DNA of 64,000 bases from NCBI RefSeq assembly GCF_000970685.1, contig NZ_LAJB01000002.1, forward strand, positions 124,001 to 188,000, read 5' to 3'. A program made the position numbers and the translations under genes. Of this stretch, positions 1 to 64,000 are shown in pieces. Under the pieces are notes generated by a model, which was not told the origin of the DNA, ran no database searches, and worked only from the letters and a program-made list of their open reading frames with translations. The first letter of the stretch is position 1; each line of letters begins with the position of its first letter. Source of the DNA: Domibacillus indicus (GTDB lineage: Bacteria; Bacillota; Bacilli; Bacillales; Domibacillaceae).

Positions 1-256
1 CATCAATCCGGCCGAATTTCTCCATGGCCGCCTCATACAGACGCTTTACATCTTCTTCCTTGCTGATATCCATCCCCACCGCCACGGCATTCGAGCCGCA
101 TTCTGCCGCCAGTTCTTCAATCAAATTCAGGCGGCGGGCGCCAAGCACGAGATTTGCTCCTTCTCCCGCAAGCCTCCGGGCAGTTCCTTTTCCAATTCCG
201 CTTGATGCGCCGGCGATCACTACAGTCAGCTGGTCATATGATTTTGATTCCGCCAT
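1..256 (-). CDS. SDR-family oxidoreductase, partial (N-terminal part)
   Basis: The minus-strand frame opens with ATG at 254-256 behind a GGAGGAGAG ribosome binding site and runs off the left edge, leaving about 85 residues. Near the N terminus it reads VVIAGASSGIGKGTARRL, the TGxxxGIG-type Rossmann dinucleotide-binding motif of classical short-chain dehydrogenases. It is followed by the usual basic residue patch (GARR, consistent with NADP preference) and a D-hydrophobic pair (GMDIS) contacting adenine. The catalytic Ser-Tyr-Lys lies outside the window, so the substrate cannot be inferred. It is transcribed away from the MEDS gene, with a shared intergenic region of about 260 bases between them. 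Confidence 0.88.
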   Translation of the reverse strand, partial: MAESKSYDQLTVVIAGASSGIGKGTARRLAGEGANLVLGARRLNLIEELAAECGSNAVAVGMDISKEEDVKRLYEAAMEKFGRID

Positions 257-514
257 TTTCTCTCCTCCTCTTCTTAATGGGACGTCCCATAGTTTTGGTT
301 ACCCGTTTGCCATTTCTCCTAACACCCTGCGCCAGTGAATAAATATTTTACTGCATCAGCCTGCTGAGCAGAAAATTATGTTATGGTCGCTCTACGGGCT
401 TTGAAAGAATTCACACAGGAAAGAGCCGGATCAGAAGCGTTTAAACCTCCTGGTATAAAAACGATACACAGCGAAAAACAAAATCTGATTTTATGTAAAA
501 AGGAGAAAACGAAC

Positions 515-1063
515 TTGGAGAATGCAACACTAAAAATGGCCCAGGCATTCCAGCAATCCGGCGGCCACACCTTATACTTTTCCAGTGATCTGGAGAATTA
601 TATTCAAAATGCTGCGGTGTATATCGTTTCTGGCATCGAGCGGGGAGAACAGGTTCTTTTTGTGGAAAATGACAGAAGACAGGCGCTTATCCTGGAGAAA
701 GTAAAACAGTGTTTAAATAGTAAACAGCTCCAAAATCTTCACTTTATCAATAATTTTGATTTTTACTGGCAGCATGGAGATTTTCATCCGACCACGGTGA
801 TCTCTGTTTTTTCAAATAAATTGCGTTCTCTTACGCAGAATAATCAGCCGATCCGTACGCGGGGCCACGTTGAATGGAACGACGACAAACAAATCCACAA
901 AAAACTGGAGGAGTTTGAGCAGGTAGCCGGTCATGCCGTTTCGGCCGCGAGGATGCTGTCGGTTTGTGCTTATGATGCCGAACGGGTTCCGGAATCGCTG
1001 AAAGCAGCATTAATGCGGACCCATGAGTTTTTTATGACCGATAATGAATTTATTCGTTTATAA
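515..1063 (+). CDS. MEDS-domain protein (DcmR-type sensory domain)
   Basis: A 182-residue protein is predicted from a TTG start at 515, chosen because AAAAAGGAG lies 8-9 bases upstream; earlier in-frame ATG codons have no such site. The protein matches the MEDS (methanogen/methylotroph DcmR sensory) family: an N-terminal SGGHTLYFSSD segment, then GIERGEQVLFVEN, HGDFHP and a C-terminal half with AYDAERVPESL. MEDS domains are RecA-like folds thought to bind hydrocarbon-derived or other small ligands, often fused to helix-turn-helix or kinase domains. Here it stands alone with no DNA-binding or kinase domain, so its output is unknown. A terminator follows at once. Confidence 0.75.
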   Translation: MENATLKMAQAFQQSGGHTLYFSSDLENYIQNAAVYIVSGIERGEQVLFVENDRRQALILEKVKQCLNSKQLQNLHFINNFDFYWQHGDFHPTTVISVFSNKLRSLTQNNQPIRTRGHVEWNDDKQIHKKLEEFEQVAGHAVSAARMLSVCAYDAERVPESLKAALMRTHEFFMTDNEFIRL

Positions 1064-1073
1064 ATATGTTCAG

Positions 1074-1115
1074 GACCCCGGCCGGCCGAAAAAACACCGT
1101 CCAGGGTCTTTTTTC
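1074..1115 (+). terminator. Terminator after the MEDS gene
   Basis: GACCC at 1074-1078 pairs with GGGTC at 1104-1108, followed by a run of T. It sits 10 bases after the MEDS stop codon and separates it from the convergent ferredoxin gene. Confidence 0.6.
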
Positions 1116-1149
1116 GTCATTTTCTATTGCCGATAAACAAGCCTCACTT

Positions 1150-1473
1150 CTATTCAGCCGGCCTCGGTCCCGGCTCCATGCCGCTCGTCTGCACGGTCAT
1201 AATCGGCCGGACTGTCATATCTCCAGTAATCCGGACCTGGCAGGACAGCCGTATGTTGTCTTCCACCAGCCCTTTTTCATCAAATGCTTTTTTCTCAGCG
1301 GCAGTTACATCCTCAAAGTCTCCTTCCAGTATTTCGATCCGGCAGGTGGTGCATCTGGCTTTGCCTCCGCACCGGTGCAAAATGCCGACACCGTTGTCTT
1401 CCAGTGCCAGCACCAGCTTTTTTCCTGCTTCCACTTCAAAAGCATTCATTCCTAACACCGTTAGCTGCGGCAT
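1150..1473 (-). CDS. 2Fe-2S ferredoxin
   Basis: A 107-residue plant-type (beta-grasp) ferredoxin. The cluster ligands are visible as Cys35, Cys41 and Cys44 (RCGGKARCTTC, the CX5CX2C arrangement) and Cys78 (RLSCQV). Start ATG at 1473 is preceded by GGGAGAAGTG. Such small cytoplasmic ferredoxins pass single electrons to monooxygenases, reductases or assembly enzymes. There is no partner reductase next to it; it converges on the MEDS gene and is followed on the minus strand by nothing obvious, so its electron partner is unknown. Length and cysteine spacing are normal for the family. Confidence 0.9.
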   Translation of the reverse strand: MPQLTVLGMNAFEVEAGKKLVLALEDNGVGILHRCGGKARCTTCRIEILEGDFEDVTAAEKKAFDEKGLVEDNIRLSCQVRITGDMTVRPIMTVQTSGMEPGPRPAE

Positions 1474-1610
1474 GCGATCACTTCTCCCATTCGGTTATTT
1501 TCAAGAAAAATAGCCGTATTATTGTCTCCAGGCAGAGGAAATACATTGCTGTTTATAAAATTCGCTGAATCTAAAAAAATATGCAAAGCGCATCCCGGGG
1601 CGCAGGCTGT

Positions 1611-2618
1611 TTATTGCCGCCAGTTATACAGGATGCCTGGATTTTTTTCATCTTCAAGTGATGTTCCCGCCGCTGCAGCCGGAAGGCCTTCCGGCAGGAA
1701 CGGAGCAGGCGGAGCACCGCTGGATACGTTAAGCCGTGTTCCTTTTGGCACAAAAGGGTACAGCTCCTCCATGTGGGCATTTAGCAGACGAAAACAGCCG
1801 GCTGTCACACTTTTTCCGACCGAAGACGGCCTGTTTGTTCCATGTATGGCTGTGTTTTGTTCCAGTACAAGCCCCCGGGTGCCGAATGGAGAGCCCGGCC
1901 CGTTCGGCTCGATGACTCTTTCTGTTACATGCGAAGAGAAAAACGGCATTCCGTTTTTTCCAACCGCCGCCGGGTAAACCGCAATCGGACGGTCCTGAAA
2001 AGACAGAGCCAGCCTGTGAACATCGGGATACACTGTAATTTCCACCAGCTCATTCCGGGCATCAAGCGGTGTACCCGCCGATAAAAGAGTATAGCTTCGG
2101 CCTGTCCGCTTGTACGCGATCCCTTCAGGCACATAAGAAATCCAGTTATCCGGATACGGCCCTGCCAGTTCTTTGAGCGAAGCGGGGTAGCGGTTGTTTG
2201 CTTTGTAAAAATGTACGATGGCACTGTTCACGGCCAGCCATTCGATATGCTTCAGGTTGGCTGGATCAGCCGGAAGCAGCGCGGCCCTGCTTTTTTGTCC
2301 CCTTGTTTCCTCCTGCTTTGCAGCCGCTTTTTTCCCGTAGCCGGAAACAAAATCGAGTTCCTGGCCGCTTTCTGCAGGCAGCAGCCGCTCAGCCCCTTCA
2401 CCGCCCGGCGCACTGCTTTGCCTGCTTTCTCCGTTCTTCCTGTTTTCTTCCACAGGCGTTTCCGTAAAATGAAAAACATACCGGTCTAACACAAAAGCGG
2501 TATACAAAAGCAGCAGGCAGGAGAAAAAGACCAGCAAGGCGAGCAGCGTGCGGCTGGACGGCCCCTGCTTTGCTTTTGTATGATTCACACGCATTTGGAG
2601 ATTCTGAGTTTTTTTCAC
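1611..2618 (-). CDS. Membrane-anchored L,D-transpeptidase (YkuD-fold)
   Basis: A 335-residue protein starting with GTG at 2618 (GGGAGG 8 bases upstream). Residues about 24-46 form a single hydrophobic membrane anchor after a basic N terminus; a low-complexity linker follows. The C-terminal catalytic domain carries the L,D-transpeptidase signature: His259 (HGTNRPSSVG) and Cys275 (SVTAGCFRL), matching HGT-x-S-x-G-C-x-R. These enzymes use the Cys to cross-link or tether peptidoglycan stem peptides outside the membrane. The central region (about 120-175, YPASLKELAGPYP) resembles an accessory segment seen in Bacillus YkuD-like proteins. No LysM domain is visible. It is a single gene with an AT-rich upstream region. 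Confidence 0.85.
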   Translation of the reverse strand: MKKTQNLQMRVNHTKAKQGPSSRTLLALLVFFSCLLLLYTAFVLDRYVFHFTETPVEENRKNGESRQSSAPGGEGAERLLPAESGQELDFVSGYGKKAAAKQEETRGQKSRAALLPADPANLKHIEWLAVNSAIVHFYKANNRYPASLKELAGPYPDNWISYVPEGIAYKRTGRSYTLLSAGTPLDARNELVEITVYPDVHRLALSFQDRPIAVYPAAVGKNGMPFFSSHVTERVIEPNGPGSPFGTRGLVLEQNTAIHGTNRPSSVGKSVTAGCFRLLNAHMEELYPFVPKGTRLNVSSGAPPAPFLPEGLPAAAAGTSLEDEKNPGILYNWRQ

Positions 2619-2765
2619 CTTTCCCGCCTCCCGCTGCTTTTTCTTCCCTGTTCTTTATACACTCATATTGCACAAGTTTTATTCTTTATATTGAACAAAA
2701 TTATAACATTAGTTCTCAATAAAGAACAAGTAGTTTCTTTTTTACCGGAGAAACGGAATCTTAAA

Positions 2766-2795
2766 TAAAAAAACCGTCTTATAAAAAGACGATTC
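2766..2795 (-). terminator. Terminator, minus strand
   Basis: CGTCTT (2775-2780) pairs with AAGACG (2787-2792) and is followed on the minus strand by a run of seven T. It lies about 110 bases downstream of the hypothetical gene at 2904-3290. Confidence 0.55.
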
Positions 2796-2903
2796 CAGCT
2801 TGCAGACAAAGTTGTTTGCTGTATAAATGAACAAATGATTTTGCATATGGCTTCTCAGAAAAAGCGCAGGAAAACAGTGCCTGCCTTTCGCATAAAGGTG
2901 ACA

Positions 2904-3290
2904 CTAGCTCTTTATATAGCATTTCCCATTCACCAGATAACACCTTTCTGCTTTCAGAACAGGAAGATGGTTCTCCAGCGTTACAAAGGTTTCAGTTGTA
3001 TAGGGGTTATAATACACCAGCTCATAATGCTCGAGGCTGCCTCCTTCCTGCCCTGCGTAATCCCCGATCACATAAGCATGAACATTTTTTTGTTTTTCTC
3101 TTCTTACCTGTGCCTGTCCAGCCCTGCTTACTTTAAATTCGACATTGGCCAAAACGAGCGCTTCGCTGTGGGCGATAAGGCGGCGGGTTTTTCCATCCAG
3201 CACGGAAAAAACCTCCTTGCGGACATTTCGGTACACCTGAACCCGCTGGTTGAGCTGCAGCTTCTTTTCGGGTAACAGAGGGTTTGCCAT
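2904..3290 (-). CDS. Hypothetical protein, about 128 residues
   Basis: I do not recognise a family. The start at 3290 (MANPLLPEKK) is preferred over two upstream in-frame ATGs because AGGGGA stands 6 bases before it. The product is basic and rich in beta-forming residues (VQVYRN, FSVLDGKTRRL, ALVLANVEFKV, AYVIGDYAG, YELVYYNPYTTETFVTLENHLPVL), without signal peptide or membrane segment; a small cytoplasmic beta-rich domain is likely. It is transcribed divergently from mntA, about 240 bases away, and has its own terminator, so it is probably monocistronic. Confidence 0.6.
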   Translation of the reverse strand: MANPLLPEKKLQLNQRVQVYRNVRKEVFSVLDGKTRRLIAHSEALVLANVEFKVSRAGQAQVRREKQKNVHAYVIGDYAGQEGGSLEHYELVYYNPYTTETFVTLENHLPVLKAERCYLVNGKCYIKS

Positions 3291-3531
3291 ACAGATTCCC
3301 CTAACCATGTATTTGTTCAAATTCATACTTATTATGCACCTGGCAATGAAAAGGATTTATACATATCAGAATAAAAGCAATGAAGCTTTTTCGGCGAAAG
3401 CCAAAAACGCCGTTCACCTTATATAAATAATATGAATGGACTCTTTAGAAAATACCCTTTTTCCTTTTTTCCGTTTAATGAAAAAACGCCGCCCGCTATT
3501 TCCATCTCTTTGAAAAATGACTAAAAATGGG

Positions 3532-3598
3532 TTGACTTATCTTTCCTTCGGTAATAATATTTTCCCTGAGGAAACTTTTTATTCCTTAGGCATAAAAT
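3532..3598 (+). promoter_or_regulatory. mntA promoter with MntR-type operator
   Basis: TTGACT (3532-3537), a 17-base spacer and TAATAT (3555-3560) form a sigma-A promoter. Just downstream, TTTTCCCTGAGGAAACT (3560-3576) matches 14 of 17 positions of the Bacillus MntR box as I remember it (TTTGCCTTAAGGAAACT). A second, inverted copy-like stretch, TTCCTTAGGCATAAAA (3582-3597), matches the reverse consensus except for one missing base. The position over the transcription start is what is expected for Mn-dependent repression. Confidence 0.7.
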
Positions 3599-3630
3599 GT
3601 GCTGTGAGCAAAAACAATTGGAGGGGGCTT

Positions 3631-4575
3631 ATGATGAAAAAAGTATGGTTCCTGTCTCTTGTATTGATTCTGGCTCTGTCTGCCGCCGGGTGCGGGCAAA
3701 CGGAAAAAGGGGAAAGTGAAACAGGCTCGAATGATTACGGGCCGATTATGGTCACAACGACAATCGGGCAAATTGCCGATGCTGTTGAAAATATCGGTGG
3801 AGAGCACGTAGAGGTGCACAGCCTGATGGGTCCTGGTGTCGATCCGCACCTTTATAAAGCAAAGCAGTCGGATATTGAGCTGCTGCAGGATGCGGATGTT
3901 GTTTTTTACAATGGGCTGCATCTGGAAGGAAAAATGCTCGAAATTTTTGAACAGATGAGCGAATCGAAGCCGGCAGTCGCAATCGCCGACAGCATTCCGA
4001 AAGACGATCTTCGCAAGGATGCAGCGGACGAAACGGTGATTGACCCCCATGTCTGGTTTGATATTGATTTATGGAAAACCTCCCTTACGGAAGTGAAGGA
4101 CACACTCATTGAGGCGGACCCGGAGAATAAAGACGACTATGAGCAAAATGCCGAAGATTACTTTGCCGAGCTGGATGAGCTGAAAGAATATGCAGCGGAG
4201 GAATTAGCGGGCATTCCAAAGAAACAGCGGGTGCTTGTTACCGCTCACGATGCTTTTAATTACTTCGGGGCAAAGCATGATATGGAGGTCATGGGACTGC
4301 AGGGATTAAGCACCGACGCTGAATACGGGCTTGCGGATGTTCAATCGCTTGTGAAAACACTGGTGGAACGGAATATTAAAGCGGTCTTTGTGGAATCAAG
4401 TATTTCTGAAAAATCAATCAATGCCGTCATTGAAGGAGCCAAAAATCAAAATCATGATGTAAAAATTGGCGGTGAGCTGTTTTCAGACGCAATGGGGAAA
4501 GCAGGAACCGAAGAAGGAACGTATACCGGGATGTATAAACATAACGTCGATACAATTGTCAATGCGTTGAAATAA
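3631..4575 (+). CDS. mntA: Manganese ABC transporter substrate-binding lipoprotein
   Basis: Cluster A-I (ZnuA/TroA/PsaA) metal-binding lipoprotein of about 314 residues. The start at 3631 has GGAGGGGG just upstream; the longer open frame before it has no ribosome site. A signal peptide ends in the lipobox SAAGC (Cys21), so the mature protein is lipid-anchored outside the membrane. Metal ligands can be read: His in DPHLY, His in DPHVW, Glu in VFVESS and Asp in LFSDAMG. The His-His-Glu-Asp set is typical of Mn/Fe binders, while Zn binders usually carry a His-rich loop and a third His; no His-rich loop is present. First gene of mntABCD-mntR-like, under an MntR-type operator. Confidence 0.92.
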   Translation: MMKKVWFLSLVLILALSAAGCGQTEKGESETGSNDYGPIMVTTTIGQIADAVENIGGEHVEVHSLMGPGVDPHLYKAKQSDIELLQDADVVFYNGLHLEGKMLEIFEQMSESKPAVAIADSIPKDDLRKDAADETVIDPHVWFDIDLWKTSLTEVKDTLIEADPENKDDYEQNAEDYFAELDELKEYAAEELAGIPKKQRVLVTAHDAFNYFGAKHDMEVMGLQGLSTDAEYGLADVQSLVKTLVERNIKAVFVESSISEKSINAVIEGAKNQNHDVKIGGELFSDAMGKAGTEEGTYTGMYKHNVDTIVNALK

Positions 4576-4588
4576 GGAGGAGTCTTAC

Positions 4589-5335
4589 ATGAAAGCGGTA
4601 GAGGTAAGCGGATTAACGGTGGCGTATGACCGGAAGCCGGTTTTAACGGACGTGCATTTTTCCGTGCCGAAAGGAAAATTAATCGGCATTGTAGGACCGA
4701 ATGGAGCGGGAAAGTCAACGCTGATTAAAGCGATACTCGGACTAATCCCCCGTTCATCAGGAGCCGTCCGCATATTTGGCCAAAAATACTCTCCTAAAAA
4801 CAAAGATGTCGGGTATGTTCCCCAGCGTGGCTCTGTGGACTGGGATTTTCCGACCAATGCACTTGATGTCGTACTAATGGGCAGATACGGATGCTTGGGA
4901 TGGGTTCGGCGGCCGTCTAAAAAAGACGTGGAAGCCGCAAAAGAATGCCTGCAGAAAGTGGGCATGCTTCAATTTGCCGGCCGCCAGATCAGCCAGCTTT
5001 CAGGCGGGCAGCAGCAGCGTGTTTTTTTGGCCCGTGCCCTTATCCAGGAAGCGGACGTTTATTTTATGGATGAACCATTTGCCGGGGTGGACGCGGCTAC
5101 GGAAAAAGCGATCATTTCCCTGCTGAACGAGTTAAAGCGCCGGGGAAAAACAGTGCTGGTGGTCCATCACGATTTACAGACAGTCGGAGAATACTTTGAC
5201 TGGACAATGCTGCTGAATCGAAAACTGATTCAATGCGGACCGACCAAAGATGTGTTTACCATCTCTCATTTACAGCGGACCTATGGCGGAAAGCTGGCAT
5301 TTTTGGAAAAAGAACAAATGCTGATTAAACAGTAA
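4589..5335 (+). CDS. mntB: Manganese ABC transporter ATP-binding protein
   Basis: ABC ATPase of 248 residues that powers the MntCD permeases from the cytoplasmic face. Walker A is GPNGAGKST, the Q-loop lies in VPQRGSVDWDFP, the signature is LSGGQQQR, Walker B with catalytic Glu is VYFMDEPF, and the switch His is in VVHHD. The VPQR...DWDFPT stretch is characteristic of metal-type (ZnuC/MntB) ATPases. It starts 13 bases after mntA with a strong AAGGAGGAG site and is followed within 13 bases by mntC, so the operon is tight. Confidence 0.93.
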   Translation: MKAVEVSGLTVAYDRKPVLTDVHFSVPKGKLIGIVGPNGAGKSTLIKAILGLIPRSSGAVRIFGQKYSPKNKDVGYVPQRGSVDWDFPTNALDVVLMGRYGCLGWVRRPSKKDVEAAKECLQKVGMLQFAGRQISQLSGGQQQRVFLARALIQEADVYFMDEPFAGVDAATEKAIISLLNELKRRGKTVLVVHHDLQTVGEYFDWTMLLNRKLIQCGPTKDVFTISHLQRTYGGKLAFLEKEQMLIKQ

Positions 5336-5348
5336 AGGAGTGAGAGAA

Positions 5349-6632
5349 GTGAATCAAATCTGGCAGTCCATTGCATCTGACGGCAATACGCAGTGGGTAT
5401 TATGGAGTACACTGCTTCTTGGCATTGCGAGCGGCATACTCGGAAGCTTTGCCCTGTTAAAAAAACAAAGCCTTGTGGGGGATGCGGTGGCACATGCCTC
5501 CCTCCCCGGCATTTGCCTGGCGTTTATGGTCATTGGCGAGAAAAATTTCTTTCTTCTACTGGTGGGAGCAGCGGCTACCGGGCTGCTCGCCGCTTACACC
5601 ATCCAGCTTATTTCAGGAACGACACGCATAAAAAAAGATACGTCGATTGGACTGGTGCTGTCTGTTTTCTTCGGGGCAGGCATTGTTTTGCTGACGAAAG
5701 TTGCCCAGATGCCCAGCGGAAATCAAAGCGGCTTAAATGATTTTATTTTCGGGCAGGCTGCTTCACTCGTCGGGCGCGACGTGCAGATGATGGCAATAAC
5801 AGCGGCCGCCGTTATTCTGGTTGTGCTGCTGCTGTTTAAAGAATTGAAAATCAGCACCTTTGACGCCGATTTTGCCAGAGGAATCGGCCTTCCGGTAAAA
5901 GGGTTAAACTTTTTATTTATGTCGCTGCTCGTTCTGACCATTGTGATCGGTATCCAGGCTGTCGGGGTTATTTTAATGGCCGCCCTTTTAATTACCCCTG
6001 CTGTCTCGGCCCGTTACTGGACGGATTCGTTAACGAAAATGGTTATTATTTCAAGCTTTTTCGGTGGAATGTCCGGCATGATCGGAACCTTAATCAGCAC
6101 GCTCGGAAAAGGGCTGTCGACCGGCCCTTTTATTGTTCTCTCGGCTACATTTTTCTTTGCCGTTTCCGTATTATTTTCTCCGCACCGCGGAATCGTTTCG
6201 ACGCTCCTCCGCAGAAAGCAAAACGACCGGCGGCTGGCGTTTAAATGGATCATGAAAGAGCTGTACAATCAGCCAGAGCCCCTGTCAAGAAATAACCTTT
6301 TTCTTCAGTCACATTTTTCAAATGGACAGTGCAAAGCCGTGCTTAAGGACTTGCTGGAAAAAGGGTATATACAGGAAAAAGAACGGATCGAGTTAACGGT
6401 TGCGGGAAAAGAAAAAGCATATCAATACAAGCTGGTGGATGAAATTCTGGAGCTGAAGGATATGTACCCGAATGACATGGCGTTTGATCATCTGGAATGG
6501 CTCGAATATGGCCAGGCAGAACAGATATCCAGAGAACAGCTGGTTGAAATCGATGAAAAAATTACCGCTTTCCATGATCAATTTGTTCTTCCTTCTTTCA
6601 CGTCTGCTTATGAAGGAGGAAACAAATCATGA
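5349..6632 (+). CDS. mntC: Manganese ABC transporter permease with C-terminal winged-helix-like extension
   Basis: About 427 residues. The GTG at 5349 is favoured since AAAGGAG lies 8-9 bases before it; the GTG at 5340 would overlap that site. Residues about 10-285 hold the eight or more membrane segments of the ABC-3 (ZnuB/MntC) permease family, with GDAVAHASLPGI near the start. After about residue 290 the protein becomes hydrophilic (NNLFLQSHFSNGQCKAVLKDLLEKGYI) and looks like a winged helix followed by a helical tail, resembling DtxR-family parts. Bacillus MntC has a similar long tail, so this is normal for the family. It overlaps mntD by four bases (ATGA). Confidence 0.92.
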   Translation: MNQIWQSIASDGNTQWVLWSTLLLGIASGILGSFALLKKQSLVGDAVAHASLPGICLAFMVIGEKNFFLLLVGAAATGLLAAYTIQLISGTTRIKKDTSIGLVLSVFFGAGIVLLTKVAQMPSGNQSGLNDFIFGQAASLVGRDVQMMAITAAAVILVVLLLFKELKISTFDADFARGIGLPVKGLNFLFMSLLVLTIVIGIQAVGVILMAALLITPAVSARYWTDSLTKMVIISSFFGGMSGMIGTLISTLGKGLSTGPFIVLSATFFFAVSVLFSPHRGIVSTLLRRKQNDRRLAFKWIMKELYNQPEPLSRNNLFLQSHFSNGQCKAVLKDLLEKGYIQEKERIELTVAGKEKAYQYKLVDEILELKDMYPNDMAFDHLEWLEYGQAEQISREQLVEIDEKITAFHDQFVLPSFTSAYEGGNKS

Positions 6633-7513
6633 GTTATGAAATGTGGATCATTGTCACCGGCGCTTTAGTAGGTGCTTCCTGCGGGGTGATCGGCGCATTT
6701 TTGATTTTGCGGAAGATCGCTATGCTGGCCGATGCGATCAGCCATACCGTCCTGCTCGGCATTGTGCTGGCTTTTCTCGTCAGCCACAGCATGAACGGAG
6801 CGTTTATGCTGGCCGGCGCTGTTCTGGTCGGACTTTTTACTGCTTTTGCTGTTCAACTGCTGAATTCGGGCGGAATTCAGGAGGATGCGTCGATCGGAGT
6901 GGTGTTTACGTCCCTTTTCGCCCTGGGCGTCATCCTGATCTCCCTTTATGCCAAAGATGTCCATCTGGATGTGGAGCATGTGCTGATGGGGGAAATCGCC
7001 TTTGTTCCGTGGGAAACCGTTTCGCTGCTTTCTTTCGGCGAGCTGCCGAAAGCATTTGTAATGCTCGGATCGATCTTTTTGCTGGATCTTCTCCTGATTA
7101 CGCTTTTTTACAAGGAATTTAAAATCACTTCCTTTGATCCGGGGATGGCAGCGGCACTCGGCATTCCGGTCCTGCTGATTCATTATGTGTTAATGGTAAT
7201 GGTTTCGGTCACATCGGTTGCCGCTTTTGACAGCGTGGGGGCTATTTTGGTCGTGGCCATGCTGATTGCCCCCGGCGCCACCGCTTATTTGCTCACAGAC
7301 CGGTATTCGGCGATGCTCCTTTTAAGCGGCGGGATCGGTGTGCTCGACAGTACGGCCGGCTACTTTATCGCTAAAGCCTTTGATGTATCCATCTCCGGCT
7401 CCATGGCTGTCGCGGCAGGAATTATATTTACCCTGGCCTGGATCCTGTCGCCCAGGTACGGGCTGCTCTCAAGACTCTTCAGCAGGCATGCTGTGCATAA
7501 ACTACAACGGTAG
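6629..7513 (+). CDS. mntD: Manganese ABC transporter permease
   Basis: Second ABC-3 permease of the system, 294 residues, with about eight to nine hydrophobic segments and the family motifs LADAISHTVLLGI near the N terminus and GAILVVAMLIAPGATAYLL towards the C terminus. It would pair with MntC to form the transmembrane channel. Start ATG at 6629 overlaps the mntC stop and has AAGGAGGAAAC upstream, indicating translational coupling. Sixteen bases separate its stop from the mntR-like gene, so that regulator is probably expressed from the same transcript. Confidence 0.93.
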   Translation: MSYEMWIIVTGALVGASCGVIGAFLILRKIAMLADAISHTVLLGIVLAFLVSHSMNGAFMLAGAVLVGLFTAFAVQLLNSGGIQEDASIGVVFTSLFALGVILISLYAKDVHLDVEHVLMGEIAFVPWETVSLLSFGELPKAFVMLGSIFLLDLLLITLFYKEFKITSFDPGMAAALGIPVLLIHYVLMVMVSVTSVAAFDSVGAILVVAMLIAPGATAYLLTDRYSAMLLLSGGIGVLDSTAGYFIAKAFDVSISGSMAVAAGIIFTLAWILSPRYGLLSRLFSRHAVHKLQR

Positions 7514-7529
7514 AAATGGGGAAAGGCCG

Positions 7530-7925
7530 ATGCCCACTTCCGGCATGGAGGATTATATTGAGCAAATATACGTGTTAACAATGACCAGAGGATATGCGAA
7601 GGCATGTGAGATTGCGGAAGCATTAAGCGTCCATCCTTCCTCTGTAACCAGAATGGCTAAAAAATTATCGCGTGAAAACTACCTGGTGTATGAAAAATAC
7701 CGGGGCATTCAGTTAACGAGCCGTGGAGAAGAAGCAGGAAAAAACCTTTATCGGAAGGACAGAGTGCTGAAAAAGCTTCTTCATTTAATAGGTGTGGAAA
7801 ACCATGCCATTGCCAGCGAAATTAAAGGCATGAAGCAGACATTAAGCCCGGGCACCATCGAAAAAATGGAGCTGCTTGTTGAATTTCTGGAGCAGGAAAA
7901 AAAGCAGAACCCGCTTTTTTCCTGA
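7530..7925 (+). CDS. MntR-like DtxR-family regulator with altered metal site
   Basis: A 131-residue protein from ATG 7530 (GGGGAAAGG upstream) that aligns without gaps to remembered B. subtilis MntR over its first 110 residues. The winged helix-turn-helix is well kept (IAEALSVHPSSVTRMAKKL; YLVYEKYRGIQLTSRG). Of the six MntR manganese ligands, Asp8 and Glu11 are present, but His77 is Asp, Glu99 is Lys, Glu102 is Lys and His103 is Gln. Mn binding as known for MntR therefore seems lost or greatly changed. It is the last gene of the mntABCD operon, unlike the usual separate mntR. It could be an apo-active repressor, a modulator of a true MntR elsewhere, or a sensor of another signal. Confidence 0.85.
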   Translation: MPTSGMEDYIEQIYVLTMTRGYAKACEIAEALSVHPSSVTRMAKKLSRENYLVYEKYRGIQLTSRGEEAGKNLYRKDRVLKKLLHLIGVENHAIASEIKGMKQTLSPGTIEKMELLVEFLEQEKKQNPLFS

Positions 7926-7973
7926 CTGAAAAGTTGCGCTGACTTCTGGTTTGTTCTCTCTTCTCTTACTATG

Positions 7974-8015
7974 AAAAGCGCCGAAAAGAGAAATTTCTCT
8001 TTCCGGCGCTTTTTT
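7974..8015. terminator. Bidirectional terminator between mnt operon and methyltransferase
   Basis: A near-perfect hairpin, AAAAGCGCCGAAAAGAGAAA / TTTCTCTTTCCGGCGCTTTT, with T runs in both directions. It ends the mnt operon on the plus strand and can end the convergent transporter-methyltransferase operon on the minus strand. Confidence 0.85.
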
Positions 8016-8130
8016 GAATCTGCCTGCTCCAGAGGTAATTTTATAAAATAAGCCTCTATCCGTTTAATAGAAAGTTCGTTCTTGTAAAAAGAGAATATGC
8101 TCCAACTGCTTTTCTATGTTCCGGGATTAG

Positions 8131-8982
8131 CTATTTCACCGGCTTCCAATAAAGAAGTGCGGCATGAAAGGTGTACGGGTATTCGTATTGTCCGTCTTTT
8201 TCAATTACATACCGGTTCAGGGCCTGCTCGACTTTCTGCCTGTTATAGTCTCTGGTGAGAATTTTGCTGACATTGTCCTGGATAAGCGCTTCATATGACG
8301 GATAAGCAGCCACGCGGGGTAACTCAATGATTTTGCAATTCGCCATTATGCCAAGCTGATACAAAATATTTTGCAGGTGAATGTAATCTCTTCGCCTGAA
8401 TTTAATCGAATACCCCTGCTCCCGGTACAAATCCAGATAATGAGGCTTTTCCGGCCCGCTTGTCATTCCGGCAATCGCTATACGGGATGCAGCCCGGTTC
8501 ATTTTCATAACCGCTTCTCCTATATCGCTGATCCGGTAAAAGCAGTTTATCCCGAATACAGCGTCATAGTGCTGCTTCACCGTCAGCTGTTCCCATTTTT
8601 CACACAAAAAGCTTATATTGTGCAGCTGGCGGTTTTCCGTTTCCTTCCTGAGAAAATCAATTACACTCTCGGAGCTGTCCACGCATGTAAGCTGTTCAAC
8701 ATGTGCAGCTGTGCGGAATGTATAGTTTCCCCACCCCGGACCGATTTCAAGTACACGGTCATGAGGCTGCAGCAGCTCGAAAAGTGCTTCTTGAATCCTA
8801 TGAGCATAAGAATTTACCGGGTCCCCGCCTGTTCGTTTCTTTTTTTCTATAAAAGAAGCCCAGAAATCCTCTTCCTCTTTATCATTCGTCATTCGGCTCG
8901 AAAGGGTGCCATCCCATTCCTTCCTCCTTTCTTTCCATAACTCAATATAATCGCAGCCCAGCGATACACCCGAAATATTCAT
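8131..8982 (-). CDS. Class I SAM-dependent methyltransferase, last gene of a riboswitch-controlled transporter operon
   Basis: A 283-residue soluble protein. ATG at 8982 is chosen because AAGGGAGAT precedes it. The SAM-binding core is visible: motif I VLEIGPGWGNYTF (about residues 90-102), acidic loop VDSSESV, then a region around FGINCFYRISDIGEA. The N-terminal 80 residues and the C-terminal 90 residues have no family feature I recognise. It follows the second ATPase by 49 bases and belongs to the same minus-strand operon headed by a cobalamin riboswitch. That context suggests a role tied to cobalt or corrinoids, for instance methylating a chelator or an imported ligand, but no substrate can be read from the sequence. 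Confidence 0.8.
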   Translation of the reverse strand: MNISGVSLGCDYIELWKERRKEWDGTLSSRMTNDKEEEDFWASFIEKKKRTGGDPVNSYAHRIQEALFELLQPHDRVLEIGPGWGNYTFRTAAHVEQLTCVDSSESVIDFLRKETENRQLHNISFLCEKWEQLTVKQHYDAVFGINCFYRISDIGEAVMKMNRAASRIAIAGMTSGPEKPHYLDLYREQGYSIKFRRRDYIHLQNILYQLGIMANCKIIELPRVAAYPSYEALIQDNVSKILTRDYNRQKVEQALNRYVIEKDGQYEYPYTFHAALLYWKPVK

Positions 8983-9031
8983 CTTTATCTCCCTTTCTTC
9001 TCTCTCCTGTTTTGACCGGGTGAAGCGGCAT

Positions 9032-9817
9032 TTAAAAGCTTTCGTCGGGCATTGCTTGAAACAGCAAGCGCGAATAAGGGTGCTGCAGCTGCCGGCAGTC
9101 CCGGCCGCTGAAGGTTTCCACCAGCTTTCCCTGATACATAATAGCCACCCGGTCACAGAGCTGCCGGGTTGATTTTACGTCATGAGTAATAAACAGCAGA
9201 GACAGCTGCTGCTCTTTCTGGATACGCTTCAGCATCGCCAGGACAGCCCTTTGAGACGGCTCGTCGAGGCTGGCAACGGATTCATCAAGGATGATGATTT
9301 CCGGCCGGACAGCCAGGGCTTTCGCGAGGCATACCCGCTGCTTCTGCCCGCCGCTTAACTGATGGGGATACCTGGATAATAACGAAGGGTCCAGGTCCAC
9401 CAGCTCGAGCAAGCCTGCACATCTTGCGTCCCACATCGCTTTTTCTTGCGGGAAATAGTTGCGAAGCGGTTCTTCCAGGATTTCTTTTACACGCATTTTC
9501 GGATACAAGGACGAAGATGAATCCTGCAGCACCAGCTGCATCTGTTTATATGTCTTTCGGTTATTTCTTTTTCTTTCATGAATCGGCTGTCCCTTCAGCA
9601 GTACCTGCCCCGATGTTACAGGCTCCATATTCATCATTAATTTTGCCAGTGTGCTTTTTCCGCTGCCGCTTTCACCAACCAGCCCCACACATTCTCCTTT
9701 TCTTATGGCCAGATTCACCCCGTTAACGGCTTTCAGGCCGGAATTTGGCTTAAATAATGACATTCTTCTTGTTCTTGAAGGATATTCTTTTGACACATCA
9801 CGCAGTTCAAGCAGCAT
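9032..9817 (-). CDS. ABC transporter ATP-binding protein, oligopeptide/nickel type (NikE/OppF-like)
   Basis: ABC ATPase of 261 residues: Walker A GESGSGKST, signature LSGGQKQR, Walker B IIILDESVASLD, switch His in FITHD. A Ser replaces the more usual Pro in DEPxSALD, as often seen in NikE-like proteins. The region after the H-loop contains QGKLVETF and a short oligopeptide-transporter tail (HPYSRLLFQAMP), which marks the OppDF/NikDE group. Its start overlaps the stop of the preceding ATPase (TGATG), implying coupled translation. It would form a heterodimer with that protein to drive the two permeases. Confidence 0.88.
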   Translation of the reverse strand: MLLELRDVSKEYPSRTRRMSLFKPNSGLKAVNGVNLAIRKGECVGLVGESGSGKSTLAKLMMNMEPVTSGQVLLKGQPIHERKRNNRKTYKQMQLVLQDSSSSLYPKMRVKEILEEPLRNYFPQEKAMWDARCAGLLELVDLDPSLLSRYPHQLSGGQKQRVCLAKALAVRPEIIILDESVASLDEPSQRAVLAMLKRIQKEQQLSLLFITHDVKSTRQLCDRVAIMYQGKLVETFSGRDCRQLQHPYSRLLFQAMPDESF

Positions 9818-10536
9818 CAGCCCGTCACACCTCCCTGCTCCATAAAAATGACCCGGTCCGCAAACCGGTTTACACTTTCCTGATCATGCGAAATAAGCAA
9901 AACCGCCAGATCAAAGTCGGCCTGCAGCTTTTTTAATAAAGCCATTACCTTTTCTTTATTGATCACATCAAGGGCGGTCGTTGGTTCATCCGCAATCAAT
10001 ATCTTCGGTTTTGCGCTCAGCATCATCGCCAGCAAAATCCGCTGGCACATGCCTCCGCTCAGTTCAAACGGATAAGAGGATAAAATAAATGCCGGATCGG
10101 CAAAACCGACCTGGTGCAATAGAGAATGCAAATAGCTGACCGCTTCTTTTCGCGGCAGCTTTCTTCTTTGATTCAGCGTTTCCATCATTTGCTTTTTCAC
10201 CGTCCGGATCGGATTTAAGCCATTTAAGGAGTGCTGGATCAGCAGGGCGATTTCCTCGCGCCGCAGACGCTGCCATTCCTTTTCGCTGTAAGTGGTAATA
10301 TTTTGATTCTTATAGCAAATGTGTCCTTTTGTCACGATCCATTCTTTTTCCAGCATCCCGACAACGGCATGAGCCGTTACGCTTTTTCCGCAGCCGCTTG
10401 GACCTGTCAAGGCCGCCATCTCCCCCTTATACAGTTGAAACGATACATCCTGTACAATCGGATTTGTTTTTTCTGAATCCCGGCACGAAATTTCCAGATG
10501 CTCAACAGTCAATAAAGGCTTTGTCGCTGTACTCAT
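9817..10536 (-). CDS. ABC transporter ATP-binding protein, oligopeptide/nickel type (NikD/OppD-like)
   Basis: ABC ATPase of 239 residues with Walker A GPSGCGKS, signature LSGGMCQR, Walker B ILIADEPTTALD and switch His in LISHD. It lacks the C-terminal zinc/iron-sulfur-like oligo_HPY extension of large OppD proteins, as do NikD-type subunits of metal importers. One base separates it from the permease gene and its end overlaps the NikE-like gene. With the latter it forms the cytoplasmic motor of the importer. Confidence 0.88.
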   Translation of the reverse strand: MSTATKPLLTVEHLEISCRDSEKTNPIVQDVSFQLYKGEMAALTGPSGCGKSVTAHAVVGMLEKEWIVTKGHICYKNQNITTYSEKEWQRLRREEIALLIQHSLNGLNPIRTVKKQMMETLNQRRKLPRKEAVSYLHSLLHQVGFADPAFILSSYPFELSGGMCQRILLAMMLSAKPKILIADEPTTALDVINKEKVMALLKKLQADFDLAVLLISHDQESVNRFADRVIFMEQGGVTG

Positions 10537-10537
10537 G

Positions 10538-11365
10538 CTACACCTCTTTTACGGCAGCAGTATGCCGCCTGCTAAACCGGCCGCTCACCAGCTGGCAGCC
10601 GAAAACAAAAAACATAATGGCCAGGCCGGGAAACACCATCACATGAGGAGCAATTTGAAAATAGCCGGCTGCATCATGCAGCATAATCCCCCATTCCGGT
10701 GTTGGCGGCTGAGTGCCCAGCCCTAAAAACGAAAGCCCTGCCATTGCCAGAACGATTTTTCCCGTATCGAGTGCTCCAAACACAGCAAGAGGCGAAAAAA
10801 TTTCCGGAAGAATGTAACGCCTCATGATACGGAGATGAGAATTTCCGGACATCCTGGCTGACAGAATATAATCTTCTTTACGAACCTTTAAGACCAGGCT
10901 GCGAATAAACCGCACATAATTCGCCCACCGGACCAGAATGATGGCAATCGCCATGTTGACAAAGCCCGGCCCCAATAACCCCACAATGGCAATGGTCAGC
11001 ACAATATCCGGAATGGCAAGCATCCCGTCAATGAAACGCATAAAAAGATGATCCGTCCGCCCGCGTAGATACCCTGTCAGAAGGCCGACAGGAAGACTGA
11101 TCAAAAATGTGCATATCATTACAAGAACCGCAAAGACGGCACTTATTCTGATTCCATAGATGATTCGGGACAGGATGCAGCGCCCGAGATGATCGGTTCC
11201 AAACGGGTATGTCCAGCCGGGAGACGACAGCCTGTTTGAAAGATCCATCGCCAGGGGATCGTGGGGAGCAAGCCACGGGGCCAAAACACCGGCCAAACAA
11301 ATAAAGATAAGCAGGCCGGCCCCTCCAATCAAGCCGGCGTCTACTGAATACGGAACTTTTTTCAC
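10538..11365 (-). CDS. ABC transporter permease, NikC/OppC-like
   Basis: Inner-membrane permease of 275 residues with about six membrane segments and an N-terminal helix. The family pattern is clear: HDPLAMDLSNRLSSP and PFGTDHLGRCILSRI near the N terminus, and the EAA-like loop around ARMSGNSHLRIMRRYILPE towards the C terminus. It ends with GLAIMFFVFGCQLVSG. It pairs with the NikB-like permease encoded 12 bases upstream. Start ATG 11365 has AGGAGGATTATG upstream. Confidence 0.9.
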   Translation of the reverse strand: MKKVPYSVDAGLIGGAGLLIFICLAGVLAPWLAPHDPLAMDLSNRLSSPGWTYPFGTDHLGRCILSRIIYGIRISAVFAVLVMICTFLISLPVGLLTGYLRGRTDHLFMRFIDGMLAIPDIVLTIAIVGLLGPGFVNMAIAIILVRWANYVRFIRSLVLKVRKEDYILSARMSGNSHLRIMRRYILPEIFSPLAVFGALDTGKIVLAMAGLSFLGLGTQPPTPEWGIMLHDAAGYFQIAPHVMVFPGLAIMFFVFGCQLVSGRFSRRHTAAVKEV

Positions 11366-11377
11366 TGCATAATCCTC

Positions 11378-12319
11378 CTAACGAACTCTTAGCCTCGGGT
11401 CAAAAAGTGCATAGATCACATCAACGGCAAAATGAACGAAAACAAACAGAAAGGAAGTCAGGATAACATAGCCCTGAATAACAGGATAATCGCGCATATG
11501 AATCGCTTCGACAATATACCTTCCCAGTCCCGGCCAGGAAAAAATCGATTCCACAATAATGCTGCCGCACAGCATAAACGCAAAGCTGGTTCCGAGCATC
11601 GTCACAATCGGCAGCAGCGCATGCTTAAAAACCTGGAACACTAAAATCCTCCTGCCCGAAAAACCTCTCGCTTTCGCCGCTGTGACAAACTGCTGGTTCA
11701 ATATGCCGAGCATACTGGTGCGCAGCACGCGGGCATAAACCGTTCCCAGCCCCAGTCCGAGTGTAACGGCCGGCAAAACGAGATGCTGCAAAGTGCCCCG
11801 GCCCATAGAAGGAAGCCAGCCATATCGGACCGAAAAAAAATAAATCAATAAAAAGCCCAGCCAGAAAGAAGGGATAGAGGAACCGAAAAGAGCCATTATT
11901 TTTCCAATCCGGTTCAGCCAGCCCTTTGAGTAAATCGAGGTTGAAATCCCCAAAGCAAAGGTAACCATCACCATCACAATCAAGCCTGCCGCTGCGAGCT
12001 CAAAGGTCGCAGGGATTCTGCCCGCTAATTCTTCGGCGACAGGCTTTTTCGAAACATACGAGGTTCCCCACTGCCCGGTAAACGCATCGGTTATCCACTG
12101 TCCATACTGCTTCCATACATTTTCTGTCAGACCAAGCTCCTCCCGCAAAGCAACAAGCGCTTCTTCCGAGGGAGGAACATCATGAGCGGCCAGCAATAGA
12201 TAAGCCGGATCTCCCGGGGCTGCCCGCAAAAGCAAAAAAGTAAGAGTTGAGACGAAAAAAATAACCATAACCAACTGAGCAAAACGCTCCAGACAAAAAC
12301 GAATCATTTTTCCCCTCAC
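11378..12319 (-). CDS. ABC transporter permease, NikB/OppB-like
   Basis: Permease of 313 residues with the BPD_transp_1 arrangement: an N-terminal membrane helix (FAQLVMVIFFVSTLTFLLL), RAAPGDPAYLL as in OppB/NikB, five further membrane segments, and the cytoplasmic EAA loop ending AKARGFSGRRILVFQVFKHALLPIV. Its ATG at 12319 overlaps the binding-protein stop by four bases. Together with the NikC-like protein it forms the membrane channel. Confidence 0.9.
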   Translation of the reverse strand: MRGKMIRFCLERFAQLVMVIFFVSTLTFLLLRAAPGDPAYLLLAAHDVPPSEEALVALREELGLTENVWKQYGQWITDAFTGQWGTSYVSKKPVAEELAGRIPATFELAAAGLIVMVMVTFALGISTSIYSKGWLNRIGKIMALFGSSIPSFWLGFLLIYFFSVRYGWLPSMGRGTLQHLVLPAVTLGLGLGTVYARVLRTSMLGILNQQFVTAAKARGFSGRRILVFQVFKHALLPIVTMLGTSFAFMLCGSIIVESIFSWPGLGRYIVEAIHMRDYPVIQGYVILTSFLFVFVHFAVDVIYALFDPRLRVR

Positions 12320-13863
12320 TCATTTACATCAATTTGGGAATGAATGTAATAATACTCAATAGGATGCGGAGTAAATCCTTTGACTGCTTTTCGAGCAGCG
12401 AATACCGTTTCCGGATAAACGATGAACGACTGCGGCAGATCTGTATTGATGACTTCCTGTATTTGGAGCGCCAACTGGTTCCGCTTCGCCGAATCCACTG
12501 TTTGATTTAACTGGTCAATCAGACGATCCAGGGAAGATGAAGCATAGTGGCTCACGTTCGATGCACTGTCCGATTGATAGAAAATATTTAGAAAGTACTG
12601 GGGATCCCCCGTATGGGCTGTTAACATACTGTACATAGACAAATCCCATTCATCATTCGCCAGTGCTTCATCAATGTTTTCCACCTGGCGGATCTCCGCT
12701 TTGATTCCTTTTTCCAGCAGCTCGTTTTGAATGATTTCTGCCATGACGGTTAATTCCGGCCGCTGCGGAAAAGTTAACATCGTCACTTCAAAAAGCCTCC
12801 CCTGCTTTTCCCATATTCCATCTGCGTTGAGCTGCCACCCTTCCTCCTCCATCCATTTTCCTACTGATTCCGCCTGGTTTTTCTTTTCCACTTTGCCAAA
12901 CGGCAGCACTTCAGGAAACGGCCCTCCGGCTTCCGTCCCATACCCCGCCATAATGGAATCAACAATCTCTGCGCGCGGTATGGACAGATCAATGGCCTTT
13001 CGAAGATTTTGATTGTTGACTAGAGGTGAATTCAAATTAAAAAGCATCATATGCGTGCGAAGCGATGGAGCCGTCAGGACACGAAATCTCTCATCTTTCT
13101 CCAGTACGGCGATATTATCAATAGGAATATCCGTTGCGGCATCCACATCCCCGGATTGCAGGGCCATTAATCGTGTTGTTCCTTCGGGTATAAATTTAAT
13201 GGTTATTTCGGATAATAACGCCGGTGTTCCCCAATAATCTTTGTATCGTTCTGCCACAAGCGATTCATCCCTCGTAAACTGCTTTATTTGAAAGGCCCCG
13301 GTAAAAGCCGGATATCCAGCCTCACCTTCAAGAGATGCCACATCAGCAATGATCGTTGATGGATCTGCCAGATGGGCGATCAGGGCGGCATTTGGCTTCG
13401 CTGTAACGATTTTCAATTCATTCTCTGACAGTACTTCAATTGATTCAATCTGCAGTAAATCCTTCGCGGTTTGCCCCTGCTTCAAAGACCTGAGCAGGGA
13501 TTTCTTCACACTGGCTGCGTCCATTGCGTTTCCGTTATGAAAGGTTACACCCTCCTCGAGCTGGAATATCCACGTGTTTTCATTTTCCTGCTTCCATTCC
13601 TTCGCCAGCCAGGGGACGGGCGTTAATTCTTCATTCAACTTTACCAGCGTTTCCGCCGTTCCGGAGCGCATCATTTCCCAGCTGTCGCTGCCGTGCGGAT
13701 CAAGACTTGCCGGACTCCATGGAAAAGCCAGGACTGCTTTTTTATCAGCTGCCGTATGGGCACTTCCTTCTTCGCTTTCCCCGGTGCACCCGGTTAGAAG
13801 AAGAAAACCGGCTATAACCGCCCATAAAACGACGGTGAATTCGCGATGCGTGTTTTTTTTCAT
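12316..13863 (-). CDS. Substrate-binding lipoprotein of a nickel/cobalt/oligopeptide-type ABC importer (NikA/CntA-like)
   Basis: Family 5 extracellular solute-binding protein, 515 residues. The chosen start ATG 13863 (GGAGG 9-10 bases upstream) gives a classic signal with lipobox LLTGC. Cluster C features include SLDPHGSDSWEMMRSGTAET and LEEGVTFHNGNAMDAASVK. The RTHMMLFNLNSP stretch is as in NikA/CntA-like proteins rather than large-peptide OppA. Such proteins bind metal complexed by His or opine-type chelators, or short peptides. A cobalamin riboswitch and terminator precede it, which argues for cobalt. The open frame continues upstream without a stop to another start at 14013 (described separately). 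Confidence 0.85.
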   Translation of the reverse strand: MKKNTHREFTVVLWAVIAGFLLLTGCTGESEEGSAHTAADKKAVLAFPWSPASLDPHGSDSWEMMRSGTAETLVKLNEELTPVPWLAKEWKQENENTWIFQLEEGVTFHNGNAMDAASVKKSLLRSLKQGQTAKDLLQIESIEVLSENELKIVTAKPNAALIAHLADPSTIIADVASLEGEAGYPAFTGAFQIKQFTRDESLVAERYKDYWGTPALLSEITIKFIPEGTTRLMALQSGDVDAATDIPIDNIAVLEKDERFRVLTAPSLRTHMMLFNLNSPLVNNQNLRKAIDLSIPRAEIVDSIMAGYGTEAGGPFPEVLPFGKVEKKNQAESVGKWMEEEGWQLNADGIWEKQGRLFEVTMLTFPQRPELTVMAEIIQNELLEKGIKAEIRQVENIDEALANDEWDLSMYSMLTAHTGDPQYFLNIFYQSDSASNVSHYASSSLDRLIDQLNQTVDSAKRNQLALQIQEVINTDLPQSFIVYPETVFAARKAVKGFTPHPIEYYYIHSQIDVNE

Positions 13864-13886
13864 GAGAAAGCCTCCATTCGTTATGT

Positions 13887-13941
13887 AAAAAAATAAAAAA
13901 AGCATTTCCGGCCCGTTTAAGAGGTCAGAAATGCTTTTTTG
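13887..13941 (-). terminator. Intrinsic terminator in the riboswitch leader
   Basis: On the minus strand GCATTTC (13934-13928) pairs with GAAATGC (13908-13902), with GACC/GGCC extending the inner stem, followed by a long T tract. It lies between the cobalamin aptamer and the binding-protein gene and is the likely expression platform. Confidence 0.8.
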
Positions 13942-14010
13942 GATAAATAAGAAAACGACTGAACATCGGAATATCTCACATATCGATGAATTCAGAAAAT
14001 AGGCGATCAG

Positions 14011-14027
14011 CATCCTAACCACCTCCC
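14011..14027 (-). promoter_or_regulatory. Second, in-frame start signal inside the riboswitch leader
   Basis: Minus-strand AGGGAGGTGG (about 14027-14018) is followed by ATG at 14013. The frame continues for 50 codons straight through the terminator hairpin and joins the binding-protein frame without a stop. Translation from here would bury the lipoprotein signal, so it may act as a regulatory leader rather than the true start. Confidence 0.45.
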
Positions 14028-14047
14028 TAAATCCCGTAGGTCTACCA

Positions 14048-14240
14048 GTGATGTTAAAACAGGCAGGTCTCCTGACTCGGGGCAGCACTTTCAATCCTTC
14101 CCGGCTGTCGACCAGTGGTTTTTTTGAAAGCGGTCAGCATGTCTTGCTGCTGATACCCCATACAGTGGCGGGTCCGTGCCGGAATTGAACCGGCTTCCCT
14201 TTTCAGCGGATAAAGCTTCACAAAACTTTATTTCGCACCT
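14048..14240 (-). ncRNA. Cobalamin (AdoCbl) riboswitch
   Basis: Read on the minus strand, the leader has the conserved blocks of the cobalamin riboswitch in order: GGGAAGCCGGTTCAATTCCGG, then CACGGACCCGCCACTGTA, a CCACTGG strand, GGGAAGG, and the B12-box end GAGTCAGGAGACCTGCC at about 14081-14059. The boundaries are approximate. It stands about 190 bases upstream of the binding-protein gene, followed by a terminator, so high adenosylcobalamin should shut off the transporter operon. Confidence 0.93.
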
Positions 14241-14316
14241 ATTTCCGAACAATATGAAATTTTTATATGAATCTGCTTTTTCGCTGGCTGTACAAGCTGA
14301 TGGTTATGTAAACAAA

Positions 14317-14356
14317 CATTCACCCTAATGGTAGAGTGAATGGAACGGATTGTCAA
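14317..14356 (-). promoter_or_regulatory. Promoter of the riboswitch operon with an overlapping palindrome
   Basis: On the minus strand TTGACA (14356-14351), 17 bases, then TACCAT (14333-14328) form a sigma-A promoter about 90 bases before the aptamer. The perfect inverted repeat CATTCAC (14342-14336) and GTGAATG (14323-14317) brackets the -10 element and looks like a repressor operator of unknown specificity. Confidence 0.6.
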
Positions 14357-14582
14357 TAAATGTTTGGAAAAACGATCAATTTCCCACCTGGCTAACCGAG
14401 AAAAATAGGCAAGCCAGATCATACATAAACCTGTAAACAGGGATTTCTGGAACCTTCACAAAAAAAAGAGCGAAACACCTAGTATGAAGGTTTTCCACTT
14501 TTTCTTATATCCGGCAAGCGGCACTCTTTCTATTTACTCTATCCATCGATCAAGGTGCCGGAGCTGTTTTCTCAAACATTTT

Positions 14583-14631
14583 TTAAAAAAACAATGCCGC
14601 CCTGCTTCGAGAAAGGACGACATTGTTTTAT
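14583..14631 (-). terminator. tgl terminator
   Basis: AAACAATG (14591-14598) pairs with CATTGTTT (14623-14630) with an inner GC stem, followed on the minus strand by seven T. It is 30 bases after the tgl stop. The rest of the stretch 14360-14582 shows no gene I can support. Confidence 0.8.
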
Positions 14632-14659
14632 ATCTCGTATACACTTTCTGAGCTTGCGA

Positions 14660-15475
14660 TTACAAATACGATAAATACTGATCAAATGAAATGGAATTTC
14701 TGCCATGCAATACAGCTGCACGCCCCGAATAAGCAGTATACGCCGCCGGAAGCTTCGCCAGGCGGCTAAACGACGGCCTCGTGACGAAATTGGACAGGTA
14801 TGCTGACTGAACGGCTTCCGCCGCCCTCACCTGATTCAGTATCTCAATCATTTGCTCAGCCGTTTTGATTCCGATTCCGTGGCCAAAATACGTGCCGTCT
14901 TCCAGTACGACGGCATTTTCTCCTCTCCAGTGCGGGGTTTCCGGATCAACGTCAGGATTATGAAAATACACCACATCACCGGGCAAGGAATGCCGTGTGT
15001 ACTCTTTCTTAATTCCAAGATCCCGGTCCGCATGCCAGCTGTACAGGTAAAGATTTTGAAAAAACTGATTAAAAAAGGTTTCACCCATAAGATTTAAAAC
15101 AGCATAGTAATAAACAATGATCATGGCCGTTGCACACTCAAATGCATACAGCGAACTGTTCAGGTAGATATCTTCAATTGCATCCGCCGGCTTTGCATCG
15201 CGTTCCAGGCGGAAGCCGCCGCTTTCTGTCAGGTCCCAGTACCGGGGATTGCACCGCGAGTTTTCAAATATGGCGAACCGGGCATTGCCTGCGTTCATGG
15301 CTCTTGCGCTTCCTACAATATGTTTTCGCAGTGCCACCTCAAATGCTGCTTCATCAACAGACTGATACGGATAAATGGCCGGGCTGTCATTCATCTGCTG
15401 CAAAATGATGCTTTCCACACGGTCAGACGGCCGCACATCCCCCTGCTGAAAAGGCCTTCCTGAAATCTGGATCAT
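14660..15475 (-). CDS. tgl: Spore coat protein-glutamine gamma-glutamyltransferase (transglutaminase)
   Basis: Matches Bacillus Tgl, which cross-links coat proteins (for example GerQ and SafA) through epsilon-(gamma-glutamyl)lysine bonds on the maturing spore. The product is 271 residues, a little longer than the 245-residue B. subtilis protein. The catalytic Cys is Cys114 in the conserved YAFECATAM stretch. The basic/acidic groups of the compact Tgl fold are recognisable around SLPGDVVYFHNPDVDP and HWRGENAVVLEDGTYFGHGIGI. No signal peptide or His-Asp-type classical triad is expected. It is a single gene with its own terminator, and good evidence that the organism sporulates. Confidence 0.93.
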   Translation of the reverse strand: MIQISGRPFQQGDVRPSDRVESIILQQMNDSPAIYPYQSVDEAAFEVALRKHIVGSARAMNAGNARFAIFENSRCNPRYWDLTESGGFRLERDAKPADAIEDIYLNSSLYAFECATAMIIVYYYAVLNLMGETFFNQFFQNLYLYSWHADRDLGIKKEYTRHSLPGDVVYFHNPDVDPETPHWRGENAVVLEDGTYFGHGIGIKTAEQMIEILNQVRAAEAVQSAYLSNFVTRPSFSRLAKLPAAYTAYSGRAAVLHGRNSISFDQYLSYL

Positions 15476-15651
15476 ACGCTGTCCCTCTTTCCCGGTTCAT
15501 CAGGTTGTCATTCACATTAGTATCCAGCATATTCAAGCACCGGGGAAGGGTGCGCTTTGCAAAAAATAAGGGGAACCTGCGTTTTGTTTCTGGCAGACAA
15601 ACGAAATTATGTTTGGTATACTAAAAATGAATGTGGAAAAAGCAGGAGAGT

Positions 15652-15834
15652 ATGATGAAAAAAAGAAGAAAAAAGAAAAAACCCGCTCCCTTCTGCCTGT
15701 ACGCGATGGCGGTCACTGTCTCGGTCGTCGGCAGCAAGCTCGTGTTTGAAAATTTTACAGAGGTGCGGGATTTGGTGTTTGTTATCTCGGCAACGCTGTT
15801 TGCCGTTCATTTTTCAATCAAAATGGCAGATTGA
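15652..15834 (+). CDS. Small basic single- or double-pass membrane protein
   Basis: About 60 residues from ATG 15652 with GCAGGAGAG directly upstream. The N terminus is strongly basic (MMKKRRKKKKP), then come two short hydrophobic stretches (FCLYAMAVTVSVVGSKLVF and LVFVISATLFAVHFSI). The positive-inside pattern suggests an N-in membrane hairpin. I do not recognise a family. A hairpin repeat that may serve as its terminator follows 20 bases later. Confidence 0.55.
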   Translation: MMKKRRKKKKPAPFCLYAMAVTVSVVGSKLVFENFTEVRDLVFVISATLFAVHFSIKMAD

Positions 15835-15853
15835 TTCTGAATCACATTTCAGT

Positions 15854-16053
15854 CCTCTTTTTGCAAAAGAGGGCTTCAGGCTGTTGACAAACGCCCGCTT
15901 TCGGCGTCACTTGCCTGCTGTGAATGCTCATGACCCCCAAAAGGTCACTCCGCTTCCCAACCGGCCGCGTTCCTTGAAAAACAGACGCTTTCAATGAGCC
16001 TGAGTTCTAACTTTGTTTACACTCTTCCTCCCTCTTTTTGCAAAAGAGGGCTT
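15854..16053. repeat. Fold-back element (about 128 bp) bracketed by a 23-bp direct repeat
   Basis: The 23-base sequence CCTCTTTTTGCAAAAGAGGGCTT (shown by its ends: CCTC...GCTT) occurs exactly at 15854-15876 and 16031-16053. It is itself a hairpin (CCTCTTTT/AAAAGAGG). Between the copies lies a stretch with imperfect terminal inverted repeats, TCAGGCTGTTGACAAACGC near 15876 and its inverted relative TCAGGCTCATTGAAAGCGT ending at 16003. No open frame of note lies inside. It resembles a MITE/REP-type intergenic insert that duplicated the resident terminator. Confidence 0.5.
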
Positions 16054-16097
16054 TTCTTACAGGAATGCAAAAAAACCAGGTAATTAAGTATTTATTT

Positions 16098-16184
16098 TTG
16101 ACAAAAAAATTTATTTATGCTATAATTTACAATTAAAATATTTTCGTATACAATAAGATTCTCCTGGCCAGGGGAATCTTTTTT
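16098..16184 (+). promoter_or_regulatory. Consensus sigma-A promoter with leader terminator (attenuator-like)
   Basis: TTGACA (16098-16103), exactly 17 bases, then TATAAT (16121-16126). Within the leader, AAGATTC (16155-16161) pairs with GAATCTT (16174-16180) around CCTGGCCAGG, followed by six T, only 10 bases before the ribosome site of the methyltransferase gene. Transcription should stop before the gene unless the hairpin is prevented from forming. Confidence 0.7.
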
Positions 16185-16200
16185 ATTACGGAGGACGATG

Positions 16201-17115
16201 ATGAAGCAAAATAAAGCGAGTGTGACTTCCTTACTGTCCGCTTTTGGACGGGCCCATCACAGCCGGTACGACACACCTGTTGTGTTCGATGATTTTCTGG
16301 CAGAAGAACTGATGTCTCCAAAAGAGTTTTCGGATATCCGTGAAAACCTGATTCAGGGAGCGGCGTTTTTCAACAAAGAAGCGGCACAGCGTCTTCACGA
16401 TCAGCCGGAAGAGCTGGTAAAATGGATCACACAAATTCAGCTGTCCCCCACACCCCTGGCACGCGCCGCCTACTCTGAAGATGTCCTGCTGCATGAAATA
16501 ACGCTCGGGGCAGCCCAGTATGTTATTCTTGGGGCCGGCCTGGACACGTTTTGCTGGCGGCATCCCGACTTAGCGGGCCGCTTAGAAATCTTTGAAATCG
16601 ATTACCCGGCAACACAGGAATTCAAAAAAGAAAAGCTTGCGCATGCCGGGCTTGAGATTCCAGACTGCCTTCACTTTGTACCGATGGATTTTACCAGAAC
16701 GTTTTCTTATGAGCCGCTTCAGGCGGAAGGGTTTGCGGATACAAAAACGTTTTTCAGCCTGCTCGGTGTTTTGTATTACTTAACGAAAGAGGAAACCGCG
16801 AGCCTCATCCGCCATTTATTCGTAAACGTCCCGTCCGGCAGCTCAATTGTTTTTGATTATGCAGACGAGCGCCTTTTTGACGAAAAAGGGCTGTTCAGCC
16901 GGGTGGAAAACATGGTGAAGCTTGCCGAAGCCGGCGGAGAACCGATGAAATCCTGCTTTTCTTATGCTGAGCTCGAAACAATGCTGGAAGAAGCGGGTCT
17001 CCTGATCTATGAACATCTGCCGCCCGCCGCGATTCAGGACCGTTTCTTTTCCAGCCGGACAGATCATTTAATGGCTTTTGAAACCATTCATTATGTACAT
17101 GCCGTCAAAAAATAA
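16201..17115 (+). CDS. LCMT-like (leucine carboxyl methyltransferase family) SAM methyltransferase
   Basis: About 304 residues. The second of two adjacent ATGs (16201) fits the GGAGG spacing better than 16198. The family pattern of the bacterial LCMT/TIGR00027 group is visible: an N-terminal helical part with SRYDTPVVFDDFLAEEL, then the SAM motif YVILGAGLDTFCWR, acidic FEIDYPATQEFKKEKL, and VPMDFTRTF. After these come FFSLLGVLYYLTKEE and FDYAD. Members methylate carboxylates or hydroxyls of small molecules and are often linked to secondary metabolism, but no biosynthetic partner is adjacent. A hairpin terminator follows. Expression seems to be controlled by the leader hairpin at 16155-16184. 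Confidence 0.85.
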   Translation: MKQNKASVTSLLSAFGRAHHSRYDTPVVFDDFLAEELMSPKEFSDIRENLIQGAAFFNKEAAQRLHDQPEELVKWITQIQLSPTPLARAAYSEDVLLHEITLGAAQYVILGAGLDTFCWRHPDLAGRLEIFEIDYPATQEFKKEKLAHAGLEIPDCLHFVPMDFTRTFSYEPLQAEGFADTKTFFSLLGVLYYLTKEETASLIRHLFVNVPSGSSIVFDYADERLFDEKGLFSRVENMVKLAEAGGEPMKSCFSYAELETMLEEAGLLIYEHLPPAAIQDRFFSSRTDHLMAFETIHYVHAVKK

Positions 17116-17131
17116 GCTTCTGCCCGTCCTG

Positions 17132-17165
17132 CCGCTCAATTCACAGCGCAATTGAGCGGTTTTTC
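17132..17165 (+). terminator. Terminator of the LCMT-like gene
   Basis: CCGCTCAATT pairs with AATTGAGCGG around an eight-base loop, followed by TTTTT. It sits 17 bases after the stop codon. Confidence 0.88.
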
Positions 17166-17199
17166 ACCAAAAAACATTCCTTACTAAAAAAATCCTTCC

Positions 17200-17535
17200 T
17201 ATGATAGGAAGGACCATCAAAAAGCAAGAACGTTTTGGTCAGAAAAAGCAGGGTTTGAGGTGGTTGCTGACCGTCCAATGGGGCCCTGTTCCTTCTGGCT
17301 TGAAGCAGCGCCAAAGGGAGCGCAAAGCCATTTAGTCATTTACCCCAAAGCAATGCTAAAAGGCTCGGAAAATATGAAAGCATCTATCGTTTTCCAGGGC
17401 GATGATGTCAGGAGTACATATGAAAAACTGAAAGCCAACGGTGTTGAATTCCCCGGAGAACCACAGGAAATGCAGCGGGGTACGTTTGTTCAGTTTTAAG
17501 ATGAAGACGGAAATGAGTTTTTATTAAAACAATAA
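17200..17535 (+). pseudogene. Remnant of a VOC-family (glyoxalase-like) protein
   Basis: The frame starting around 17221 reads ARTFWSEKAGFEVVADRPMG, then WLEAAPKGAQSHLVIYP, which is the core of VOC proteins of the FYTEKLGFEV type. The first beta strand and any start codon with ribosome site are missing; the upstream bases belong to the preceding gene's terminator. After VQF an in-frame TAA (17497-17499) interrupts the gene, and the expected DEDGNEFLLK ending continues beyond it to a second TAA at 17533. So the gene is 5' truncated and carries one nonsense change. A shortened product from GTG 17260 is possible but unlikely to fold. Confidence 0.75.
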
Positions 17536-17544
17536 ATCTGTTTT

Positions 17545-17583
17545 GCAGGTTCTAAAAACTTACGAACCTGCATTTTTATTTTT
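17545..17583 (+). terminator. Terminator of the VOC remnant
   Basis: GCAGGTTC (17545-17552) pairs with GAACCTGC (17564-17571), followed by a T-rich tract. The original gene's terminator appears intact. Confidence 0.75.
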
Positions 17584-17626
17584 GCTTCCGCCAGACTGCC
17601 CGGGTCCGTATCAGCTTTACTCACAC

Positions 17627-17664
17627 AAAAAATTCAGCTGCCGCAGCAGCTGAATGTTGTTTTT
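17627..17664 (-). terminator. Terminator of the MFS gene
   Basis: ATTCAGCTG (17632-17640) and CAGCTGAAT (17646-17654) form a perfect stem with T runs on both sides. On the minus strand it follows the MFS transporter stop immediately. Confidence 0.8.
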
Positions 17665-18972
17665 TTATCCAAGTTTTCCCTGCACTGCTTTTGATGTACC
17701 AAAGCGTTCTTCTTCAATTTGCTCCAGTGTTTTTCCGTTTGTGTTTGGAGCAAGAAGCAGGCCGATTACGCAGTGGACAGCCAGGAAGATAAGCATCACG
17801 ATGCCCGCCGCTTTAAAGCCCAGCGTATTCATCACCGTCGGCAGAACAAAAGACCAGATGGCGATGCCGAACCGTACAAGGAAGAACATAATTCCCTGCG
17901 CACCGGCGCGGTATCTTGTCGGGAACAGCTCACTTGCCCATAAGCCGTAAAATGCCTGGGCACCAAAGCCCGCTGCACTTCCCCACAGGATAACGAAAGC
18001 GAAAAGCGAGAACCAGTTCATTCCTGTAAAGGTAAGAATCAGCCAGGCTGCGATTCCCATGACAGCACCAATTCCAAACAAGGAGCGCCGGCTGAATTTG
18101 TCACCGAGCTTCATAAAAACAAAATACGTTGTGGCCACGGTTAAGCTCCAGAGAAGAACCTGAAGCAGGTTGGCCTGTGTGCCCGTTAAACCGCCGACAT
18201 TTTGATAAATGTACGGCATAAAGTAACCCATCGCCCCGGCAGTTAAATTCCAGAACAAATAAATGCCAATTAACAGAAACAATGCTTCGCGGTTCGGCTT
18301 TAAGCTGAACAGCTCTTTGAGTACCCCTTTATTTTTCGTATTGAGGGCTCCTTCCTTCGCCTCCCGCTCTTTTCCTTCTTTCCAAATAGCGGATTCTGAC
18401 AAGCCCTGGCGGATGTACCACGTAATAAAGGCGATGACCAGCAGGTGAAGGAAAATAATCCGGCTTCCTAACAAGCCCAGCGGCGCAAGCAGAACGGCCA
18501 GCAAAAAGGTAATAGCCGGTCCGGTTGACCAGGCCAGCTGTGCCATCCCGACATGGGCTGCCCGTTTATCGGCAGGCGCTTCTTCAGCGATGTATGTCCA
18601 GGATGCCGGTACGCCGGCGCCCACGGCAATCCCTGTAATGATCGTCCCGATTAAAAGCATTGGGAAGTTGACGGAAAGAGCAATCAATAAAACCCCGGCC
18701 ATATAAAGGAGCAGGTCATAGGTGTAAATAAATTTCCGGCCATATTTGTCACACAAATAGCCGCCGAACAAAGCCCCGACTGCCGCCCCAAAAGCATTGG
18801 CGCTTAACGCGCTGAGCAGGCCGACCATAATGCTGTCTAAATGCAGGTAAGCTTCCCACATGCTCAGGCTGCTTGCTGCGGCGATAATGGAGCCTGCTTC
18901 AATATAGTTCGCCATCGCAACCGAAATGGTCGCTTTCCAGCCAGTCGTTTTTTTAGAACCGATCTTAGCCAT
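17665..18972 (-). CDS. MFS sugar/metabolite transporter
   Basis: A 435-residue major facilitator with 12 predicted membrane segments. ATG 18972 has AGGAGG 8 bases upstream. The loop 2-3 motif GGYLCDKYGRKFIYTYD, the loop 8-9 motif KLGDKFSRRSLFG and the ASELFPTRYRAGAQG segment place it in the sugar/metabolite-proton symporter part of the superfamily (inositol, aromatic acid or pentose carriers). It is the last gene of a minus-strand locus containing an arabinofuranosidase and a sugar-type sensor operon. Uptake of arabinose or a related sugar is therefore the best inference, though substrate cannot be read directly. A cre-like site lies about 50 bases upstream. Confidence 0.82.
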   Translation of the reverse strand: MAKIGSKKTTGWKATISVAMANYIEAGSIIAAASSLSMWEAYLHLDSIMVGLLSALSANAFGAAVGALFGGYLCDKYGRKFIYTYDLLLYMAGVLLIALSVNFPMLLIGTIITGIAVGAGVPASWTYIAEEAPADKRAAHVGMAQLAWSTGPAITFLLAVLLAPLGLLGSRIIFLHLLVIAFITWYIRQGLSESAIWKEGKEREAKEGALNTKNKGVLKELFSLKPNREALFLLIGIYLFWNLTAGAMGYFMPYIYQNVGGLTGTQANLLQVLLWSLTVATTYFVFMKLGDKFSRRSLFGIGAVMGIAAWLILTFTGMNWFSLFAFVILWGSAAGFGAQAFYGLWASELFPTRYRAGAQGIMFFLVRFGIAIWSFVLPTVMNTLGFKAAGIVMLIFLAVHCVIGLLLAPNTNGKTLEQIEEERFGTSKAVQGKLG

Positions 18973-19020
18973 TTCAAAACCTCCTACATGATTTTGCCTG
19001 AAGAACTTTTCGGGTTCACC

Positions 19021-19034
19021 GGCAAGCGTTTTCA
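19021..19034. promoter_or_regulatory. cre-like site upstream of the MFS gene
   Basis: GGCAAGCGTTTTCA (minus strand TGAAAACGCTTGCC) fits 12 of 14 positions of the CcpA consensus TGWAANCGNTNWCA. Its place 49 bases before the MFS start fits catabolite repression. Confidence 0.5.
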
Positions 19035-19206
19035 TTTGCGCGAAAATTCAGTTGCAGACAGCCGGCGCATCCTGGCCGCTTCACGCTGCAATGAACTTCC
19101 TGATAGCTAAACTATAGCGCAGTGAAACGCTTACTTACAGGAGACAAAATTCAGATAGGGGTGATAATATTCAGAGAATGAAAGGGCATACAATCAAAAC
19201 CGTCAA

Positions 19207-19290
19207 TTACAAAAGCAGCTCCTTCAGGCAAGCCGGTAAAACGGCGGACGGATGTTGTAAAAAGAACAAACCGCTCCAGCTGCTTTTTTT
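19207..19290 (-). terminator. Possible terminator after the sensor operon
   Basis: AAAAGCAGCT near 19210 pairs with AGCTGCTTTT near 19277 with a long, partly paired loop; the minus strand then has TTTT. It separates the response regulator from the MFS gene. Confidence 0.4.
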
Positions 19291-20932
19291 AACGCCCGCT
19301 TTTTTCACCGGCCGGTTTAAAATGCTGTTCACGGAACTGGGAAGGCGTCTGCCCGGCCCACTGTTTAAACAGCCGGCTGAAGTATTTGGTATCCTGGTAG
19401 CCGACGGCCGAAGCAATGTCATACACTTTTTCATCTGTTGTTTCCAACAGCTCCTTCGCTTTTTCAAGCCTTGCCGCCGTTACATAGTCTAAAATGGTTT
19501 CGCCGGTCTGATTTTTAAAATAATCGCAGAAGTAGTTCGGATTCATATACACCTGCCGGGCAATTTTTTTAATGGTAATGTTCTCACTCAGATGCTGCTT
19601 GATCCACTCTTTTGCAATTTGAACAGGGTTCGGCTGCCCGCCTGCATACTCCATTTTCTCCATAACCTGCAAAATCCATCGCTTTACCTCCTCCTTCAGC
19701 TGAGTGAAGTTTGCGACCTGCTTTGTAATCTGCAGGGCACCTGTGAGCAAATCGGGGTCTTCGCGGTACCCGTTGTTTTCAATCCAGCAGTTGACGATTC
19801 CGACCAGCATATAATACACCGCCTCATTTACCATAAGCGGTGAGGAAAGGGTTTCGACTTCGCGAAAAAATCCGTTTAATGCAGACAGCAGCTCTTCTTC
19901 CTTCCCCTGTTCAAACGAATAAACAGCCTGCTCTGTATGTTTTAAGATGGCAGGCGAAATTCCTTTGGATTCCTGTGCCTTCATGCCTTCAGCCAGATCA
20001 GCCTGAAACACCCGGTTTCCTCCCTGAATCATCCGGAACTGGAGCAGCGCCAGCAGCTCGTTTTTCCTGCTGCCAAACGAAGCAAGATCATAAAATTCAC
20101 GCCCCGCGGCAATCGAAGCCGTAAAAGGAGTGCGTTTTTGAATGGATACTCTCAATTTCTCCGCGAATTTCCCGGTTTCCGCCAGAGACCCGGGATCAGC
20201 TGCATTCAGCAGCATCCAGTAATTCAGCCGGCTGCCCCGCCACTGCCAGCCCGTTATCTTTTGGGCATGAAGATGATCCCCGGCAGCTTCTTCTAAAAGA
20301 ACCTCGACAGCCTGAGACCATTTATGCCAGTCCTCGGTCAAAAACTCTTTCGTTTTTGAAAAAACCTGGTCGATGCTGACATGAAGCAATTGATAGCAGC
20401 CGCCCGGAAACTGCCGGGTCCAGTCAAGATACGCAATGTCCCGTTCTTCATTCCAGGTGATTTCACTCAACAGCTGAAGCTGCTTTGTATGCTCAAGCTG
20501 CGATGCTTTTTCCTGTACGGCCTGCCATTCCTGTTTTTCTTCATGGATCTTTTCAATCTTCTGCTTTACCTCATTCATCTGCACCGCGAACTGTTCCTTG
20601 TCAACCGGCTTTAAAAGATAATTGGCCGCACCGTCCCGGATAGCGGCCTGCAGGTACTCAAAATCATCATAGCCGCTGATGAATATCGTTAAAAACGACA
20701 AATGGCTTTTCAGCTTTTTATTTAACGACAGGCCGTCCATCTCCGGCATCCGGATATCTGAAATCAACAGATCAAAAGAAAGGGATTCATTCAATACCGC
20801 TTCGTATACCTCTAAACCGTCAGAAAAGGTGCCGGCGATTTCCCATTCCTCTCCGAGCGCCCGGACCATCCGCTCAATTCCCCGGCGGATTCTGCCTTCA
20901 TCATCCACAATAACCGTTTTGATTTGTGTCAT
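19289..20932 (-). CDS. YesN-type response regulator with AraC DNA-binding domain
   Basis: A 547-residue regulator. The N-terminal receiver has the acidic pocket VDDEG and phosphoacceptor Asp59 (LLISDIRMPEMDG) with the Lys of LLKPVDKEQ. A helical middle region of about 290 residues follows, as in large YesN proteins. The last 100 residues are an AraC double helix-turn-helix (ENITIKKIARQVYMNPNYFCDYFKNQTGET, given here by its features: conserved NPNYF and YDIASAVGYQDTKYFSRLF). Its ATG overlaps the kinase stop codon (ATGA). Members normally activate sugar-utilisation genes near them, here probably the arabinofuranosidase and the MFS gene. Confidence 0.92.
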   Translation of the reverse strand: MTQIKTVIVDDEGRIRRGIERMVRALGEEWEIAGTFSDGLEVYEAVLNESLSFDLLISDIRMPEMDGLSLNKKLKSHLSFLTIFISGYDDFEYLQAAIRDGAANYLLKPVDKEQFAVQMNEVKQKIEKIHEEKQEWQAVQEKASQLEHTKQLQLLSEITWNEERDIAYLDWTRQFPGGCYQLLHVSIDQVFSKTKEFLTEDWHKWSQAVEVLLEEAAGDHLHAQKITGWQWRGSRLNYWMLLNAADPGSLAETGKFAEKLRVSIQKRTPFTASIAAGREFYDLASFGSRKNELLALLQFRMIQGGNRVFQADLAEGMKAQESKGISPAILKHTEQAVYSFEQGKEEELLSALNGFFREVETLSSPLMVNEAVYYMLVGIVNCWIENNGYREDPDLLTGALQITKQVANFTQLKEEVKRWILQVMEKMEYAGGQPNPVQIAKEWIKQHLSENITIKKIARQVYMNPNYFCDYFKNQTGETILDYVTAARLEKAKELLETTDEKVYDIASAVGYQDTKYFSRLFKQWAGQTPSQFREQHFKPAGEKSGR

Positions 20933-22770
20933 TTTCCTTCACCATCCTCCTGTGTATCCGAATAGCCTGCTGCTTCATTTTTTGAAATGGCCGGAATTTG
21001 GATCGTAATCTCCGTCCCTTTTTCCGCAAAGCTTTCCACTTGTAATTCATACCGGCTTCCAAACATGAGCATCACCCGGGCATGAACATTTAAAATACCG
21101 AAACCCGAATCTCTTTTTCCCATCGGGTCGGACTGCAATTTCGCCTTCAGCTCTTCCAGCGTTTCCTCCTCTATGCCCGGGCCGTTATCGCGGATTGTAA
21201 ATACAATATCTTTTTCCCCCCGGGCATTGAGCATTTCTTCCACCCAGATTTCAATATGCAGCCCTTTTCGCTTTTCCAGCCCGTATTTAATCGAGTTCTC
21301 GACAATCGGCTGCAAAATAAATTTGGGCACAGCATACACATCGGCATCTGCTTCTGTTTGAACCAGGTACGTCAGCCTTTCTTCAAACCGGTATTTTTGA
21401 ATTTTTAAATAGTCTTCGATATGAGCGGTTTCCTGCGAGATCGGCACCAGCCGGTCTTTATTGCTCAGCGAGTACCGCAGCATCCGCCCAAGAAGCGTGA
21501 CCATTTCGATGACCGTATCTGATTCGCCGTCTTCCACTGCCATATTAATCGTCTGCAGTGTATTGTACATAAAATGCGGATTGATTTGCGACTGCAGAGC
21601 ATACAGTTCAGCGTTTTTCTGGCGGAGCTCGGTCGTATAATTTTTTTCAATCAATTCTCTGATTTCCGCAAGCATGGAATCAAAGCTCTGAGCCAGGGCA
21701 CCCACCTCATCCTGTGCCTGTATCGGGATGGAGACATTCCAATTGCCCTCCTCCACCTCCTGCATGGCCCGGCCAAGCCGTTTGATCGGCTTGGTGACCG
21801 ACCAGGCAAGAAATACCGAAATCAGCGTTGTAATGGCGACAAGCGTCAAAAAAGTGAAAATGGTGGCATTTCGGACAACATCCGTCCCCACTGTCAGGTC
21901 TTTTAAAGGAATCCGGTGAACCAGAATCCAGTTATGGCGGGCGGATTGATTCACACTGATCAGCGTTCTTCCCCCATCTTCTCTTGCCTGGAAGCTTCCG
22001 TTCAGCAGCGGGTACTCTCTTATTTCGCTGGAAAGGGTGCCGATTTCTCCGGCATCCGTATGAAAAATCACCTGCCCGCCTTTGTCCATCACCCACATAG
22101 CCGCATTTTCGTTTTCCTCTACGTCGTATAATACTTCTTCAATAAAAGCTAAATTAACAGCTAAAAAAATTGTGCCGAGCGTCTTCCGGTTGTCAACGTC
22201 TGTGACCTGCTTCTTCAGCAGCAAATATGGAGGACCGCCTTCAAACTCCAGGCCTGTCTGTCCGGGAAACATAAATTCAACTTTCTCGCCCGGTGCCGGT
22301 TTTTCCGAAGGCGGCAGAAGCCAATTTTCCGGCTTGAAGCCCTCGTAAGGAATGCGTGTACTGATAAAAGCACGGTCTTCAGTTACCAAAAACGCTCCTA
22401 AAATTTCCGAGCTGTTATCCAGATACATGTTTGTTAAAAAGCTTTCTACGACAAACTGTTCCTGATAGGATTGAGATTGGGTTTTAAGGCTGCTGTCCCG
22501 CAGGATGGACATAACGTCACTGGAGCCGTAAATGGAGTCCGGCAGCTTTTCCAATTCACTCAGGTTGTTTTCAATGTTGCTGTTCGCCTGCTTTAACAGC
22601 TTCGGAATGTACTCCCCCACTTTTTCCTCCATCGATTTAGTATATTCATAATAGGCGAGCATCCCCAATAATCCCATCGGAATAACGGTTAACAGGATAT
22701 AGGTGACAATCAGCTTCGTTGACAGCCGGGAGTTTTTTAAGGTTATGTTTTCGAGAAGCTTAGAAATCAT
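20929..22770 (-). CDS. YesM-type sensor histidine kinase
   Basis: About 613 residues from ATG 22770, which overlaps the end of the binding-protein gene; a weak AAGGGAG lies 13 bases upstream and coupling is likely. Two membrane helices (about 17-40 and 285-310) flank an extracellular Cache-like sensing domain. A HAMP domain follows (TKPIKRLGRAMQEVEEGNW), then the LytS/YesM-type kinase core with NPHFMYNTLQ carrying the phosphorylated His. The ATPase has N-box PIVENSIKYGL and G-box RDNGPGIEEE. It should phosphorylate the YesN-type protein encoded next. Confidence 0.93.
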   Translation of the reverse strand: MISKLLENITLKNSRLSTKLIVTYILLTVIPMGLLGMLAYYEYTKSMEEKVGEYIPKLLKQANSNIENNLSELEKLPDSIYGSSDVMSILRDSSLKTQSQSYQEQFVVESFLTNMYLDNSSEILGAFLVTEDRAFISTRIPYEGFKPENWLLPPSEKPAPGEKVEFMFPGQTGLEFEGGPPYLLLKKQVTDVDNRKTLGTIFLAVNLAFIEEVLYDVEENENAAMWVMDKGGQVIFHTDAGEIGTLSSEIREYPLLNGSFQAREDGGRTLISVNQSARHNWILVHRIPLKDLTVGTDVVRNATIFTFLTLVAITTLISVFLAWSVTKPIKRLGRAMQEVEEGNWNVSIPIQAQDEVGALAQSFDSMLAEIRELIEKNYTTELRQKNAELYALQSQINPHFMYNTLQTINMAVEDGESDTVIEMVTLLGRMLRYSLSNKDRLVPISQETAHIEDYLKIQKYRFEERLTYLVQTEADADVYAVPKFILQPIVENSIKYGLEKRKGLHIEIWVEEMLNARGEKDIVFTIRDNGPGIEEETLEELKAKLQSDPMGKRDSGFGILNVHARVMLMFGSRYELQVESFAEKGTEITIQIPAISKNEAAGYSDTQEDGEGK

Positions 22771-23818
22771 ATTGATTGATATTCTCCCTTGTAAAATCAA
22801 TGGGCAGGCCCATGATGACTGTATCACCTTTTACTTTGATATTGCCGACTTTCCCGACATGCTGCCCGTCCTTCAGTGTGCTGCCATCAAGCAATTGTTC
22901 CGCCAGGCTGACCGTTAAATAGCCGAGTTTTTTAGGGCTCCATAATGTAACCACCCTGGCCGAGCCTTCTTTTATATACTCCCTCATTAAATTAGGGGTA
23001 GAAAGCCCGGTGACGGCAACAGCGCCGGCTTTGCCCGCATCACGTGCTGCTTCGACAGCCGCCGGCGGCCCGACCGATGAACTGCCCAGTATGCCTTTTA
23101 AACGGGGATGGTCCCGCAGCAGCTTTTTCGCAGCCAGGTATGATTTTTGAGGATTGTCCTCTGTCTCCACTGCTTCAACGAGCTTCATGCCCGGATACGC
23201 TTTTTTCTGCTGCTTCACGATGTAATCCATCCATTCAGATACATTGGCCGCTTCATGAGAACCGGTCATGATGGCATACTCCCCTTCCTCCCCCATTTCG
23301 GAAGCCAGATTGTCCATTACATGCCGGCCCAGGTTTTCAGGGTCAACCATATTGATAAAGAGCTCTCTATAGCCAGCGTTCGTATCGGAATCCCACGTCA
23401 TCACTTTAATCCCTTTTTCCTCTGCTTTTTGCAGCACCGGCCCCAGTTTCTCTGGATCGTTGGCAGAAACAGCAATAAGATCAACTTCTTTTTGAATAAA
23501 ACTCTCGATGATCGTACTTTGCTGCTTCCAATCCGCAGCAGGCGGCCCTTCAAAGAGAACGTTTACATTCAAATCTTCTCCTGCTTCACGGGCTCCCTCT
23601 TCTGCCGCCTCAAAATAAGAAATCCCTTCAACTTTCGGAATGACTGCAATCGTATACATTTCACCGCTTATCTGCCCGCTTTCCTGCTTTTTCGTCTGTT
23701 CGCCGTTATAAATCACCCGGTATTTTCCTGTATTGGCAGAATCCAACGTGCATCCGCTTACAAGCATCAGCAGAAAAAAACAGGCGGCCGCTCTTAATAA
23801 TCTCTTTATGTTCAACAC
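22760..23818 (-). CDS. Sugar-binding lipoprotein of the RbsB/RhaS type, probable sensor accessory
   Basis: A 352-residue periplasmic-binding-protein-like lipoprotein. The signal peptide ends in LVSGC. The body follows the type I sugar-binding fold (Peripla_BP_4): YTIAVIPKVEGISYFEAAEEGA, IAVSANDPEKLGPVLQKA, VMTWDSDTN, then MTGSHEAANVSEW and AVTGLSTPN in the second lobe. No ABC permease or ATPase genes accompany it. Instead its gene is translationally coupled to a histidine kinase and response regulator. Comparable binding-protein/LytS-type kinase pairs are known to sense sugars such as xylose, so it is most likely the ligand-receiving part of a three-component sensor. The sugar is not known; the neighbours point to arabinose or arabino-oligosaccharides. 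Confidence 0.85.
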   Translation of the reverse strand: MLNIKRLLRAAACFFLLMLVSGCTLDSANTGKYRVIYNGEQTKKQESGQISGEMYTIAVIPKVEGISYFEAAEEGAREAGEDLNVNVLFEGPPAADWKQQSTIIESFIQKEVDLIAVSANDPEKLGPVLQKAEEKGIKVMTWDSDTNAGYRELFINMVDPENLGRHVMDNLASEMGEEGEYAIMTGSHEAANVSEWMDYIVKQQKKAYPGMKLVEAVETEDNPQKSYLAAKKLLRDHPRLKGILGSSSVGPPAAVEAARDAGKAGAVAVTGLSTPNLMREYIKEGSARVVTLWSPKKLGYLTVSLAEQLLDGSTLKDGQHVGKVGNIKVKGDTVIMGLPIDFTRENINQYDF

Positions 23819-23882
23819 CTCGCGAAAAAAACGTCTTTAAGAAAGCTAGTGGAGAAACCGTCCTCTCCAGCTGCTTTACTAT

Positions 23883-24042
23883 TATTATAGCATATCGGTT
23901 TTTAACGCTCCGGCACTTCTGGGAGCTGGTTTGCCCGCTGTAATGGCCGGTATTTTGTATTTCGGGGCGGTTTCCTATGAGCTGCGGGCGGTATTTGTTT
24001 TTACCGGCCCAACGCGAGGAAATACCGCCCCAAATTTGACAA
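23883..24042 (-). promoter_or_regulatory. Promoter region of the sensor operon with repeated GGCGGTATTT motifs
   Basis: On the minus strand TATAAT (about 23889-23884) is a good -10 element without a good -35. Upstream are repeated blocks: GGGGCGGTATTTCC (24025-24012), an inverted GGCCGGTA / TACCGCCC pair (about 24006-23984), GGAAACCGCCCC (about 23973-23962) and TACCGGCC (about 23954-23947). Iterated motifs above a promoter lacking a -35 suggest activator binding sites. Confidence 0.4.
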
Positions 24043-24089
24043 TTCCGCCTCAAGAGCCATAGGCTTTTATTCCCTTAAACAGTAAGCAA

Positions 24090-24125
24090 AAACAGGAATG
24101 CGGCTATATCCGCATTCCTGCTTTA
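24090..24125 (-). terminator. Terminator of the arabinofuranosidase gene
   Basis: CAGGAATGCGG (24093-24103) and CCGCATTCCTG (24110-24120) form a strong stem just past the stop codon of the minus-strand gene. Confidence 0.75.
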
Positions 24126-27100
24126 TCATTTTCTGTTTAGTACAAGAACCGTTACGGAGCTGGCAGGCAGTGTGACAACCGTACCATTGTGATCGAGCCC
24201 AATTTCCGTTTCGGATGGAGTGATCTGCTCGGCGTTTCTTTTGTTGACGTTCGGTGTATGAAGGAGTGATTCATCTCCGGTAACGGTGATCATCCGGCCC
24301 GCTTCCTGAACATCGAGACCGTTCAGCGCGAGACTCGTTGTTTTTTCAAACGGATCGGCGTTGACGAGCTTCACATACACCCGGTTTTCGTCTTTTGTTA
24401 CCGAGTGGAACAGGTCGCGGTTGTACGCTTCCAGCTTGTAGTCCAGCACCTTGCTGGCAAATGCGCCGTCTGTGTAAGAGCAGATGAGGCGGTCTCCTGT
24501 TTCGCCGCCGTAATTTACAGTAATCGTATACAGTGTTTCTTCCGCCAGCTCTTCATAGCAGCTCGCCCGCAGGTTGCCGGCAGCTGTGCTGGAGGAATAG
24601 TCGCCCAGCGTGTACGCCTCGATGCCCTGCTTGTACACCTTCACGCCGGTCGCATTTCCGTTATAGCCGATGGCATACTCAAGCACGTCTTTTTTCTCCG
24701 GCGAAATATCGGTCAGGCCTGCCCCGACGTAAAAGCCGTCGCTGCCCGCTGCTTTTGACGCCTGCACTTCAACCTTATAGCTGGTCCAGCTGTCATTCAT
24801 CATATATAAGCCGTTTAACCCGCTGTTCTGCGCATGCAGGACAAGGCCTTTTTCGGGATCAGCCGTGTACCCGACCGAGCCCGGGATCGGCTTCCAGGCC
24901 GCATCCAGCCCTTTCGTGAAATCCTGGTCGAGCAGCACTTCGCCTGTTACATTATCGGTTACCTTCACATGCTTCACCTGGATTTCGGCCTGGCCTGTCG
25001 CAATCTCAATTCCGCCTTTTGGCGCGAGCTCGGCCAGCTTTCCATTCCGGTATGTTGAAAAGGACGTGCCGAGCAGCTTTGTGCCCAGGTATTTTCCAAA
25101 CAGCTGCTGAACATAGTAATTCGGCGTAAACCAGACTGCTTCATCGTCAAACCAGATTAAATCCGGTGTCCACCGGTACGTTCCATCCGTCAGCACCTTG
25201 TTAAATAATGGCGCGTAGGCAGCCAGCCGCACCACGTCGGCATTGTTTTCAAAGCCGGTCATAAGCGCCGCTTCCGCAATAGCGCCGGCCAGTGTGTTTT
25301 TGTCCGTAGACGCAAATTCGCCAACGAATACCTTGGAGGTTTCCGCTTCATTCAAGCTGCCGTCCGGCTGGTACGCCCGGTAATAATAGTTGTACCGGTC
25401 CGCGTTGTGTAAGAGGTAGTCATTGGAGCGGTAATAATGCTCATCGGCAATGGTGTCCATGTAGTTCGGCTGTTTTTCGTACCAGGTCACATTTTCCTCG
25501 ATCACCGTTTTGCCATCCGTAAAGCTCACCGCCGCGCCTTCAGATAAATTCCCGCTTAAAAACTTCCAGCCTTCCTGGTACGCGTCATCATCCGCCTGCG
25601 CCCCGACCGTTGAAATAATGTGCAGCTCATGGCCCGGATAATGGCGGCCCATGTATTCATCAATGGCAGCTTTAAAGTATTCAAAATTCGTGAAAAATTC
25701 CTCGCCCCAGTTTTCGTTTCCTACCCCGAGGTAATGGAGATCGAACGGCGCTTCATGGCCCATTTCCCTGCGCAGGGCAGCCCATTCATTGCCTTCAAAG
25801 TCGGTGCTGATCGCAAAATCAATTAAATCGGTAAAGCTTTTAACAAACTGGTCCCGCAAATCTCCGCCCGCCGGGTGAACATAATTCGAACGGGCCTGGC
25901 AGAGCACACCGCATGCCATAACAGGAAGAGGCGCCGCATTCAAATCCTCGGCCAATTGGAAATACTCCATGTAGCCCAGACCCATCGTCATCATGTAGCC
26001 CCATACATTAAAGTTTTCCTTCCGCCGTTCAACCGTCCCTACCGAGTCTTTCCATTCGTATACGTTTTCCCAGATGTAGGAGCCTTCTGAAATACAGCCG
26101 CCCGGGAAACGCAGGAAGGTCGGATGCAGGTCAACGAGCGCATTCACGAGATCCTTCCGCAGGCGGTAGTTCGGGTTCCCTCTGTAGTTGGCATGAGCGG
26201 TTTTCGACCGTTCTTCTTCCTCCGCGCCCCAGACATCCCGCGGCATTAGCGAAACCATGTCGATGGAAACATCGCCGGTAAACGTTAACGCAAGCTGGCC
26301 GAGTCCGGTTTTGGTTCCGGTCAGTACCACCTTCGAATCGACTCCGTACTTTTTCCATGTGCTGCCGCCTTCCACCTGCACCGTAACAGCGCCGCTGGAC
26401 GGCCCGCCGTCCCCGTCCTGAAGCTCAAGAGTGATGCTTCCCGCGGTTTCCGCTCTGGCCCATACGGTAAAATCATACGAAGCGCCCTCTTTGATAAACA
26501 TGGCGCAATGGCCGTTTGAATCGGTAAAGCCTTTGTTGATGATCGTGCTGCCGTCCGGTGCCGTAATAAAATGGGAATTCACATCCTGATCAGAAATACC
26601 GAAGAATTCATTTAACCCTCCCGTATTATGGACGGTTACGTTTTCCACGTTCCCAAACCAGGCATGAAGCGGTTCATGGTTTCTGCCTGTCGAGCAGCCG
26701 CACTCGCCGGAAGCATGGGAATACGTGTCAAAGGCGAATGATTCGAAGGAACGGTTTTGCACAAGCTCCGCATAGATGCCGCCATCCGCCGCGTTGTTAA
26801 TGTCTTCATAAAACAGGCCGTACATCGTTTCGCTGATATCAGCTTTGTTCCCGCTTCCATCAACCGTCACGAAATGGGAAGGAACGCCCTCCGGAAGAAC
26901 GGTTACGGTAAAGTGCTTTTCATCCGCTTCTGTTCCCCTCCTTAAAACAGCCGTCAGGGTAACTCCTTTAGGTCCGTCCACTCCCCCCACTGCTCCCGTA
27001 TCGGACAGGACGGAAGGTTCACTGGATTTCCAGGAAACCGCCACTTTTCCGCCCATAAGCGAAGAAGGCAGTGACAGAGCCTTTGATACAATCGTGGTCG

Positions 27101-27881
27101 GGGATGATAAGTATTTATCTTTCGCAAGCCCGATAATCTCGGCGTCAGTCAGCGATTCGCACATTACCTCGATCACTTCATCCTGTGTAAGGGCCGCTTT
27201 GTAAACGCGGAAGTCGGACAGGGAGCCGTTAAAGTCATCATCCGCTTCATGCTGGGATTTTCCGATATAATTCCGGCTGTAATTGGCTGAATCGGAAAAT
27301 GTATCAAACCAGCTGCGAAGCCGTTTGTATGTACCGCTCGACGTCTGGCTGATCGAGCCGTCCCCCGCCACTTCACCGTTTACGTAAATAACCGGTCCGG
27401 CGCTGCTCAGCGTGCCGCCTTTTGTTCCTGCCACCGACATGGCTACATGAATCCATTCTCCAGAAGAAAACGTCCTCCCGGCATCGGCAGTAAGATCCGA
27501 ATCCATAAAGCAGACGCCGCGTAAATTCCGCGTTAAAAATACATACGGTCCCCCGGGCCCTTTGCCAAAATCGAAAATTCTTTCCCATACATTTGTGCCT
27601 TTTCGCAGGTACACCCATGAACTGACCGTCATTCCAGTATGATCGTTAATATCCGCAAGCAGCCCGGCAGGAAGCGTTACATAGGAAGTGCCGTTTTTCC
27701 CGCCAGCAAGCGTCACAGCCGCTCTGCCGCCTACTGTTTTGATTACCGGTTTTTTGCTGCCTTCTGCTGCTGCATCACGGCCGTTTCCCGAGCTGTCTTT
27801 TCCGACATAGCCGGGATCATCAAACGAATAACGGGCAGCCATGCGGTCCGTAAATGAAATGTTCCCATCGTTTTGTTTCAT
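24126..27881 (-). CDS. Multidomain GH51 alpha-L-arabinofuranosidase with N-terminal LamG domain
   Basis: A 1251-residue enzyme that should release L-arabinose from arabinan or arabinoxylan. Domain order: LamG/concanavalin-like (about 18-225), a bacterial Ig-like segment (about 240-330), the GH51 barrel with an inserted carbohydrate-binding module (about 335-960), and a second concanavalin-like domain (about 980-1160). The catalytic acid/base is Glu723 (GVGNENWG) and the nucleophile Glu855 (VFVGEFAS); the substrate motif FLRFPGGC is present. ATG 27881 follows AAAGGAGAG. No signal peptide or membrane segment precedes the LamG domain (MKQNDGNISFTDRMAARYSF), which is odd for an enzyme with polymer-binding domains. 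It is single-gene, upstream of the sensor operon, with an AraR-like site before it. Confidence 0.93.
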   Translation of the reverse strand: MKQNDGNISFTDRMAARYSFDDPGYVGKDSSGNGRDAAAEGSKKPVIKTVGGRAAVTLAGGKNGTSYVTLPAGLLADINDHTGMTVSSWVYLRKGTNVWERIFDFGKGPGGPYVFLTRNLRGVCFMDSDLTADAGRTFSSGEWIHVAMSVAGTKGGTLSSAGPVIYVNGEVAGDGSISQTSSGTYKRLRSWFDTFSDSANYSRNYIGKSQHEADDDFNGSLSDFRVYKAALTQDEVIEVMCESLTDAEIIGLAKDKYLSSPTTIVSKALSLPSSLMGGKVAVSWKSSEPSVLSDTGAVGGVDGPKGVTLTAVLRRGTEADEKHFTVTVLPEGVPSHFVTVDGSGNKADISETMYGLFYEDINNAADGGIYAELVQNRSFESFAFDTYSHASGECGCSTGRNHEPLHAWFGNVENVTVHNTGGLNEFFGISDQDVNSHFITAPDGSTIINKGFTDSNGHCAMFIKEGASYDFTVWARAETAGSITLELQDGDGGPSSGAVTVQVEGGSTWKKYGVDSKVVLTGTKTGLGQLALTFTGDVSIDMVSLMPRDVWGAEEEERSKTAHANYRGNPNYRLRKDLVNALVDLHPTFLRFPGGCISEGSYIWENVYEWKDSVGTVERRKENFNVWGYMMTMGLGYMEYFQLAEDLNAAPLPVMACGVLCQARSNYVHPAGGDLRDQFVKSFTDLIDFAISTDFEGNEWAALRREMGHEAPFDLHYLGVGNENWGEEFFTNFEYFKAAIDEYMGRHYPGHELHIISTVGAQADDDAYQEGWKFLSGNLSEGAAVSFTDGKTVIEENVTWYEKQPNYMDTIADEHYYRSNDYLLHNADRYNYYYRAYQPDGSLNEAETSKVFVGEFASTDKNTLAGAIAEAALMTGFENNADVVRLAAYAPLFNKVLTDGTYRWTPDLIWFDDEAVWFTPNYYVQQLFGKYLGTKLLGTSFSTYRNGKLAELAPKGGIEIATGQAEIQVKHVKVTDNVTGEVLLDQDFTKGLDAAWKPIPGSVGYTADPEKGLVLHAQNSGLNGLYMMNDSWTSYKVEVQASKAAGSDGFYVGAGLTDISPEKKDVLEYAIGYNGNATGVKVYKQGIEAYTLGDYSSSTAAGNLRASCYEELAEETLYTITVNYGGETGDRLICSYTDGAFASKVLDYKLEAYNRDLFHSVTKDENRVYVKLVNADPFEKTTSLALNGLDVQEAGRMITVTGDESLLHTPNVNKRNAEQITPSETEIGLDHNGTVVTLPASSVTVLVLNRK

Positions 27882-27905
27882 AAGAACTCTCCTTTGCCAA
27901 CACCA

Positions 27906-27995
27906 TTATGTAAGTACAAATTTTTCGTAACTGCGAATGAAGTCTTACAAGCTCGTACGAAAACTTGAATACAAACCAAACATGTACTTATAACT
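27906..27995. promoter_or_regulatory. AraR-like operator cluster upstream of the arabinofuranosidase gene
   Basis: TTATGTAAGTACAAAT (27906-27921) matches 13 of 16 positions of the B. subtilis AraR operator as remembered (ATTTGTACGTACAAAT). A weaker copy, ACATGTACTTATAACT, lies near 27979-27994 and TCGTACGA near 27953. Paired AraR boxes upstream of arabinan genes are known in Bacillus. Confidence 0.5.
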
Positions 27996-28190
27996 TATTA
28001 TAATCCTTGTCCGCTTTATTTTCCAAAGAATTTTCATTACTATCTCTCTGTCTCTCCCTTCACTCATAGACAGTTTTTCTTTCCTCTTCATGAAATCCCT
28101 CTTCTTGTACGGACATTTCCAATGGCAGCACCTAAACAGACGGGTGATTCCGGCATTGCTTCTCCACTTTCTATATATTATTAAGAAAAA

Positions 28191-28234
28191 AAGAAAAAGC
28201 AGGAATGCTTATTTCGCAGCATTCCTGCTTTTTC
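28191..28234. terminator. Strong bidirectional terminator
   Basis: AAAAAGCAGGAATGC pairs with GCATTCCTGCTTTTT around a short loop. It lies downstream of the RsbT-like gene on the minus strand and isolates it from the arabinofuranosidase. Positions 27996-28190 hold nothing else I can support. Confidence 0.85.
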
Positions 28235-28359
28235 TCAATCTGGCAGACAAATTGTTAAATAATTGCCGTGCACACAAACAGGCTGGATTACCGGCTGCCG
28301 GGCCATTAAAGGATTAAAAATTGCTATTTACAATCTAAAGGAGCGACGCAGCATTTTTT

Positions 28360-28764
28360 TTATTTTAGCTGCCATTTTGTAACGGTCACTTTTGTACCCG
28401 CATGCCTGCTGGACTCAATTGAGAATTCATCCATTAAAATTTTCACGCCGGGCAGACCTGCCCCGAGGCCGCCCGAAGTCGAATATCCCTGCTCCAATGC
28501 TTTTCGGATATCCTCAATTCCCGGACCATTATCCATCGCTGTGATCCTGAGACCCGCCTGGTCTGCTTTTTCAATCGCTTCAAATGTGATATGCCCCGTT
28601 CTGGCATAACGATAAATGTTTCTGGCAAGCTCGGAAACGGCAGTCAGAATTCTGGCTTGAGTGAGCGAATGCATATTTAGTATCCGTCCGAATTCCCGGA
28701 CCATTTTGCGGGCCATGATGATGTCATCTTCTTTTTGAATGTGAATTACTGCCGATTTATCCAT
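28360..28764 (-). CDS. RsbT-like serine kinase / anti-sigma regulatory ATPase
   Basis: A 134-residue GHKL ATPase close in length and pattern to RsbT (133 residues). The N-box reads AVSELARNIYRYA, the G1 box ITAMDNGPGIEDI and the lid/G2 region GGLGAGLPGVKILMDEF. In the general stress stressosome RsbT phosphorylates STAS proteins RsbS/RsbR and then activates phosphatase RsbU. Here it is alone: no rsbR, rsbS, rsbU or sigB is adjacent, while two MpsC-domain genes follow upstream. It may therefore belong to another partner-switching module, or act on stressosome proteins coded elsewhere. The ribosome site is GAGGGG/GAGGA before ATG 28764. Confidence 0.85.
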   Translation of the reverse strand: MDKSAVIHIQKEDDIIMARKMVREFGRILNMHSLTQARILTAVSELARNIYRYARTGHITFEAIEKADQAGLRITAMDNGPGIEDIRKALEQGYSTSGGLGAGLPGVKILMDEFSIESSRHAGTKVTVTKWQLK

Positions 28765-28853
28765 TCCTCGTAACCCCTCTTCCTGCCATTTTCATGCAGG
28801 CAATTGTATGTTCATTTCAACCGTGAAGATGACTTTTATAATTCCAGAAAATG

Positions 28854-28893
28854 AAAAAGCCAAAAGAAGGGAAGCTTCCCCTTCTTTTGGCTT
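28854..28893. terminator. Terminator of the minus-strand MpsC-domain gene
   Basis: AAGCCAAAAGAAGGG pairs almost perfectly with CCCTTCTTTTGGCTT, with T following on the minus strand; it is 23 bases after the stop. Confidence 0.85.
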
Positions 28894-28915
28894 ATGTCCA
28901 GTTCTGTCGCCTGGC

Positions 28916-29614
28916 TCATTGCTGCCTTCTGCTATTCGGTTTTAAGATAAATAAGAACACACTTTTGTCGAGGTCAAAATCCCATGAAACAAACGTATTT
29001 TCCAGTTCAGCATCCAGGTAGGACTGAAGCTGATGTTTGTGCTGCAGGGCCAGTCTTCTTTCGAGGTTGCGTTTGACCAGGGTAAGAATCTCCGGGTACC
29101 CCAGCTGGATCATTTCTTTTTCAACGGGTACTAAAATTTTGTGCCGGACGATTACGAGCGTCCTTGGATTAACAAGGCAGGAGTATACCTCTCCGGGAGG
29201 CTTTTCCGCTTCCATACTCAGTTTGATAATTTCGTTATGCACCTCTTCCTGATTCTGATAGGAGGCGCGCTCTTGATGGTTATGGGATGCAATGCCGACG
29301 AACATTCCTGAATGGCTGTCCAGATTCCAGTCGTAGTAGAATTCTATAATGTCAAACTCTACGTTTATTTTAACGTAGGCTTTGATTTCCTCAATAAGGG
29401 CAGGCATAAGCATGTCCCTGATTTTTTCAACATATTTGCTTTGCTCGGTATTCAACAATTTATTTTCCATCGGGGACAGAAAGTTTTTAATATATACGGT
29501 GATATAAGGAGGGGAAATGGTGGCAAACACCGCCCCCGGCCCTTTGCCGAAATGGTCTCTCAAAATTTTTCCGATAAAAGATCCCAATTCCTTTTCTTTT
29601 CTTTTAATATCCAT
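28916..29614 (-). CDS. Tandem MpsC-domain (DUF2294) protein A
   Basis: About 232 residues. The ATG at 29614 is preferred over 29623 because AAAAAGG is 9 bases before it and the divergent paralog also begins MDI. Two MpsC/DUF2294 repeats can be seen: FIGKILRDHFGKGPGAVFATISPPYITVYI in the first half (key residues GKGP and YITVYI), and MEAEKPPGEVYSCLVNPRTLVIVRHKIL in the second. MpsC is the third protein of the Na+-linked MpsABC membrane-potential/bicarbonate system in staphylococci, but no mpsAB (dabAB) genes are near. No membrane segment is present. The product shares the 5' region with its divergent relative at 29932. Confidence 0.75.
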   Translation of the reverse strand: MDIKRKEKELGSFIGKILRDHFGKGPGAVFATISPPYITVYIKNFLSPMENKLLNTEQSKYVEKIRDMLMPALIEEIKAYVKINVEFDIIEFYYDWNLDSHSGMFVGIASHNHQERASYQNQEEVHNEIIKLSMEAEKPPGEVYSCLVNPRTLVIVRHKILVPVEKEMIQLGYPEILTLVKRNLERRLALQHKHQLQSYLDAELENTFVSWDFDLDKSVFLFILKPNSRRQQ

Positions 29615-29897
29615 TCCAGCCATCCTTTTTGAGACACAGGCGTCAAATCCCGAATCCCCGGTCCGAGTGATGTTAAGAATTTCACAACTAAATGTATAAG
29701 TATTTATATTATAACGGAAAAGTAAAGGTTTACCTATCTATTTTGAAAAAAAGATGAAATATTCTTTTTATTTTGCCGGCTTTCTTTTTTACATAAACTT
29801 TTTTACAGGAGAAAAAGGGGGAATTGAAAATATCAGCACCTTGCCTGTTTCACTTTCTCAAGCAAAATGCTAAAATGATCAAAGGAGAGAGGATAAG

Positions 29898-29942
29898 ATG
29901 CTTCTTTCTTTAAAAAAAGGAATCTCGTTATATGGATATTAG
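29898..29942 (+). CDS. Short leader peptide overlapping the MpsC-domain gene
   Basis: ATG 29898, behind the strong site AAAGGAGAGAGG, encodes a 14-residue peptide (MLLSLKKGISLYGY) that stops at TAG 29940-29942, eight bases inside the following gene. Its codons contain the weaker ribosome site of that gene, so translation of the leader probably couples to, or gates, the downstream start. No function can be assigned to the peptide itself. Confidence 0.45.
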   Translation: MLLSLKKGISLYGY

Positions 29943-30627
29943 AGCGCAGCAGACAAAGATGGCGAACAATTTCGGCAAGCTGCTGCGGGATAAATTTGGC
30001 AAAGGCCCGGAAGCAATACATGTGACCATAGCCCAGCCGTATATACTTGTTTATATGAGCGGCTTTATTTCAGCAATGGAAAAGGTGCTTCTTGACCAGG
30101 ACCAGGATATGACAGTACTGACAACACGGGAATACCTGATGAAATCACTCGACCCCGAAATCCGGGGACAAATCAAAGCAATAACCGATATGGATATTGA
30201 GCATGTTTATTATGATTGGAACCTGGCTCATCAAACGGGGGTTTTCGTCGGCGTCAGCCCGGCTATGCCGGATAAGGGCAAAGATGCCAAATCCGAGTAT
30301 GAAGGAAAAGAAGAAGTACACAAGGAAATCATCAGCATAAGCGAGCAGGCTGAAAAAGCGCCGGACTTTGTGGCCTCTTACATGATCAGTCCCCGCGCAT
30401 TGATCGTCATCCGCGAGGGAATACTGGTGCCAATTGAAAAACAGCTTATTTCTCTTGGCTTTGATGAAACGCTTCGGATTGCCAAAAGGCAGCTTGAAGG
30501 CGGTATGCTCAGCAAAAGCACTCATTTTACTTCAATTTTTAATGCCGACATACAGGATGTTTTCGTTGACTGGAATTTTGAGCTTGATAACAGCGTCATT
30601 TCATTTATTTTAAAACCAAAATCATAG
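29932..30627 (+). CDS. Tandem MpsC-domain (DUF2294) protein B
   Basis: A 231-residue paralog of the protein encoded divergently at 28916-29614. Shared blocks include the GKLLRDKFGKGPEAIHVTIAQPYI region (compare GKGPGAVFATISPPYI), YYDWNLAHQTGVFVGVSP (compare YYDWNLDSHSGMFVGIAS), ISPRALIVIREGILVPIEKQLI and a matching C terminus (VDWNFELDNSVISFILKP). It has two DUF2294 repeats, is soluble, and lacks catalytic motifs that I can identify. ATG 29932 lies within the leader peptide. A strong terminator follows, so it is transcribed alone. Confidence 0.75.
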   Translation: MDIRAQQTKMANNFGKLLRDKFGKGPEAIHVTIAQPYILVYMSGFISAMEKVLLDQDQDMTVLTTREYLMKSLDPEIRGQIKAITDMDIEHVYYDWNLAHQTGVFVGVSPAMPDKGKDAKSEYEGKEEVHKEIISISEQAEKAPDFVASYMISPRALIVIREGILVPIEKQLISLGFDETLRIAKRQLEGGMLSKSTHFTSIFNADIQDVFVDWNFELDNSVISFILKPKS

Positions 30628-30665
30628 GCAGGGCCGTAATGAACCGGACAAACTGTGCCGGACAT

Positions 30666-30715
30666 AAGCCGAAAAGAGCAGGAGATCCTGTTCTTTTCGG
30701 CTTTTTCTTTTTTTG
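30666..30715 (+). terminator. Terminator of MpsC-domain gene B
   Basis: AAGCCGAAAAGAGCAGGA pairs with TCCTGTTCTTTTCGGCTT, followed by a T-rich tract; 38 bases after the stop. Confidence 0.88.
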
Positions 30716-30805
30716 GGGCATTAGATTCGAGTAAACACCATATTAATGAGAATGCAGCATCAGGAGAAAACGAACGGGCACATACTAAGCGAAAGGGTTT
30801 TGAAT

Positions 30806-30979
30806 ATGAAAACGAAAACCGAACTGGCGTTATTTAAGAGGGAGATTCACCGGTTAGAGCAGGAGTATAAAAATTGCGGAAATACCTTTCTTAAAAAGGA
30901 AATCAAGGCTGATATCCAGCTGCTTTTGTCTGCTATCAATGAGAGCGGCAGCACGCTTGGAAAGTCAAAGTCCCTTTAA
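30806..30979 (+). CDS. Small hypothetical, charged helical protein
   Basis: A 57-residue protein from ATG 30806 (GAAAGGG 8 bases upstream). It is highly charged and predicted helical (ELALFKREIHRLEQEYKNCG; KKEIKADIQLLLSAINESG), with no signal or membrane segment. No family recognised. It may be a small cytoplasmic or spore protein; support is limited to ribosome site and composition. Confidence 0.45.
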   Translation: MKTKTELALFKREIHRLEQEYKNCGNTFLKKEIKADIQLLLSAINESGSTLGKSKSL

Positions 30980-31187
30980 TAACCAGCCGTCCCTTTTACC
31001 GACGTATAAGGCAGCATATTTCCAGCAAAAGCAGACTTCTGAAAAGAGATGGCCTGTTCATCCTGTTATTTTTCTTTTTTTTGATGTATCCGGCTTAGTG
31101 AGATACCGGTTTAATCCCTCTTCTCACTTCTTTAGCTCTGCTGCCCGTTTTCTTAAACATTGGTTTTCAGCCCAATAAAAACAAATA

Positions 31188-31218
31188 AAAAAGACCGAAA
31201 AAAAAATCGGTCTTTTTT
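31188..31218. terminator. Bidirectional terminator
   Basis: AAGACCGA (31191-31198) pairs with TCGGTCTT (31207-31214) with A and T runs on both sides. It lies after the DUF1048 gene on the minus strand. The plus-strand stretch 30980-31187 shows no feature. Confidence 0.75.
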
Positions 31219-31253
31219 GCATGCTTCTTGAAGCAAACACCGGGACTTTATCG

Positions 31254-31595
31254 TTAGCCGCGGCCAATCGTATCGTTCAGCTTCTTGCGATACTTATCCT
31301 TCCAGGTTTTCTCATCCTTCACCAGGTCGTCGCAGAAAGCAGCCACGTCCTCGCCCGTAAGGTCAGTGACTTTCCTGCCTTCCGCTGCTCCTTGCTCGAA
31401 GAGGTCGAGAATGCCTTGAAAGATACGGCTGCTGTCCTTCCAGTCGGCGGGGCCTCCGCCAGCAGTCCACATATATTTTTGGATAGCTTTGTAAGCATTG
31501 CGGTACTCACCCGGAAGCTCCTTCGCACGCGTCTCCATCGCCTTCCATTCACGCTTGTCATCCAGACTTCCGATCATTTTTTCGATCATACTCAT
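31254..31595 (-). CDS. DUF1048-family protein
   Basis: A 113-residue soluble protein of the DUF1048 group, which is regularly encoded right after PadR regulators. Features include an N-terminal [19 protein letters not shown] helix, [13 protein letters not shown], and the ending [25 protein letters not shown]. These proteins are all-helical; no activity is established to my knowledge. ATG 31595 overlaps the PadR stop by one base (TAATG) and has AAAGGAGAG upstream, so the two are translated together. Confidence 0.82.
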
Positions 31596-31936
31596 TACGC
31601 CTTCTCTCCTTTGAGCTTTTTCGTTTTGAGCTCATTGATTTTGCTTGAGACAAAAACCCATTTTTCCCAAAAAATTTCGAGCTTCTCTTGTCCCTCTGCG
31701 TTGAGTGTGTAAAATTTTCTCGGCGGTCCCACAGCGGATGGCTTTTTCTCTATGATTACCAAATTGTTTTTCTCGAGCCGCATAGTAATGGTATAAACGG
31801 TACCTTCAACCACATCCGTGAAACCGAGTTCTCGCAGCTGCTGTGTGATTTCATAGCCGTACGTTTCGCCACGGCTAATGATTTCAAGCACACAGCCTTC
31901 AAGCACCCCTTTGAGCATTTCCGTAATGTTTTCCAA
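31595..31936 (-). CDS. PadR-family transcriptional regulator
   Basis: A 113-residue winged-helix regulator starting with TTG 31936 (GGAGG 7 bases upstream). The PadR N-terminal DNA-binding domain is evident: [27 protein letters not shown], then [19 protein letters not shown] and the wing [16 protein letters not shown] short C-terminal helix ([17 protein letters not shown]) provides dimerisation, as in PadR-s1 proteins. It probably represses its own operon through the palindrome over its promoter. Ligand unknown; relatives respond to toxic small molecules or cell-envelope stress. Confidence 0.88.
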
Positions 31937-32003
31937 ATATTTTCCTCCATTTGTATTTCACTTATGTTTCCGGTACTTTGCATCACTGGTATTCAGTAAT
32001 ACT

Positions 32004-32045
32004 TATTACTAGTATATAGTAATACAAAGTAGCGCAGCCTGTCAA
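32004..32045 (-). promoter_or_regulatory. PadR operon promoter with overlapping inverted repeat
   Basis: Minus-strand TTGACA (32045-32040), 18 bases, TACTAT (32021-32016). The perfect inverted repeat TATTACTA / TAGTAATA (32004-32011 and 32017-32024, 5-base spacer) covers the -10 element and is the likely autoregulatory operator. Confidence 0.6.
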
Positions 32046-32190
32046 GAATGAAAAAGCTATTTTTTCATTGAAAATTTCGTCCGTTAGCTCAATAAGAAAA
32101 GAAAATCGTTTCAAGTCTGATTGTTATCGTTCCTGTTCTCAGCACTGGCTGCCTTTCATTCCAAAAAAGCTTATCATTTTTCTGCACACG

Positions 32191-32217
32191 AAAAGGACGC
32201 CCGGACGCGTCCTTTTT
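32191..32217. terminator. Bidirectional terminator
   Basis: AAAAGGACGC and GCGTCCTTTT form a stem with short loop. On the minus strand it is 92 bases after the proline-rich gene at 32309. Positions 32046-32190 show no gene. Confidence 0.7.
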
Positions 32218-32308
32218 CTCTAAGCTTGTTTTGTCCTTTTTCCACCGGCTCTTGTGACGCCATCCTTGAAGCGGAGTTTGTAAAAAAGTCCCTTATGCTG
32301 GAATGTCT

Positions 32309-32614
32309 TTAATTTATGATATTAAAAAGAGACCCCATTTGCCTTAATGAATTAAGCCCGCTGGATACATTCCCCGCATGGATCATCATTTGATTTAAAT
32401 TGCCCCATGTAAAAGGGCTTTGCATGCCCGGTCCAGCTCCTCTGCCGGCAAAAGTTCCGGGCGGTGCTGAGTAAGGGCGAAACGCGCCGGGATTGCGGGG
32501 CCGCCTGACCGGGACTGGATAAGGACGGAATGCGCGGGGATATGAAGGCCGTCCAAATGGGCCCGGATATGGATTGAACGGTCCTGGCCCGGGACCCGGA
32601 GGGTAAAATGGCAT
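32309..32614 (-). CDS. Proline/glycine-rich small protein A (spore-coat-like)
   Basis: A 101-residue protein. The first 70 residues are low complexity (MPFYPPGPGPGPFNPYPGP and similar, rich in Pro, Gly, Arg, Tyr). The last 33 residues form a helix: FTWGNLNQMMIHAGNVSSGL then LRQMGSLFNI. The C terminus matches the paralog at 33867-34328 (TWGNISQMLAHAEELSRGI). Such proteins, resembling YppG/VrrA-type products, are common in spore-formers and may associate with the coat. The start has GAGGTGAG upstream. The function is inferred only from composition and neighbourhood. Confidence 0.6.
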   Translation of the reverse strand: MPFYPPGPGPGPFNPYPGPFGRPSYPRAFRPYPVPVRRPRNPGAFRPYSAPPGTFAGRGAGPGMQSPFTWGNLNQMMIHAGNVSSGLNSLRQMGSLFNIIN

Positions 32615-32943
32615 TGTCGCTCACCTCATTTCTCTTTTAAATTTTCTGGGACGTTTTGGTTTAATCTTTTCAGCAGTCCATATGCATAAAGCAGTATGAC
32701 GTTTTCGTTTTATTTATTATATGAAAATATCAAAAGCTGGATTAAGGTAGATTCACTATAAAACGAAAAAAGAAAAGCCGTATGCGGCTCTATTTCCGGC
32801 TTAAAACTGCTGCAGAAAGCAGCCCTCACAGTTCTTGCTTTCTGCTAAATCTATAAGACGGGAAACGAATTTTTTGAAATAAAAAAGAGGCCGGCGAATC
32901 CCAGCTTCCTGCGCCTGCAAAGCGATTTGGCTTACCGGCAAAT

Positions 32944-33384
32944 TTAATCGATTTTAATAAACCGTCTTTTTTCTTTTTTGAGAAATACCTTTACTAATCC
33001 ATCCTGATACGTCGCTTTTGGAGTATCTGCCACAACGGGGACTGGCAGCGGAATGATTCTTTCCATTTTTCCAAACGTTCTTCTCGTGTAGTACGGGACA
33101 CTTTCTTCCTTTTTTGCTTCGCTTGTTTCGGAATGCTCTGCTGAAATTCTCAACCGGTCGCCCCGTAACAATTCCACTTGAATCTGTTCCTTTTTAAAGC
33201 CGGGAAGCCTTGCTTCAACGACCAGTTCTGCTGCTGTTTCGTGCAGATCCACTGAAAAAGAACCCCGGTTAAGAAAATCGCCAAAATGCCTGAACGGTTC
33301 ACTGAAAAACAAATCGAATGGCCCCATAAACTGATTCAAAGGCTGGCCAGCCGTTTTTGATGGTTTCTTTTCACCAGGCTCCAT
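32944..33384 (-). CDS. Small heat-shock protein (Hsp20/alpha-crystallin family)
   Basis: A 146-residue chaperone-like protein. The alpha-crystallin domain covers about residues 42-140: FSVDLHETAAELVVEARLPGFKKEQIQVELL, then RLRISAEHSE and GKMERIIPLPVPVVADTPKATYQDGLVKVFLKK (key features: PGF, A-x-DGLVKV in place of A-x-xxGVL). Spore-coat Hsp20 relatives (CotM, CotP) look similar, and its location between two proline-rich, spore-like genes supports a coat role; a cytoplasmic holdase is equally possible. ATG 33384 has AAGGAGGAAG upstream. Stretch 32615-32943 holds only weak hairpins. Confidence 0.85.
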   Translation of the reverse strand: MEPGEKKPSKTAGQPLNQFMGPFDLFFSEPFRHFGDFLNRGSFSVDLHETAAELVVEARLPGFKKEQIQVELLRGDRLRISAEHSETSEAKKEESVPYYTRRTFGKMERIIPLPVPVVADTPKATYQDGLVKVFLKKEKRRFIKID

Positions 33385-33866
33385 TGTTCTCTTCCTCCTT
33401 GTTTTGATTACGTAACTAAAATATGCGGACAGAATAAAAGCGTGACAGATAGGAAGTCCTTCTCACATAATCGATAGCTTTATAGTCTATGTTTCAATCC
33501 GCACCCGGTAACGGAGCGGGCCAAGTACACTTTTTTTGAAAAAACATATATTACAAATGAATAATGACGCTCGCTCTCCCCCTTGTTTCCACCTGCCCGC
33601 TAATTATATACTTTTAAGGCAGCCAAACTGCTTCAAGCGTTTAACAGAACAGGGTCCAAATCTCTATTTAAGGCGTTTTCCTGAGTGCTTAAAAACTGAC
33701 CGGAACACGTTGTTTTCCTTGTATTGCTTCCTCTTATACTGTGTATACCTTGCTTTATATGAAGCTTTTTCAAAGAATGTTATTGAATTTATGAGTAATG
33801 CGGGTTAATAATTGTTTATCTAAAGCCTGAAGAGACCAACGACTTTGTCGGCAGTCTCTTTTTGGT
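33385..33866. other. Intergenic stretch without a supported gene
   Basis: About 480 AT-rich bases. It contains a plus-strand hairpin with T tract (AGAGAC at 33831 pairing with GTCTCT at 33853) that resembles a terminator. An open frame at 33536-33808 lacks a ribosome site and has unusual composition. I see no RNA motif here. Confidence 0.4.
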
Positions 33867-34328
33867 TTATTTTTTCATGAAAACGGAGCCTATTTGTTTC
33901 AGGGTATGAATTCCTCTTGATAATTCTTCTGCGTGCGCAAGCATCTGGCTTATATTTCCCCATGTGCCGGCAGCCTCTTGAGTCGGCAGCGGGTTTGCGG
34001 CTCCCCCCTGCGGAGGCACCGCAGCTTTTTCTTGAGACGGCAGCTGGCCTGTGTTTTCCCCTGCAGCGGGTGCCTGCGGAGGAATGGCAGCTCCTTGAGG
34101 AGGCTGTTGGGCCATATTTTGTAAAAATCTAGCCAGTACCCCCGGTTTCTGCGGAGGCTGCTGAGCCGGACCCCACGAAACAGGTCCCCGGTTCTGATAG
34201 ACGGGACGGGAATTTTGATAAGGCGGTCCCGGGTTCGGTGGAAACGGTCCAAAAAACGGATCAAACGGTTTCGGGCCCGGATAGGGACGAAATGGCTCCC
34301 GCCCGCGATTCGGAGGATAAAACGGCAT
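33867..34328 (-). CDS. Proline/glutamine-rich protein B (paralog of the gene at 32309)
   Basis: About 153 residues from ATG 34328, chosen for AAGGAAGGG just upstream; earlier in-frame starts lack a site. The N terminus repeats the MPFYPP opening of its paralog, followed by Pro-, Gln- and Ala-rich low complexity with loosely repeated QPPQ/IPPQAP units. The C terminus, TWGNISQMLAHAEELSRGIHTLKQIG, matches that of protein A. No signal peptide or membrane segment. Both genes probably arose by duplication around hsp20. A spore-coat or coat-assembly role is inferred from composition only. Confidence 0.6.
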   Translation of the reverse strand: MPFYPPNRGREPFRPYPGPKPFDPFFGPFPPNPGPPYQNSRPVYQNRGPVSWGPAQQPPQKPGVLARFLQNMAQQPPQGAAIPPQAPAAGENTGQLPSQEKAAVPPQGGAANPLPTQEAAGTWGNISQMLAHAEELSRGIHTLKQIGSVFMKK

Positions 34329-34481
34329 GTTTTTCCCTTCCTTCTTTCTCATTTTCTTCTCGCAAAGAGAGAGCATAAAAATATTCAGACTCTTACGCTC
34401 CTGCTTTTTACTATCATATGAAAAAAAGAATCGCGTGACTGTGGCAAAATCACAATAATTAGGAAAATCATGAAGCAGCAC

Positions 34482-34541
34482 AAAAAAAGCGCCATTTCTA
34501 AGCGGCCGGGAATTCCCGGAAAAAATCGCTGAAATGGCACT
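34482..34541 (-). terminator. Terminator of the YjcZ-family gene
   Basis: GTGCCATTTC (34540-34531) pairs with GAAATGGCGC (34498-34489) around an inner CCGGGAATTCCCGG hairpin, followed on the minus strand by TTTTTTT. Confidence 0.85.
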
Positions 34542-34554
34542 AAAATTGATTCAA

Positions 34555-34677
34555 TTAGTAGCCACCGCCGTAACCGCCGCCAAGATATGCAGCACCAACG
34601 ATGATTAATAGAATGAACAGCACAACAATCAGCGCAAATCCGCTGCCGTAGCCAGAACCTCCACCATATTGACTCAT
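34555..34677 (-). CDS. YjcZ-family sporulation peptide
   Basis: A 40-residue peptide: Gly/Tyr/Ser-rich N terminus ([13 protein letters not shown]), one hydrophobic helix ([20 protein letters not shown]), Gly/Tyr tail (GGYGGGY). This layout is that of the widespread YjcZ family of small sporulation membrane proteins. ATG 34677 is preceded by GGGGGTGAAAC. It would sit in a spore membrane; molecular role unknown. Monocistronic with a strong terminator. Confidence 0.85.
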
Positions 34678-35064
34678 ATGTTTCACCCCCTTCCAAAAAG
34701 GCAGTAAAGCACTTATATAGATCAATGCCAGTCCATTTTTGTTTATTGATCTATATGCTATAAGATATGAATAGCTATCCATATTGGTTTAAGCGTTTGC
34801 CACGGCTGAGTGTCTTTTTTAAAAAGAATTCTCTTTAATCAAAAAACGAAAGATAAATAACGAAAAGAGTTCATGCAGGCCCTTCTACGGCCAATATATG
34901 AAATCGGCGGCTGAGCTGTTCCATGTGTATGGCAGCGGGCACCGTTAAGAAGCTTTCCAAAAGCGGACAGGCTTATAAAAAAACAAGCAGGATTTGTTTA
35001 AACGGCTTATACGCTTTGCGTGCCTTTTGAATAAACTATTTTGAGGGGCAAGGAGGCAGCTGTA

Positions 35065-35466
35065 GTGAAGGAAAAAAAGTTATCAAAACAAGACGGTACA
35101 GTACTGTATGTTATTCAGCGGGAAATTGACATTGTGACAGCCGCGCTGCTGCTGACGGGGCAATTTACAGTGCTTGGAATCTTTATTGCCCCAGGAAGTT
35201 TTTCTTTGTCAGCAGGCGGGCCTATTACCGGTGTTGCCCGGCTCGAAGGCAAATATAAAGACAAAGCAATAAACGCGGCGATCGATGCGATTGATATTCT
35301 TACTGCCCTATTGCTGCTCATGGATAAAATCAATGTCAATGGCCTTGGTATTGCTCCGGAAGGATTTTCCCTGAGTGTTGGCGGACCGCCTTTCGGCGGT
35401 GATAAAATCCAGCCAACCCGGCTTCATACAAGCCGGATTTTCAATGAGCTCGATACAATATTTTAA
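35065..35466 (+). CDS. Unknown protein with an internal 37-residue duplication
   Basis: About 133 residues. GTG 35065 is favoured since AAGGAGG lies 8 bases before it. Two stretches align without gaps over 37 positions with 21 identities: one begins EIDIVTAALLL and ends FSLSAGGPITG; the other begins AIDILTALLLL and ends FSLSVGGPPFG. Each has a hydrophobic run, then IAP and FSLSxGGP. The hydrophobic runs are short for membrane helices, so a two-lobed beta or amyloid-like fold is possible. No known family is recognised. A 43-residue membrane peptide follows 35 bases later, probably in the same operon. Confidence 0.65.
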   Translation: MKEKKLSKQDGTVLYVIQREIDIVTAALLLTGQFTVLGIFIAPGSFSLSAGGPITGVARLEGKYKDKAINAAIDAIDILTALLLLMDKINVNGLGIAPEGFSLSVGGPPFGGDKIQPTRLHTSRIFNELDTIF

Positions 35467-35501
35467 CCGCCGGCCCGGTGAAATGAAAAGAGGTGATAAG
35501 C

Positions 35502-35633
35502 ATGGCATTGACAGATCTTCCGGCGATTCGGCCATCGACAAACACTATATTTCTGGTGGCGCTTCCGATCGTTCTGTTTATCTTCTTTTTTACACAATTT
35601 AAAACAGAGGGCGAAGAAAGCACAATTATTTAA
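35502..35633 (+). CDS. Small single-pass membrane peptide
   Basis: A 43-residue product from ATG 35502, behind AAAAGAGGTGATAAG. A hydrophilic N terminus (MALTDLPAIRPSTNT) precedes one membrane helix (IFLVALPIVLFIFFFTQF) and an acidic tail (KTEGEESTII). It follows the duplicated-domain gene by 35 bases and is followed by a terminator. It may anchor or partner that protein. No family recognised. Confidence 0.6.
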   Translation: MALTDLPAIRPSTNTIFLVALPIVLFIFFFTQFKTEGEESTII

Positions 35634-35659
35634 AGACTGCCGGTTTTCCCATAAAAGCA

Positions 35660-35708
35660 AAAAAACAGCCCCCTGCTGGTAAACTGACAGTCAGAGGAGC
35701 TGTTTTGT
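35660..35708. terminator. Terminator between the small membrane gene and sstT
   Basis: AAAACAGC (35662-35669) pairs with GCTGTTTT (35699-35706) with further partial pairing inside; T runs follow on both strands. Confidence 0.65.
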
Positions 35709-35729
35709 TCCGGACAAACCGGGCTTTCT

Positions 35730-36968
35730 TTATCCTGCCCGATGAATATCTATTTTCTTTCCTTCCTTGCGCCATTCTTTAAATTCGGCCGAAGCGGTGA
35801 ACAGGGCATCTGTGGAAGAGTTCAAGGCGGTTTCAAATGAGTCCTGAAGCACGCCAATGATAAAGCCGACTCCTACGACCTGCATCGCCACCTCATTCGA
35901 AATGCCAAAAAGACTGCAGGCAAGCGGAATAAGGAGCAGCGAGCCTCCTGCGACACCCGAAGCGCCGCAGGCAGATACGGCTGACAGCACGCTCAGGATA
36001 ATCGCTGTCGGAATGTCCACCTCGATGCCGAGTGTGTGGACCGCCGCAAGAGTTAAAACAGAAATCGTCACAGCGGCGCCCGCCATATTGATTGTGGCGC
36101 CAAGCGGAATCGATACGGAATAGTTGTCTTTATCGAGTCCCAGGTCTTCACACAGCTTCATATTCACCGGAATATTGGCAGCTGAGCTGCGTGTAAAAAA
36201 TGCAGTAATGCCGCTTTCCCTTAAGCATTTAAATACAAGCGGATACGGGTTCTGGCGGATCATGGCATACACCATAATTGGATTTACCACAAGCGCGACA
36301 AACGCCATGCAGCCAAGCAGCACCGCCAGCAGCTTTCCGTAGTCGAGCAGCGAGCCAAGCCCGTTTGCTGTAATCGATTCAAAGACGAGGCCAAGAATAC
36401 CAAACGGAGCAAGCTTAATCACCCAGCCCACAATTTTCGATACGGCGTCGGAAACATTCGATACAAGTGTTTTCGTTGTGTCGGCGGCGTTTCTAAGCGC
36501 CAGCCCGACAAGGATCGCCCACGCCAGAATCCCAATATAGTTTGCATTAACAATGGCATTGACCGGATTGTCCACCACATTCAGCAGCAATGTTTTTAAA
36601 ACCTCTGTTACACCGCCGGGCGGCGTTAAATCATCAGCACCCTCCGCAAGTGTCAGGCTGACAGGAAAAAGAAAGCTGGCGATAACAGCGGTCAATCCCG
36701 CCAAAAATGTTCCCGACAGATACAGGCCAATGATCGCTTTCATATTGGTTTTTTGGCCGCTTTTGTGCTGCGCAATGGCCGACATAACCAGGAAAAGGAC
36801 CAGAACCGGTGCGATGGCTTTTAACGCACCGACAAATAATGTGCCTAAAATGGCCGCTGGTTTTGCTGCGTCTGGAATGGTGACAGCCAGAATGATCCCG
36901 ACGATCAAGCCGATGATGATCTGTTTAACCAGGCTCACCTGATTCCACCTGTGCAGAATACTTCTCAT
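35730..36968 (-). CDS. sstT: Sodium/serine-threonine symporter
   Basis: A 412-residue dicarboxylate/amino-acid:cation symporter of the SstT group. ATG 36968 follows GGAGGAAC. Eight membrane helices and two re-entrant loops are expected. Visible markers are [19 protein letters not shown] (the serine-rich hairpin), [20 protein letters not shown] (the NMxG ion-binding motif) and [20 protein letters not shown]. SstT imports serine and threonine with Na+. The gene is monocistronic with a long leader of about 245 bases from its predicted promoter. Confidence 0.92.
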
Positions 36969-37462
36969 ACATGTTCCTCCGTTACTAAAAATAAATTTAT
37001 ACGTTCCTATTGGGTTATTTATGTCCATAACCCTGTGATAAAATGGGTTCAATGGCAAACCGGTGCGGCTTTTGTAAAAACAAATACGCTGCCCTTCCAC
37101 GCTTCTTTAGCGTTGTCCAAAGACCGGCCGTTCGAAACCATTATAAACGAAATAAATTCCGGGATGATTCATCCCCAGCATATTCCACCCGAAAAAGACA
37201 ACTGTCTTTCTCATACATAGTATTATAATCGTTTTTCGCTATATTACAATATTGTTTATATTATTTAAAAATGTTGTAATTATCCGAATATTTCCGTAAA
37301 ACAAAACTGAACCATTATGCTGCGAAAATTCTTTCTAAGACGATTGCTTTCTAACAGACTAAACGGCTGCCGGGACAAAAAATGACAGGCTGCTTCCCTT
37401 TTCTTCTTCAACAAAAAAAGATCACCTTAAGCAAGATGACCTTTGCTGCTTTTTCTTTGTCA
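36969..37462. other. sstT leader and intergenic region
   Basis: Minus strand: TTGTAA (37249-37244), 16 bases, TATAAT (37227-37222) is a plausible sstT promoter, leaving a leader of about 245 bases. In it GGGTTAT / ATAACCC (about 37035-37011) can pair. A hairpin near 37416-37447 with T tract on the minus strand follows the DUF3784 gene. No convincing gene is seen. Confidence 0.45.
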
Positions 37463-37780
37463 TTAACCTGTTTTTTTAAATCGGTTTCCCGTGTTCACAT
37501 ACACCAGCGCAAACATAACAACCGTTAAAAAGAAAACTAGGCCAATTAAAAACAAAATGGGCTTTTCTACTATTTCACCAAGTGCCAATAATAGGAGGCT
37601 AAAACTAATGCCATACATGATTTTCCCTATAAATTTGCACAGCGCTGCTTCATTGTATTGAGCCTTTTCACTGTCAGGCAGTGTATTATAACCTGAAAGC
37701 AGGAAGGCTCCTTTCCCTTTTGAAAGGACAGCTGCAAAAATGAGAAAAGGAATGATCAAAATAAGAAGAGCCGCTTCCAT
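37463..37780 (-). CDS. DUF3784-like small membrane protein
   Basis: A 105-residue protein with three membrane segments (ALLILIIPFLIFAAVLS; MYGISFSLLLLALGEI; PILFLIGLVFFLTVVMFALVYV). Between the first two is the family-like soluble loop GKGAFLLSGYNTLPDSEKAQY, which resembles DUF3784 proteins of Firmicutes (GYNT...E). ATG 37780 has AAAAGGGG upstream. Function unknown. It lies 46 bases downstream of the lipoprotein gene and may share its transcript. Confidence 0.7.
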   Translation of the reverse strand: MEAALLILIIPFLIFAAVLSKGKGAFLLSGYNTLPDSEKAQYNEAALCKFIGKIMYGISFSLLLLALGEIVEKPILFLIGLVFFLTVVMFALVYVNTGNRFKKTG

Positions 37781-37826
37781 ACCCGTTGCCCCCTTTTCTA
37801 TTTAATAGCTTTCTGCCGCTGACAGC

Positions 37827-38189
37827 TTATTCCGCCGTCACCTCTACTTTATCCGCCCCCACTTTTGGCGGCAACGCTTCCTGGGCCGGGCCCCTGTAGG
37901 TGGCGGTTACCGTTTGTCCAGTTTTAAGCTTTTGGAAAGTATCTTCATCAATATAAAAGAACATTCCATTGCTGTTCCCATTTTCCCCTGTTCTGGAAGC
38001 AATCTCAAGAATTTTTTCTATCGGTCCTTCCTGAAGGACTTTATCACTGATTTCCTGAACAACGAGAACCCGTCGGCCATGTATATCTTCTTCTAAGAGA
38101 GCTGCTTTCCCGGTGAATTCCTTTTTTTCCGCGCACCCCGCAAGCAGCCATAAAAAAAGGGACAGAGAAAGAATAAGCCGCCTCTTCAC
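37827..38189 (-). CDS. DUF3221-like lipoprotein
   Basis: A 120-residue lipoprotein from GTG 38189, which overlaps the stop of the upstream gene (GTGA). The signal peptide ends at WLLAGC. The mature part is a small beta-barrel-like domain (GKAALLEEDIHGRRVLVVQ, KTGQTVTATYRGP), matching DUF3221/YobA-type proteins by pattern. The function of these surface lipoproteins is not known. It follows a membrane-anchored protein in the same operon. Confidence 0.7.
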   Translation of the reverse strand: MKRRLILSLSLFLWLLAGCAEKKEFTGKAALLEEDIHGRRVLVVQEISDKVLQEGPIEKILEIASRTGENGNSNGMFFYIDEDTFQKLKTGQTVTATYRGPAQEALPPKVGADKVEVTAE

Positions 38190-38767
38190 TTTTCCACCGC
38201 CCTGCTTTTGTCTACGTCCACTATCTTTTTGTTTGAATCCAGGAAAAAGAAATGGTCCTGAATGCTTTCAGTGTCCAGCGGATGTGGAGTCCACCATAAT
38301 TTTATGTCCTGCAGGGCAGCCTCTCCTTTTCGGTAATCCTGAAGAGTAAACACGCGAACAGCGTCTTCCCTGTTATCCAGATTGGATTTTAAGCCGCTTA
38401 TCGTGTAGACGGCGTCCCTGCTTTGAACTAACCCAATGCGGATCGAGTCTCCGATGGGTGATACTGTGTAGGGGAGATCGCCGGGCTGCTGGATGTCATA
38501 AATCGTCAGGCCCGTTGGCAGGATGTCAAACTTCTCATACACGTCCAGCGGGCGGACTGCCCTGCTGTAGGCAATGGACACCCGCCCGTCTTTATCAATC
38601 TGCAGCGCCTTGCGGCTATCGTTCAGCGGAAGAATAACGTCTCCCTCCTCCCTTGCTTTTAACTCGTTAAGAGCTCCCTCCAGAGTCGGATAACGCCTGG
38701 GGAGATAAAAAAGGGAGGCTCCTGCAATCAGTATAACCAAAACAGCAAGCAGCCACTTTTTCTTCAC
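38186..38767 (-). CDS. Membrane-anchored hypothetical protein
   Basis: A 193-residue product from GTG 38767 (AGAGGGGAT upstream). An N-terminal anchor (KKKWLLAVLVILIAGASLFYL) precedes an extracytoplasmic domain of about 170 residues rich in beta strands, with paired repeats of polar turns (DKDGRVSIAYSRAV, DSIRIGLVQSRDAVYTISG). I do not recognise a family. It overlaps the next lipoprotein gene and follows the 164-residue hypothetical by 25 bases, so 40236-37463 may be one or two operons. Confidence 0.6.
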   Translation of the reverse strand: MKKKWLLAVLVILIAGASLFYLPRRYPTLEGALNELKAREEGDVILPLNDSRKALQIDKDGRVSIAYSRAVRPLDVYEKFDILPTGLTIYDIQQPGDLPYTVSPIGDSIRIGLVQSRDAVYTISGLKSNLDNREDAVRVFTLQDYRKGEAALQDIKLWWTPHPLDTESIQDHFFFLDSNKKIVDVDKSRAVEK

Positions 38768-38792
38768 GGAATCCCCTCTTTCTTTCAAATTA

Positions 38793-39287
38793 TCAGGAAT
38801 ACCACTTGTCTCCGTCTGAAATCCATTTCCCTTTATGAAGATCAAAGCACGGGTCGCAGTCGTGGAAGCTGAAGTAAGCCGGCAGGCGGGTGCGGCTTCC
38901 GCCTGCTTCGTTCCAGCAGGAAGCAAACCAGGCGGTAACCTCTTCCGTTTCGATTTTCGATAAAGCTTCGCTGTTTTGTTCCGAAAAGGCCTCGAATTCA
39001 TCCCGGTCTTCATCAGGTACACAGTAATACTCGGCGTCTTCAAGGACTTCACAGCTGCCGGCAAACAGGCCGCTTCCTTCTTCCGGAAACACTTCGTTGC
39101 CACTCCGCTCCATGGAAAACATCGTAATGGACAGTTCATACGGCTGCACAAAAGCAGTGAAATCCACTAACTCGACTTTTTCATCGAATGGAAACTGCAG
39201 TGTTTTTTTAATTTCGTCTATCAGACATTCTGAATGCTTCTTTAAATGATCCCTTACCGCTTCTGTATAAGCTTCTATTGTAATCAA
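38793..39287 (-). CDS. Acidic hypothetical protein (possible immunity-type)
   Basis: A 164-residue acidic, soluble protein beginning with TTG 39287 (AAGAAGG 10 bases upstream). It has many aromatic and acidic residues (FSMERSGNEVFPEEGSG, VTAWFASCWNEAGG, YFSFHDCDPCFDLHKGKW) and no signal or membrane segment. No family recognised. Its position directly after a SUKH protein and another small acidic protein, with similar composition, suggests a cluster of immunity-like proteins. Confidence 0.55.
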   Translation of the reverse strand: MITIEAYTEAVRDHLKKHSECLIDEIKKTLQFPFDEKVELVDFTAFVQPYELSITMFSMERSGNEVFPEEGSGLFAGSCEVLEDAEYYCVPDEDRDEFEAFSEQNSEALSKIETEEVTAWFASCWNEAGGSRTRLPAYFSFHDCDPCFDLHKGKWISDGDKWYS

Positions 39288-39307
39288 TTCTTTTATGCCT
39301 TCTTTCT

Positions 39308-39700
39308 TTACAGTTTTTTCGCAAAAACATTTCTCGCAAATTCGGCGAATGTTTTTTCTTCTCTCGGAAAAATGGTCAGGTCTTCATGCCATACCTCTAC
39401 AAGAGGCCATTCCCCTTCGGCCAGAAACCCGACCGCGTCGCCGGAAAAGTTGTCGCCCAAAAGCAGCACCCCGTCCAGCTCCGGATTTTCTTCGGTATCA
39501 AACAGCTCTTCCGCTTCCAGCAGCCCGCCGTAAAACATAAAGCAGCCATCACCGACACTTCCATAGCCGACTTCCTCCAGAAAATCCAGGTAGTCCTGCG
39601 GCATGCCGGGCCTCTTGCCCGGGGGCTTTTTCAGACGGGAAAACCGGTACCCGTCCGGGTCATACTGGATTTTCTCCAGAAGATCCCTGTACACAGCCAT
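39308..39700 (-). CDS. SMI1/KNR4 (SUKH) family protein
   Basis: A 130-residue protein from ATG 39700 (AAAGGAG 8 bases upstream; the ATG at 39718 has no site). The SUKH signature is readable: GMPQDYLDFLEEVGYGSVGDGCFMFYGG, then LLLGDNFSGDAVGF and WHEDLTIFPRE (given by key residues MP-Y-FL, G-G and G-N-GD). SUKH proteins are often immunity proteins against polymorphic or contact-dependent toxins, or general protein-interaction domains. No toxin gene is adjacent in the window. The stop of the 173-residue gene upstream overlaps its leader. Confidence 0.75.
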   Translation of the reverse strand: MAVYRDLLEKIQYDPDGYRFSRLKKPPGKRPGMPQDYLDFLEEVGYGSVGDGCFMFYGGLLEAEELFDTEENPELDGVLLLGDNFSGDAVGFLAEGEWPLVEVWHEDLTIFPREEKTFAEFARNVFAKKL

Positions 39701-39714
39701 CCCATTCACTCCTT

Positions 39715-40236
39715 TCATTTATATATACACCAGAAAACGCCGTCCGGGTTTTGGCGGAAAGCTGGAACTTTAACCAAATTCACAAGCAGGTCTGTTTCAT
39801 CCGTTCCCCTGTATTCATCCCGGTCGGCATCATAAAACTGGGTGATCTCCACCCGGTACACGCCGTTTTCGAGCTTGATTTCGTTCTGTGCGCCATTTTC
39901 GTCCGGCACGTTTTCATCTTCAAACTGCGCCGCCATCGTCAGGCAGCCGTAATCGACAAGGTATAAGCGCTCGTTTGTCACTCGTATGTAACCTTCCGCT
40001 TTTTTAACAAAGTCGGGAATAAACAGCTCCATGCCCAGCCTCACTTCAATCCTCCAGGAATGCTCGATTCCTTCTTCGGTCATCTGGCCTGCAAGAATGG
40101 TGCCTTTTTTCATTTCAGCCGCAAAATGCCCGAGCAGGCCGTCAAGCTCCCAGTCTTCATCCACAAAAGATTCATAGCGCTCCGCGTTGACGAGACCGAT
40201 AAAATTCGTATCGCCATACTCCATGCAAAATTTCAT
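39715..40236 (-). CDS. Acidic hypothetical protein, 173 residues
   Basis: A soluble acidic protein from ATG 40236 with CAGGAGAATGGAG upstream. Predicted beta-rich: MKFCMEYGDTNFIGLVNAER, WRIEVRLGMELFIP, GYIRVTNERLYLVDYGCLTM, GVYRVEITQFYD. No family recognised, although composition and organisation resemble immunity or DUF-type proteins found next to SUKH genes. It ends 14 bases before the SUKH start, so both are co-transcribed. Confidence 0.55.
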   Translation of the reverse strand: MKFCMEYGDTNFIGLVNAERYESFVDEDWELDGLLGHFAAEMKKGTILAGQMTEEGIEHSWRIEVRLGMELFIPDFVKKAEGYIRVTNERLYLVDYGCLTMAAQFEDENVPDENGAQNEIKLENGVYRVEITQFYDADRDEYRGTDETDLLVNLVKVPAFRQNPDGVFWCIYK

Positions 40237-40314
40237 TCTCCATTCTCCTGTTTCTGCTTTTTTTCTTGGCCCTTCTCCAAATTATACCTTTTCCTGAAAA
40301 TGACCGAAACCAAA

Positions 40315-40350
40315 AACCCTCCTGCGCAGTGCGCGCAGGAGGGTTTTTTT
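40315..40350 (-). terminator. Terminator of the DUF5068-like lipoprotein gene
   Basis: AACCCTCCTGCGC pairs with GCGCAGGAGGGTT in a perfect 13-base stem; both strands have adjacent T or A runs. It is just after the minus-strand stop at 40360. Confidence 0.9.
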
Positions 40351-40359
40351 GGTCAATCT

Positions 40360-41331
40360 TTATGGCTGCAATTCTTCTTTTGTGACCACAAACTTGATTT
40401 CTCCTTCATTCATGGAGAAGGATGGCTCGTAGTAGATTTCATATGACGCGGATTCCGGCACGTCAAAGGCGATTTTGCCGGCGTACTGCTTGCCGACTTT
40501 CACTTCGTTGCTGAAGCTGGTGTCATCGTAGCTGTAGTACTGCTCATGCATATTGCCTTCTGCGTCGGCAATCGTGAACTCTGTGTTATCGACATACACG
40601 TTTTCTTCCCCGTTGTTTTTCACGGATACTTCTAAGGTAATCACTTTTCCTTTTTGCGGCTCGCCGTATTCATCCGGCTCGGTAAATTTGGCCGATTGAA
40701 TAGTGATTTCGGTGCCGTCAATGCTGACCGTGTCGCCGATTTTATATGTTTTTTCAAAAACGGCGGCTGCTTTCTTTTCCGCCGACTCGGCTCCGGCTAA
40801 CGCTTCTTTTGTTTCATCCGGCACCGGCGCTTTAAATTCACTTCTCAATTCTTCAAACGCCGACCGGAATTCCGCGTCTTCTGCATACGGGCTGTATGTC
40901 ATTACGAATTTTCCGTTCATAATGGCCGCAATGGATTCTTCCAGGCCGCCTTCTGCCGTTGTGGAATGAAGAAGAACAATTGTGCCTTCTTCACCGTCTT
41001 CTTTCTTATGTATCGATTCAATCACTTTCAAATCGTTATAATCATCCGAGCCTTCCTCATCGGCTCCAAAGGAAAATAACAGAGCTGCTTCCTCAGGCAC
41101 GTTTTCGCTGACAAATTTCTCCTTCGCCTCCGCATCGGTTCCTTTCATGTAAATCTTATAAAACGCAAGGGCCAGCTTTTCATCTTCCGTTAGCTTCTTT
41201 TTGGCCTCGTACGTTTCTGCAGCCTGCTCCGATTCACCGGAATCTCCTTTCTGTTTCACTTCTGCTTCTCCACACGCCGCCAGTCCCAGCGAAAGAACCC
41301 CGGCCAGAAGCCATTTCCCTGCTTTTTTCAT
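40360..41331 (-). CDS. DUF5068/DUF4352-type lipoprotein
   Basis: A 323-residue surface lipoprotein: signal ending GLAAC, an acidic linker, a helical middle domain (DEKLALAFYKIYMKGTDAEAK to about 190) and a C-terminal immunoglobulin-like DUF4352 domain (YKIGDTVSIDGTEITIQSAKF, KGKVITLEVSVKNNGEENVYV, FDVPESASYEIYY). DUF4352 folds are typical of telomerase/antigen-like lipoproteins of Firmicutes with unknown roles. It is monocistronic with a strong terminator. Confidence 0.78.
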   Translation of the reverse strand: MKKAGKWLLAGVLSLGLAACGEAEVKQKGDSGESEQAAETYEAKKKLTEDEKLALAFYKIYMKGTDAEAKEKFVSENVPEEAALLFSFGADEEGSDDYNDLKVIESIHKKEDGEEGTIVLLHSTTAEGGLEESIAAIMNGKFVMTYSPYAEDAEFRSAFEELRSEFKAPVPDETKEALAGAESAEKKAAAVFEKTYKIGDTVSIDGTEITIQSAKFTEPDEYGEPQKGKVITLEVSVKNNGEENVYVDNTEFTIADAEGNMHEQYYSYDDTSFSNEVKVGKQYAGKIAFDVPESASYEIYYEPSFSMNEGEIKFVVTKEELQP

Positions 41332-41439
41332 ATAAAAACTCCCCCTCTAAACAAAACATACCTGTCCATCGTACCATCAACAAATTTACATATCTACAAA
41401 ACAAAAATAGCAATATTGACCGGTTCTGGAAACAACAGA

Positions 41440-41490
41440 AAAAGCCCCTTACGCGTCTTGTGGAAAGACGATAAGAGGCGCGCTTTTATT
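41440..41490 (-). terminator. Terminator of the sugar porter gene
   Basis: AAAGCGCGCCTCTTATCGTCTT pairs imperfectly with AAGACGCGTAAGGGGCTTT on the minus strand, then TTT; it touches the stop of the gene at 41491. Confidence 0.7.
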
Positions 41491-42969
41491 TTATTTTTGT
41501 TTGGCCAGGTAACGCTTCTCCGATTCCCGGAAGGAATGCTCGATTTCCTCCAGCGTCCGGCCTTTTGTCTCGGGTACAAACTTTTTAATAAACAGCAGCG
41601 AAATAAGGCCGAGAGCCACAAATATAAAAAACGTGTTCGACAGGCCGAAAGCGTCAAATAAAATCGGGAACAGCAGGCCGACAAGGAAGTTCATCATAAA
41701 CAGGCAGAACACTGTGATTCCCATGGCCAGTCCCCTTAGATGAAGCGGAAAAATTTCCGACTGCATAAGCCAGGTAACCGGCGACACCGCCCCCTGCTGG
41801 AAAGCTAAAAAGAGAACCGTCAGTCCGAGAATAATAAACGGCAGGGCGGCACTGTCTTTTAATACAATCGAGAAAATGCCGATCAGCAAAAGAGCCACTG
41901 TGGTTCCCGCCATTCCGGCAAACAGCATGGGCCGGCGTCCGACTTTATCAAGCAGGGCAATTCCGACAAAGGTAGCCAGTACAGAAATAACACCGTTGGC
42001 GATGTTGCCGACCAGTGCCGCTTCTGTTGAAAAGCCGGCGTCTTTTAAAATCTGGGTTCCGTAATACATAATGGAGTTGACACCAGTCAACTGCTGGACC
42101 ATCGCGATTCCGATCCCGATTAAAACGAGCCGGCGCACATGCGGCAGCTTTAAGTCGCGGGCGGTCGCTTTTTTGATTTTGCCTTCTTCCTGAATCGCCG
42201 TCTCAATTTCATTGAATTCTGCTTTTGCTCTTTGTTCCGCGCGGATTTTTTGAAGAACGCGCAGCGCCTCGGCCGCTTTTCCCTTCGAAGCAAGCCAGCG
42301 CGGGCTTTCCGGCACAATCAGCATCCCCAGCCACAGAACAACAGCCGGAAGCGTGGCAATGACAAGCATGTATCTCCAGATGTGGCCCATATCGCCAAAC
42401 GTATTCGCCAGTACCGCGTTAAACGTATACGCCAGCAGCTGGCCGGTTACAATCATCAATTCATTTTGGGTAACAAGTCTCCCTCTTCGTTCAGCCGGTG
42501 CCATTTCCGCCAGGAAAGCGGGCACGATTACGGACGTTGCCCCGACGGCAAGACCGAGCACAATCCGGCACAGCACCATAATTTCAACATTCGGCGCAAC
42601 CGAGCAGCCGATTGTGGCGAAAAGGAACACAGCGGCTACGCTTAAAATTGTTTTCCTTCTTCCCCTCCGATCTGACAGCCTTCCGCCAAATACGGCGCCA
42701 AATGCGGCTCCGAGCAGCAGCGAGCTTGTCACAAGCCCCTGGGTAAAGGGCGTTAAATTCAGCTGGTCTGCCCTGGACATAAACGGAAGCGCTCCATTAA
42801 CCACCCCGGTGTCATAGCCGTACAGAAGGCCGCCAAATGTGGAGATCAGCGTAATCAGCCGCAAATACATTCTATGAGAAAGAGACGTTTTCTCCTGTCC
42901 CTTTGATTCTTTCCCCGTTTGAGAGGCATGGGTATACTTCATCAAGCTGGATTCATCGGTGTTTTTCAT
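41491..42969 (-). CDS. Sugar porter family MFS transporter (IolT/CsbC-like)
   Basis: A 492-residue proton-sugar symporter. ATG 42969 follows AAAGGGAG. Sugar-porter signatures are complete: GYDTGVVNGAL in helix 1, GGRLSDRRGRRKTI in loop 2-3, RWRYM-like GHIWRYMLVIATLP, PESPRWL in loop 6-7, QQLTGVNSIMYYG in helix 7, DKVGRRPML in loop 8-9 and VPETKGRTLEEIE at the C terminus. Relatives import inositol, arabinose, xylose or glucose. A 40-residue hydrophilic N-terminal extension is somewhat long. A cre-like site lies about 90 bases upstream. Confidence 0.9.
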   Translation of the reverse strand: MKNTDESSLMKYTHASQTGKESKGQEKTSLSHRMYLRLITLISTFGGLLYGYDTGVVNGALPFMSRADQLNLTPFTQGLVTSSLLLGAAFGAVFGGRLSDRRGRRKTILSVAAVFLFATIGCSVAPNVEIMVLCRIVLGLAVGATSVIVPAFLAEMAPAERRGRLVTQNELMIVTGQLLAYTFNAVLANTFGDMGHIWRYMLVIATLPAVVLWLGMLIVPESPRWLASKGKAAEALRVLQKIRAEQRAKAEFNEIETAIQEEGKIKKATARDLKLPHVRRLVLIGIGIAMVQQLTGVNSIMYYGTQILKDAGFSTEAALVGNIANGVISVLATFVGIALLDKVGRRPMLFAGMAGTTVALLLIGIFSIVLKDSAALPFIILGLTVLFLAFQQGAVSPVTWLMQSEIFPLHLRGLAMGITVFCLFMMNFLVGLLFPILFDAFGLSNTFFIFVALGLISLLFIKKFVPETKGRTLEEIEHSFRESEKRYLAKQK

Positions 42970-43059
42970 TCTGTTTTTCTCCCTTTCGTGCAAGTATGTA
43001 AGCCTATGAGGATAGGGTTAGAACTACAAGTACCTCTCTTGAAAAACGGGTAAACATAA

Positions 43060-43073
43060 TGGTAACGCTGTCA
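43060..43073. promoter_or_regulatory. cre-like site upstream of the sugar porter
   Basis: TGGTAACGCTGTCA (minus strand TGACAGCGTTACCA) fits 12 of 14 positions of the CcpA consensus. It overlaps a TTGACA on the minus strand that could be the -35 element of the porter gene. Confidence 0.5.
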
Positions 43074-43175
43074 ATGTAAATAATTTAAAAATAGTAAAAA
43101 CCGGGCCGCTAAACTTATAAAACAAAGGAATAAAAGGAGAATATTAGGTTTTGGGGCTTACCATTATTTTCGCAA

Positions 43176-43206
43176 AATAAAAAGCATACCTTTTTCCAGG
43201 TATGCC
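43176..43206 (-). terminator. Terminator of the chemoreceptor gene
   Basis: GCATACC (43184-43190) pairs with GGTATGC (43199-43205); the minus strand continues with TTTTTATTTT. It is 35 bases past the stop. Confidence 0.8.
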
Positions 43207-43240
43207 ATGCTGTAGACAAATAAATTGCTCAAACGATACG

Positions 43241-44752
43241 TTAGATGGTTTTCGAAAATTCAACGAGAGAGCTTGACATGTCGTTGATTTCTTCAATGGC
43301 GGCGTTCAGCTCTTCGGTCAGTGCCGCCTGGTTTTGCGTGAGACTGCTGATGCTTTGCATCTGCTCAATAATGGTGTCAATTAATTTCTTCATGCTTCCC
43401 AGGCTGTTTTCGATATTTTCAGTGGCGCTGGCGCTGTTAATAGCCAGCTTTCTTACTTCATCCGCCACAACCCCGAAGCCGCGGCCGTGTTCACCGGCCC
43501 GTGCTGCTTCAATTGCCGCATTGAGCCCCAGCAGGTTGGTCTGCCCGGCAATTTCTTTAATAAAGTCCGAAATCACTTTTGTCTCATCCGCGCTGCTTTT
43601 CGCTTGATTGGCTGCTTCTGTTGAATTCTCCTGCGCCGTTGCCAGTTCCTGCGCCTGGCTTGTGATCGAGTGGATGCCTTTTGTCATATCTCCGATGGCT
43701 TCGGAAAGCTGCCCGATTTTGGATGTCATCGTTTGAACAATTTGTTCCTTTTCTTTCTCAAACTGAATATCCCGCGTGGTTCCCGCCACACGCAGCGGCG
43801 TGCCGTCTTTGCCGCGCAGTGTCGCGCCGCTGTTGCGGTACCAGCGATATTCCCCATTTTTCAGCTGAAGCCGGTAGTCGACAATAAACGGCGTCTGGCC
43901 TGTCTGGTCATTTAAATGCTTGAAAAAAGTTTGCAGAACACGGTCGGCGTCTTCAGGATGAATCCGTGTGCTCCAGCTGCCCAGCCGGTTTGGAAACTCC
44001 GCTTCATCTGTGAAGCCAAGCATTCCTCTAATTTGCGGTGACCACCAGACAAAGTTGTCTTCATCCACAGCATTGCCGTCTGTGACGGTGATCTCCCAGG
44101 GCGCTTCCGCCATTACCTCGTTAATTAAAGCAAACCGGGCCGCCAGTGCTTCTTTTTCTTTTGCTTTCACTTTTTCCTCATGGATATCCACGAGCGCCCC
44201 GACTACCCGCAGCGGCATCCCGTTTTTATCCCTGACGGTCGCCCCGGTCGCCCGGAACCACCGGTACTCGCCGTTTTTTAATAAAAGGCGGTAGTGGATA
44301 TCATACGGCGTCTGACCACTGTGGTCATGTAAATGATCGGCAAAAGCCTGAAGCGAGAAACCAGCGTCCTCCGGATGAATACGGCTGCTCCAGCTGCTCG
44401 TCACATTCGGGAAGTCCTGTTCATCCCGGAAGCCCAGCATACGGCGGAATTCATCTGACCAGACAAACGCGTTGTCAGGATTAACCGGGTCGCCCGCCAC
44501 AACCGTCATATCCCACAGCCCTACTTCGATGGCTTCTGTTACCAGCGAATGGCGGAGGGAAAGATCCTCATATTGCGCCTGCATAACCTCCAGCACTGCA
44601 TTCATGTTTTGGGCCAGCTCCCCTGCCTCCTGGCCGTATAAAGAAGCGTCAAAACGGACGGACAAGTTTCCTTCCTTTGCCAGCCTGCGTAATTTGAGGC
44701 TTTCCTCTGCCAATTGATCAAACTTTGTGCCTTGTACGGTTTTAAATAGCAT
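43241..44752 (-). CDS. Soluble methyl-accepting chemotaxis protein with two PAS domains
   Basis: A 503-residue cytoplasmic chemoreceptor. After an N-terminal helical segment (about 1-65, similar to a degenerate HAMP) come two closely related PAS_3-type domains (about 75-195 and 215-335). Both contain SSRIHPEDA or [23 protein letters not shown] or [14 protein letters not shown] and a G-x-PLRV-G ending. The C-terminal signalling region has the hairpin core [29 protein letters not shown] (key [20 protein letters not shown]). No membrane segment is predicted, so it should sense a cytoplasmic cue such as redox or energy state via its PAS ligands. Confidence 0.92.
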
Positions 44753-45011
44753 ATGAATATTTCTACCTATGACTTTTAGTTTAAAAAAATATAATAAACA
44801 AACGTTATGTAGTCCATTTTACTTTCTCTCTTTATTTTATCCAATCAAAATGACTTGATTTTAAAAATATTTTGATTCTTTAGTCCCTACCTCTATTATA
44901 ATGCTGAATAGGCATGATGAGGGGGCAAACGGAATTGATTTTTGTATGGAAACAGGAGTTTTGGATATTAGGTGGAAGTAATGGTTATACATTTTTTGGA
45001 GGTGCACTCAT

Positions 45012-45407
45012 TTGGCCAGACCGGCAGCGAAGCCAGTAGAAAATAGAGTGGATACGATTTTTGTTCATGTGACGGATCTGCAGCGTTCTGTAAAGTGGTA
45101 CAGTGATCTGCTTGGAGTAGAAACGAAAGAGGAGAATCCTGCGGGGCCTGTCTACACCCTTGATATGGGAGCGGGTCGTCCCGGGATTACACTTGATAAT
45201 CATTGCTTCGAGGAAAACTATACATTTATCCCATCGAACCAGCCGCTTTTCAACCTGAGTACAGCCGATATTCACGAAGCGTTTCGGCATCTGTCGGAAA
45301 TGGGGGCGGAAATCGTCACAGAGATTGTGACACATCCTGACCTGGCGGAATTTTCGGTTAAAGATCCCGACGGCAACATCATCATGGTATGCAGCTGTTT
45401 CAGCTGA
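45012..45407 (+). CDS. VOC-family (glyoxalase/dioxygenase fold) protein
   Basis: A 131-residue protein starting with TTG 45012 (GGAGGTG 7 bases upstream). Two beta-alpha-beta-beta-beta modules: VDTIFVHVTDLQRSVKWYSDLLGV with metal-site-type His, and FNLSTADIHEAFRHLSEMGAEI followed by SVKDPDGNIIMVCS with a Glu/Asp-rich metal face. Substrate cannot be assigned; the fold serves glyoxalases, fosfomycin-resistance enzymes and dioxygenases. It is a single gene. Stretch 44753-45011 upstream is AT-rich without a recognisable site. Confidence 0.85.
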   Translation: MARPAAKPVENRVDTIFVHVTDLQRSVKWYSDLLGVETKEENPAGPVYTLDMGAGRPGITLDNHCFEENYTFIPSNQPLFNLSTADIHEAFRHLSEMGAEIVTEIVTHPDLAEFSVKDPDGNIIMVCSCFS

Positions 45408-45513
45408 GCACTGGTCCGGAAATGAACAAACCGCAAAAAGAAAAAGCCGCCTTGAAGCAGCGGAAAGCCCGGCTGTTCAAAACGGCCATTTGCCGCAGAT
45501 CGGTTCTCGGGCG

Positions 45514-46101
45514 TTAACTGCCGCCCTTTTCTTTTTCTTTCCCCGCTTCTTCCGCGGCTTTTAATAAAGTTTCTTCCATTTTGGCTTTATAGATCGGGCT
45601 GGATAACGTTTCGTCAATAACAGTCTGCAGATGCTTCCTGAATTCCTGGCTCTTCATCGCTTCCTGCATTGTTTTCTGCATTTCAGGGTCCTGCATAACG
45701 CCGATCAGCATTTTCTGGTAGTCCGGGTCTTTCATTAAGTCCTTCATCAGCTTTTCGTGCTCGCTTTTCATGCTTTTCGCGTAGCTTTCAGCAAATTTCG
45801 GATCTTCAAAGGCCGTTTTCCAAAAGTCCTTTGCTTTTTCTGATGTCAGCGTCTGCTGGATCGTTTCCCTGGCTGCCTGCTGGTCCATTACCAGCTCTTT
45901 TTTAATCTCGGGGTCCTGCATCACTTCCCGGAGCGCTTTTTTCCCATCATCCGTTTTTAATATATCAATAACCATTTTCTTCGTTTCATCATAATCCGTC
46001 TGTCCCTGCGCCTGTCCCGCCTGCCCGACATTTCCGCAGCCTGCGGCCAGGAGACTCATGAATAATCCCATCACCATCACAAAGATCGCATTTCGCTTCA
46101 T
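45514..46101 (-). CDS. gerD: Spore germination lipoprotein GerD
   Basis: A 195-residue lipoprotein that clearly matches Bacillus GerD: lipobox LLAAGC, then DYDETKKMVIDILKTDDGKKAL, IKKELVMDQQAARETI, SYAKSMKSEHEKLMKDLMKDP and SPIYKAKMEETLLKAAEE. GerD is a trimeric helical rod lipoprotein in the inner spore membrane, needed to cluster nutrient germinant receptors into the germinosome. It is synthesised in the forespore. The gene stands alone. Length is slightly over the B. subtilis 185 residues because of a short Q/G-rich linker after the Cys. Confidence 0.95.
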   Translation of the reverse strand: MKRNAIFVMVMGLFMSLLAAGCGNVGQAGQAQGQTDYDETKKMVIDILKTDDGKKALREVMQDPEIKKELVMDQQAARETIQQTLTSEKAKDFWKTAFEDPKFAESYAKSMKSEHEKLMKDLMKDPDYQKMLIGVMQDPEMQKTMQEAMKSQEFRKHLQTVIDETLSSPIYKAKMEETLLKAAEEAGKEKEKGGS

Positions 46102-46199
46102 GTTTCTCCAGCCCCTTTCTCAATACCATTCACTACTTGTATTTTGAATGAGCGGAGAGAATTTATACCGGGTAAATTTTTGCAAGGCTTTGTTCGTTT

Positions 46200-46556
46200 T
46201 TATTCAGAAATAACCTGCTGGTCCTGCAGGCGGTGCAGAAATTCCTCATACTGGCGCGAATAATCCCCGGGAAATTCACCGGCAACCGAAAGGGCGGTTT
46301 CCTTCACGATAGGAAGCCTGCTCTGATCAATCGTAAAATAAATGTTTTCTTCGGTTTCATCAGTGCTGTCAATATTGGTTAAGCCTGTTTTTCGGTCTTC
46401 TTCTGAGGGCAGCTTTTCAAAATGCTCAATAAACCGGTAATAACACATTCCTCCGCCGATATCGATAGGCGGCTCCAGCGGCTCAGCCGCCGCAAACGCA
46501 AGATGGTCTTCAGGCCGTTTCGCCCGTTTGTTTATCTGTAGCACACACTCGGTCAT
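46200..46556 (-). CDS. Hypothetical protein, 118 residues
   Basis: A small acidic soluble protein from ATG 46556 with AAGGAGG upstream. It includes PPIDIGGGMCYYRFIEHFEKLPSEED and FTIDQSRLPIVKETALSVAGEFPG, ending in a helical YEEFLHRLQDQQ. No family is recognised and there are no localisation signals. It lies between gerD and an SH3b protein gene, on the same strand, with spacing of about 100 bases on each side, so it probably has its own promoter. Confidence 0.55.
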   Translation of the reverse strand: MTECVLQINKRAKRPEDHLAFAAAEPLEPPIDIGGGMCYYRFIEHFEKLPSEEDRKTGLTNIDSTDETEENIYFTIDQSRLPIVKETALSVAGEFPGDYSRQYEEFLHRLQDQQVISE

Positions 46557-46622
46557 GTACCGCAGCCTCCTTGTAAATCAGCTTAAACAGCTCATTTGTT
46601 TTACCATTCCCATTCCTGTAAA

Positions 46623-46655
46623 CAAAAAACCGCCCGGATGGACGGTCTCATTTTT
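46623..46655 (-). terminator. Terminator of the SH3b protein gene
   Basis: ACCGCCCGGATGGACGGT forms a short strong stem (ACCGcCC / GGACGGT type) followed on the minus strand by TTTTTTG, directly after the stop at 46656. Confidence 0.8.
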
Positions 46656-47711
46656 TTACTCTTGACGGTTTTGTTCGTGTTTTTCAACCTGTTTAATCAA
46701 ATGATCGATCACTCTTTGTTTTGCATCTTCTGAGCTGCTTGCACTTGAATAGTTTGCCGGATGGTAGGAAATACTGATATTGCTCTCACCATTCATATTT
46801 CTTACATATAACATCACCTGATAATTGCCCAGCATCCATACGCTTGATGAATCAATAAGGCTTGTGTACTCCGGCTCACTGTAGAAGAAATCTTCCCCAA
46901 ATTCCGTCATCATTTCTTCCTGCAGTCCATAATAAATATTCCATAATTCATTCGTCGTGTAGTAATACTGGCCAGGATTAAAATTGTACCAGGCCATATC
47001 CAGCTTGTTTTTCGTGAAGCTGTAGACTAATTCAGTTTCGACTTCATACTTCTTTGCGTAATAACCAAGATAAGACATACCTGACGGAGCATAATGTTCA
47101 TGAGTGATTTTTCTTGTTTCCCTGTTTTTGACCTGTTGATAGGTCATGCCAAACGTAATATCTTTCATTAATACCGGTGTTGTTTTTTTGGCAGGTGCGG
47201 GTTTGGGTGCCGATACCGCTTTTCCCATTTTCAGTGAGGCGGAAGCAACATATCCCACCTGGTTTTTAAAATGGATTTCTGACCAGCCGCCTGGCTTGCT
47301 GGCATAAACGACCGTTGATGCTCCTTTTTTCAGCTTACCTAGTTCTTCCCCTTTAGGGCTTGGCGTAGCTTTAACAGATAATGATGAAACCTTTACGGTT
47401 GCCTGTGTTCCCTTCGCAGGCCTAGTAAGTGTAATACTCGCAGCCGCGATATACGCTACTTTATTATTGTAATGCACTTCTGACCAGCCGCCTGGCTTGC
47501 TGGCATAAACAGAAATAACCGTCCCTTTTTTCCAGGAGCCCAGTACTTTTGCTTTCGGGCTTGGCTTTTCATAAATGTTTGCGGTGCTTGCCGTAACAGT
47601 TGCTTTCTGTGGACTTTCAGCCGCAAATGATGAAGCCGCATTCAAATGAAACAAAAGCATGAATGCTAAAAAACCTGTTACTGCACGTTTGAATAACAAT
47701 GTACTTCTCAA
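46656..47711 (-). CDS. Secreted protein with two SH3b domains
   Basis: A 351-residue secreted protein from TTG 47711 (GGGAG 8 bases upstream). A signal peptide (about 1-30, ending SSFAAE) is followed by two bacterial SH3 domains (about 36-97 and 103-162). They repeat KPSPKAKVLGSWKKGTVISVYASKPGGWSEVHYNN almost exactly as SPKGEELGKLKKGASTVVYASKPGGWSEIHFKN (key motif YASKPGGWSE). A 180-residue C-terminal domain with DITFGMTYQQVKNRE and Tyr-rich strands resembles SmpA/OmlA-like or DUF domains. SH3b domains bind peptidoglycan cross-bridges, so a cell-wall location is likely. Confidence 0.8.
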   Translation of the reverse strand: MRSTLLFKRAVTGFLAFMLLFHLNAASSFAAESPQKATVTASTANIYEKPSPKAKVLGSWKKGTVISVYASKPGGWSEVHYNNKVAYIAAASITLTRPAKGTQATVKVSSLSVKATPSPKGEELGKLKKGASTVVYASKPGGWSEIHFKNQVGYVASASLKMGKAVSAPKPAPAKKTTPVLMKDITFGMTYQQVKNRETRKITHEHYAPSGMSYLGYYAKKYEVETELVYSFTKNKLDMAWYNFNPGQYYYTTNELWNIYYGLQEEMMTEFGEDFFYSEPEYTSLIDSSSVWMLGNYQVMLYVRNMNGESNISISYHPANYSSASSSEDAKQRVIDHLIKQVEKHEQNRQE

Positions 47712-47943
47712 TTAAGCATCTCCCTTGCCTTTAGTATACTTACCCTATTACTTTCGACCTCCATTCTTCTAATACCTTCAATTAATTCTATTAAATTCTA
47801 TTATTTCCACAATATTCGATAGAAAACGTGATTTACATTCTGCTCTAGACACTGTATAGCTTCTTTTACCAGCTTTTAAAAAGTCAAAAGCCTGAATATG
47901 CTCGACAGCTTTTTTCAATGGGTTTGCAAGGATGAATCGCAGG

Positions 47944-48972
47944 TTAATGGATAAATGTATCAGCCATCCATTTAGAAAATGTTTCCTTCTCTTCAAATTG
48001 CGGGTAATGAGCTGATTTTTCAAACGTAATAAATTCTTTTTGATCCGCTTCAATTCCATCAAAATAGTTTTTTGCTGCCTGATAAGAAGTGTCATAGTCA
48101 TACCTGCCCATTACGAAATAAACGGGGATTTCCAGTTTTGTGACGATACCAGGGAGCGGGTTTTTCAATATATCTGCAAGCAGCTTCTGCTGAGAGTAAA
48201 CCAGCCCTCGGTTGTAGCGAAGTAAATCCAGTAAGCTGTACTCACTGCTGAGTAAAACACCCAGGCTGTCTCCATCGGGATTGTCAATGAGCCTGGCCGA
48301 CCCGCCATATTTCATAATGTAATTCCGCGGGGTCACCGTTTCGCCATTTTTAATTTATTCCGCGACTTCCTGTAAATCGGCAACATCCTCCGCATTGCCA
48401 GCTTTTTGAGCCTGGCTCATCACATAGTGCAGGCTGTCCATTTCACTTTCTCCTGTATCGCTCATCTGCCCGGCGCCAATATAAGCTTCATATTTTTCAG
48501 GAGCCCGGTAAGCAGCCTGCATTCCAATATATGTACCAAAAGAATGCCCCATCAGGATCACTTTTTCTTTCCCAAGGCGTTCTGCTATGTAATCCGTCAT
48601 AGCCAGCAAATCTTCTACTAATAAATCCGTTGAAAGACTCGAATAATCCTCAAAAAAATGATAGGATTTCCCGCTTGCTCTCTGGTCGTAATGTACAACC
48701 GTGAAATGGGCTTCCAATACGTCCTGGTATTTAGCCGCATACGGAATTTCCGGCGTGCCGGGCCCTCCATGCACCACAAGGAGAACAGGATTATCTTTGT
48801 CCCTGCCGCGTATCATTATTTCATGGCCGCTTCCATTTATCTTTACCTGCTCCAGTACATGAATACTGTCTTCGCCTTTTATGCGGGAAGTCCAGGCAGG
48901 AGAAAAAAGAGCTATTCCTACTAAGACCAGTATGACTCCGAAAACGTTAGCTGCTTTTCTTTTTCTTTTCAT
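47944..48972 (-). pseudogene. Alpha/beta hydrolase (proline iminopeptidase-like) split by one stop codon
   Basis: The N-terminal part (48972-48355) encodes a membrane anchor, VVHGGPGTPE (oxyanion loop), VHYDQRASGKS and the nucleophile elbow ILMGHSFGTY. It ends at TAA 48357-48355 after LQEVAE. Reading continues in the same frame as IKNGETVTPRNYIMKYGG up to 47944, with the acid GRYDYDTSYQ and a final His near KSAHYPQ. The typical family sequence would have a Lys codon at the stop, so a single AAA to TAA change explains the break. No frameshift is needed. Without the second half the Asp-His of the triad is lost, so the gene is probably inactive, unless the stop is read through or a sequencing error. 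Confidence 0.8.
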
Positions 48973-49175
48973 AGGGCTCCTTTTTTCTGCAATAGTAATT
49001 TAATCGATTCCAATTATACCAAAAATTTCTTTTTTTCATGCGGACTTTTGCTAAAATCTGCCGGCGATGACGCAATCTATATTCCTGCCACAATTTTTAA
49101 CATAAAATGTTATGGAATATCGATAGAATTGAGCCAGTTTCTTCTTTATAGTTAATGATAAAAGGAGCTGACGAT

Positions 49176-49616
49176 ATGATTGGCATGAACATTCGTATTT
49201 TGCGCAAAAAGCACAAAATGAGCCAGGAGCTGCTGGCGGAACGGGTACAGGTCTCCCGCCAGACGGTGGCGAAATGGGAAAACGACGAAGCGGTCCCTGA
49301 TATATATAAAAGCAAACTGCTGGCTGAGCTTTTTGAGATCACGCTGGATCAATTATCCGGCGACATGAGTGCGGATGATGTCGAGCGGCTTGCGCCTAAA
49401 GGAAAGCAGTTCTTTGGAGTGGTCAAGGCTGGCGAGCGGGGCCAGATTGTCATTCCAAAAGAAGCGCGGGAGCTGTACGGGATTCGCCCGGGCGACAGGC
49501 TTGTTGTGCTGGGAGAAGATGCGACAAAGGGACTTGCTCTTTTGAAAAGTGAACAGTTTTTAGCGTTTGCGGATATGATCCGAAAAGCCGAATCGGCCGG
49601 AGACGAATCAGAATGA
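49176..49616 (+). CDS. XRE-family regulator fused to an AbrB/SpoVT domain
   Basis: A 146-residue DNA-binding protein starting at ATG 49176 (AAGGAGCTG upstream). Residues about 4-62 are a Cro/CI-type helix-turn-helix (MSQELLAERVQVSRQTVAKWEND). Residues about 78-122 form an AbrB swapped-hairpin domain (VKAGERGQIVIPKEARELYGIRPGDRLVV; key features GQIVIPKEAR and PGD). Two DNA-binding domains of different fold in one chain is unusual though seen in Firmicutes. Its stop overlaps the glycosyltransferase start by four bases (ATGA), so it likely controls that gene. Confidence 0.88.
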   Translation: MIGMNIRILRKKHKMSQELLAERVQVSRQTVAKWENDEAVPDIYKSKLLAELFEITLDQLSGDMSADDVERLAPKGKQFFGVVKAGERGQIVIPKEARELYGIRPGDRLVVLGEDATKGLALLKSEQFLAFADMIRKAESAGDESE

Positions 49617-50794
49617 AAAAAGTGGTCTTTTTTTCGATTCCCGCACACGGACATACCAATCCGACGCTTCCGGTTGCAGCCGAGCTTGTAAACAGGGGTC
49701 ATGAAGTCTGGTACTACTCGTTTTTTGAATTTCAGAAAAAAATTGAGGAAGCCGGAGCCCAATTTATTTCCTGCGATGCCTTCCTGCCCTCGATATCAGA
49801 GAAAGAAGTAAACCGCCGGGCCGGTAAAGACTTTGCGGCACTGATTGAAATGGCTGCCGATACCACCATTGCACTCGATGAAAAGGTGTGCAAAGAATTA
49901 AAAGAATTCCAGCCGGATTGCATTGTGTCGGATTCCCTGTGCTTCTGGGGGAAATTATTTGCCGGTAAGCTCGGAATCCCCTATGTCTGCTCCACCACCA
50001 CCTTTGCGTTTAACCGGCATACAGCAAAACTGATCAAACGCGGCCCAAAAGAAGTGCTTCGAATGATCACCGGCATGCCGCGGATACATAAGAAAATGCA
50101 GCTCTTAAAGGAGCATGGGTACCAGGTGGACAGCTTTGTATCGTTGATTGAAAATGATAATGAAACGGATACTATTGTGTATACGACGAAAGAATTCCAG
50201 CCGCTGGCGGAAACATTTTCTGACAGGTACACGTTTGTCGGCCCTTCCATCCGGCAGCCTTTTGATGCGCCGGCCGGCTCAAAGCGCCAAAGCGTCATTT
50301 ACATCTCTCTCGGAACGGTCCTCAATCAAAATAAGGATTTTTACCGGAACTGCATCGAGGCATTTAAGGACGCTGACGCTGAAATTGTCATGTCGATTGG
50401 CGGCAAAACAGAGATAACCACTCTTGGCCGGATACCGGATAATTTCACGGTAAAACCCCATGTGGACCAGGTTTCCGTTTTGCAAAAAGCAGATGTGTTT
50501 ATTACCCACTGCGGGATGAACAGCGTGAATGAAAGCCTGTATTACGGAGTTCCCATGGTTTTGTATCCGCTGCACAGCGAACAGGGGCTGGCGGCCAGCC
50601 GGGTGGCTGAGCTTGGAGCCGGCATCAAGCTCGAAGGAAACAAGCCGAAGCATATTCAAAAAGCGGCAGCCCGATTACTGGCCGATTCAGGGTACCGTGA
50701 ACAGGCTCGAAAGCTGTCAGAGACCTTTCAGCATGCAGGAGGCGCCGCGAAAGCCGCAGATGTGATTTTGAAGAAAGCGGAGAAAACATCCTGA
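49613..50794 (+). CDS. Macrolide-type (MGT) GT1 glycosyltransferase
   Basis: A 393-residue GT-B fold glycosyltransferase. N-terminal acceptor domain opens with VVFFSIPAHGHTNPTLPVAAEL, where the His of GHTNP is the catalytic base. The C-terminal UDP-sugar domain has VYISLGTVLN, the PSPG-like stretch PHVDQVSVLQKADVFITHCGMNS, and PLHSEQ contacting the sugar (key residues THCGMNS and HSEQ). MGT/YjiC enzymes glucosylate macrolides, flavonoids and other hydroxylated xenobiotics, often giving resistance. The co-encoded XRE-AbrB protein suggests induction by such a compound. The acceptor cannot be predicted. Confidence 0.92.
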   Translation: MKKVVFFSIPAHGHTNPTLPVAAELVNRGHEVWYYSFFEFQKKIEEAGAQFISCDAFLPSISEKEVNRRAGKDFAALIEMAADTTIALDEKVCKELKEFQPDCIVSDSLCFWGKLFAGKLGIPYVCSTTTFAFNRHTAKLIKRGPKEVLRMITGMPRIHKKMQLLKEHGYQVDSFVSLIENDNETDTIVYTTKEFQPLAETFSDRYTFVGPSIRQPFDAPAGSKRQSVIYISLGTVLNQNKDFYRNCIEAFKDADAEIVMSIGGKTEITTLGRIPDNFTVKPHVDQVSVLQKADVFITHCGMNSVNESLYYGVPMVLYPLHSEQGLAASRVAELGAGIKLEGNKPKHIQKAAARLLADSGYREQARKLSETFQHAGGAAKAADVILKKAEKTS

Positions 50795-50833
50795 CAGCCC
50801 GTTTATATAAAAGCTTTCTTGTATTTCCATAAA

Positions 50834-50867
50834 CAAAGAGCCGGCTCCTTAAGGAGTCAGCTCTTTG
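50834..50867. terminator. Bidirectional terminator
   Basis: CAAAGAG and CTCTTTG close a stem with CTCCTTAAGGAG inside. It ends the glycosyltransferase operon and overlaps the last codons of the 56-residue minus-strand gene. Confidence 0.75.
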
Positions 50868-51027
50868 TTTCAATAATTTTGGCGATTGTATAGTGGCCTA
50901 CATCCAGCCGCCTGTCCAGCCTGTCCATGGCTGCATCCTTCGCTTTCACTGCGGATTCTTCTGTAATTTCAATCGTTTTTAAATCCAAGGGTTTCGTTTC
51001 GTAGTATTGAACGCTGTAGGTCGGCAT
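50857..51027 (-). CDS. Hypothetical protein, 56 residues
   Basis: ATG 51027 follows AAGGGAG by 8 bases. The product, beginning MPTYSVQYYETKPLDLKTIE and ending HYTIAKIIETKS, looks like a small alternating beta-helix domain without signal peptide. No family recognised. The end overlaps a terminator hairpin, which supports it as a compact monocistronic gene. Confidence 0.55.
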   Translation of the reverse strand: MPTYSVQYYETKPLDLKTIEITEESAVKAKDAAMDRLDRRLDVGHYTIAKIIETKS

Positions 51028-51105
51028 GCTTCTCACTCCCTTTCTAGTACTATTGCCACCGCCAAATCCTTCGAAACCTTCCATTATGTAATTCCTGATA
51101 GCATA

Positions 51106-51492
51106 TTAGGAAACAAAATCGAAAACATCTTCTTCGCTTAAAACGCTTTCTTCAATCAGGATCTCCCTGACTTCGTTATGGCTGCGGCATGTGACGCATG
51201 AGTCAAAATCGAGTGAGTGGACGGTCAGATAAATCGCTTTCTCGATATCGGATTGCTGTTTTATATATTCTTCATAACTTCCTTTTTGGCGAAAAAAATC
51301 AGGGACTGCGTCTGCTATATTCACGCTGTCATACCATTGAACATAAGGCTTTCCTTTTGCGGTGCCGACGTGTATGACGGTATAAACAGATGGTTCCACA
51401 CCTTTTGCAAAATGATGGCCTGCCTGGTACCAGCCATTTCGTTTTTGGATAATCACATCTATCGTCCTCTCTGCCAAACTCGTATACTTCAA
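51106..51492 (-). CDS. Hypothetical protein, about 116-128 residues
   Basis: The open frame starts at ATG 51492. A GTG at 51456 is better placed behind GAGAGG, so the true protein may be 116 residues. The sequence has a beta-rich core (GWYQAGHHFAKGVEPSVYTVIH, GKPYVQWYDSVNIADAV) and a helical acidic C terminus with two Cys (DFDSCVTCRSHNEVREIL). No family recognised; probably cytoplasmic. Confidence 0.55.
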   Translation of the reverse strand: MKYTSLAERTIDVIIQKRNGWYQAGHHFAKGVEPSVYTVIHVGTAKGKPYVQWYDSVNIADAVPDFFRQKGSYEEYIKQQSDIEKAIYLTVHSLDFDSCVTCRSHNEVREILIEESVLSEEDVFDFVS

Positions 51493-51817
51493 TGTATGCT
51501 ACCATTCTCGTTTTCATTCTGCATTTTTCAGAAAAATGCAAGGAACTGTCGTTTTTCAGAGTCCTGTCTCCCGCTGAATCTTGCAGAATCATTCTTCGCC
51601 TGCTTATCGTATTGTCAGATGCAGAAGGATGAACTTATATTAAAAGCGAGCCTGGATCGGCATCGTCTAAAGAACTAATTTACCCTTGCTTATTGGTTTT
51701 CTAAACCACCCGGTGAAGTCCGGACAGCATTATGTAAAAAGGAAAGACTCTGCTTACATCCGAAAAGCCTACACCCCTGCAGGCTTTTTTTTATACTATA
51801 TTTTTGGGGGTGAAAAA
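51493..51817. other. Intergenic stretch upstream of cwlJ
   Basis: About 325 bases. AAAGCCT (51764-51770) pairs with AGGCTTT (51781-51787), followed by eight T, 27 bases before the cwlJ start: either a terminator of an upstream transcript or a leader hairpin. No gene is supported. Confidence 0.45.
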
Positions 51818-52255
51818 ATGCCAAGAGTAAATTACCGAAGCTCAGACGTTGACCTGGTGGCAAGGATGATGAGAGCAGAAGCGGAAGGCGAAGGAAAACA
51901 GGGAATGCTGTATGTAGGAAATGTGATTGTGAACCGCCTGAAAGCCAATTGCCTGGACTTTCAAAATATACGTACCATTCCCCATGTTATTTATCAAATA
52001 CAGGGAAGCAATTACGCCTTTGAAGCGGTTCAAAAAGGGAATTTGTTTTATCACCGGGCGAGAACAGCCGAAAAAAGACTGGCAAAGCAAGCTCTGGATT
52101 ATTGGCGGCAGCACCCGGCAAAATACGCACTCTGGTATTTTAATCCGTATGCTCCATGCCCTCCAACCTGGTACGACCAGCCTCTCGCCGGCCAATACAA
52201 AAATCACTGTTTTTACGAGCCAAAAGCCGGAACCTGTGACAATGTTTACAGCTGA
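51818..52255 (+). CDS. cwlJ: Spore cortex-lytic enzyme CwlJ
   Basis: A 145-residue SleB/CwlJ-type cell wall hydrolase. ATG 51818 has GGGGGTG upstream; an earlier open frame has no site. The match to Bacillus CwlJ is close: SSDVDLVARMMRAEAEGEGKQGML with the catalytic Glu of RAEAEGEG, YVGNVIVNRLKANC, YAFEAVQKGNLFYHRA, and LWYFNPYAPCPPTWYDQPLAGQ ending NHCFYEPKAGTC. CwlJ degrades spore cortex muramic-delta-lactam peptidoglycan during germination and sits in the coat without a signal peptide, as here. In B. subtilis it works with GerQ; no gerQ is adjacent in this window. Confidence 0.94.
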   Translation: MPRVNYRSSDVDLVARMMRAEAEGEGKQGMLYVGNVIVNRLKANCLDFQNIRTIPHVIYQIQGSNYAFEAVQKGNLFYHRARTAEKRLAKQALDYWRQHPAKYALWYFNPYAPCPPTWYDQPLAGQYKNHCFYEPKAGTCDNVYS

Positions 52256-52744
52256 ACAACAAAAGGCATGGCCCCTACGCTGAGGGGCCTGTATAGAAAG
52301 AAAGCACAGGAAAAGAATTGTCCATTCAAAAAATGCCAAAAAAGCATAATAAGAATTCTTTTTCAAAAAGCAGCATAGCGGGCTCCGGTCCGCCGGATGT
52401 GCTTCACGCACTATAGAACGGTAGAGGATGCTCACTGTTCTTCCCGCAGGAGTATTGATGATTTTAAAGAGCAATAAGGAGAGGCACAGTGGCTGTTTTC
52501 TTTTAAAAATGAGTCTGCATTAACTCTCTGCACACTTGTTGCAAGCCCCCTGGCGGCGGGAGGGCAGCGCAGACTCCTATGGGACTAGCGGGCCCGGCGC
52601 CTGCCCCATGGAAAGCGGAGCTGCCCGGACGCCGCTGGCCGGTCTGATCATGTGCGCAGCGTTGATAATCATTTGTCAGCAGTCTGAAAGGAGCCGGAAA
52701 ACCCGCTCCTTTTCTTATGGCATTCCAGTAAAGCTTTCTGGCCG
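52256..52744. other. Intergenic region with a degenerate repeat and cydB terminator
   Basis: GGCCCCTACGCTGAGGGGCC near 52271 is a hairpin after cwlJ. The fold-back repeat at 52547-52641 is listed separately. AAAGGAGC (52687-52694) and GCTCCTTTT (52705-52713) form a terminator usable by the minus-strand cydB. No gene is supported. Confidence 0.5.
52547..52641. repeat. Degenerate Bacillus-type intergenic fold-back repeat
   Basis: Outer arms GGCGGCGGGAGGGCAGC (about 52551-52567) and GCTGCCCGGACGCCGCTGGCC (about 52620-52640) are imperfect inverted repeats; inside lie CTCCTATGGGA and CCCCATGGAAAGCG. The GACTCCT...GGGA...GGAAAGCG order recalls a palindromic repeat family common between genes in Bacillus. 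GC is clearly higher than in the flanks. Confidence 0.45.
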
Positions 52745-53779
52745 TTACCCTTTTTGGCGCAAATACCGTTTATCATTCATAAACAAGCTCCAGAAGTAAA
52801 AGAAGCCCGGAAACAGAATCGCAAAGCCGACGATATACGTAATAAACACCGCCCTGAAGGAATTAGGGTCTGTAAAAGCCGACTGAATCGTTATATCCGG
52901 ATAAACGATATAAGGCAGATGAGCTTTCCCGTAAACATAGCCGGCAAGGAGATATTGAATGGTCGCGGCAACGACAGAAAGCCTTGGCATGCCCTGGACC
53001 CCTTTTTGAAACGGTGATGAGCCGTACAGCCCGATTCCGACGAGGAAAAAGAAAGCGACGGAAATACCCAGAAGCAGAAAATCCTCCATCATGCGGTCAT
53101 ACAGCCATCCGGCTTCATTTTCCAGCGTGAGCATGATCAGTAAAGCCATTACTAACGTGACCGGACCCAGTATTTTTCCGTTGCGCAGATACACTTTATA
53201 AGCATCCATTTCCTGAGAGGCTTTTGAAAAATCCGCCAGCAGCAGCGACGAAAGAAAAAGAGTGCTGCTGATCGCAAAACCGATAAAGGCATATACATTG
53301 GGGCTTGTAAACAGCCCGACTAAATTTAAATTGGCCCCGCCATTTTCATAATCCACAAACGCCCCCTGGGTAATCGGCAGAACGCTGATTAACAGGCCGG
53401 GAATTATAATCCCGGTAATTCCTGAAATGTAGGTCAGCGGCTTTCGATATTCTTTGGCGTTATTGGAAAAAACCAAAAAAGCGCTTCGCAGTGCAAGCAA
53501 AAGCAGGATGGCGCTGCCGGGGATAATCAGGATCGTCCCGAGCGTGAAAGCTGCCCCGGGAAAAAGGCTGTAAAGAGCGACAACCAGCGCCACAATAAAC
53601 GTATTGGTCACTTCCCAGGTAGGAGATAAATACCTGTTGGCCACATTCGTTGCTTTTGTTTTTTCTTTGTTAAAGTAAACCATTGACCAGAAGCCCGCAC
53701 CGAAATCCATCGTGGCCATAACCGCATAAATAAATACAAATCCCCAGAGTACCGTAATCGCAATCAGAGCATCAGCCAT
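52745..53779 (-). CDS. cydB: Cytochrome bd ubiquinol/menaquinol oxidase subunit II
   Basis: A 344-residue membrane protein with about eight to nine helices, beginning ADALIAITVLWGFVFIYAVMATMDFGAGFWS, where the motif DFGAGFW near the N terminus is typical of CydB. It forms the heterodimer with subunit I, holding the complex but not ligating the hemes in most cases. It starts 12 bases after cydA with AGGAGGATAAAC, so the two are one operon. Sequence features resemble the YthB/CIO-type branch. No cydCD assembly genes follow. Confidence 0.9.
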   Translation of the reverse strand: MADALIAITVLWGFVFIYAVMATMDFGAGFWSMVYFNKEKTKATNVANRYLSPTWEVTNTFIVALVVALYSLFPGAAFTLGTILIIPGSAILLLLALRSAFLVFSNNAKEYRKPLTYISGITGIIIPGLLISVLPITQGAFVDYENGGANLNLVGLFTSPNVYAFIGFAISSTLFLSSLLLADFSKASQEMDAYKVYLRNGKILGPVTLVMALLIMLTLENEAGWLYDRMMEDFLLLGISVAFFFLVGIGLYGSSPFQKGVQGMPRLSVVAATIQYLLAGYVYGKAHLPYIVYPDITIQSAFTDPNSFRAVFITYIVGFAILFPGFFYFWSLFMNDKRYLRQKG

Positions 53780-53791
53780 CTGTTTATCCTC

Positions 53792-55159
53792 CTATGAATT
53801 CGAACTGAATAACGGGGTGCCTTTTTTCTCTGCACGCCGGATATCATCCATTTCTGTGTTTTTTCTGAAGAAGTACAGCAGGACCAGCACAACCGCAATT
53901 CCTAAAATAATGTAGACCGTAATGAATAGGATAAACAATATGCCCAAGTTCGTGGCAGTGGTGGCGGACTCCGCTGTTGACAGAATCCGGTAGATGACCC
54001 ATGGCTGGCGGCCTGTACAGGCAAAAATCCAGCCAAACTCCATGGCAAGCACGGCCAGCGGTCCGGTTGCCACAAAGATCCAGAGCATAAATTTTGGATA
54101 GTGCTTCTTTTTTAATATTTTTTTCCAAATAAACACAAGAATCGGGATCAGGATCAGGATAGAACCGATCCCCACCATTGCATTAAAGAGAGTATGAACA
54201 AATAACGGGGGCCACTGCTCCTCTGGAAAATCATTTAAGCCGACAACAACTGTATCAAAGCTGTTTCCCGCAAGAAAGCTCAGCGCCCAGGGAACTTCAA
54301 TTGCCCATTTTATTTCATGCGTTTCCGGGTCGGTGAAGCCGCCGATCGCAAGGGGAGCATGAGACTGTGTTTCAAATAAGCCTTCTGCGGCAGCCAGCTT
54401 TTCCGGCTGGTATTCGTGCAAATACTGCGCGGAAGCGTGTCCGTTCAGGGCTGTGAAGAAAGCAAAAATACCGCCTACTACCAGGCTCAGCATCAGTGCT
54501 TTCTGGTGAAACAAGTACACCCTCGACCCGCGCGCATGCTTTCTCATTTTAAAAGCGGCAACAGAGCCAACCACAAACGCCCCCACCACGTAGGCAGACA
54601 GGGCGACGTGCCCGGCCGTTACCAGAAAGCTCGGGTTAAAAAACGCAGCCCAGGGGTCAATATCCAGAAACTCCCCGTTTTCGTACCGGAAGCCTGCCGG
54701 CGTGCCCTGAAACGCATGGACATTGGTAATTAATACGGCGGAAGCCAGGGCACCCAGAGCCACAAGCACCAGGCTTGCAATCCTCATCCAGGGAGCGAGC
54801 CGTTCCGCCGCGTACACATAGATCGACATAAAAAGCGCCTCTACAAAAAATGCGTATATTTCAATTTGAAACGGAAGCGGCATGATCCGGCCGATCACCT
54901 GCATAAAACCGGGCCAGAGCAGCGACAGCTGGACTGCCGCTATCGTGCCGGTCGGTATGCCGACGCCGAGCAAAATCGCAAATGTCTTTGTCCAACGCTT
55001 GGCCATCACTACATAATCCTGGTCTTTTGTTTTCTGGTACAGCAGTTCAGCCACCAAAATCATCAGTGGCAGCCCTACTCCTATCGTCGCAAAGATAATG
55101 TGAAATGCCATCGTCGTACCAAATAAAGAACGGGCTATCAGAAGATCATCCACAATCAA
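53792..55159 (-). CDS. cydA: Cytochrome bd quinol oxidase subunit I
   Basis: A 455-residue subunit that oxidises quinol and reduces oxygen. The first helix region has RSLFGTTMAFHIIFATIGVGLPLM with the heme-ligand-type His; GHASAQYLHEYQPEKLAAAEG begins the Q loop, and GRQPWVIY is the conserved stretch before helix 8. The Q loop is short, as in the YthA or cyanide-insensitive (CioA) type. The start is probably TTG 55159 (GAGAGG 6 bases upstream); a GTG two codons later is an alternative. Together with cydB it gives a high-affinity, non-proton-pumping respiratory oxidase useful at low oxygen. Confidence 0.92.
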   Translation of the reverse strand: MIVDDLLIARSLFGTTMAFHIIFATIGVGLPLMILVAELLYQKTKDQDYVVMAKRWTKTFAILLGVGIPTGTIAAVQLSLLWPGFMQVIGRIMPLPFQIEIYAFFVEALFMSIYVYAAERLAPWMRIASLVLVALGALASAVLITNVHAFQGTPAGFRYENGEFLDIDPWAAFFNPSFLVTAGHVALSAYVVGAFVVGSVAAFKMRKHARGSRVYLFHQKALMLSLVVGGIFAFFTALNGHASAQYLHEYQPEKLAAAEGLFETQSHAPLAIGGFTDPETHEIKWAIEVPWALSFLAGNSFDTVVVGLNDFPEEQWPPLFVHTLFNAMVGIGSILILIPILVFIWKKILKKKHYPKFMLWIFVATGPLAVLAMEFGWIFACTGRQPWVIYRILSTAESATTATNLGILFILFITVYIILGIAVVLVLLYFFRKNTEMDDIRRAEKKGTPLFSSNS

Positions 55160-55261
55160 TTCGTCCTCTCGGGGTTAATATTCTCCAATATTTGTCCCCT
55201 ATTCAGTAAACAATATACACGGGACCCATTTGCCGGGTTCCTTTTTGACCGGCACAATAAA

Positions 55262-55296
55262 ATAAAAAAACCGCCCCGATGGACGGTTTTATTTTA
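55262..55296 (-). terminator. Terminator after the DUF3298 relic
   Basis: ACCGCCCCGATGGACGGT stem with T tracts on both sides, lying right after the minus-strand frame that ends at 55305. Confidence 0.7.
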
Positions 55297-55304
55297 TTCA
55301 GCAT

Positions 55305-55777
55305 TTATTTATAAACACTGAATGGAATGTGAATGATCGGATGGCCGATTGCGTAAGGGCCGATTTCATACTCCTGGAATATCCCTCCATCCGCATAAAC
55401 AAACGGCGTTTTTGAATCAATGTAGATGCTTCCAAACGTATTTATCTCTTTGCCGTATTGTTTTTCTCTTGCTTTGTACACGTAATTTTGCACCTTCACA
55501 AAATGACTGCGCGTTTTCAGCACATCTTTTAATGAAGCTTGATTTCCTTTCTTCACCTGAAAATTGAAAGCCGAAACGTATTCAGCGCCATGGGCACCGC
55601 CTTCATAAGAACTTTCGTAAACGATCAGGCTGAGAAGCCCGTTTTTATTGTAAGCTGCTTCATATCTCGTGCCGTAATACAGAGAAGCAGCCCGTTCAGG
55701 CGTATAGCCCCATTCCGAAACCGCCTCTTAAGAAGCAGCGCAATCCCAAACAAAAGTACGAATAAAAGTACTATCAT
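55305..55777 (-). pseudogene. Relic of a DUF4163/DUF3298 (RsiV/PdaC-like) protein
   Basis: The larger frame (from about 55731 down to 55305) reads WGYTPERAASLYYGTRYEAAYNKNG, LIVYESSYEGGAHG and ends FQEYEIGPYAIGHPIIHIPF, the DUF3298-type ending with YExYEI-P-A-G found in RsiV and PdaC. It has no start or signal peptide. Directly upstream, in a different frame, MIVLLFVLLFGIALLLKRR (from ATG 55777) looks like the expected membrane anchor. Anchor and domain are thus out of frame, with the intervening linker missing: an internal deletion and frameshift. A short product from an internal start at 55556 could still be made. Confidence 0.65.
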
Positions 55778-55890
55778 TAGTGTTTTTTTACATTTATTTC
55801 TCCTGCAAAATTAGTTTCAATTTATTAGGCCAATACCAAATCTCTTTTTACATTTTTGAAGGTGTTTTGTTGTAAATTGTTTACTATCAT

Positions 55891-55923
55891 AAAAAAAGAA
55901 CCGCTTCAACAAGCGGCTCTTTT
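55891..55923 (-). terminator. Terminator of the second SH3b protein gene
   Basis: GAGCCGCTTG / CAAGCGGTTC on the minus strand (ccgctt/aagcgg visible at 55901-55916) followed by TTTTTTT; 26 bases after the stop. Confidence 0.85.
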
Positions 55924-55948
55924 CATATTTAAAGCTGAGATGTTTTCG

Positions 55949-56668
55949 TTATCCGTGATACCATCCTGTTTTTACATTGACAGTAACCATGTACCCTTCA
56001 ACCCCGTCCACTTTCGTGTAAACGGCCAGAAATCCCTGGTTGGCGAACACACCGGACTTTTCATATCGAATTGTATCAATAGAATCTGCGTATCCCTGGC
56101 GTACGAGATCCGCTTCAAATTCTGCTTTTACACCAGGAGCCCAATTATAGGGGTCCGCAAACTTCAGCTCATGTGTTTTCACATAAACATATTTGGTTTT
56201 ATATTTGATTTTCGACCAGCCGTATTGGTCAGCACTGGCCCAGTCACCCTGGTCTGCACCAACAGGTACGCCGCCGTATACTTGCACGGCCTGGCCAGCT
56301 TTGATGTGTCCCACTGTTTTATACGAATCGCCCGGCGAAGATTTTGCGGAAAGAGCCTTTGCTGCAGCGGCTTTGTCATAGCTCAAAGCCGGAGTCTGGG
56401 CTTTTAAGCCGCTGGCCGCTACATACCCTGCTTTGTTATTGTACTTAATCTTCGACCAGCCGCCCGGCTCAGTGCCGTAGACAATCACAGCCGTTCCTTT
56501 TTTCAGAGAGCCCACTGCTTTTGCCCGGGGACTTGGCTTTTCACGCACATCCAGCTTTGACACATTAACCGTATAGTTTTTATTTGCGGCCGATGCTTCT
56601 CCCTGCTGGAAAGGCAGCAGCGTAATCATTAAAACCAAAGCAGCAATGAAGCCAATAATTTTTTTCAT
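55949..56668 (-). CDS. Secreted protein with two SH3b domains, second locus
   Basis: A 239-residue secreted protein: signal peptide (about 1-28, ending GEASAA), SH3b domain 1 (about 32-92, [42 protein letters not shown] with motif GTEPGGWSK) and SH3b domain 2 (about 98-170, with an extra loop [25 protein letters not shown]). A 65-residue C-terminal domain resembling DUF-type/PepSY-like strands ([20 protein letters not shown]) follows. It is related in its first SH3b domain to the protein at 46656-47711. Cell-wall binding is likely. ATG 56668 has AGGAGGTAAG upstream. Confidence 0.8.
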
Positions 56669-57087
56669 AACTTACCTCCTATGTATTTTCACCTTAATTC
56701 CTATTATACTAAAACCATATAATCAATAATTAACTTTTTTTTGAATTTTTTTAAGATTATACTCCTTTCTATCATGGTAAAATTTTGAGAAGCTTTATAT
56801 TTGTTAAATAAGGATAGGAACTTTCCATTTTATATAAATTCGCTTTTTTGGATGGAAAAGTGAGATAAGTCATCTGTGAAATCTCCAGGCCAGTAACTTA
56901 TTATCATGCGGTTCACTTGAATTACACCGTACTTATTCGTGCTGCTCTTTGTACACAATAATCTCTTTAATTTGCTGTGCGTTCAGCCATAAGAAATAAT
57001 AAGCTCTTCTTTTTCTTATTTATATTGTTTATTTCTGAGCAAAAAACCACCCAGACATTGGGCGGTTCATTTTCAGTATCGTACCTA
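56669..57087. other. Intergenic region, mostly AT-rich
   Basis: About 420 bases. Contains the minus-strand terminator ACCGCCCA / TGGGTGGT with T tract at 57041-57067, serving the small gene at 57088. A minus-strand stretch near 57000-56938 could encode a 25-residue coding-like tail (WLNAQQIKEIIVYKEQHE) but has no start; it may be a gene remnant. Confidence 0.4.
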
Positions 57088-57261
57088 TTATTTCAATATC
57101 TTTTTGCACGGCACCGATGTGCCAAGTGCGGCTCCTATTGCAATACTAATTGCCATTCCAAGGGCAAAGTTATCAAACATAAAACCAAAAGATGGGCCCA
57201 ATGCTACTCCTATAGCGATTCCGTTTGTCATCATTTTGTTTGAATTTTTTTTATTGCTCAT
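57088..57261 (-). CDS. Small glycine-zipper-like membrane protein, 57 residues
   Basis: ATG 57261 is preceded by GGGGGTGATTTGAGGTG. The product (MSNKKNSNKMMTNGIAIGVALG, then PSFGFMFDNFALGMAISIAIGAALGTSV and a basic CKKILK tail) has two hydrophobic stretches rich in small residues with GxxxG-like spacing. It looks like a membrane hairpin with both ends inside. Similar small proteins occur widely in Bacillus with no known role. A terminator follows within 25 bases. Confidence 0.6.
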   Translation of the reverse strand: MSNKKNSNKMMTNGIAIGVALGPSFGFMFDNFALGMAISIAIGAALGTSVPCKKILK

Positions 57262-57653
57262 CACCTCAAATCACCCCCTTTCTCATAAACGGCGCGATAT
57301 TCTGTTTTGACATATTAAGTTTATTGAATATTTGAAAAAATGCAATATTTATTTTTGATACTAATCCGCCCGTTCGCCATCCCATTCCTTCTCCCGCCTT
57401 TTCAATTCTTACGTTTCCGGCAATTTTCCGTTTTATTTTAAAAAACAAAAAACCTTCTCTCCTACTTAATCAAATAAGCATAAAAGAAGGTCAGGGTAAA
57501 AGTTGTCTGCCCATAACTACGTGTTCTTTTTTGAGCATCTAATCTTTTTCATATGAGACCAGGTAATCCTCTGTACAGCAGGAGCAGGGGCAAATAATTG
57601 ACCAATAAAAGAGATACCTAATTAGGACATCTTTTTTTCAAACAACCTATCGT
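57262..57653. other. Intergenic region with a minus-strand terminator
   Basis: ACCTTCT (57452-57458) pairs with AGAAGGT (57485-57491) with partial inner pairing, followed on the minus strand by a T-rich run; it probably ends the exonuclease transcript. Nothing else is supported. Confidence 0.5.
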
Positions 57654-58487
57654 TCAGCTTTTGGCAAGCAGCAATGCTTTTTGTGATACATACTTCTCGG
57701 ATGCTTTTTGTTTTTGCGCATTAAACTCAGCTTTAAAAACAGCTGTTACGTGTTCATTCAGATCAAGTGCAGCGGCCCGGTCCAGCCAGATGGGGCTCGT
57801 AAAGAAAGCATCGAATGCCACATCCGCTGTGTCGTGCTTCTTCATATACGCAAAAATGCATTTCATTAATTGCTTTTTACCGCTGGCTTTCAGTGTATCT
57901 TCATATAAGAACCGTTCTTCAGGCGTTTTGTTTGATTTGTACGTCGCATGAACATCCAGTTTTCCGTGAAGATAGCGAAACACTTTTAACGTATTCATCG
58001 AATCGTCTAAGCTGTTGTGCGCCTGCCCGTCTGCCTCGATTTGGAGCACCTCCATCGTTTTGGTCAGGCTTGGAGTGTTTCCTTTGAAGGTATCGTACAG
58101 ACCAAACTGAAGAATCGGCAATATATCAATATAGCTGGACAGGTTCAGAGAAGGAAGGTTGTAACGTTCGCACTCCTTTTCCAGGAACCGAAAGTCTTCC
58201 TTTCCCCATGCGACAAAACAAGATTCCTCCGTGCCGAGAAACGCTTTAAATTCCTTTACTACATCTGGAAAAGACGGAGCCGAAGACACATCCCGCTGCG
58301 TGATGCCTGTTAGTTTTTTCGTAAACGGTGTTAACCGTTCTGCCGGCTTCACCAGAGATGAAAAAACATCAACCACGTCCAATGCAGCGGGCGACACTTT
58401 CAGAGCGGAGATTTCAATAATTTCCTCCAGGTGATGCGGGTTCCATTTAGACGCATTCCATTCAATATCAAATACAATGTAATTCAC
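57654..58487 (-). CDS. DEDD-family 3'-5' exonuclease (KapD-like N-terminal domain)
   Basis: A 277-residue protein from GTG 58487 (AAAGG upstream). Residues 1-180 form a DnaQ-like exonuclease: ExoI Asp7/Glu9 in VFDIEWN, ExoII in FVAWGKEDFRFLEKEC to SYIDILPI, ExoIII HNSLDDSMNTLKVF with the His and Asp of the DEDDh type. KapD, a sporulation-pathway inhibitor in B. subtilis, has this domain alone at about 205 residues. Here about 95 extra residues follow, helical and Lys/Ala-rich, with the pattern EERFLYEDTLKASGKKQLMKC. Nucleic acid degradation is likely, but RNA versus DNA cannot be decided. Confidence 0.85.
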   Translation of the reverse strand: MNYIVFDIEWNASKWNPHHLEEIIEISALKVSPAALDVVDVFSSLVKPAERLTPFTKKLTGITQRDVSSAPSFPDVVKEFKAFLGTEESCFVAWGKEDFRFLEKECERYNLPSLNLSSYIDILPILQFGLYDTFKGNTPSLTKTMEVLQIEADGQAHNSLDDSMNTLKVFRYLHGKLDVHATYKSNKTPEERFLYEDTLKASGKKQLMKCIFAYMKKHDTADVAFDAFFTSPIWLDRAAALDLNEHVTAVFKAEFNAQKQKASEKYVSQKALLLAKS

Positions 58488-58689
58488 AGTATCCTGCCTT
58501 TCTCGTTATCTGTTTCTCATTATACAGCCATTTGAAAAAAGAAACAGGGAAAATTAAGTGAACGGAATGAAGCGTCTCATATCTGGTCTCGTGGCAGCGT
58601 GTATTTATCCGTGGTTTTCCGTGCTGGTTAAAAGGATAGAATTGGACTCAGATTCCTGCGCCTGCGTTTTTCTTCTCTTTTTTGCCAAG

Positions 58690-58737
58690 GAAAAAACCCC
58701 CTTATTGTGTGATGGTTTTCAACACATAAGAGGGTTC
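58690..58737 (-). terminator. ackA terminator
   Basis: AACCCCCTTATTGTGT pairs with ACACATAAGAGGGTT; the minus strand continues TTTTTT. It is about 110 bases after the ackA stop. Confidence 0.8.
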
Positions 58738-58844
58738 AAAGGTAGAATTCCGGCCATGGTTTTATTTCACCAAATGTTCTATAAAGCCCATTTCCTGAAC
58801 TGCAGCCATAACCGGGCATTTACGCTAAATGTTGACTTAATGCC

Positions 58845-60038
58845 TTATGCTCCAGCTAAACGGACAACGTCACGCGCAATCATAACTTCTTCGTTTGTCG
58901 GGATGACGATGACTTTAACCGGCGAGTGCGGGTAGCTGATAAACTGCTCCTGGCCGCGCGTGTTGTTCAGTGCCGGGTCCCAGTAAACGCCCATAAATTC
59001 AAGGCCGTTCATGATGCGGGCGCGTGTGTTAATGTCGTTTTCGCCAATGCCGGCTGTAAAGATGATCGCATCGACGCCGGACATGCGGGCTGCATAAGAG
59101 CCGATGTATTTGTGAATGCGGCTTGCGAATACTTCAAGCGCTGTGATCGCCCGTTCGCTTCCTTCTTCCGCTGCTTTGGCGATGTCGCGCAGGTCACTTG
59201 ATACGCCGGATACGCCGAGCATGCCGCTTTTTTTGTTCAAGGTATCCAGCACTTCGTCCGCTGTCTGGCCTGTTTTCTCCATAATAAATGGAATCAGCGC
59301 CGGGTCAATGTTTCCGGAGCGTGTTCCCATTGCCACACCGGCAAGCGGCGTAAAGCCCATGGATGTATCGATCGATTTTCCGCCTTCGATTGCCGCGATG
59401 CTGGCACCGTTGCCCAGGTGGCAGGAAATTAAGCGCAGCTGCTCGATCGGACGGCCAAGCAGTGCTGCTGCACGCTCGGATACGTATTTATGCGATGTGC
59501 CGTGGAAGCCGTATTTCCGGATGCCGTATTCTTTATAGTACTCGTACGGCAGGCTGTACAGGAAAGATTTCTCCGGCATTGTCTGGTGGAATGCCGTGTC
59601 AAATACCGCCACAGCCGGCACGTTTGGCAAAACGGATCGGAAAGCCCGGATGCCGGTTACGTTGGCCGGATTGTGAAGCGGCGCAAGCTCCGACAGCTCT
59701 TCGATTTCCGCCAGAGTAGCGTCTGTAATTACAGCAGAATCGTTGAATTTTTCTCCGCCGTGAACGACGCGGTGGCCGATGCCGTTAATTTCATCAAGCG
59801 AGGCGACGATGCCGTTTGAAACAAGCTTGGAAAGCAGCATTTGAACCGCCACGGCGTGATCGGGGATATCTGTGGTTTCTGTATCGGTTGTGCCGTCTGG
59901 CTTTGTGATCGAGAAGACGGAATCCGAAAGGCCGATTCTTTCTACCAGCCCTTTTGTCAGCACCGTTTCCTGGGGCATTTCAAACAGCTGGAATTTTAAT
60001 GATGAACTACCTGCGTTAATCGCAATTATTTTAGACAT
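58845..60038 (-). CDS. ackA: Acetate kinase
   Basis: A 397-residue cytoplasmic kinase interconverting acetyl phosphate plus ADP and acetate plus ATP, the last step of overflow metabolism. Signature residues are complete: N-terminal [84 protein letters not shown] with the catalytic Asp and Arg residues, and FTAGIGEND near the C terminus. ATG 60038 has AAGGAGG upstream. A cre-like palindrome upstream fits CcpA activation of ackA as known in B. subtilis. Confidence 0.97.
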
Positions 60039-60121
60039 TATATCCTCCTTAGTGGGCGAACCTTTTTTCTCTCTATATAGAGATAACGTGTTCCGGATAA
60101 AATAGCAAGCGTTCCTTTCTC

Positions 60122-60136
60122 TGTAAACCGTTTACA
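60122..60136. promoter_or_regulatory. cre-like palindrome upstream of ackA
   Basis: TGTAAACCGTTTACA is a perfect 15-base palindrome, about 85 bases before the ackA start. It matches the CcpA cre site except for one additional central base; a different LacI-family repressor is an alternative reader. Confidence 0.55.
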
Positions 60137-60314
60137 CGAAATAATAAATATTTTCCGACAAATCGGTTTCCTCTATCCACTTTTTTCTTTCCCAGAATTT
60201 CTCTTCTTTATTCTTAAAAGATGTACAAATAATTTTCAAAATAAATGTAGTCAATCCAATTAAAAACATTTACACTGAGTTTATACGAAAACTGTTAAAA
60301 AAGGAGTGGTTCTT

Positions 60315-61613
60315 TTGCCACTATTTTCTCGAATTGAAAAAAAACCTTCGTCCCTGTTTCCTGCCGGAGCAGTTCCGAAGGCCCATATATCGATCCCTGC
60401 CGGCTCAGAGCTTCGTGAACAAATCGCCATGATCGGCTTAACCGAAAAAGACCTCGCTTATATTAAGGAGCTGAAACCGGTTGTGGACAGCCACATTGAA
60501 GGGATTATCGATGTATTTTATGCAAATATCATGAAGCAGCCGGGCTTAGTGGAAATTATTGAAAGCCACAGCACGGTGGACCGCCTGAAAGGAACGCTCC
60601 GCACCCATATTGCCGAGCTGTTTAACGGACAGATTGACGAAGAGTTTCTTCATAAGCGCTACCGAATTGCGCATGTGCATGTGCGGATCGGGCTTCAAAC
60701 AAAATGGTATATGTCGGCTTTTCAAAATTTGATCAATTCACTGAATGCCTTGATCATTGAACAGCCGTGGATTCCGGAAGACCAGTCAGCTGCCATGCAG
60801 GCTGTTACAAAAGTGTTGAATTTGGAGCAGCAGATTGTTCTTGAAGCGTATGAGCAGGAAAATGAGCGCATCCGCCAGGAGCATGCTGCCGAAAAAGCAA
60901 AAGTAAACGAGCGGATGACTGCCATTTCACAGGAGCTGGCGGCGATTTCTGAGGAAGCCAGCGCTTCGGTCACGGAGCTTGCCCAGCAGTCTGATTTCAT
61001 TGCCTCCTCTACGAAACAGGGCTTAACAGAGGCAGATCAGTCGGAAGCCCGCTCTCTTGAAGGCCAGAAGCAGCTTCAGGTTCAAAGCAGCAAGCTCGAA
61101 TCGATCCAGGCGGCGGTTGCGGATATTCAGCTGTTTTCAAGTGAGCTGAACAATATTTCCCAGCAGATTGTCCAGGTAATTACTCTCGTTGGCAATATCG
61201 CCGGGCAGACAAATCTGCTTGCCCTGAATGCGTCCATTGAAGCGGCGCGTGCCGGCGAGCATGGAAAAGGCTTTGCGGTTGTAGCGGAGGAAATACGCAA
61301 GCTGTCGGATCAAACAAAAGAATCGACGGGTAACGTATCGGCCCATATTACCAAAACAAATGATTTAATCAAGCAGATGAGCAGCTCGGTTGAAACGGTG
61401 AATGAACTTGTGAAAGCGGGCATCTCCGGGATGAACCAGACCGGTGAAGACTTTACGGCGCTTTTGTCGCAGATCAGCCAGACGAAAAACCGCAATCGGG
61501 AAATCGATCAGAAAATGCAGCATTTTGTTTCAGTTATTCAGGAAATCGAAAAAGCGTCCGGCCAGGTGGCCAGCTCTGCTGCTTCACTGAGCCATGTTAC
61601 GGAATCGTTTTAA
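60315..61613 (+). CDS. hemAT: Globin-coupled oxygen-sensing chemoreceptor HemAT
   Basis: About 432 residues. TTG 60315 is preferred over GTG 60306 because AAAGGAG lies 8 bases before it. The N-terminal globin sensor (about 30-185) has the [21 protein letters not shown] stretch (key residues: His120 and His122, one of which is the proximal heme ligand, plus the GLQTKWYM helix). A linker and a soluble MCP signalling domain follow, with hairpin core [26 protein letters not shown] (key [20 protein letters not shown]). It binds O2 on heme b and signals to CheA for aerotaxis. No membrane segment, as expected. It is followed by a terminator. Confidence 0.95.
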
Positions 61614-61620
61614 TTTTCCG

Positions 61621-61648
61621 GCGGCCGTTCTCCGGAGCGGCCTTTTTG
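61621..61648 (+). terminator. hemAT terminator
   Basis: GGCCGTTCTCCGGAGCGGCC hairpin followed by TTTTT, beginning 8 bases after the stop. Confidence 0.85.
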
Positions 61649-61693
61649 TGTGGTAAAATACGGGATGGATTGTTTCAGATGAGGAGGAGTTTT

Positions 61694-63553
61694 TTGGACA
61701 AGCGGTATCCTGCTCTTATTTTGTTGTTTACAGTTTTTTATTATGCGTGGCTTTTTATATTCCAGCATGACGAATGGATCCGGACGCTCGGCGGTAATGT
61801 ATTGTCGATTTTCGGGCTCGGCACCGCCCTTTACTGGACCGCCCGGGCTGTGCTTTCTCCTGGCGTCAGACAGCCGTTATTCTGGAAATGGATTTTCGCG
61901 GGCCTTGGCTTTTATTTTGTATCAGAATGCATCTGGTTCTGGTATGAAAGCGTCTGGCGCGTGGAAGTGCCGATTTCCGGCTTCCTGGATTACTTGTATC
62001 TGGCCAATTATTTCTGTTACCTTCTTGCGTTTGCGGTCCGGATCAAGCAGGAACAAAAAACCGTGCGGACCGTCCGGATCCTGTTCGATATGCTGATTAC
62101 GATGACGGTTGCGGTCAGCTTCAGCTGGCAGTTTATCATCGGAACCATTATCGGGGACAAAGAATTGTCTATGCTTGACGTACTGATTAATCTCAGTTAT
62201 CCTGCGACGGATCTTGCTTTGCTGGTGGCGGCCTGCACGTTTTTCTTTGGCTTCAGCAAGTCCCATGCCAGGAATGAAATCAGTCTGATTTTGTTTGGCC
62301 TTGCCATTCAAATTGCGGTGGATTCCACGTACACAGCCATGACGCTCAATGGAGTCTATGAATCTGGCAATCTAACAGATCCGCTGTACATAACAGCTCC
62401 TCTTTTACTGGCCCTGGCCGGCCGTTTGTACGGCAGTGCGCCGGCGGACCGCTCCCTTCCGTCAAAACGGACCAGTGTTTTGCGTTTTATGCTGCCGTAT
62501 GCCGGCATCCTGATTTTGTTTATCTGCATGATCATTTACTGTGGATTGAATGCCTTGACAATCGGCTCCCTGCTTGCTATTGTCCTGCTTATGGCCCGGC
62601 AGGCTCTGACGCTGCTAGAAAACCAGCGGCTCTACAGCCAGCTGCTTCAGCGCTCGAACGATCTGTCTGTCAACGAGCAGCGCTACCGCTCCCTGTTTGA
62701 TTATTATCCGGAAGCCGCGTTTTCAATCGGGCTTGACGGCTGCTTTCAATCCATTAACCAGGCAGCCGCAAGAATGCTTGGCTATGCGGACGAAACGGAA
62801 TTAATCGGTCAGCCCTGCCGCTCCTTTTTATCGGAGGAGGATAAACAGAAGGTGAAAGCTCATTATTATTATCTGTTAAAAGGGATCGGGCGTGAGTATG
62901 AGATCACCCTTCACAGCCGGACCGGCCGGCCGTTTATAATGAATATGACTAATATTCCGATTGTCGTTGACGGCCAGGTAACCGGCATATACGGAATTGG
63001 CAAAGATGTGACCGAACAGAAAAACAAGCAGCAGAAAATGACGCAACTGGCGTATCACGACACACTGACCGGGCTGCCGAACCGGCTGACTTTCCACAAT
63101 AAGCTAATGAAGCTGATTCAGGATAATAAAAATCCGTTTGCCGTTGTTTACATGGACCTGGACGGCTTTAAATCGATTAACGATACGCTCGGACATGATG
63201 CGGGTGACGAGCTGCTTATCACGGTCAGCAGGCGGCTGTCCGCAGCGCTTCGCACATCAGATATGGCTGCACGCCAGGGAGGCGATGAATTTACGGCAGT
63301 GATCAGCGGGATTTCTTCACGCGAGGAAGTCGAGAATATCGCCAGCCGGCTGCTGCTGTCGATCAGCGAGCGGTATCACATTGCCGGCGAGCTGCTGTCG
63401 GTTACACCAAGCATCGGGCTTTCGCTGTATCCGCAGGACGGCGGCACCCCCGAGCAGCTGTTAAAAAAAGCGGATCTGGCGATGTACAGCGTCAAGCAAA
63501 ATGGAAAAGGCGCTTTCCGCTTTTATTCAGAACACAAAGAGGAGAACGAATAA
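61694..63553 (+). CDS. Membrane-bound PAS-GGDEF diguanylate cyclase
   Basis: About 619 residues from TTG 61694, placed 6 bases after GGAGG; the longer frame has no site. The first 320 residues carry about nine membrane segments (PALILLFTVFYYAWLF onward), resembling a multi-pass sensor such as the MASE/7TM type. A PAS domain (about 335-450: FDYYPEAAFSIGLDGCFQSINQAAARMLGY) follows, then a GGDEF domain with LTGLPNRLTFHNKL, YMDLDGFKSINDTLGHDAGD and the intact active site RQGGDEFTAV. Intact GGDEF predicts c-di-GMP synthesis. An RxxD inhibitory site is not clearly visible. No EAL domain. Its stop codon is adjacent to the HAD gene start. Confidence 0.9.
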   Translation: MDKRYPALILLFTVFYYAWLFIFQHDEWIRTLGGNVLSIFGLGTALYWTARAVLSPGVRQPLFWKWIFAGLGFYFVSECIWFWYESVWRVEVPISGFLDYLYLANYFCYLLAFAVRIKQEQKTVRTVRILFDMLITMTVAVSFSWQFIIGTIIGDKELSMLDVLINLSYPATDLALLVAACTFFFGFSKSHARNEISLILFGLAIQIAVDSTYTAMTLNGVYESGNLTDPLYITAPLLLALAGRLYGSAPADRSLPSKRTSVLRFMLPYAGILILFICMIIYCGLNALTIGSLLAIVLLMARQALTLLENQRLYSQLLQRSNDLSVNEQRYRSLFDYYPEAAFSIGLDGCFQSINQAAARMLGYADETELIGQPCRSFLSEEDKQKVKAHYYYLLKGIGREYEITLHSRTGRPFIMNMTNIPIVVDGQVTGIYGIGKDVTEQKNKQQKMTQLAYHDTLTGLPNRLTFHNKLMKLIQDNKNPFAVVYMDLDGFKSINDTLGHDAGDELLITVSRRLSAALRTSDMAARQGGDEFTAVISGISSREEVENIASRLLLSISERYHIAGELLSVTPSIGLSLYPQDGGTPEQLLKKADLAMYSVKQNGKGAFRFYSEHKEENE

Positions 63554-64000
63554 ATGAAGTTACTTTGGGATTTAGATGGCACAATTTTTGATACGTATCC
63601 GGCAATTGTCAACAGCTTTGTGACGGTTCATGAAGCCGCAAAAGGAACAACGGTTGACCCGGCAGAGGCGCTGAGATGGCTGAAGAAAAACTCAAAGCTC
63701 GCATTTGCGCATTATGGCATTTCGGATGACTACCGCCCGATGTTTGCCGAGCTCGACCATAAAGAAGCGGAAGTGAGCTGCCGGCCGTTTGACGGCATAA
63801 AAGACGTTCTCGCTGCCGCGGAGGTAAACGTCATTGTCACCCACCGCAAAAAGCAATCGACGATTGAGCTTTTAACCAAATGGGGATTAGTCGACTTTTT
63901 CGATGAAATTGTCAGTCCCGAGGATGACGGCTTCCCGCGCAAGCCGGACGCTGCCGCGTATTTGTACCTGCATGAAAAGTACGGCCTTGACTGGGCTGTC
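63554..64000 (+). CDS. HAD-superfamily hydrolase, partial (runs off the window)
   Basis: The ATG at 63554 follows the stop of the cyclase directly (TAAATG), with GGAGAACG in the end of that gene as ribosome site. The first 149 residues show HAD motif I LLWDLDGTIFDTYPA with the nucleophile Asp and acid Asp, motif II VIVTHRKK with Thr, and motif III/IV start FPRKPDAAAYLY with Lys. The cap insertion is small and helical (C1 type), as in phosphoglycolate phosphatase-like enzymes of Bacillus. The substrate is unknown. Co-transcription with the cyclase is likely. Confidence 0.88.
   Translation, partial: MKLLWDLDGTIFDTYPAIVNSFVTVHEAAKGTTVDPAEALRWLKKNSKLAFAHYGISDDYRPMFAELDHKEAEVSCRPFDGIKDVLAAAEVNVIVTHRKKQSTIELLTKWGLVDFFDEIVSPEDDGFPRKPDAAAYLYLHEKYGLDWAV

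Follow-up and report, generated by a model that had tools for sequence, protein, structure and literature searches.

The E11K and H77A variants of the manganese-responsive repressor MntR reportedly keep their Mn-responsive activity, and DtxR(E175K), a Glu-to-Lys variant of a DtxR-family repressor, is said to be iron-independent. In MntR, both Mn2+ ions are bridged by Glu99 and Glu102, and in the Bacillus halodurans protein Glu81 forms a hydrogen bond with His77, according to one report (PMC6860424); two interdimer salt bridges are described for MntR in another (PMC11275975). An engineered MntR in which a disulfide between D8C and E99C was meant to take the place of the second Mn2+ adopted a Mn-like conformation in simulations without the positive polarisation that Mn2+ provides, which its authors name as a possible cause of its low DNA affinity; in the gel assay of the same paper, DNA binding was shown for neither this variant nor the wild type (PMC9861239). 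DtxR(E175K) is described as hyperactive in the title of a reference cited by a further paper (PMC10317159).

As judged from its sequence, the protein P0001, encoded at the tail of a manganese-type ABC importer operon (Table 1), is a naturally occurring MntR whose metal pocket has been rebuilt and contains lysines, on an intact DNA-binding frame. The operon lies in the window, by which we mean the whole 64,000-nucleotide stretch of DNA analysed, and its last gene encodes this regulator, which the original prediction had placed at the end of mntABCD. The hairpin downstream of the regulator gene was not listed by a consensus scan. Separately, we observed that the C-terminal extension of the mntC-like permease (window 6180–6629) has no Pfam match and looks, by eye, as if a winged helix had been joined to the permease. 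Adjoining the operon on the minus strand (window 2907–3326) is a gene for a 140-residue protein that matches PF25735 (Mycobacterium phage L5 gene 82 protein, E 2.8e-29), which is unexpected for a genome of this group.

Table 1 Features of the importer operon, its promoter and its terminal regulator (window coordinates).
Feature	Position	Strand	Basis or remark
Promoter-like TTGACT, 17, TAATAT	3532..3560	+	9/12 matches; MntR-like box begins at last base
MntR-like box TTTTCCCTGAGGAAAC on mntA promoter	3560..3575	.	13/16 identical to B. subtilis mntH site
mntA-like substrate-binding lipoprotein, PF01297	3631..4575	+	start ATG 3631 chosen by eye
mntB-like ABC ATPase	4589..5335	+	profile match
mntC-like permease, PF00950, C-terminal extension of ~140 residues	5340..6632	+	profile match
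mntD-like permease	6629..7513	+	groups with MntDs of mntR-ended operons
P0001, MntR-type repressor, rebuilt metal pocket	7530..7925	+	131 aa ORF, last gene of operon 3631-7925
Codons of residues 8-11, domain-1 ligands Asp8 and Glu11 kept	7551..7562	+	alignment
Recognition helix HPSSVTRMAKKLSR, codons of residues 35-48	7632..7673	+	base contacts His35, Pro36, Ser37 kept, Lys41 -> Arg
Codons of residues 77-81, His77 -> Asp, second-shell Glu81 -> Lys	7758..7772	+	alignment
Codons of residues 99-103, Glu99 -> Lys, Glu102 -> Lys, His103 -> Gln	7824..7838	+	alignment
Terminator-like hairpin and T tail, 3' of regulator	7973..8014	+	-25.5 kcal/mol, z -6.6

P0001 aligns with B. subtilis MntR (1on1) without gaps over residues 1–124 (phmmer, E 9.6e-35), and this alignment bears out the one given in the original prediction: Asp8 and Glu11 are retained, and the other four ligands are replaced (H77D, E99K, E102K and H103Q). 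Two of the six Mn ligands are therefore present, short of the full set of a Mn-responsive MntR, and the second-shell residue Glu81 is a lysine. Both domains are nonetheless recognisable, with matches to PF01325 (N-terminal winged helix, E 4.8e-19, above the cut-off) and to PF02742 (metal binding and dimerisation, E 2.1e-9, 37.7 bits against a cut-off of 27), and P0001 belongs to the family of the NCBIfam MntR model PRK03902 with a score of 152.4 against a cut-off of 138. For comparison we collected MntR-type sequences by tblastn at E <= 1e-6 on collected loci, giving 177 matches and 121 distinct sequences, namely 116 with all six ligands, P0001 and four altered proteins from another clade; a fifth member of that clade, at L147 (a gene also contained in L153), scored under the tblastn cut-off and is absent from counts and tree. 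Neither the six ligands nor Glu81 vary among the 116 canonical proteins. Among 54 near-invariant positions, 16 are changed in P0001, including all five domain-2 pocket sites (hypergeometric p 0.0014 for this site set, picked after the fact).

These replacements alter the charge of the protein as well as its ligands. In a count that excludes histidine, so that E81K contributes +2 and H77D contributes -1, residues 1–124 of P0001 carry a net charge of +2, against a mean of -8.1 (range -12 to -3) for canonical MntRs, and the His77-Glu81 pair has become Asp77-Lys81. The earlier argument that two lysines in the site should repel Mn gave half of the picture; the same lysines, E99K and E102K, together add +4, equal to the charge of two Mn2+. 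A structure model predicted the fold of P0001 with confidence, its top match, tied with many others, being the metal-free MntR E11K structure, and this comparison did not discriminate between metal-bound and metal-free forms. At the dimer interface, the hydrophobic positions are identical or still hydrophobic, on which ground P0001 may form a homodimer; the polar interface residues 108 and 115 are changed, and the C-terminus is ~8 residues shorter than that of the host's own MntR (139 aa).

The DNA-binding side of the protein is largely kept, as had been claimed for the winged helix, with the match to PF01325 and with DNA contacts that are mostly identical or K/R swaps, the exceptions being Q44K, V25A and S26C. 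At near-invariant sites for DNA or dimer-dimer contact, four of 14 are changed in P0001, each by a K/R or D/E swap. Both interdimer salt-bridge pairs are retained, as Arg20-Glu55 and Glu27-Arg58.

The box on the mntA promoter, which the original prediction had described as close to the MntR consensus, indeed resembles the B. subtilis mntH site given in the literature (PMC9861239) and sits on a promoter-like sequence, itself a weak match when taken alone (the region has four such sites, where 6.0 would be expected). An MntR-like box upstream of a manganese importer is present by a degenerate pattern, KTTNCCYYRRGGNAAM, that was built from the window site and the mntH site and that the window site fits by construction. 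Across the 3.6 Mb genome the exact pattern matched the window site only, and a backwards control gave two matches; because of this control and of the way in which the pattern was built, the evidence for an operator is likeness to known boxes and location, not rarity. Allowing one mismatch gave 23 further genomic sites (51 for the backwards control with up to one mismatch), none of which looked tied to a manganese gene when downstream reading frames were inspected by eye, without family searches, and in the window up to two mismatches gave 10 sites against 10.8 expected. The exact pattern occurred at 10 sites in seven of the 13 genomes of the genus, fewer than for the backwards control (24), and by eye two of the 10 lie upstream of Mn-type ABC genes: the window site and one in G001, the box at locus L251 of the same genus preceding another gene for a Mn-type ABC ATPase by 43 bases. 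In related tail operons (L200-L209, L212), the best site within 400 nt upstream deviates from the pattern at one base in 10 of the 11, for example TTTGCACTAAGGAAAC, and at two in L207, as raw counts; the corresponding sites have four mismatches in L213 and two in L214.

A second MntR with intact ligands, which the original prediction had proposed looking for, is present elsewhere in the genome. The gene adjoining this canonical mntR lies beside mntR in 13/13 genomes of the genus, indicating that the canonical protein is the native copy of the genus; the same neighbour was not found at the threshold used in 11 loci tried from the family. The operon type of the window was found in none of the other 12 genus genomes, where the best MntD match is 43%. 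At the level of the family, MntD is matched at 66–67% in three genomes, and no mntR match was found in the stretches around those three genes. A tree of 37 MntDs places the window MntD beside its sister L200 (97/83) within an 11-member group (97/95), and all ten other operons of that group end in an mntR that carries all six ligands. Named loci with the order mntABCD-mntR come from Rossellomorea species, Bacillus haikouensis and B. coahuilensis (nine of 80 named loci), their MntDs being 66–73% identical to that of the window. The operon was probably acquired by horizontal transfer of mntABCD-mntR into a host with its own MntR, and an acquired operon would bring a redundant regulator. In the MntR tree, P0001 sits on a very long branch beside, not inside, the canonical group, and its exact placement is not given by the tree; from the position of its gene in the operon we infer that it descends from the former canonical mntR there.

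Surveying 397 genomes of the order for MntR matches at E <= 1e-12 and reading two-match genomes from the resulting table, we found two matches in eight: the window genome, G075, G160, G194, G266, G338, G361 and G365. In six of the eight the second gene ends a Mn/Zn-type ABC operon, and in all six its ligands are altered, with the strings DEDKKQ (P0001), REHKEH (twice), KLHKES, TLHKES and RLHREM; the last of these strings was taken by eye from an alignment, as tblastn did not report that protein. All six have Lys or Arg at position 99. The operons of G160, G338 and G361 contain a single permease gene and differ in gene order. The second genes of G075 and G194 retain DEHEEH and are not flanked by matching ABC genes, and in genomes with a single match the tail mntR has all six ligands intact in 13/13 examined. 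As a separate observation, the six-ligand second MntR of G075 (L154 6899-7327) lies beside genes that, on inspection by eye, resemble those for a cytochrome, a ZIP-type metal transporter and a multicopper nitrite reductase. Of the 397 genomes, only G046, G089 and G122, which belong to a single genus (g28), had no MntR match at E <= 1e-12, two of them also having none at 1e-8, a possible loss of MntR.

Four of the altered proteins form one clade and a fifth aligns with them, which argues for at least two origins, not six. This clade II (L149, L150, L151, L152 and L153) is like P0001 in that its genes are second MntR-like copies closing a Mn/Zn-type ABC operon, in coexisting with a canonical MntR in the genome, in carrying Lys or Arg at 99 and in its net charge of -2 to +1 (four counted). 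Unlike P0001, clade II keeps His77 and Glu102, has lost Asp8, scores under the PRK03902 cut-off and has the recognition helix xVPSxSKM, so that it need not bind the same box. In the tree, clade II (four rows: L144, L145, L146 and L148) is separate at 100/100, and P0001 lies on the canonical side of this split, not in clade II, its bootstrap being unsettled on a very long branch. In the MntD tree, L151 and L152 cluster (100/99) with L213 and L214, two operons that end in a canonical mntR. Clade II is rare: when the G160 protein was used as the query against 299 genomes, matches above the canonical level came from G160 itself and from G266 only.

The reading that we favour, tentatively and with somewhat less than even confidence, is that P0001 is an MntR-type repressor that no longer uses Mn, its Lys99 and Lys102 pairing with Asp8 and Glu11 in place of Mn2+. 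The mntR of the transferred operon would have been redundant, hence free to lose sensing; Lys99 and Lys102 of helix alpha5 would then form salt bridges to Asp8 and Glu11 of helix alpha1, at the place where the DNA-binding domain is ordinarily held to the dimer domain by Mn2+, with Asp77-Lys81 standing in for the His77-Glu81 pair. Biased in this way to the DNA-binding conformation without metal, P0001 would occupy the box at the start of mntA and exert a constitutive negative feedback that tracks operon expression, beneath the Mn-responsive layer of the canonical MntR. Asp8 and Lys99 could thereby supply both the lock and the charge. An apo-repressor and a salt bridge replacing the metal as lock had both been put forward in the original prediction; they are plausible on the indirect basis of retained Asp8 and Glu11, charge balance and Lys/Arg99 in a separate clade, and the interpretation offered there is, overall, partly supported.

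No ortholog of P0001 was found in the other 12 genomes of the genus, making the copy unique among 13, or in 23 other genomes of the family. None stood above the canonical level among the best matches listed for 396 other genomes of the order, none appeared in 397 other genomes of the class at E <= 1e-37 (a threshold that misses orthologs under ~130 bits), and none was closer than canonical MntR among the best 80 of 541 matches in named genomes. Plasmids gave 115 records, all under 60%, phages gave one record at 46% and viral contigs none. The closest relatives overall are canonical MntRs, with 49–51% identity at best, and mean identity to the canonical proteins is 66% in domain 1 and 31% in domain 2; for canonical pairs with a domain-1 identity of 58–74%, domain 2 is at least 40% identical at the 1st percentile. 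We considered this domain-wise divergence as proof of selection and have kept it as a weak point, since both domains of P0001 are fast and its domain-2/domain-1 nonsynonymous ratio is close to that of canonical MntRs (synonymous sites being saturated), so that selection for DNA binding does not follow from this pattern by itself.

Such rates are also what would be expected of a redundant transferred mntR on which selection has relaxed, which no longer binds metal and which is turning into a pseudogene without a regulatory role, a serious rival that we regard as rather unlikely. Decay accords with the canonical MntR in the genome, with a copy found in one of the 13 genus genomes, with the very long branch on which both domains are accelerated at about the usual ratio and with the C-terminus shortened by ~8 residues, but it would have to leave invariant contact sites with K/R or D/E swaps only and a fold that is still predicted with confidence. 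Four of the other 12 changes are, moreover, Glu/Lys or His/Asp within one pocket, and random loss would not favour Glu -> Lys at three pocket positions. A frame error or a plain pseudogene is not a simple answer, as the frame is open through 131 codons.

It is improbable that P0001 acts as an anti-repressor, binding the mntA box weakly or forming mixed dimers with the canonical MntR and so blunting Mn-dependent repression. A recognition helix and box shared with the canonical protein and interface hydrophobics that are identical or hydrophobic would allow it, but the rest of domain 2 is down to 31% mean identity, polar interface residues 108 and 115 are changed, and a gene placed in the operon that it would derepress would create positive feedback on the uptake of a metal whose excess is toxic. 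We give equally little credence to a rebuilt pocket that senses another ligand, for instance an anion, or a single metal coordinated by Asp8, Glu11 and Asp77: three lysines and three carboxylates do share one pocket, and E11K structures with Mn2+ and Cd2+ (4hx4, 4hx7), as far as their entries go, indicate that one lysine does not exclude metal, yet the Mn-bridging Glu99 and Glu102 are both Lys, His77 and His103 are gone, and no orthologs show the new pocket being maintained.

Repression without metal is, in comparison, supported by the change of all five domain-2 pocket sites while contact changes are K/R or D/E swaps, and by the promoter box, the origin of the operon and the Lys/Arg99 clade at ABC-operon tails; a lysine in the pocket fits the fold, as MntR E11K structures exist. 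Weakening it are the failure to find an ortholog, the speed of both domains at the usual ratio, the changes at 108, 115, Gln44, Val25 and Ser26, the ~8 missing C-terminal residues and the D8C-E99C variant, which also has no Mn bridge at that pair and for which DNA binding was not shown. The broader proposition, that a tail sensor has more than once become a metal-independent repressor in which Lys or Arg replace Mn2+ as lock and charge, acting as a constitutive brake beside the true sensor, seems to us doubtful.

A search of the open-access literature did not find a paper on a natural MntR without metal ligands. If Lys99 and Lys102 do replace two Mn2+, P0001 would offer a natural answer to what the metal contributes to MntR activation (clamp, charge or both); it would also provide, ready to use, a repressor active without metal, and would illustrate the route by which a sensor can turn into a constitutive repressor after operon transfer. 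Automatic annotation, through PRK03902, would call this protein without a Mn site 'transcriptional regulator MntR'.

Compared with known systems, P0001 shares with the MntRs of B. subtilis and B. halodurans (PRK03902) both domains, the recognition helix and an MntR-like box on the promoter of a Mn ABC importer, and differs from them in the replacement of four of six ligands and of Glu81 and in a net charge of +2 versus about -8. Canonical tail mntR genes in Rossellomorea, Bacillus haikouensis and B. coahuilensis have the same operon order and place as the window gene; unlike P0001, their products have all six ligands, and in the 13 genomes of the order examined for such a tail mntR it is the only MntR match (E <= 1e-12). 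Residue 175 of DtxR(E175K) belongs to neither of the two domains present in P0001. Among laboratory mutants, MntR E11K, according to its structure entries (PDB 4hx8, 4hx4, 4hx7), has a pocket lysine as P0001 does and still crystallises with Mn2+ and Cd2+, and engineered MntR D8C-E99C (PMC9861239) resembles P0001 in bridging the two domains at the 8/99 pair, in its case by a disulfide.
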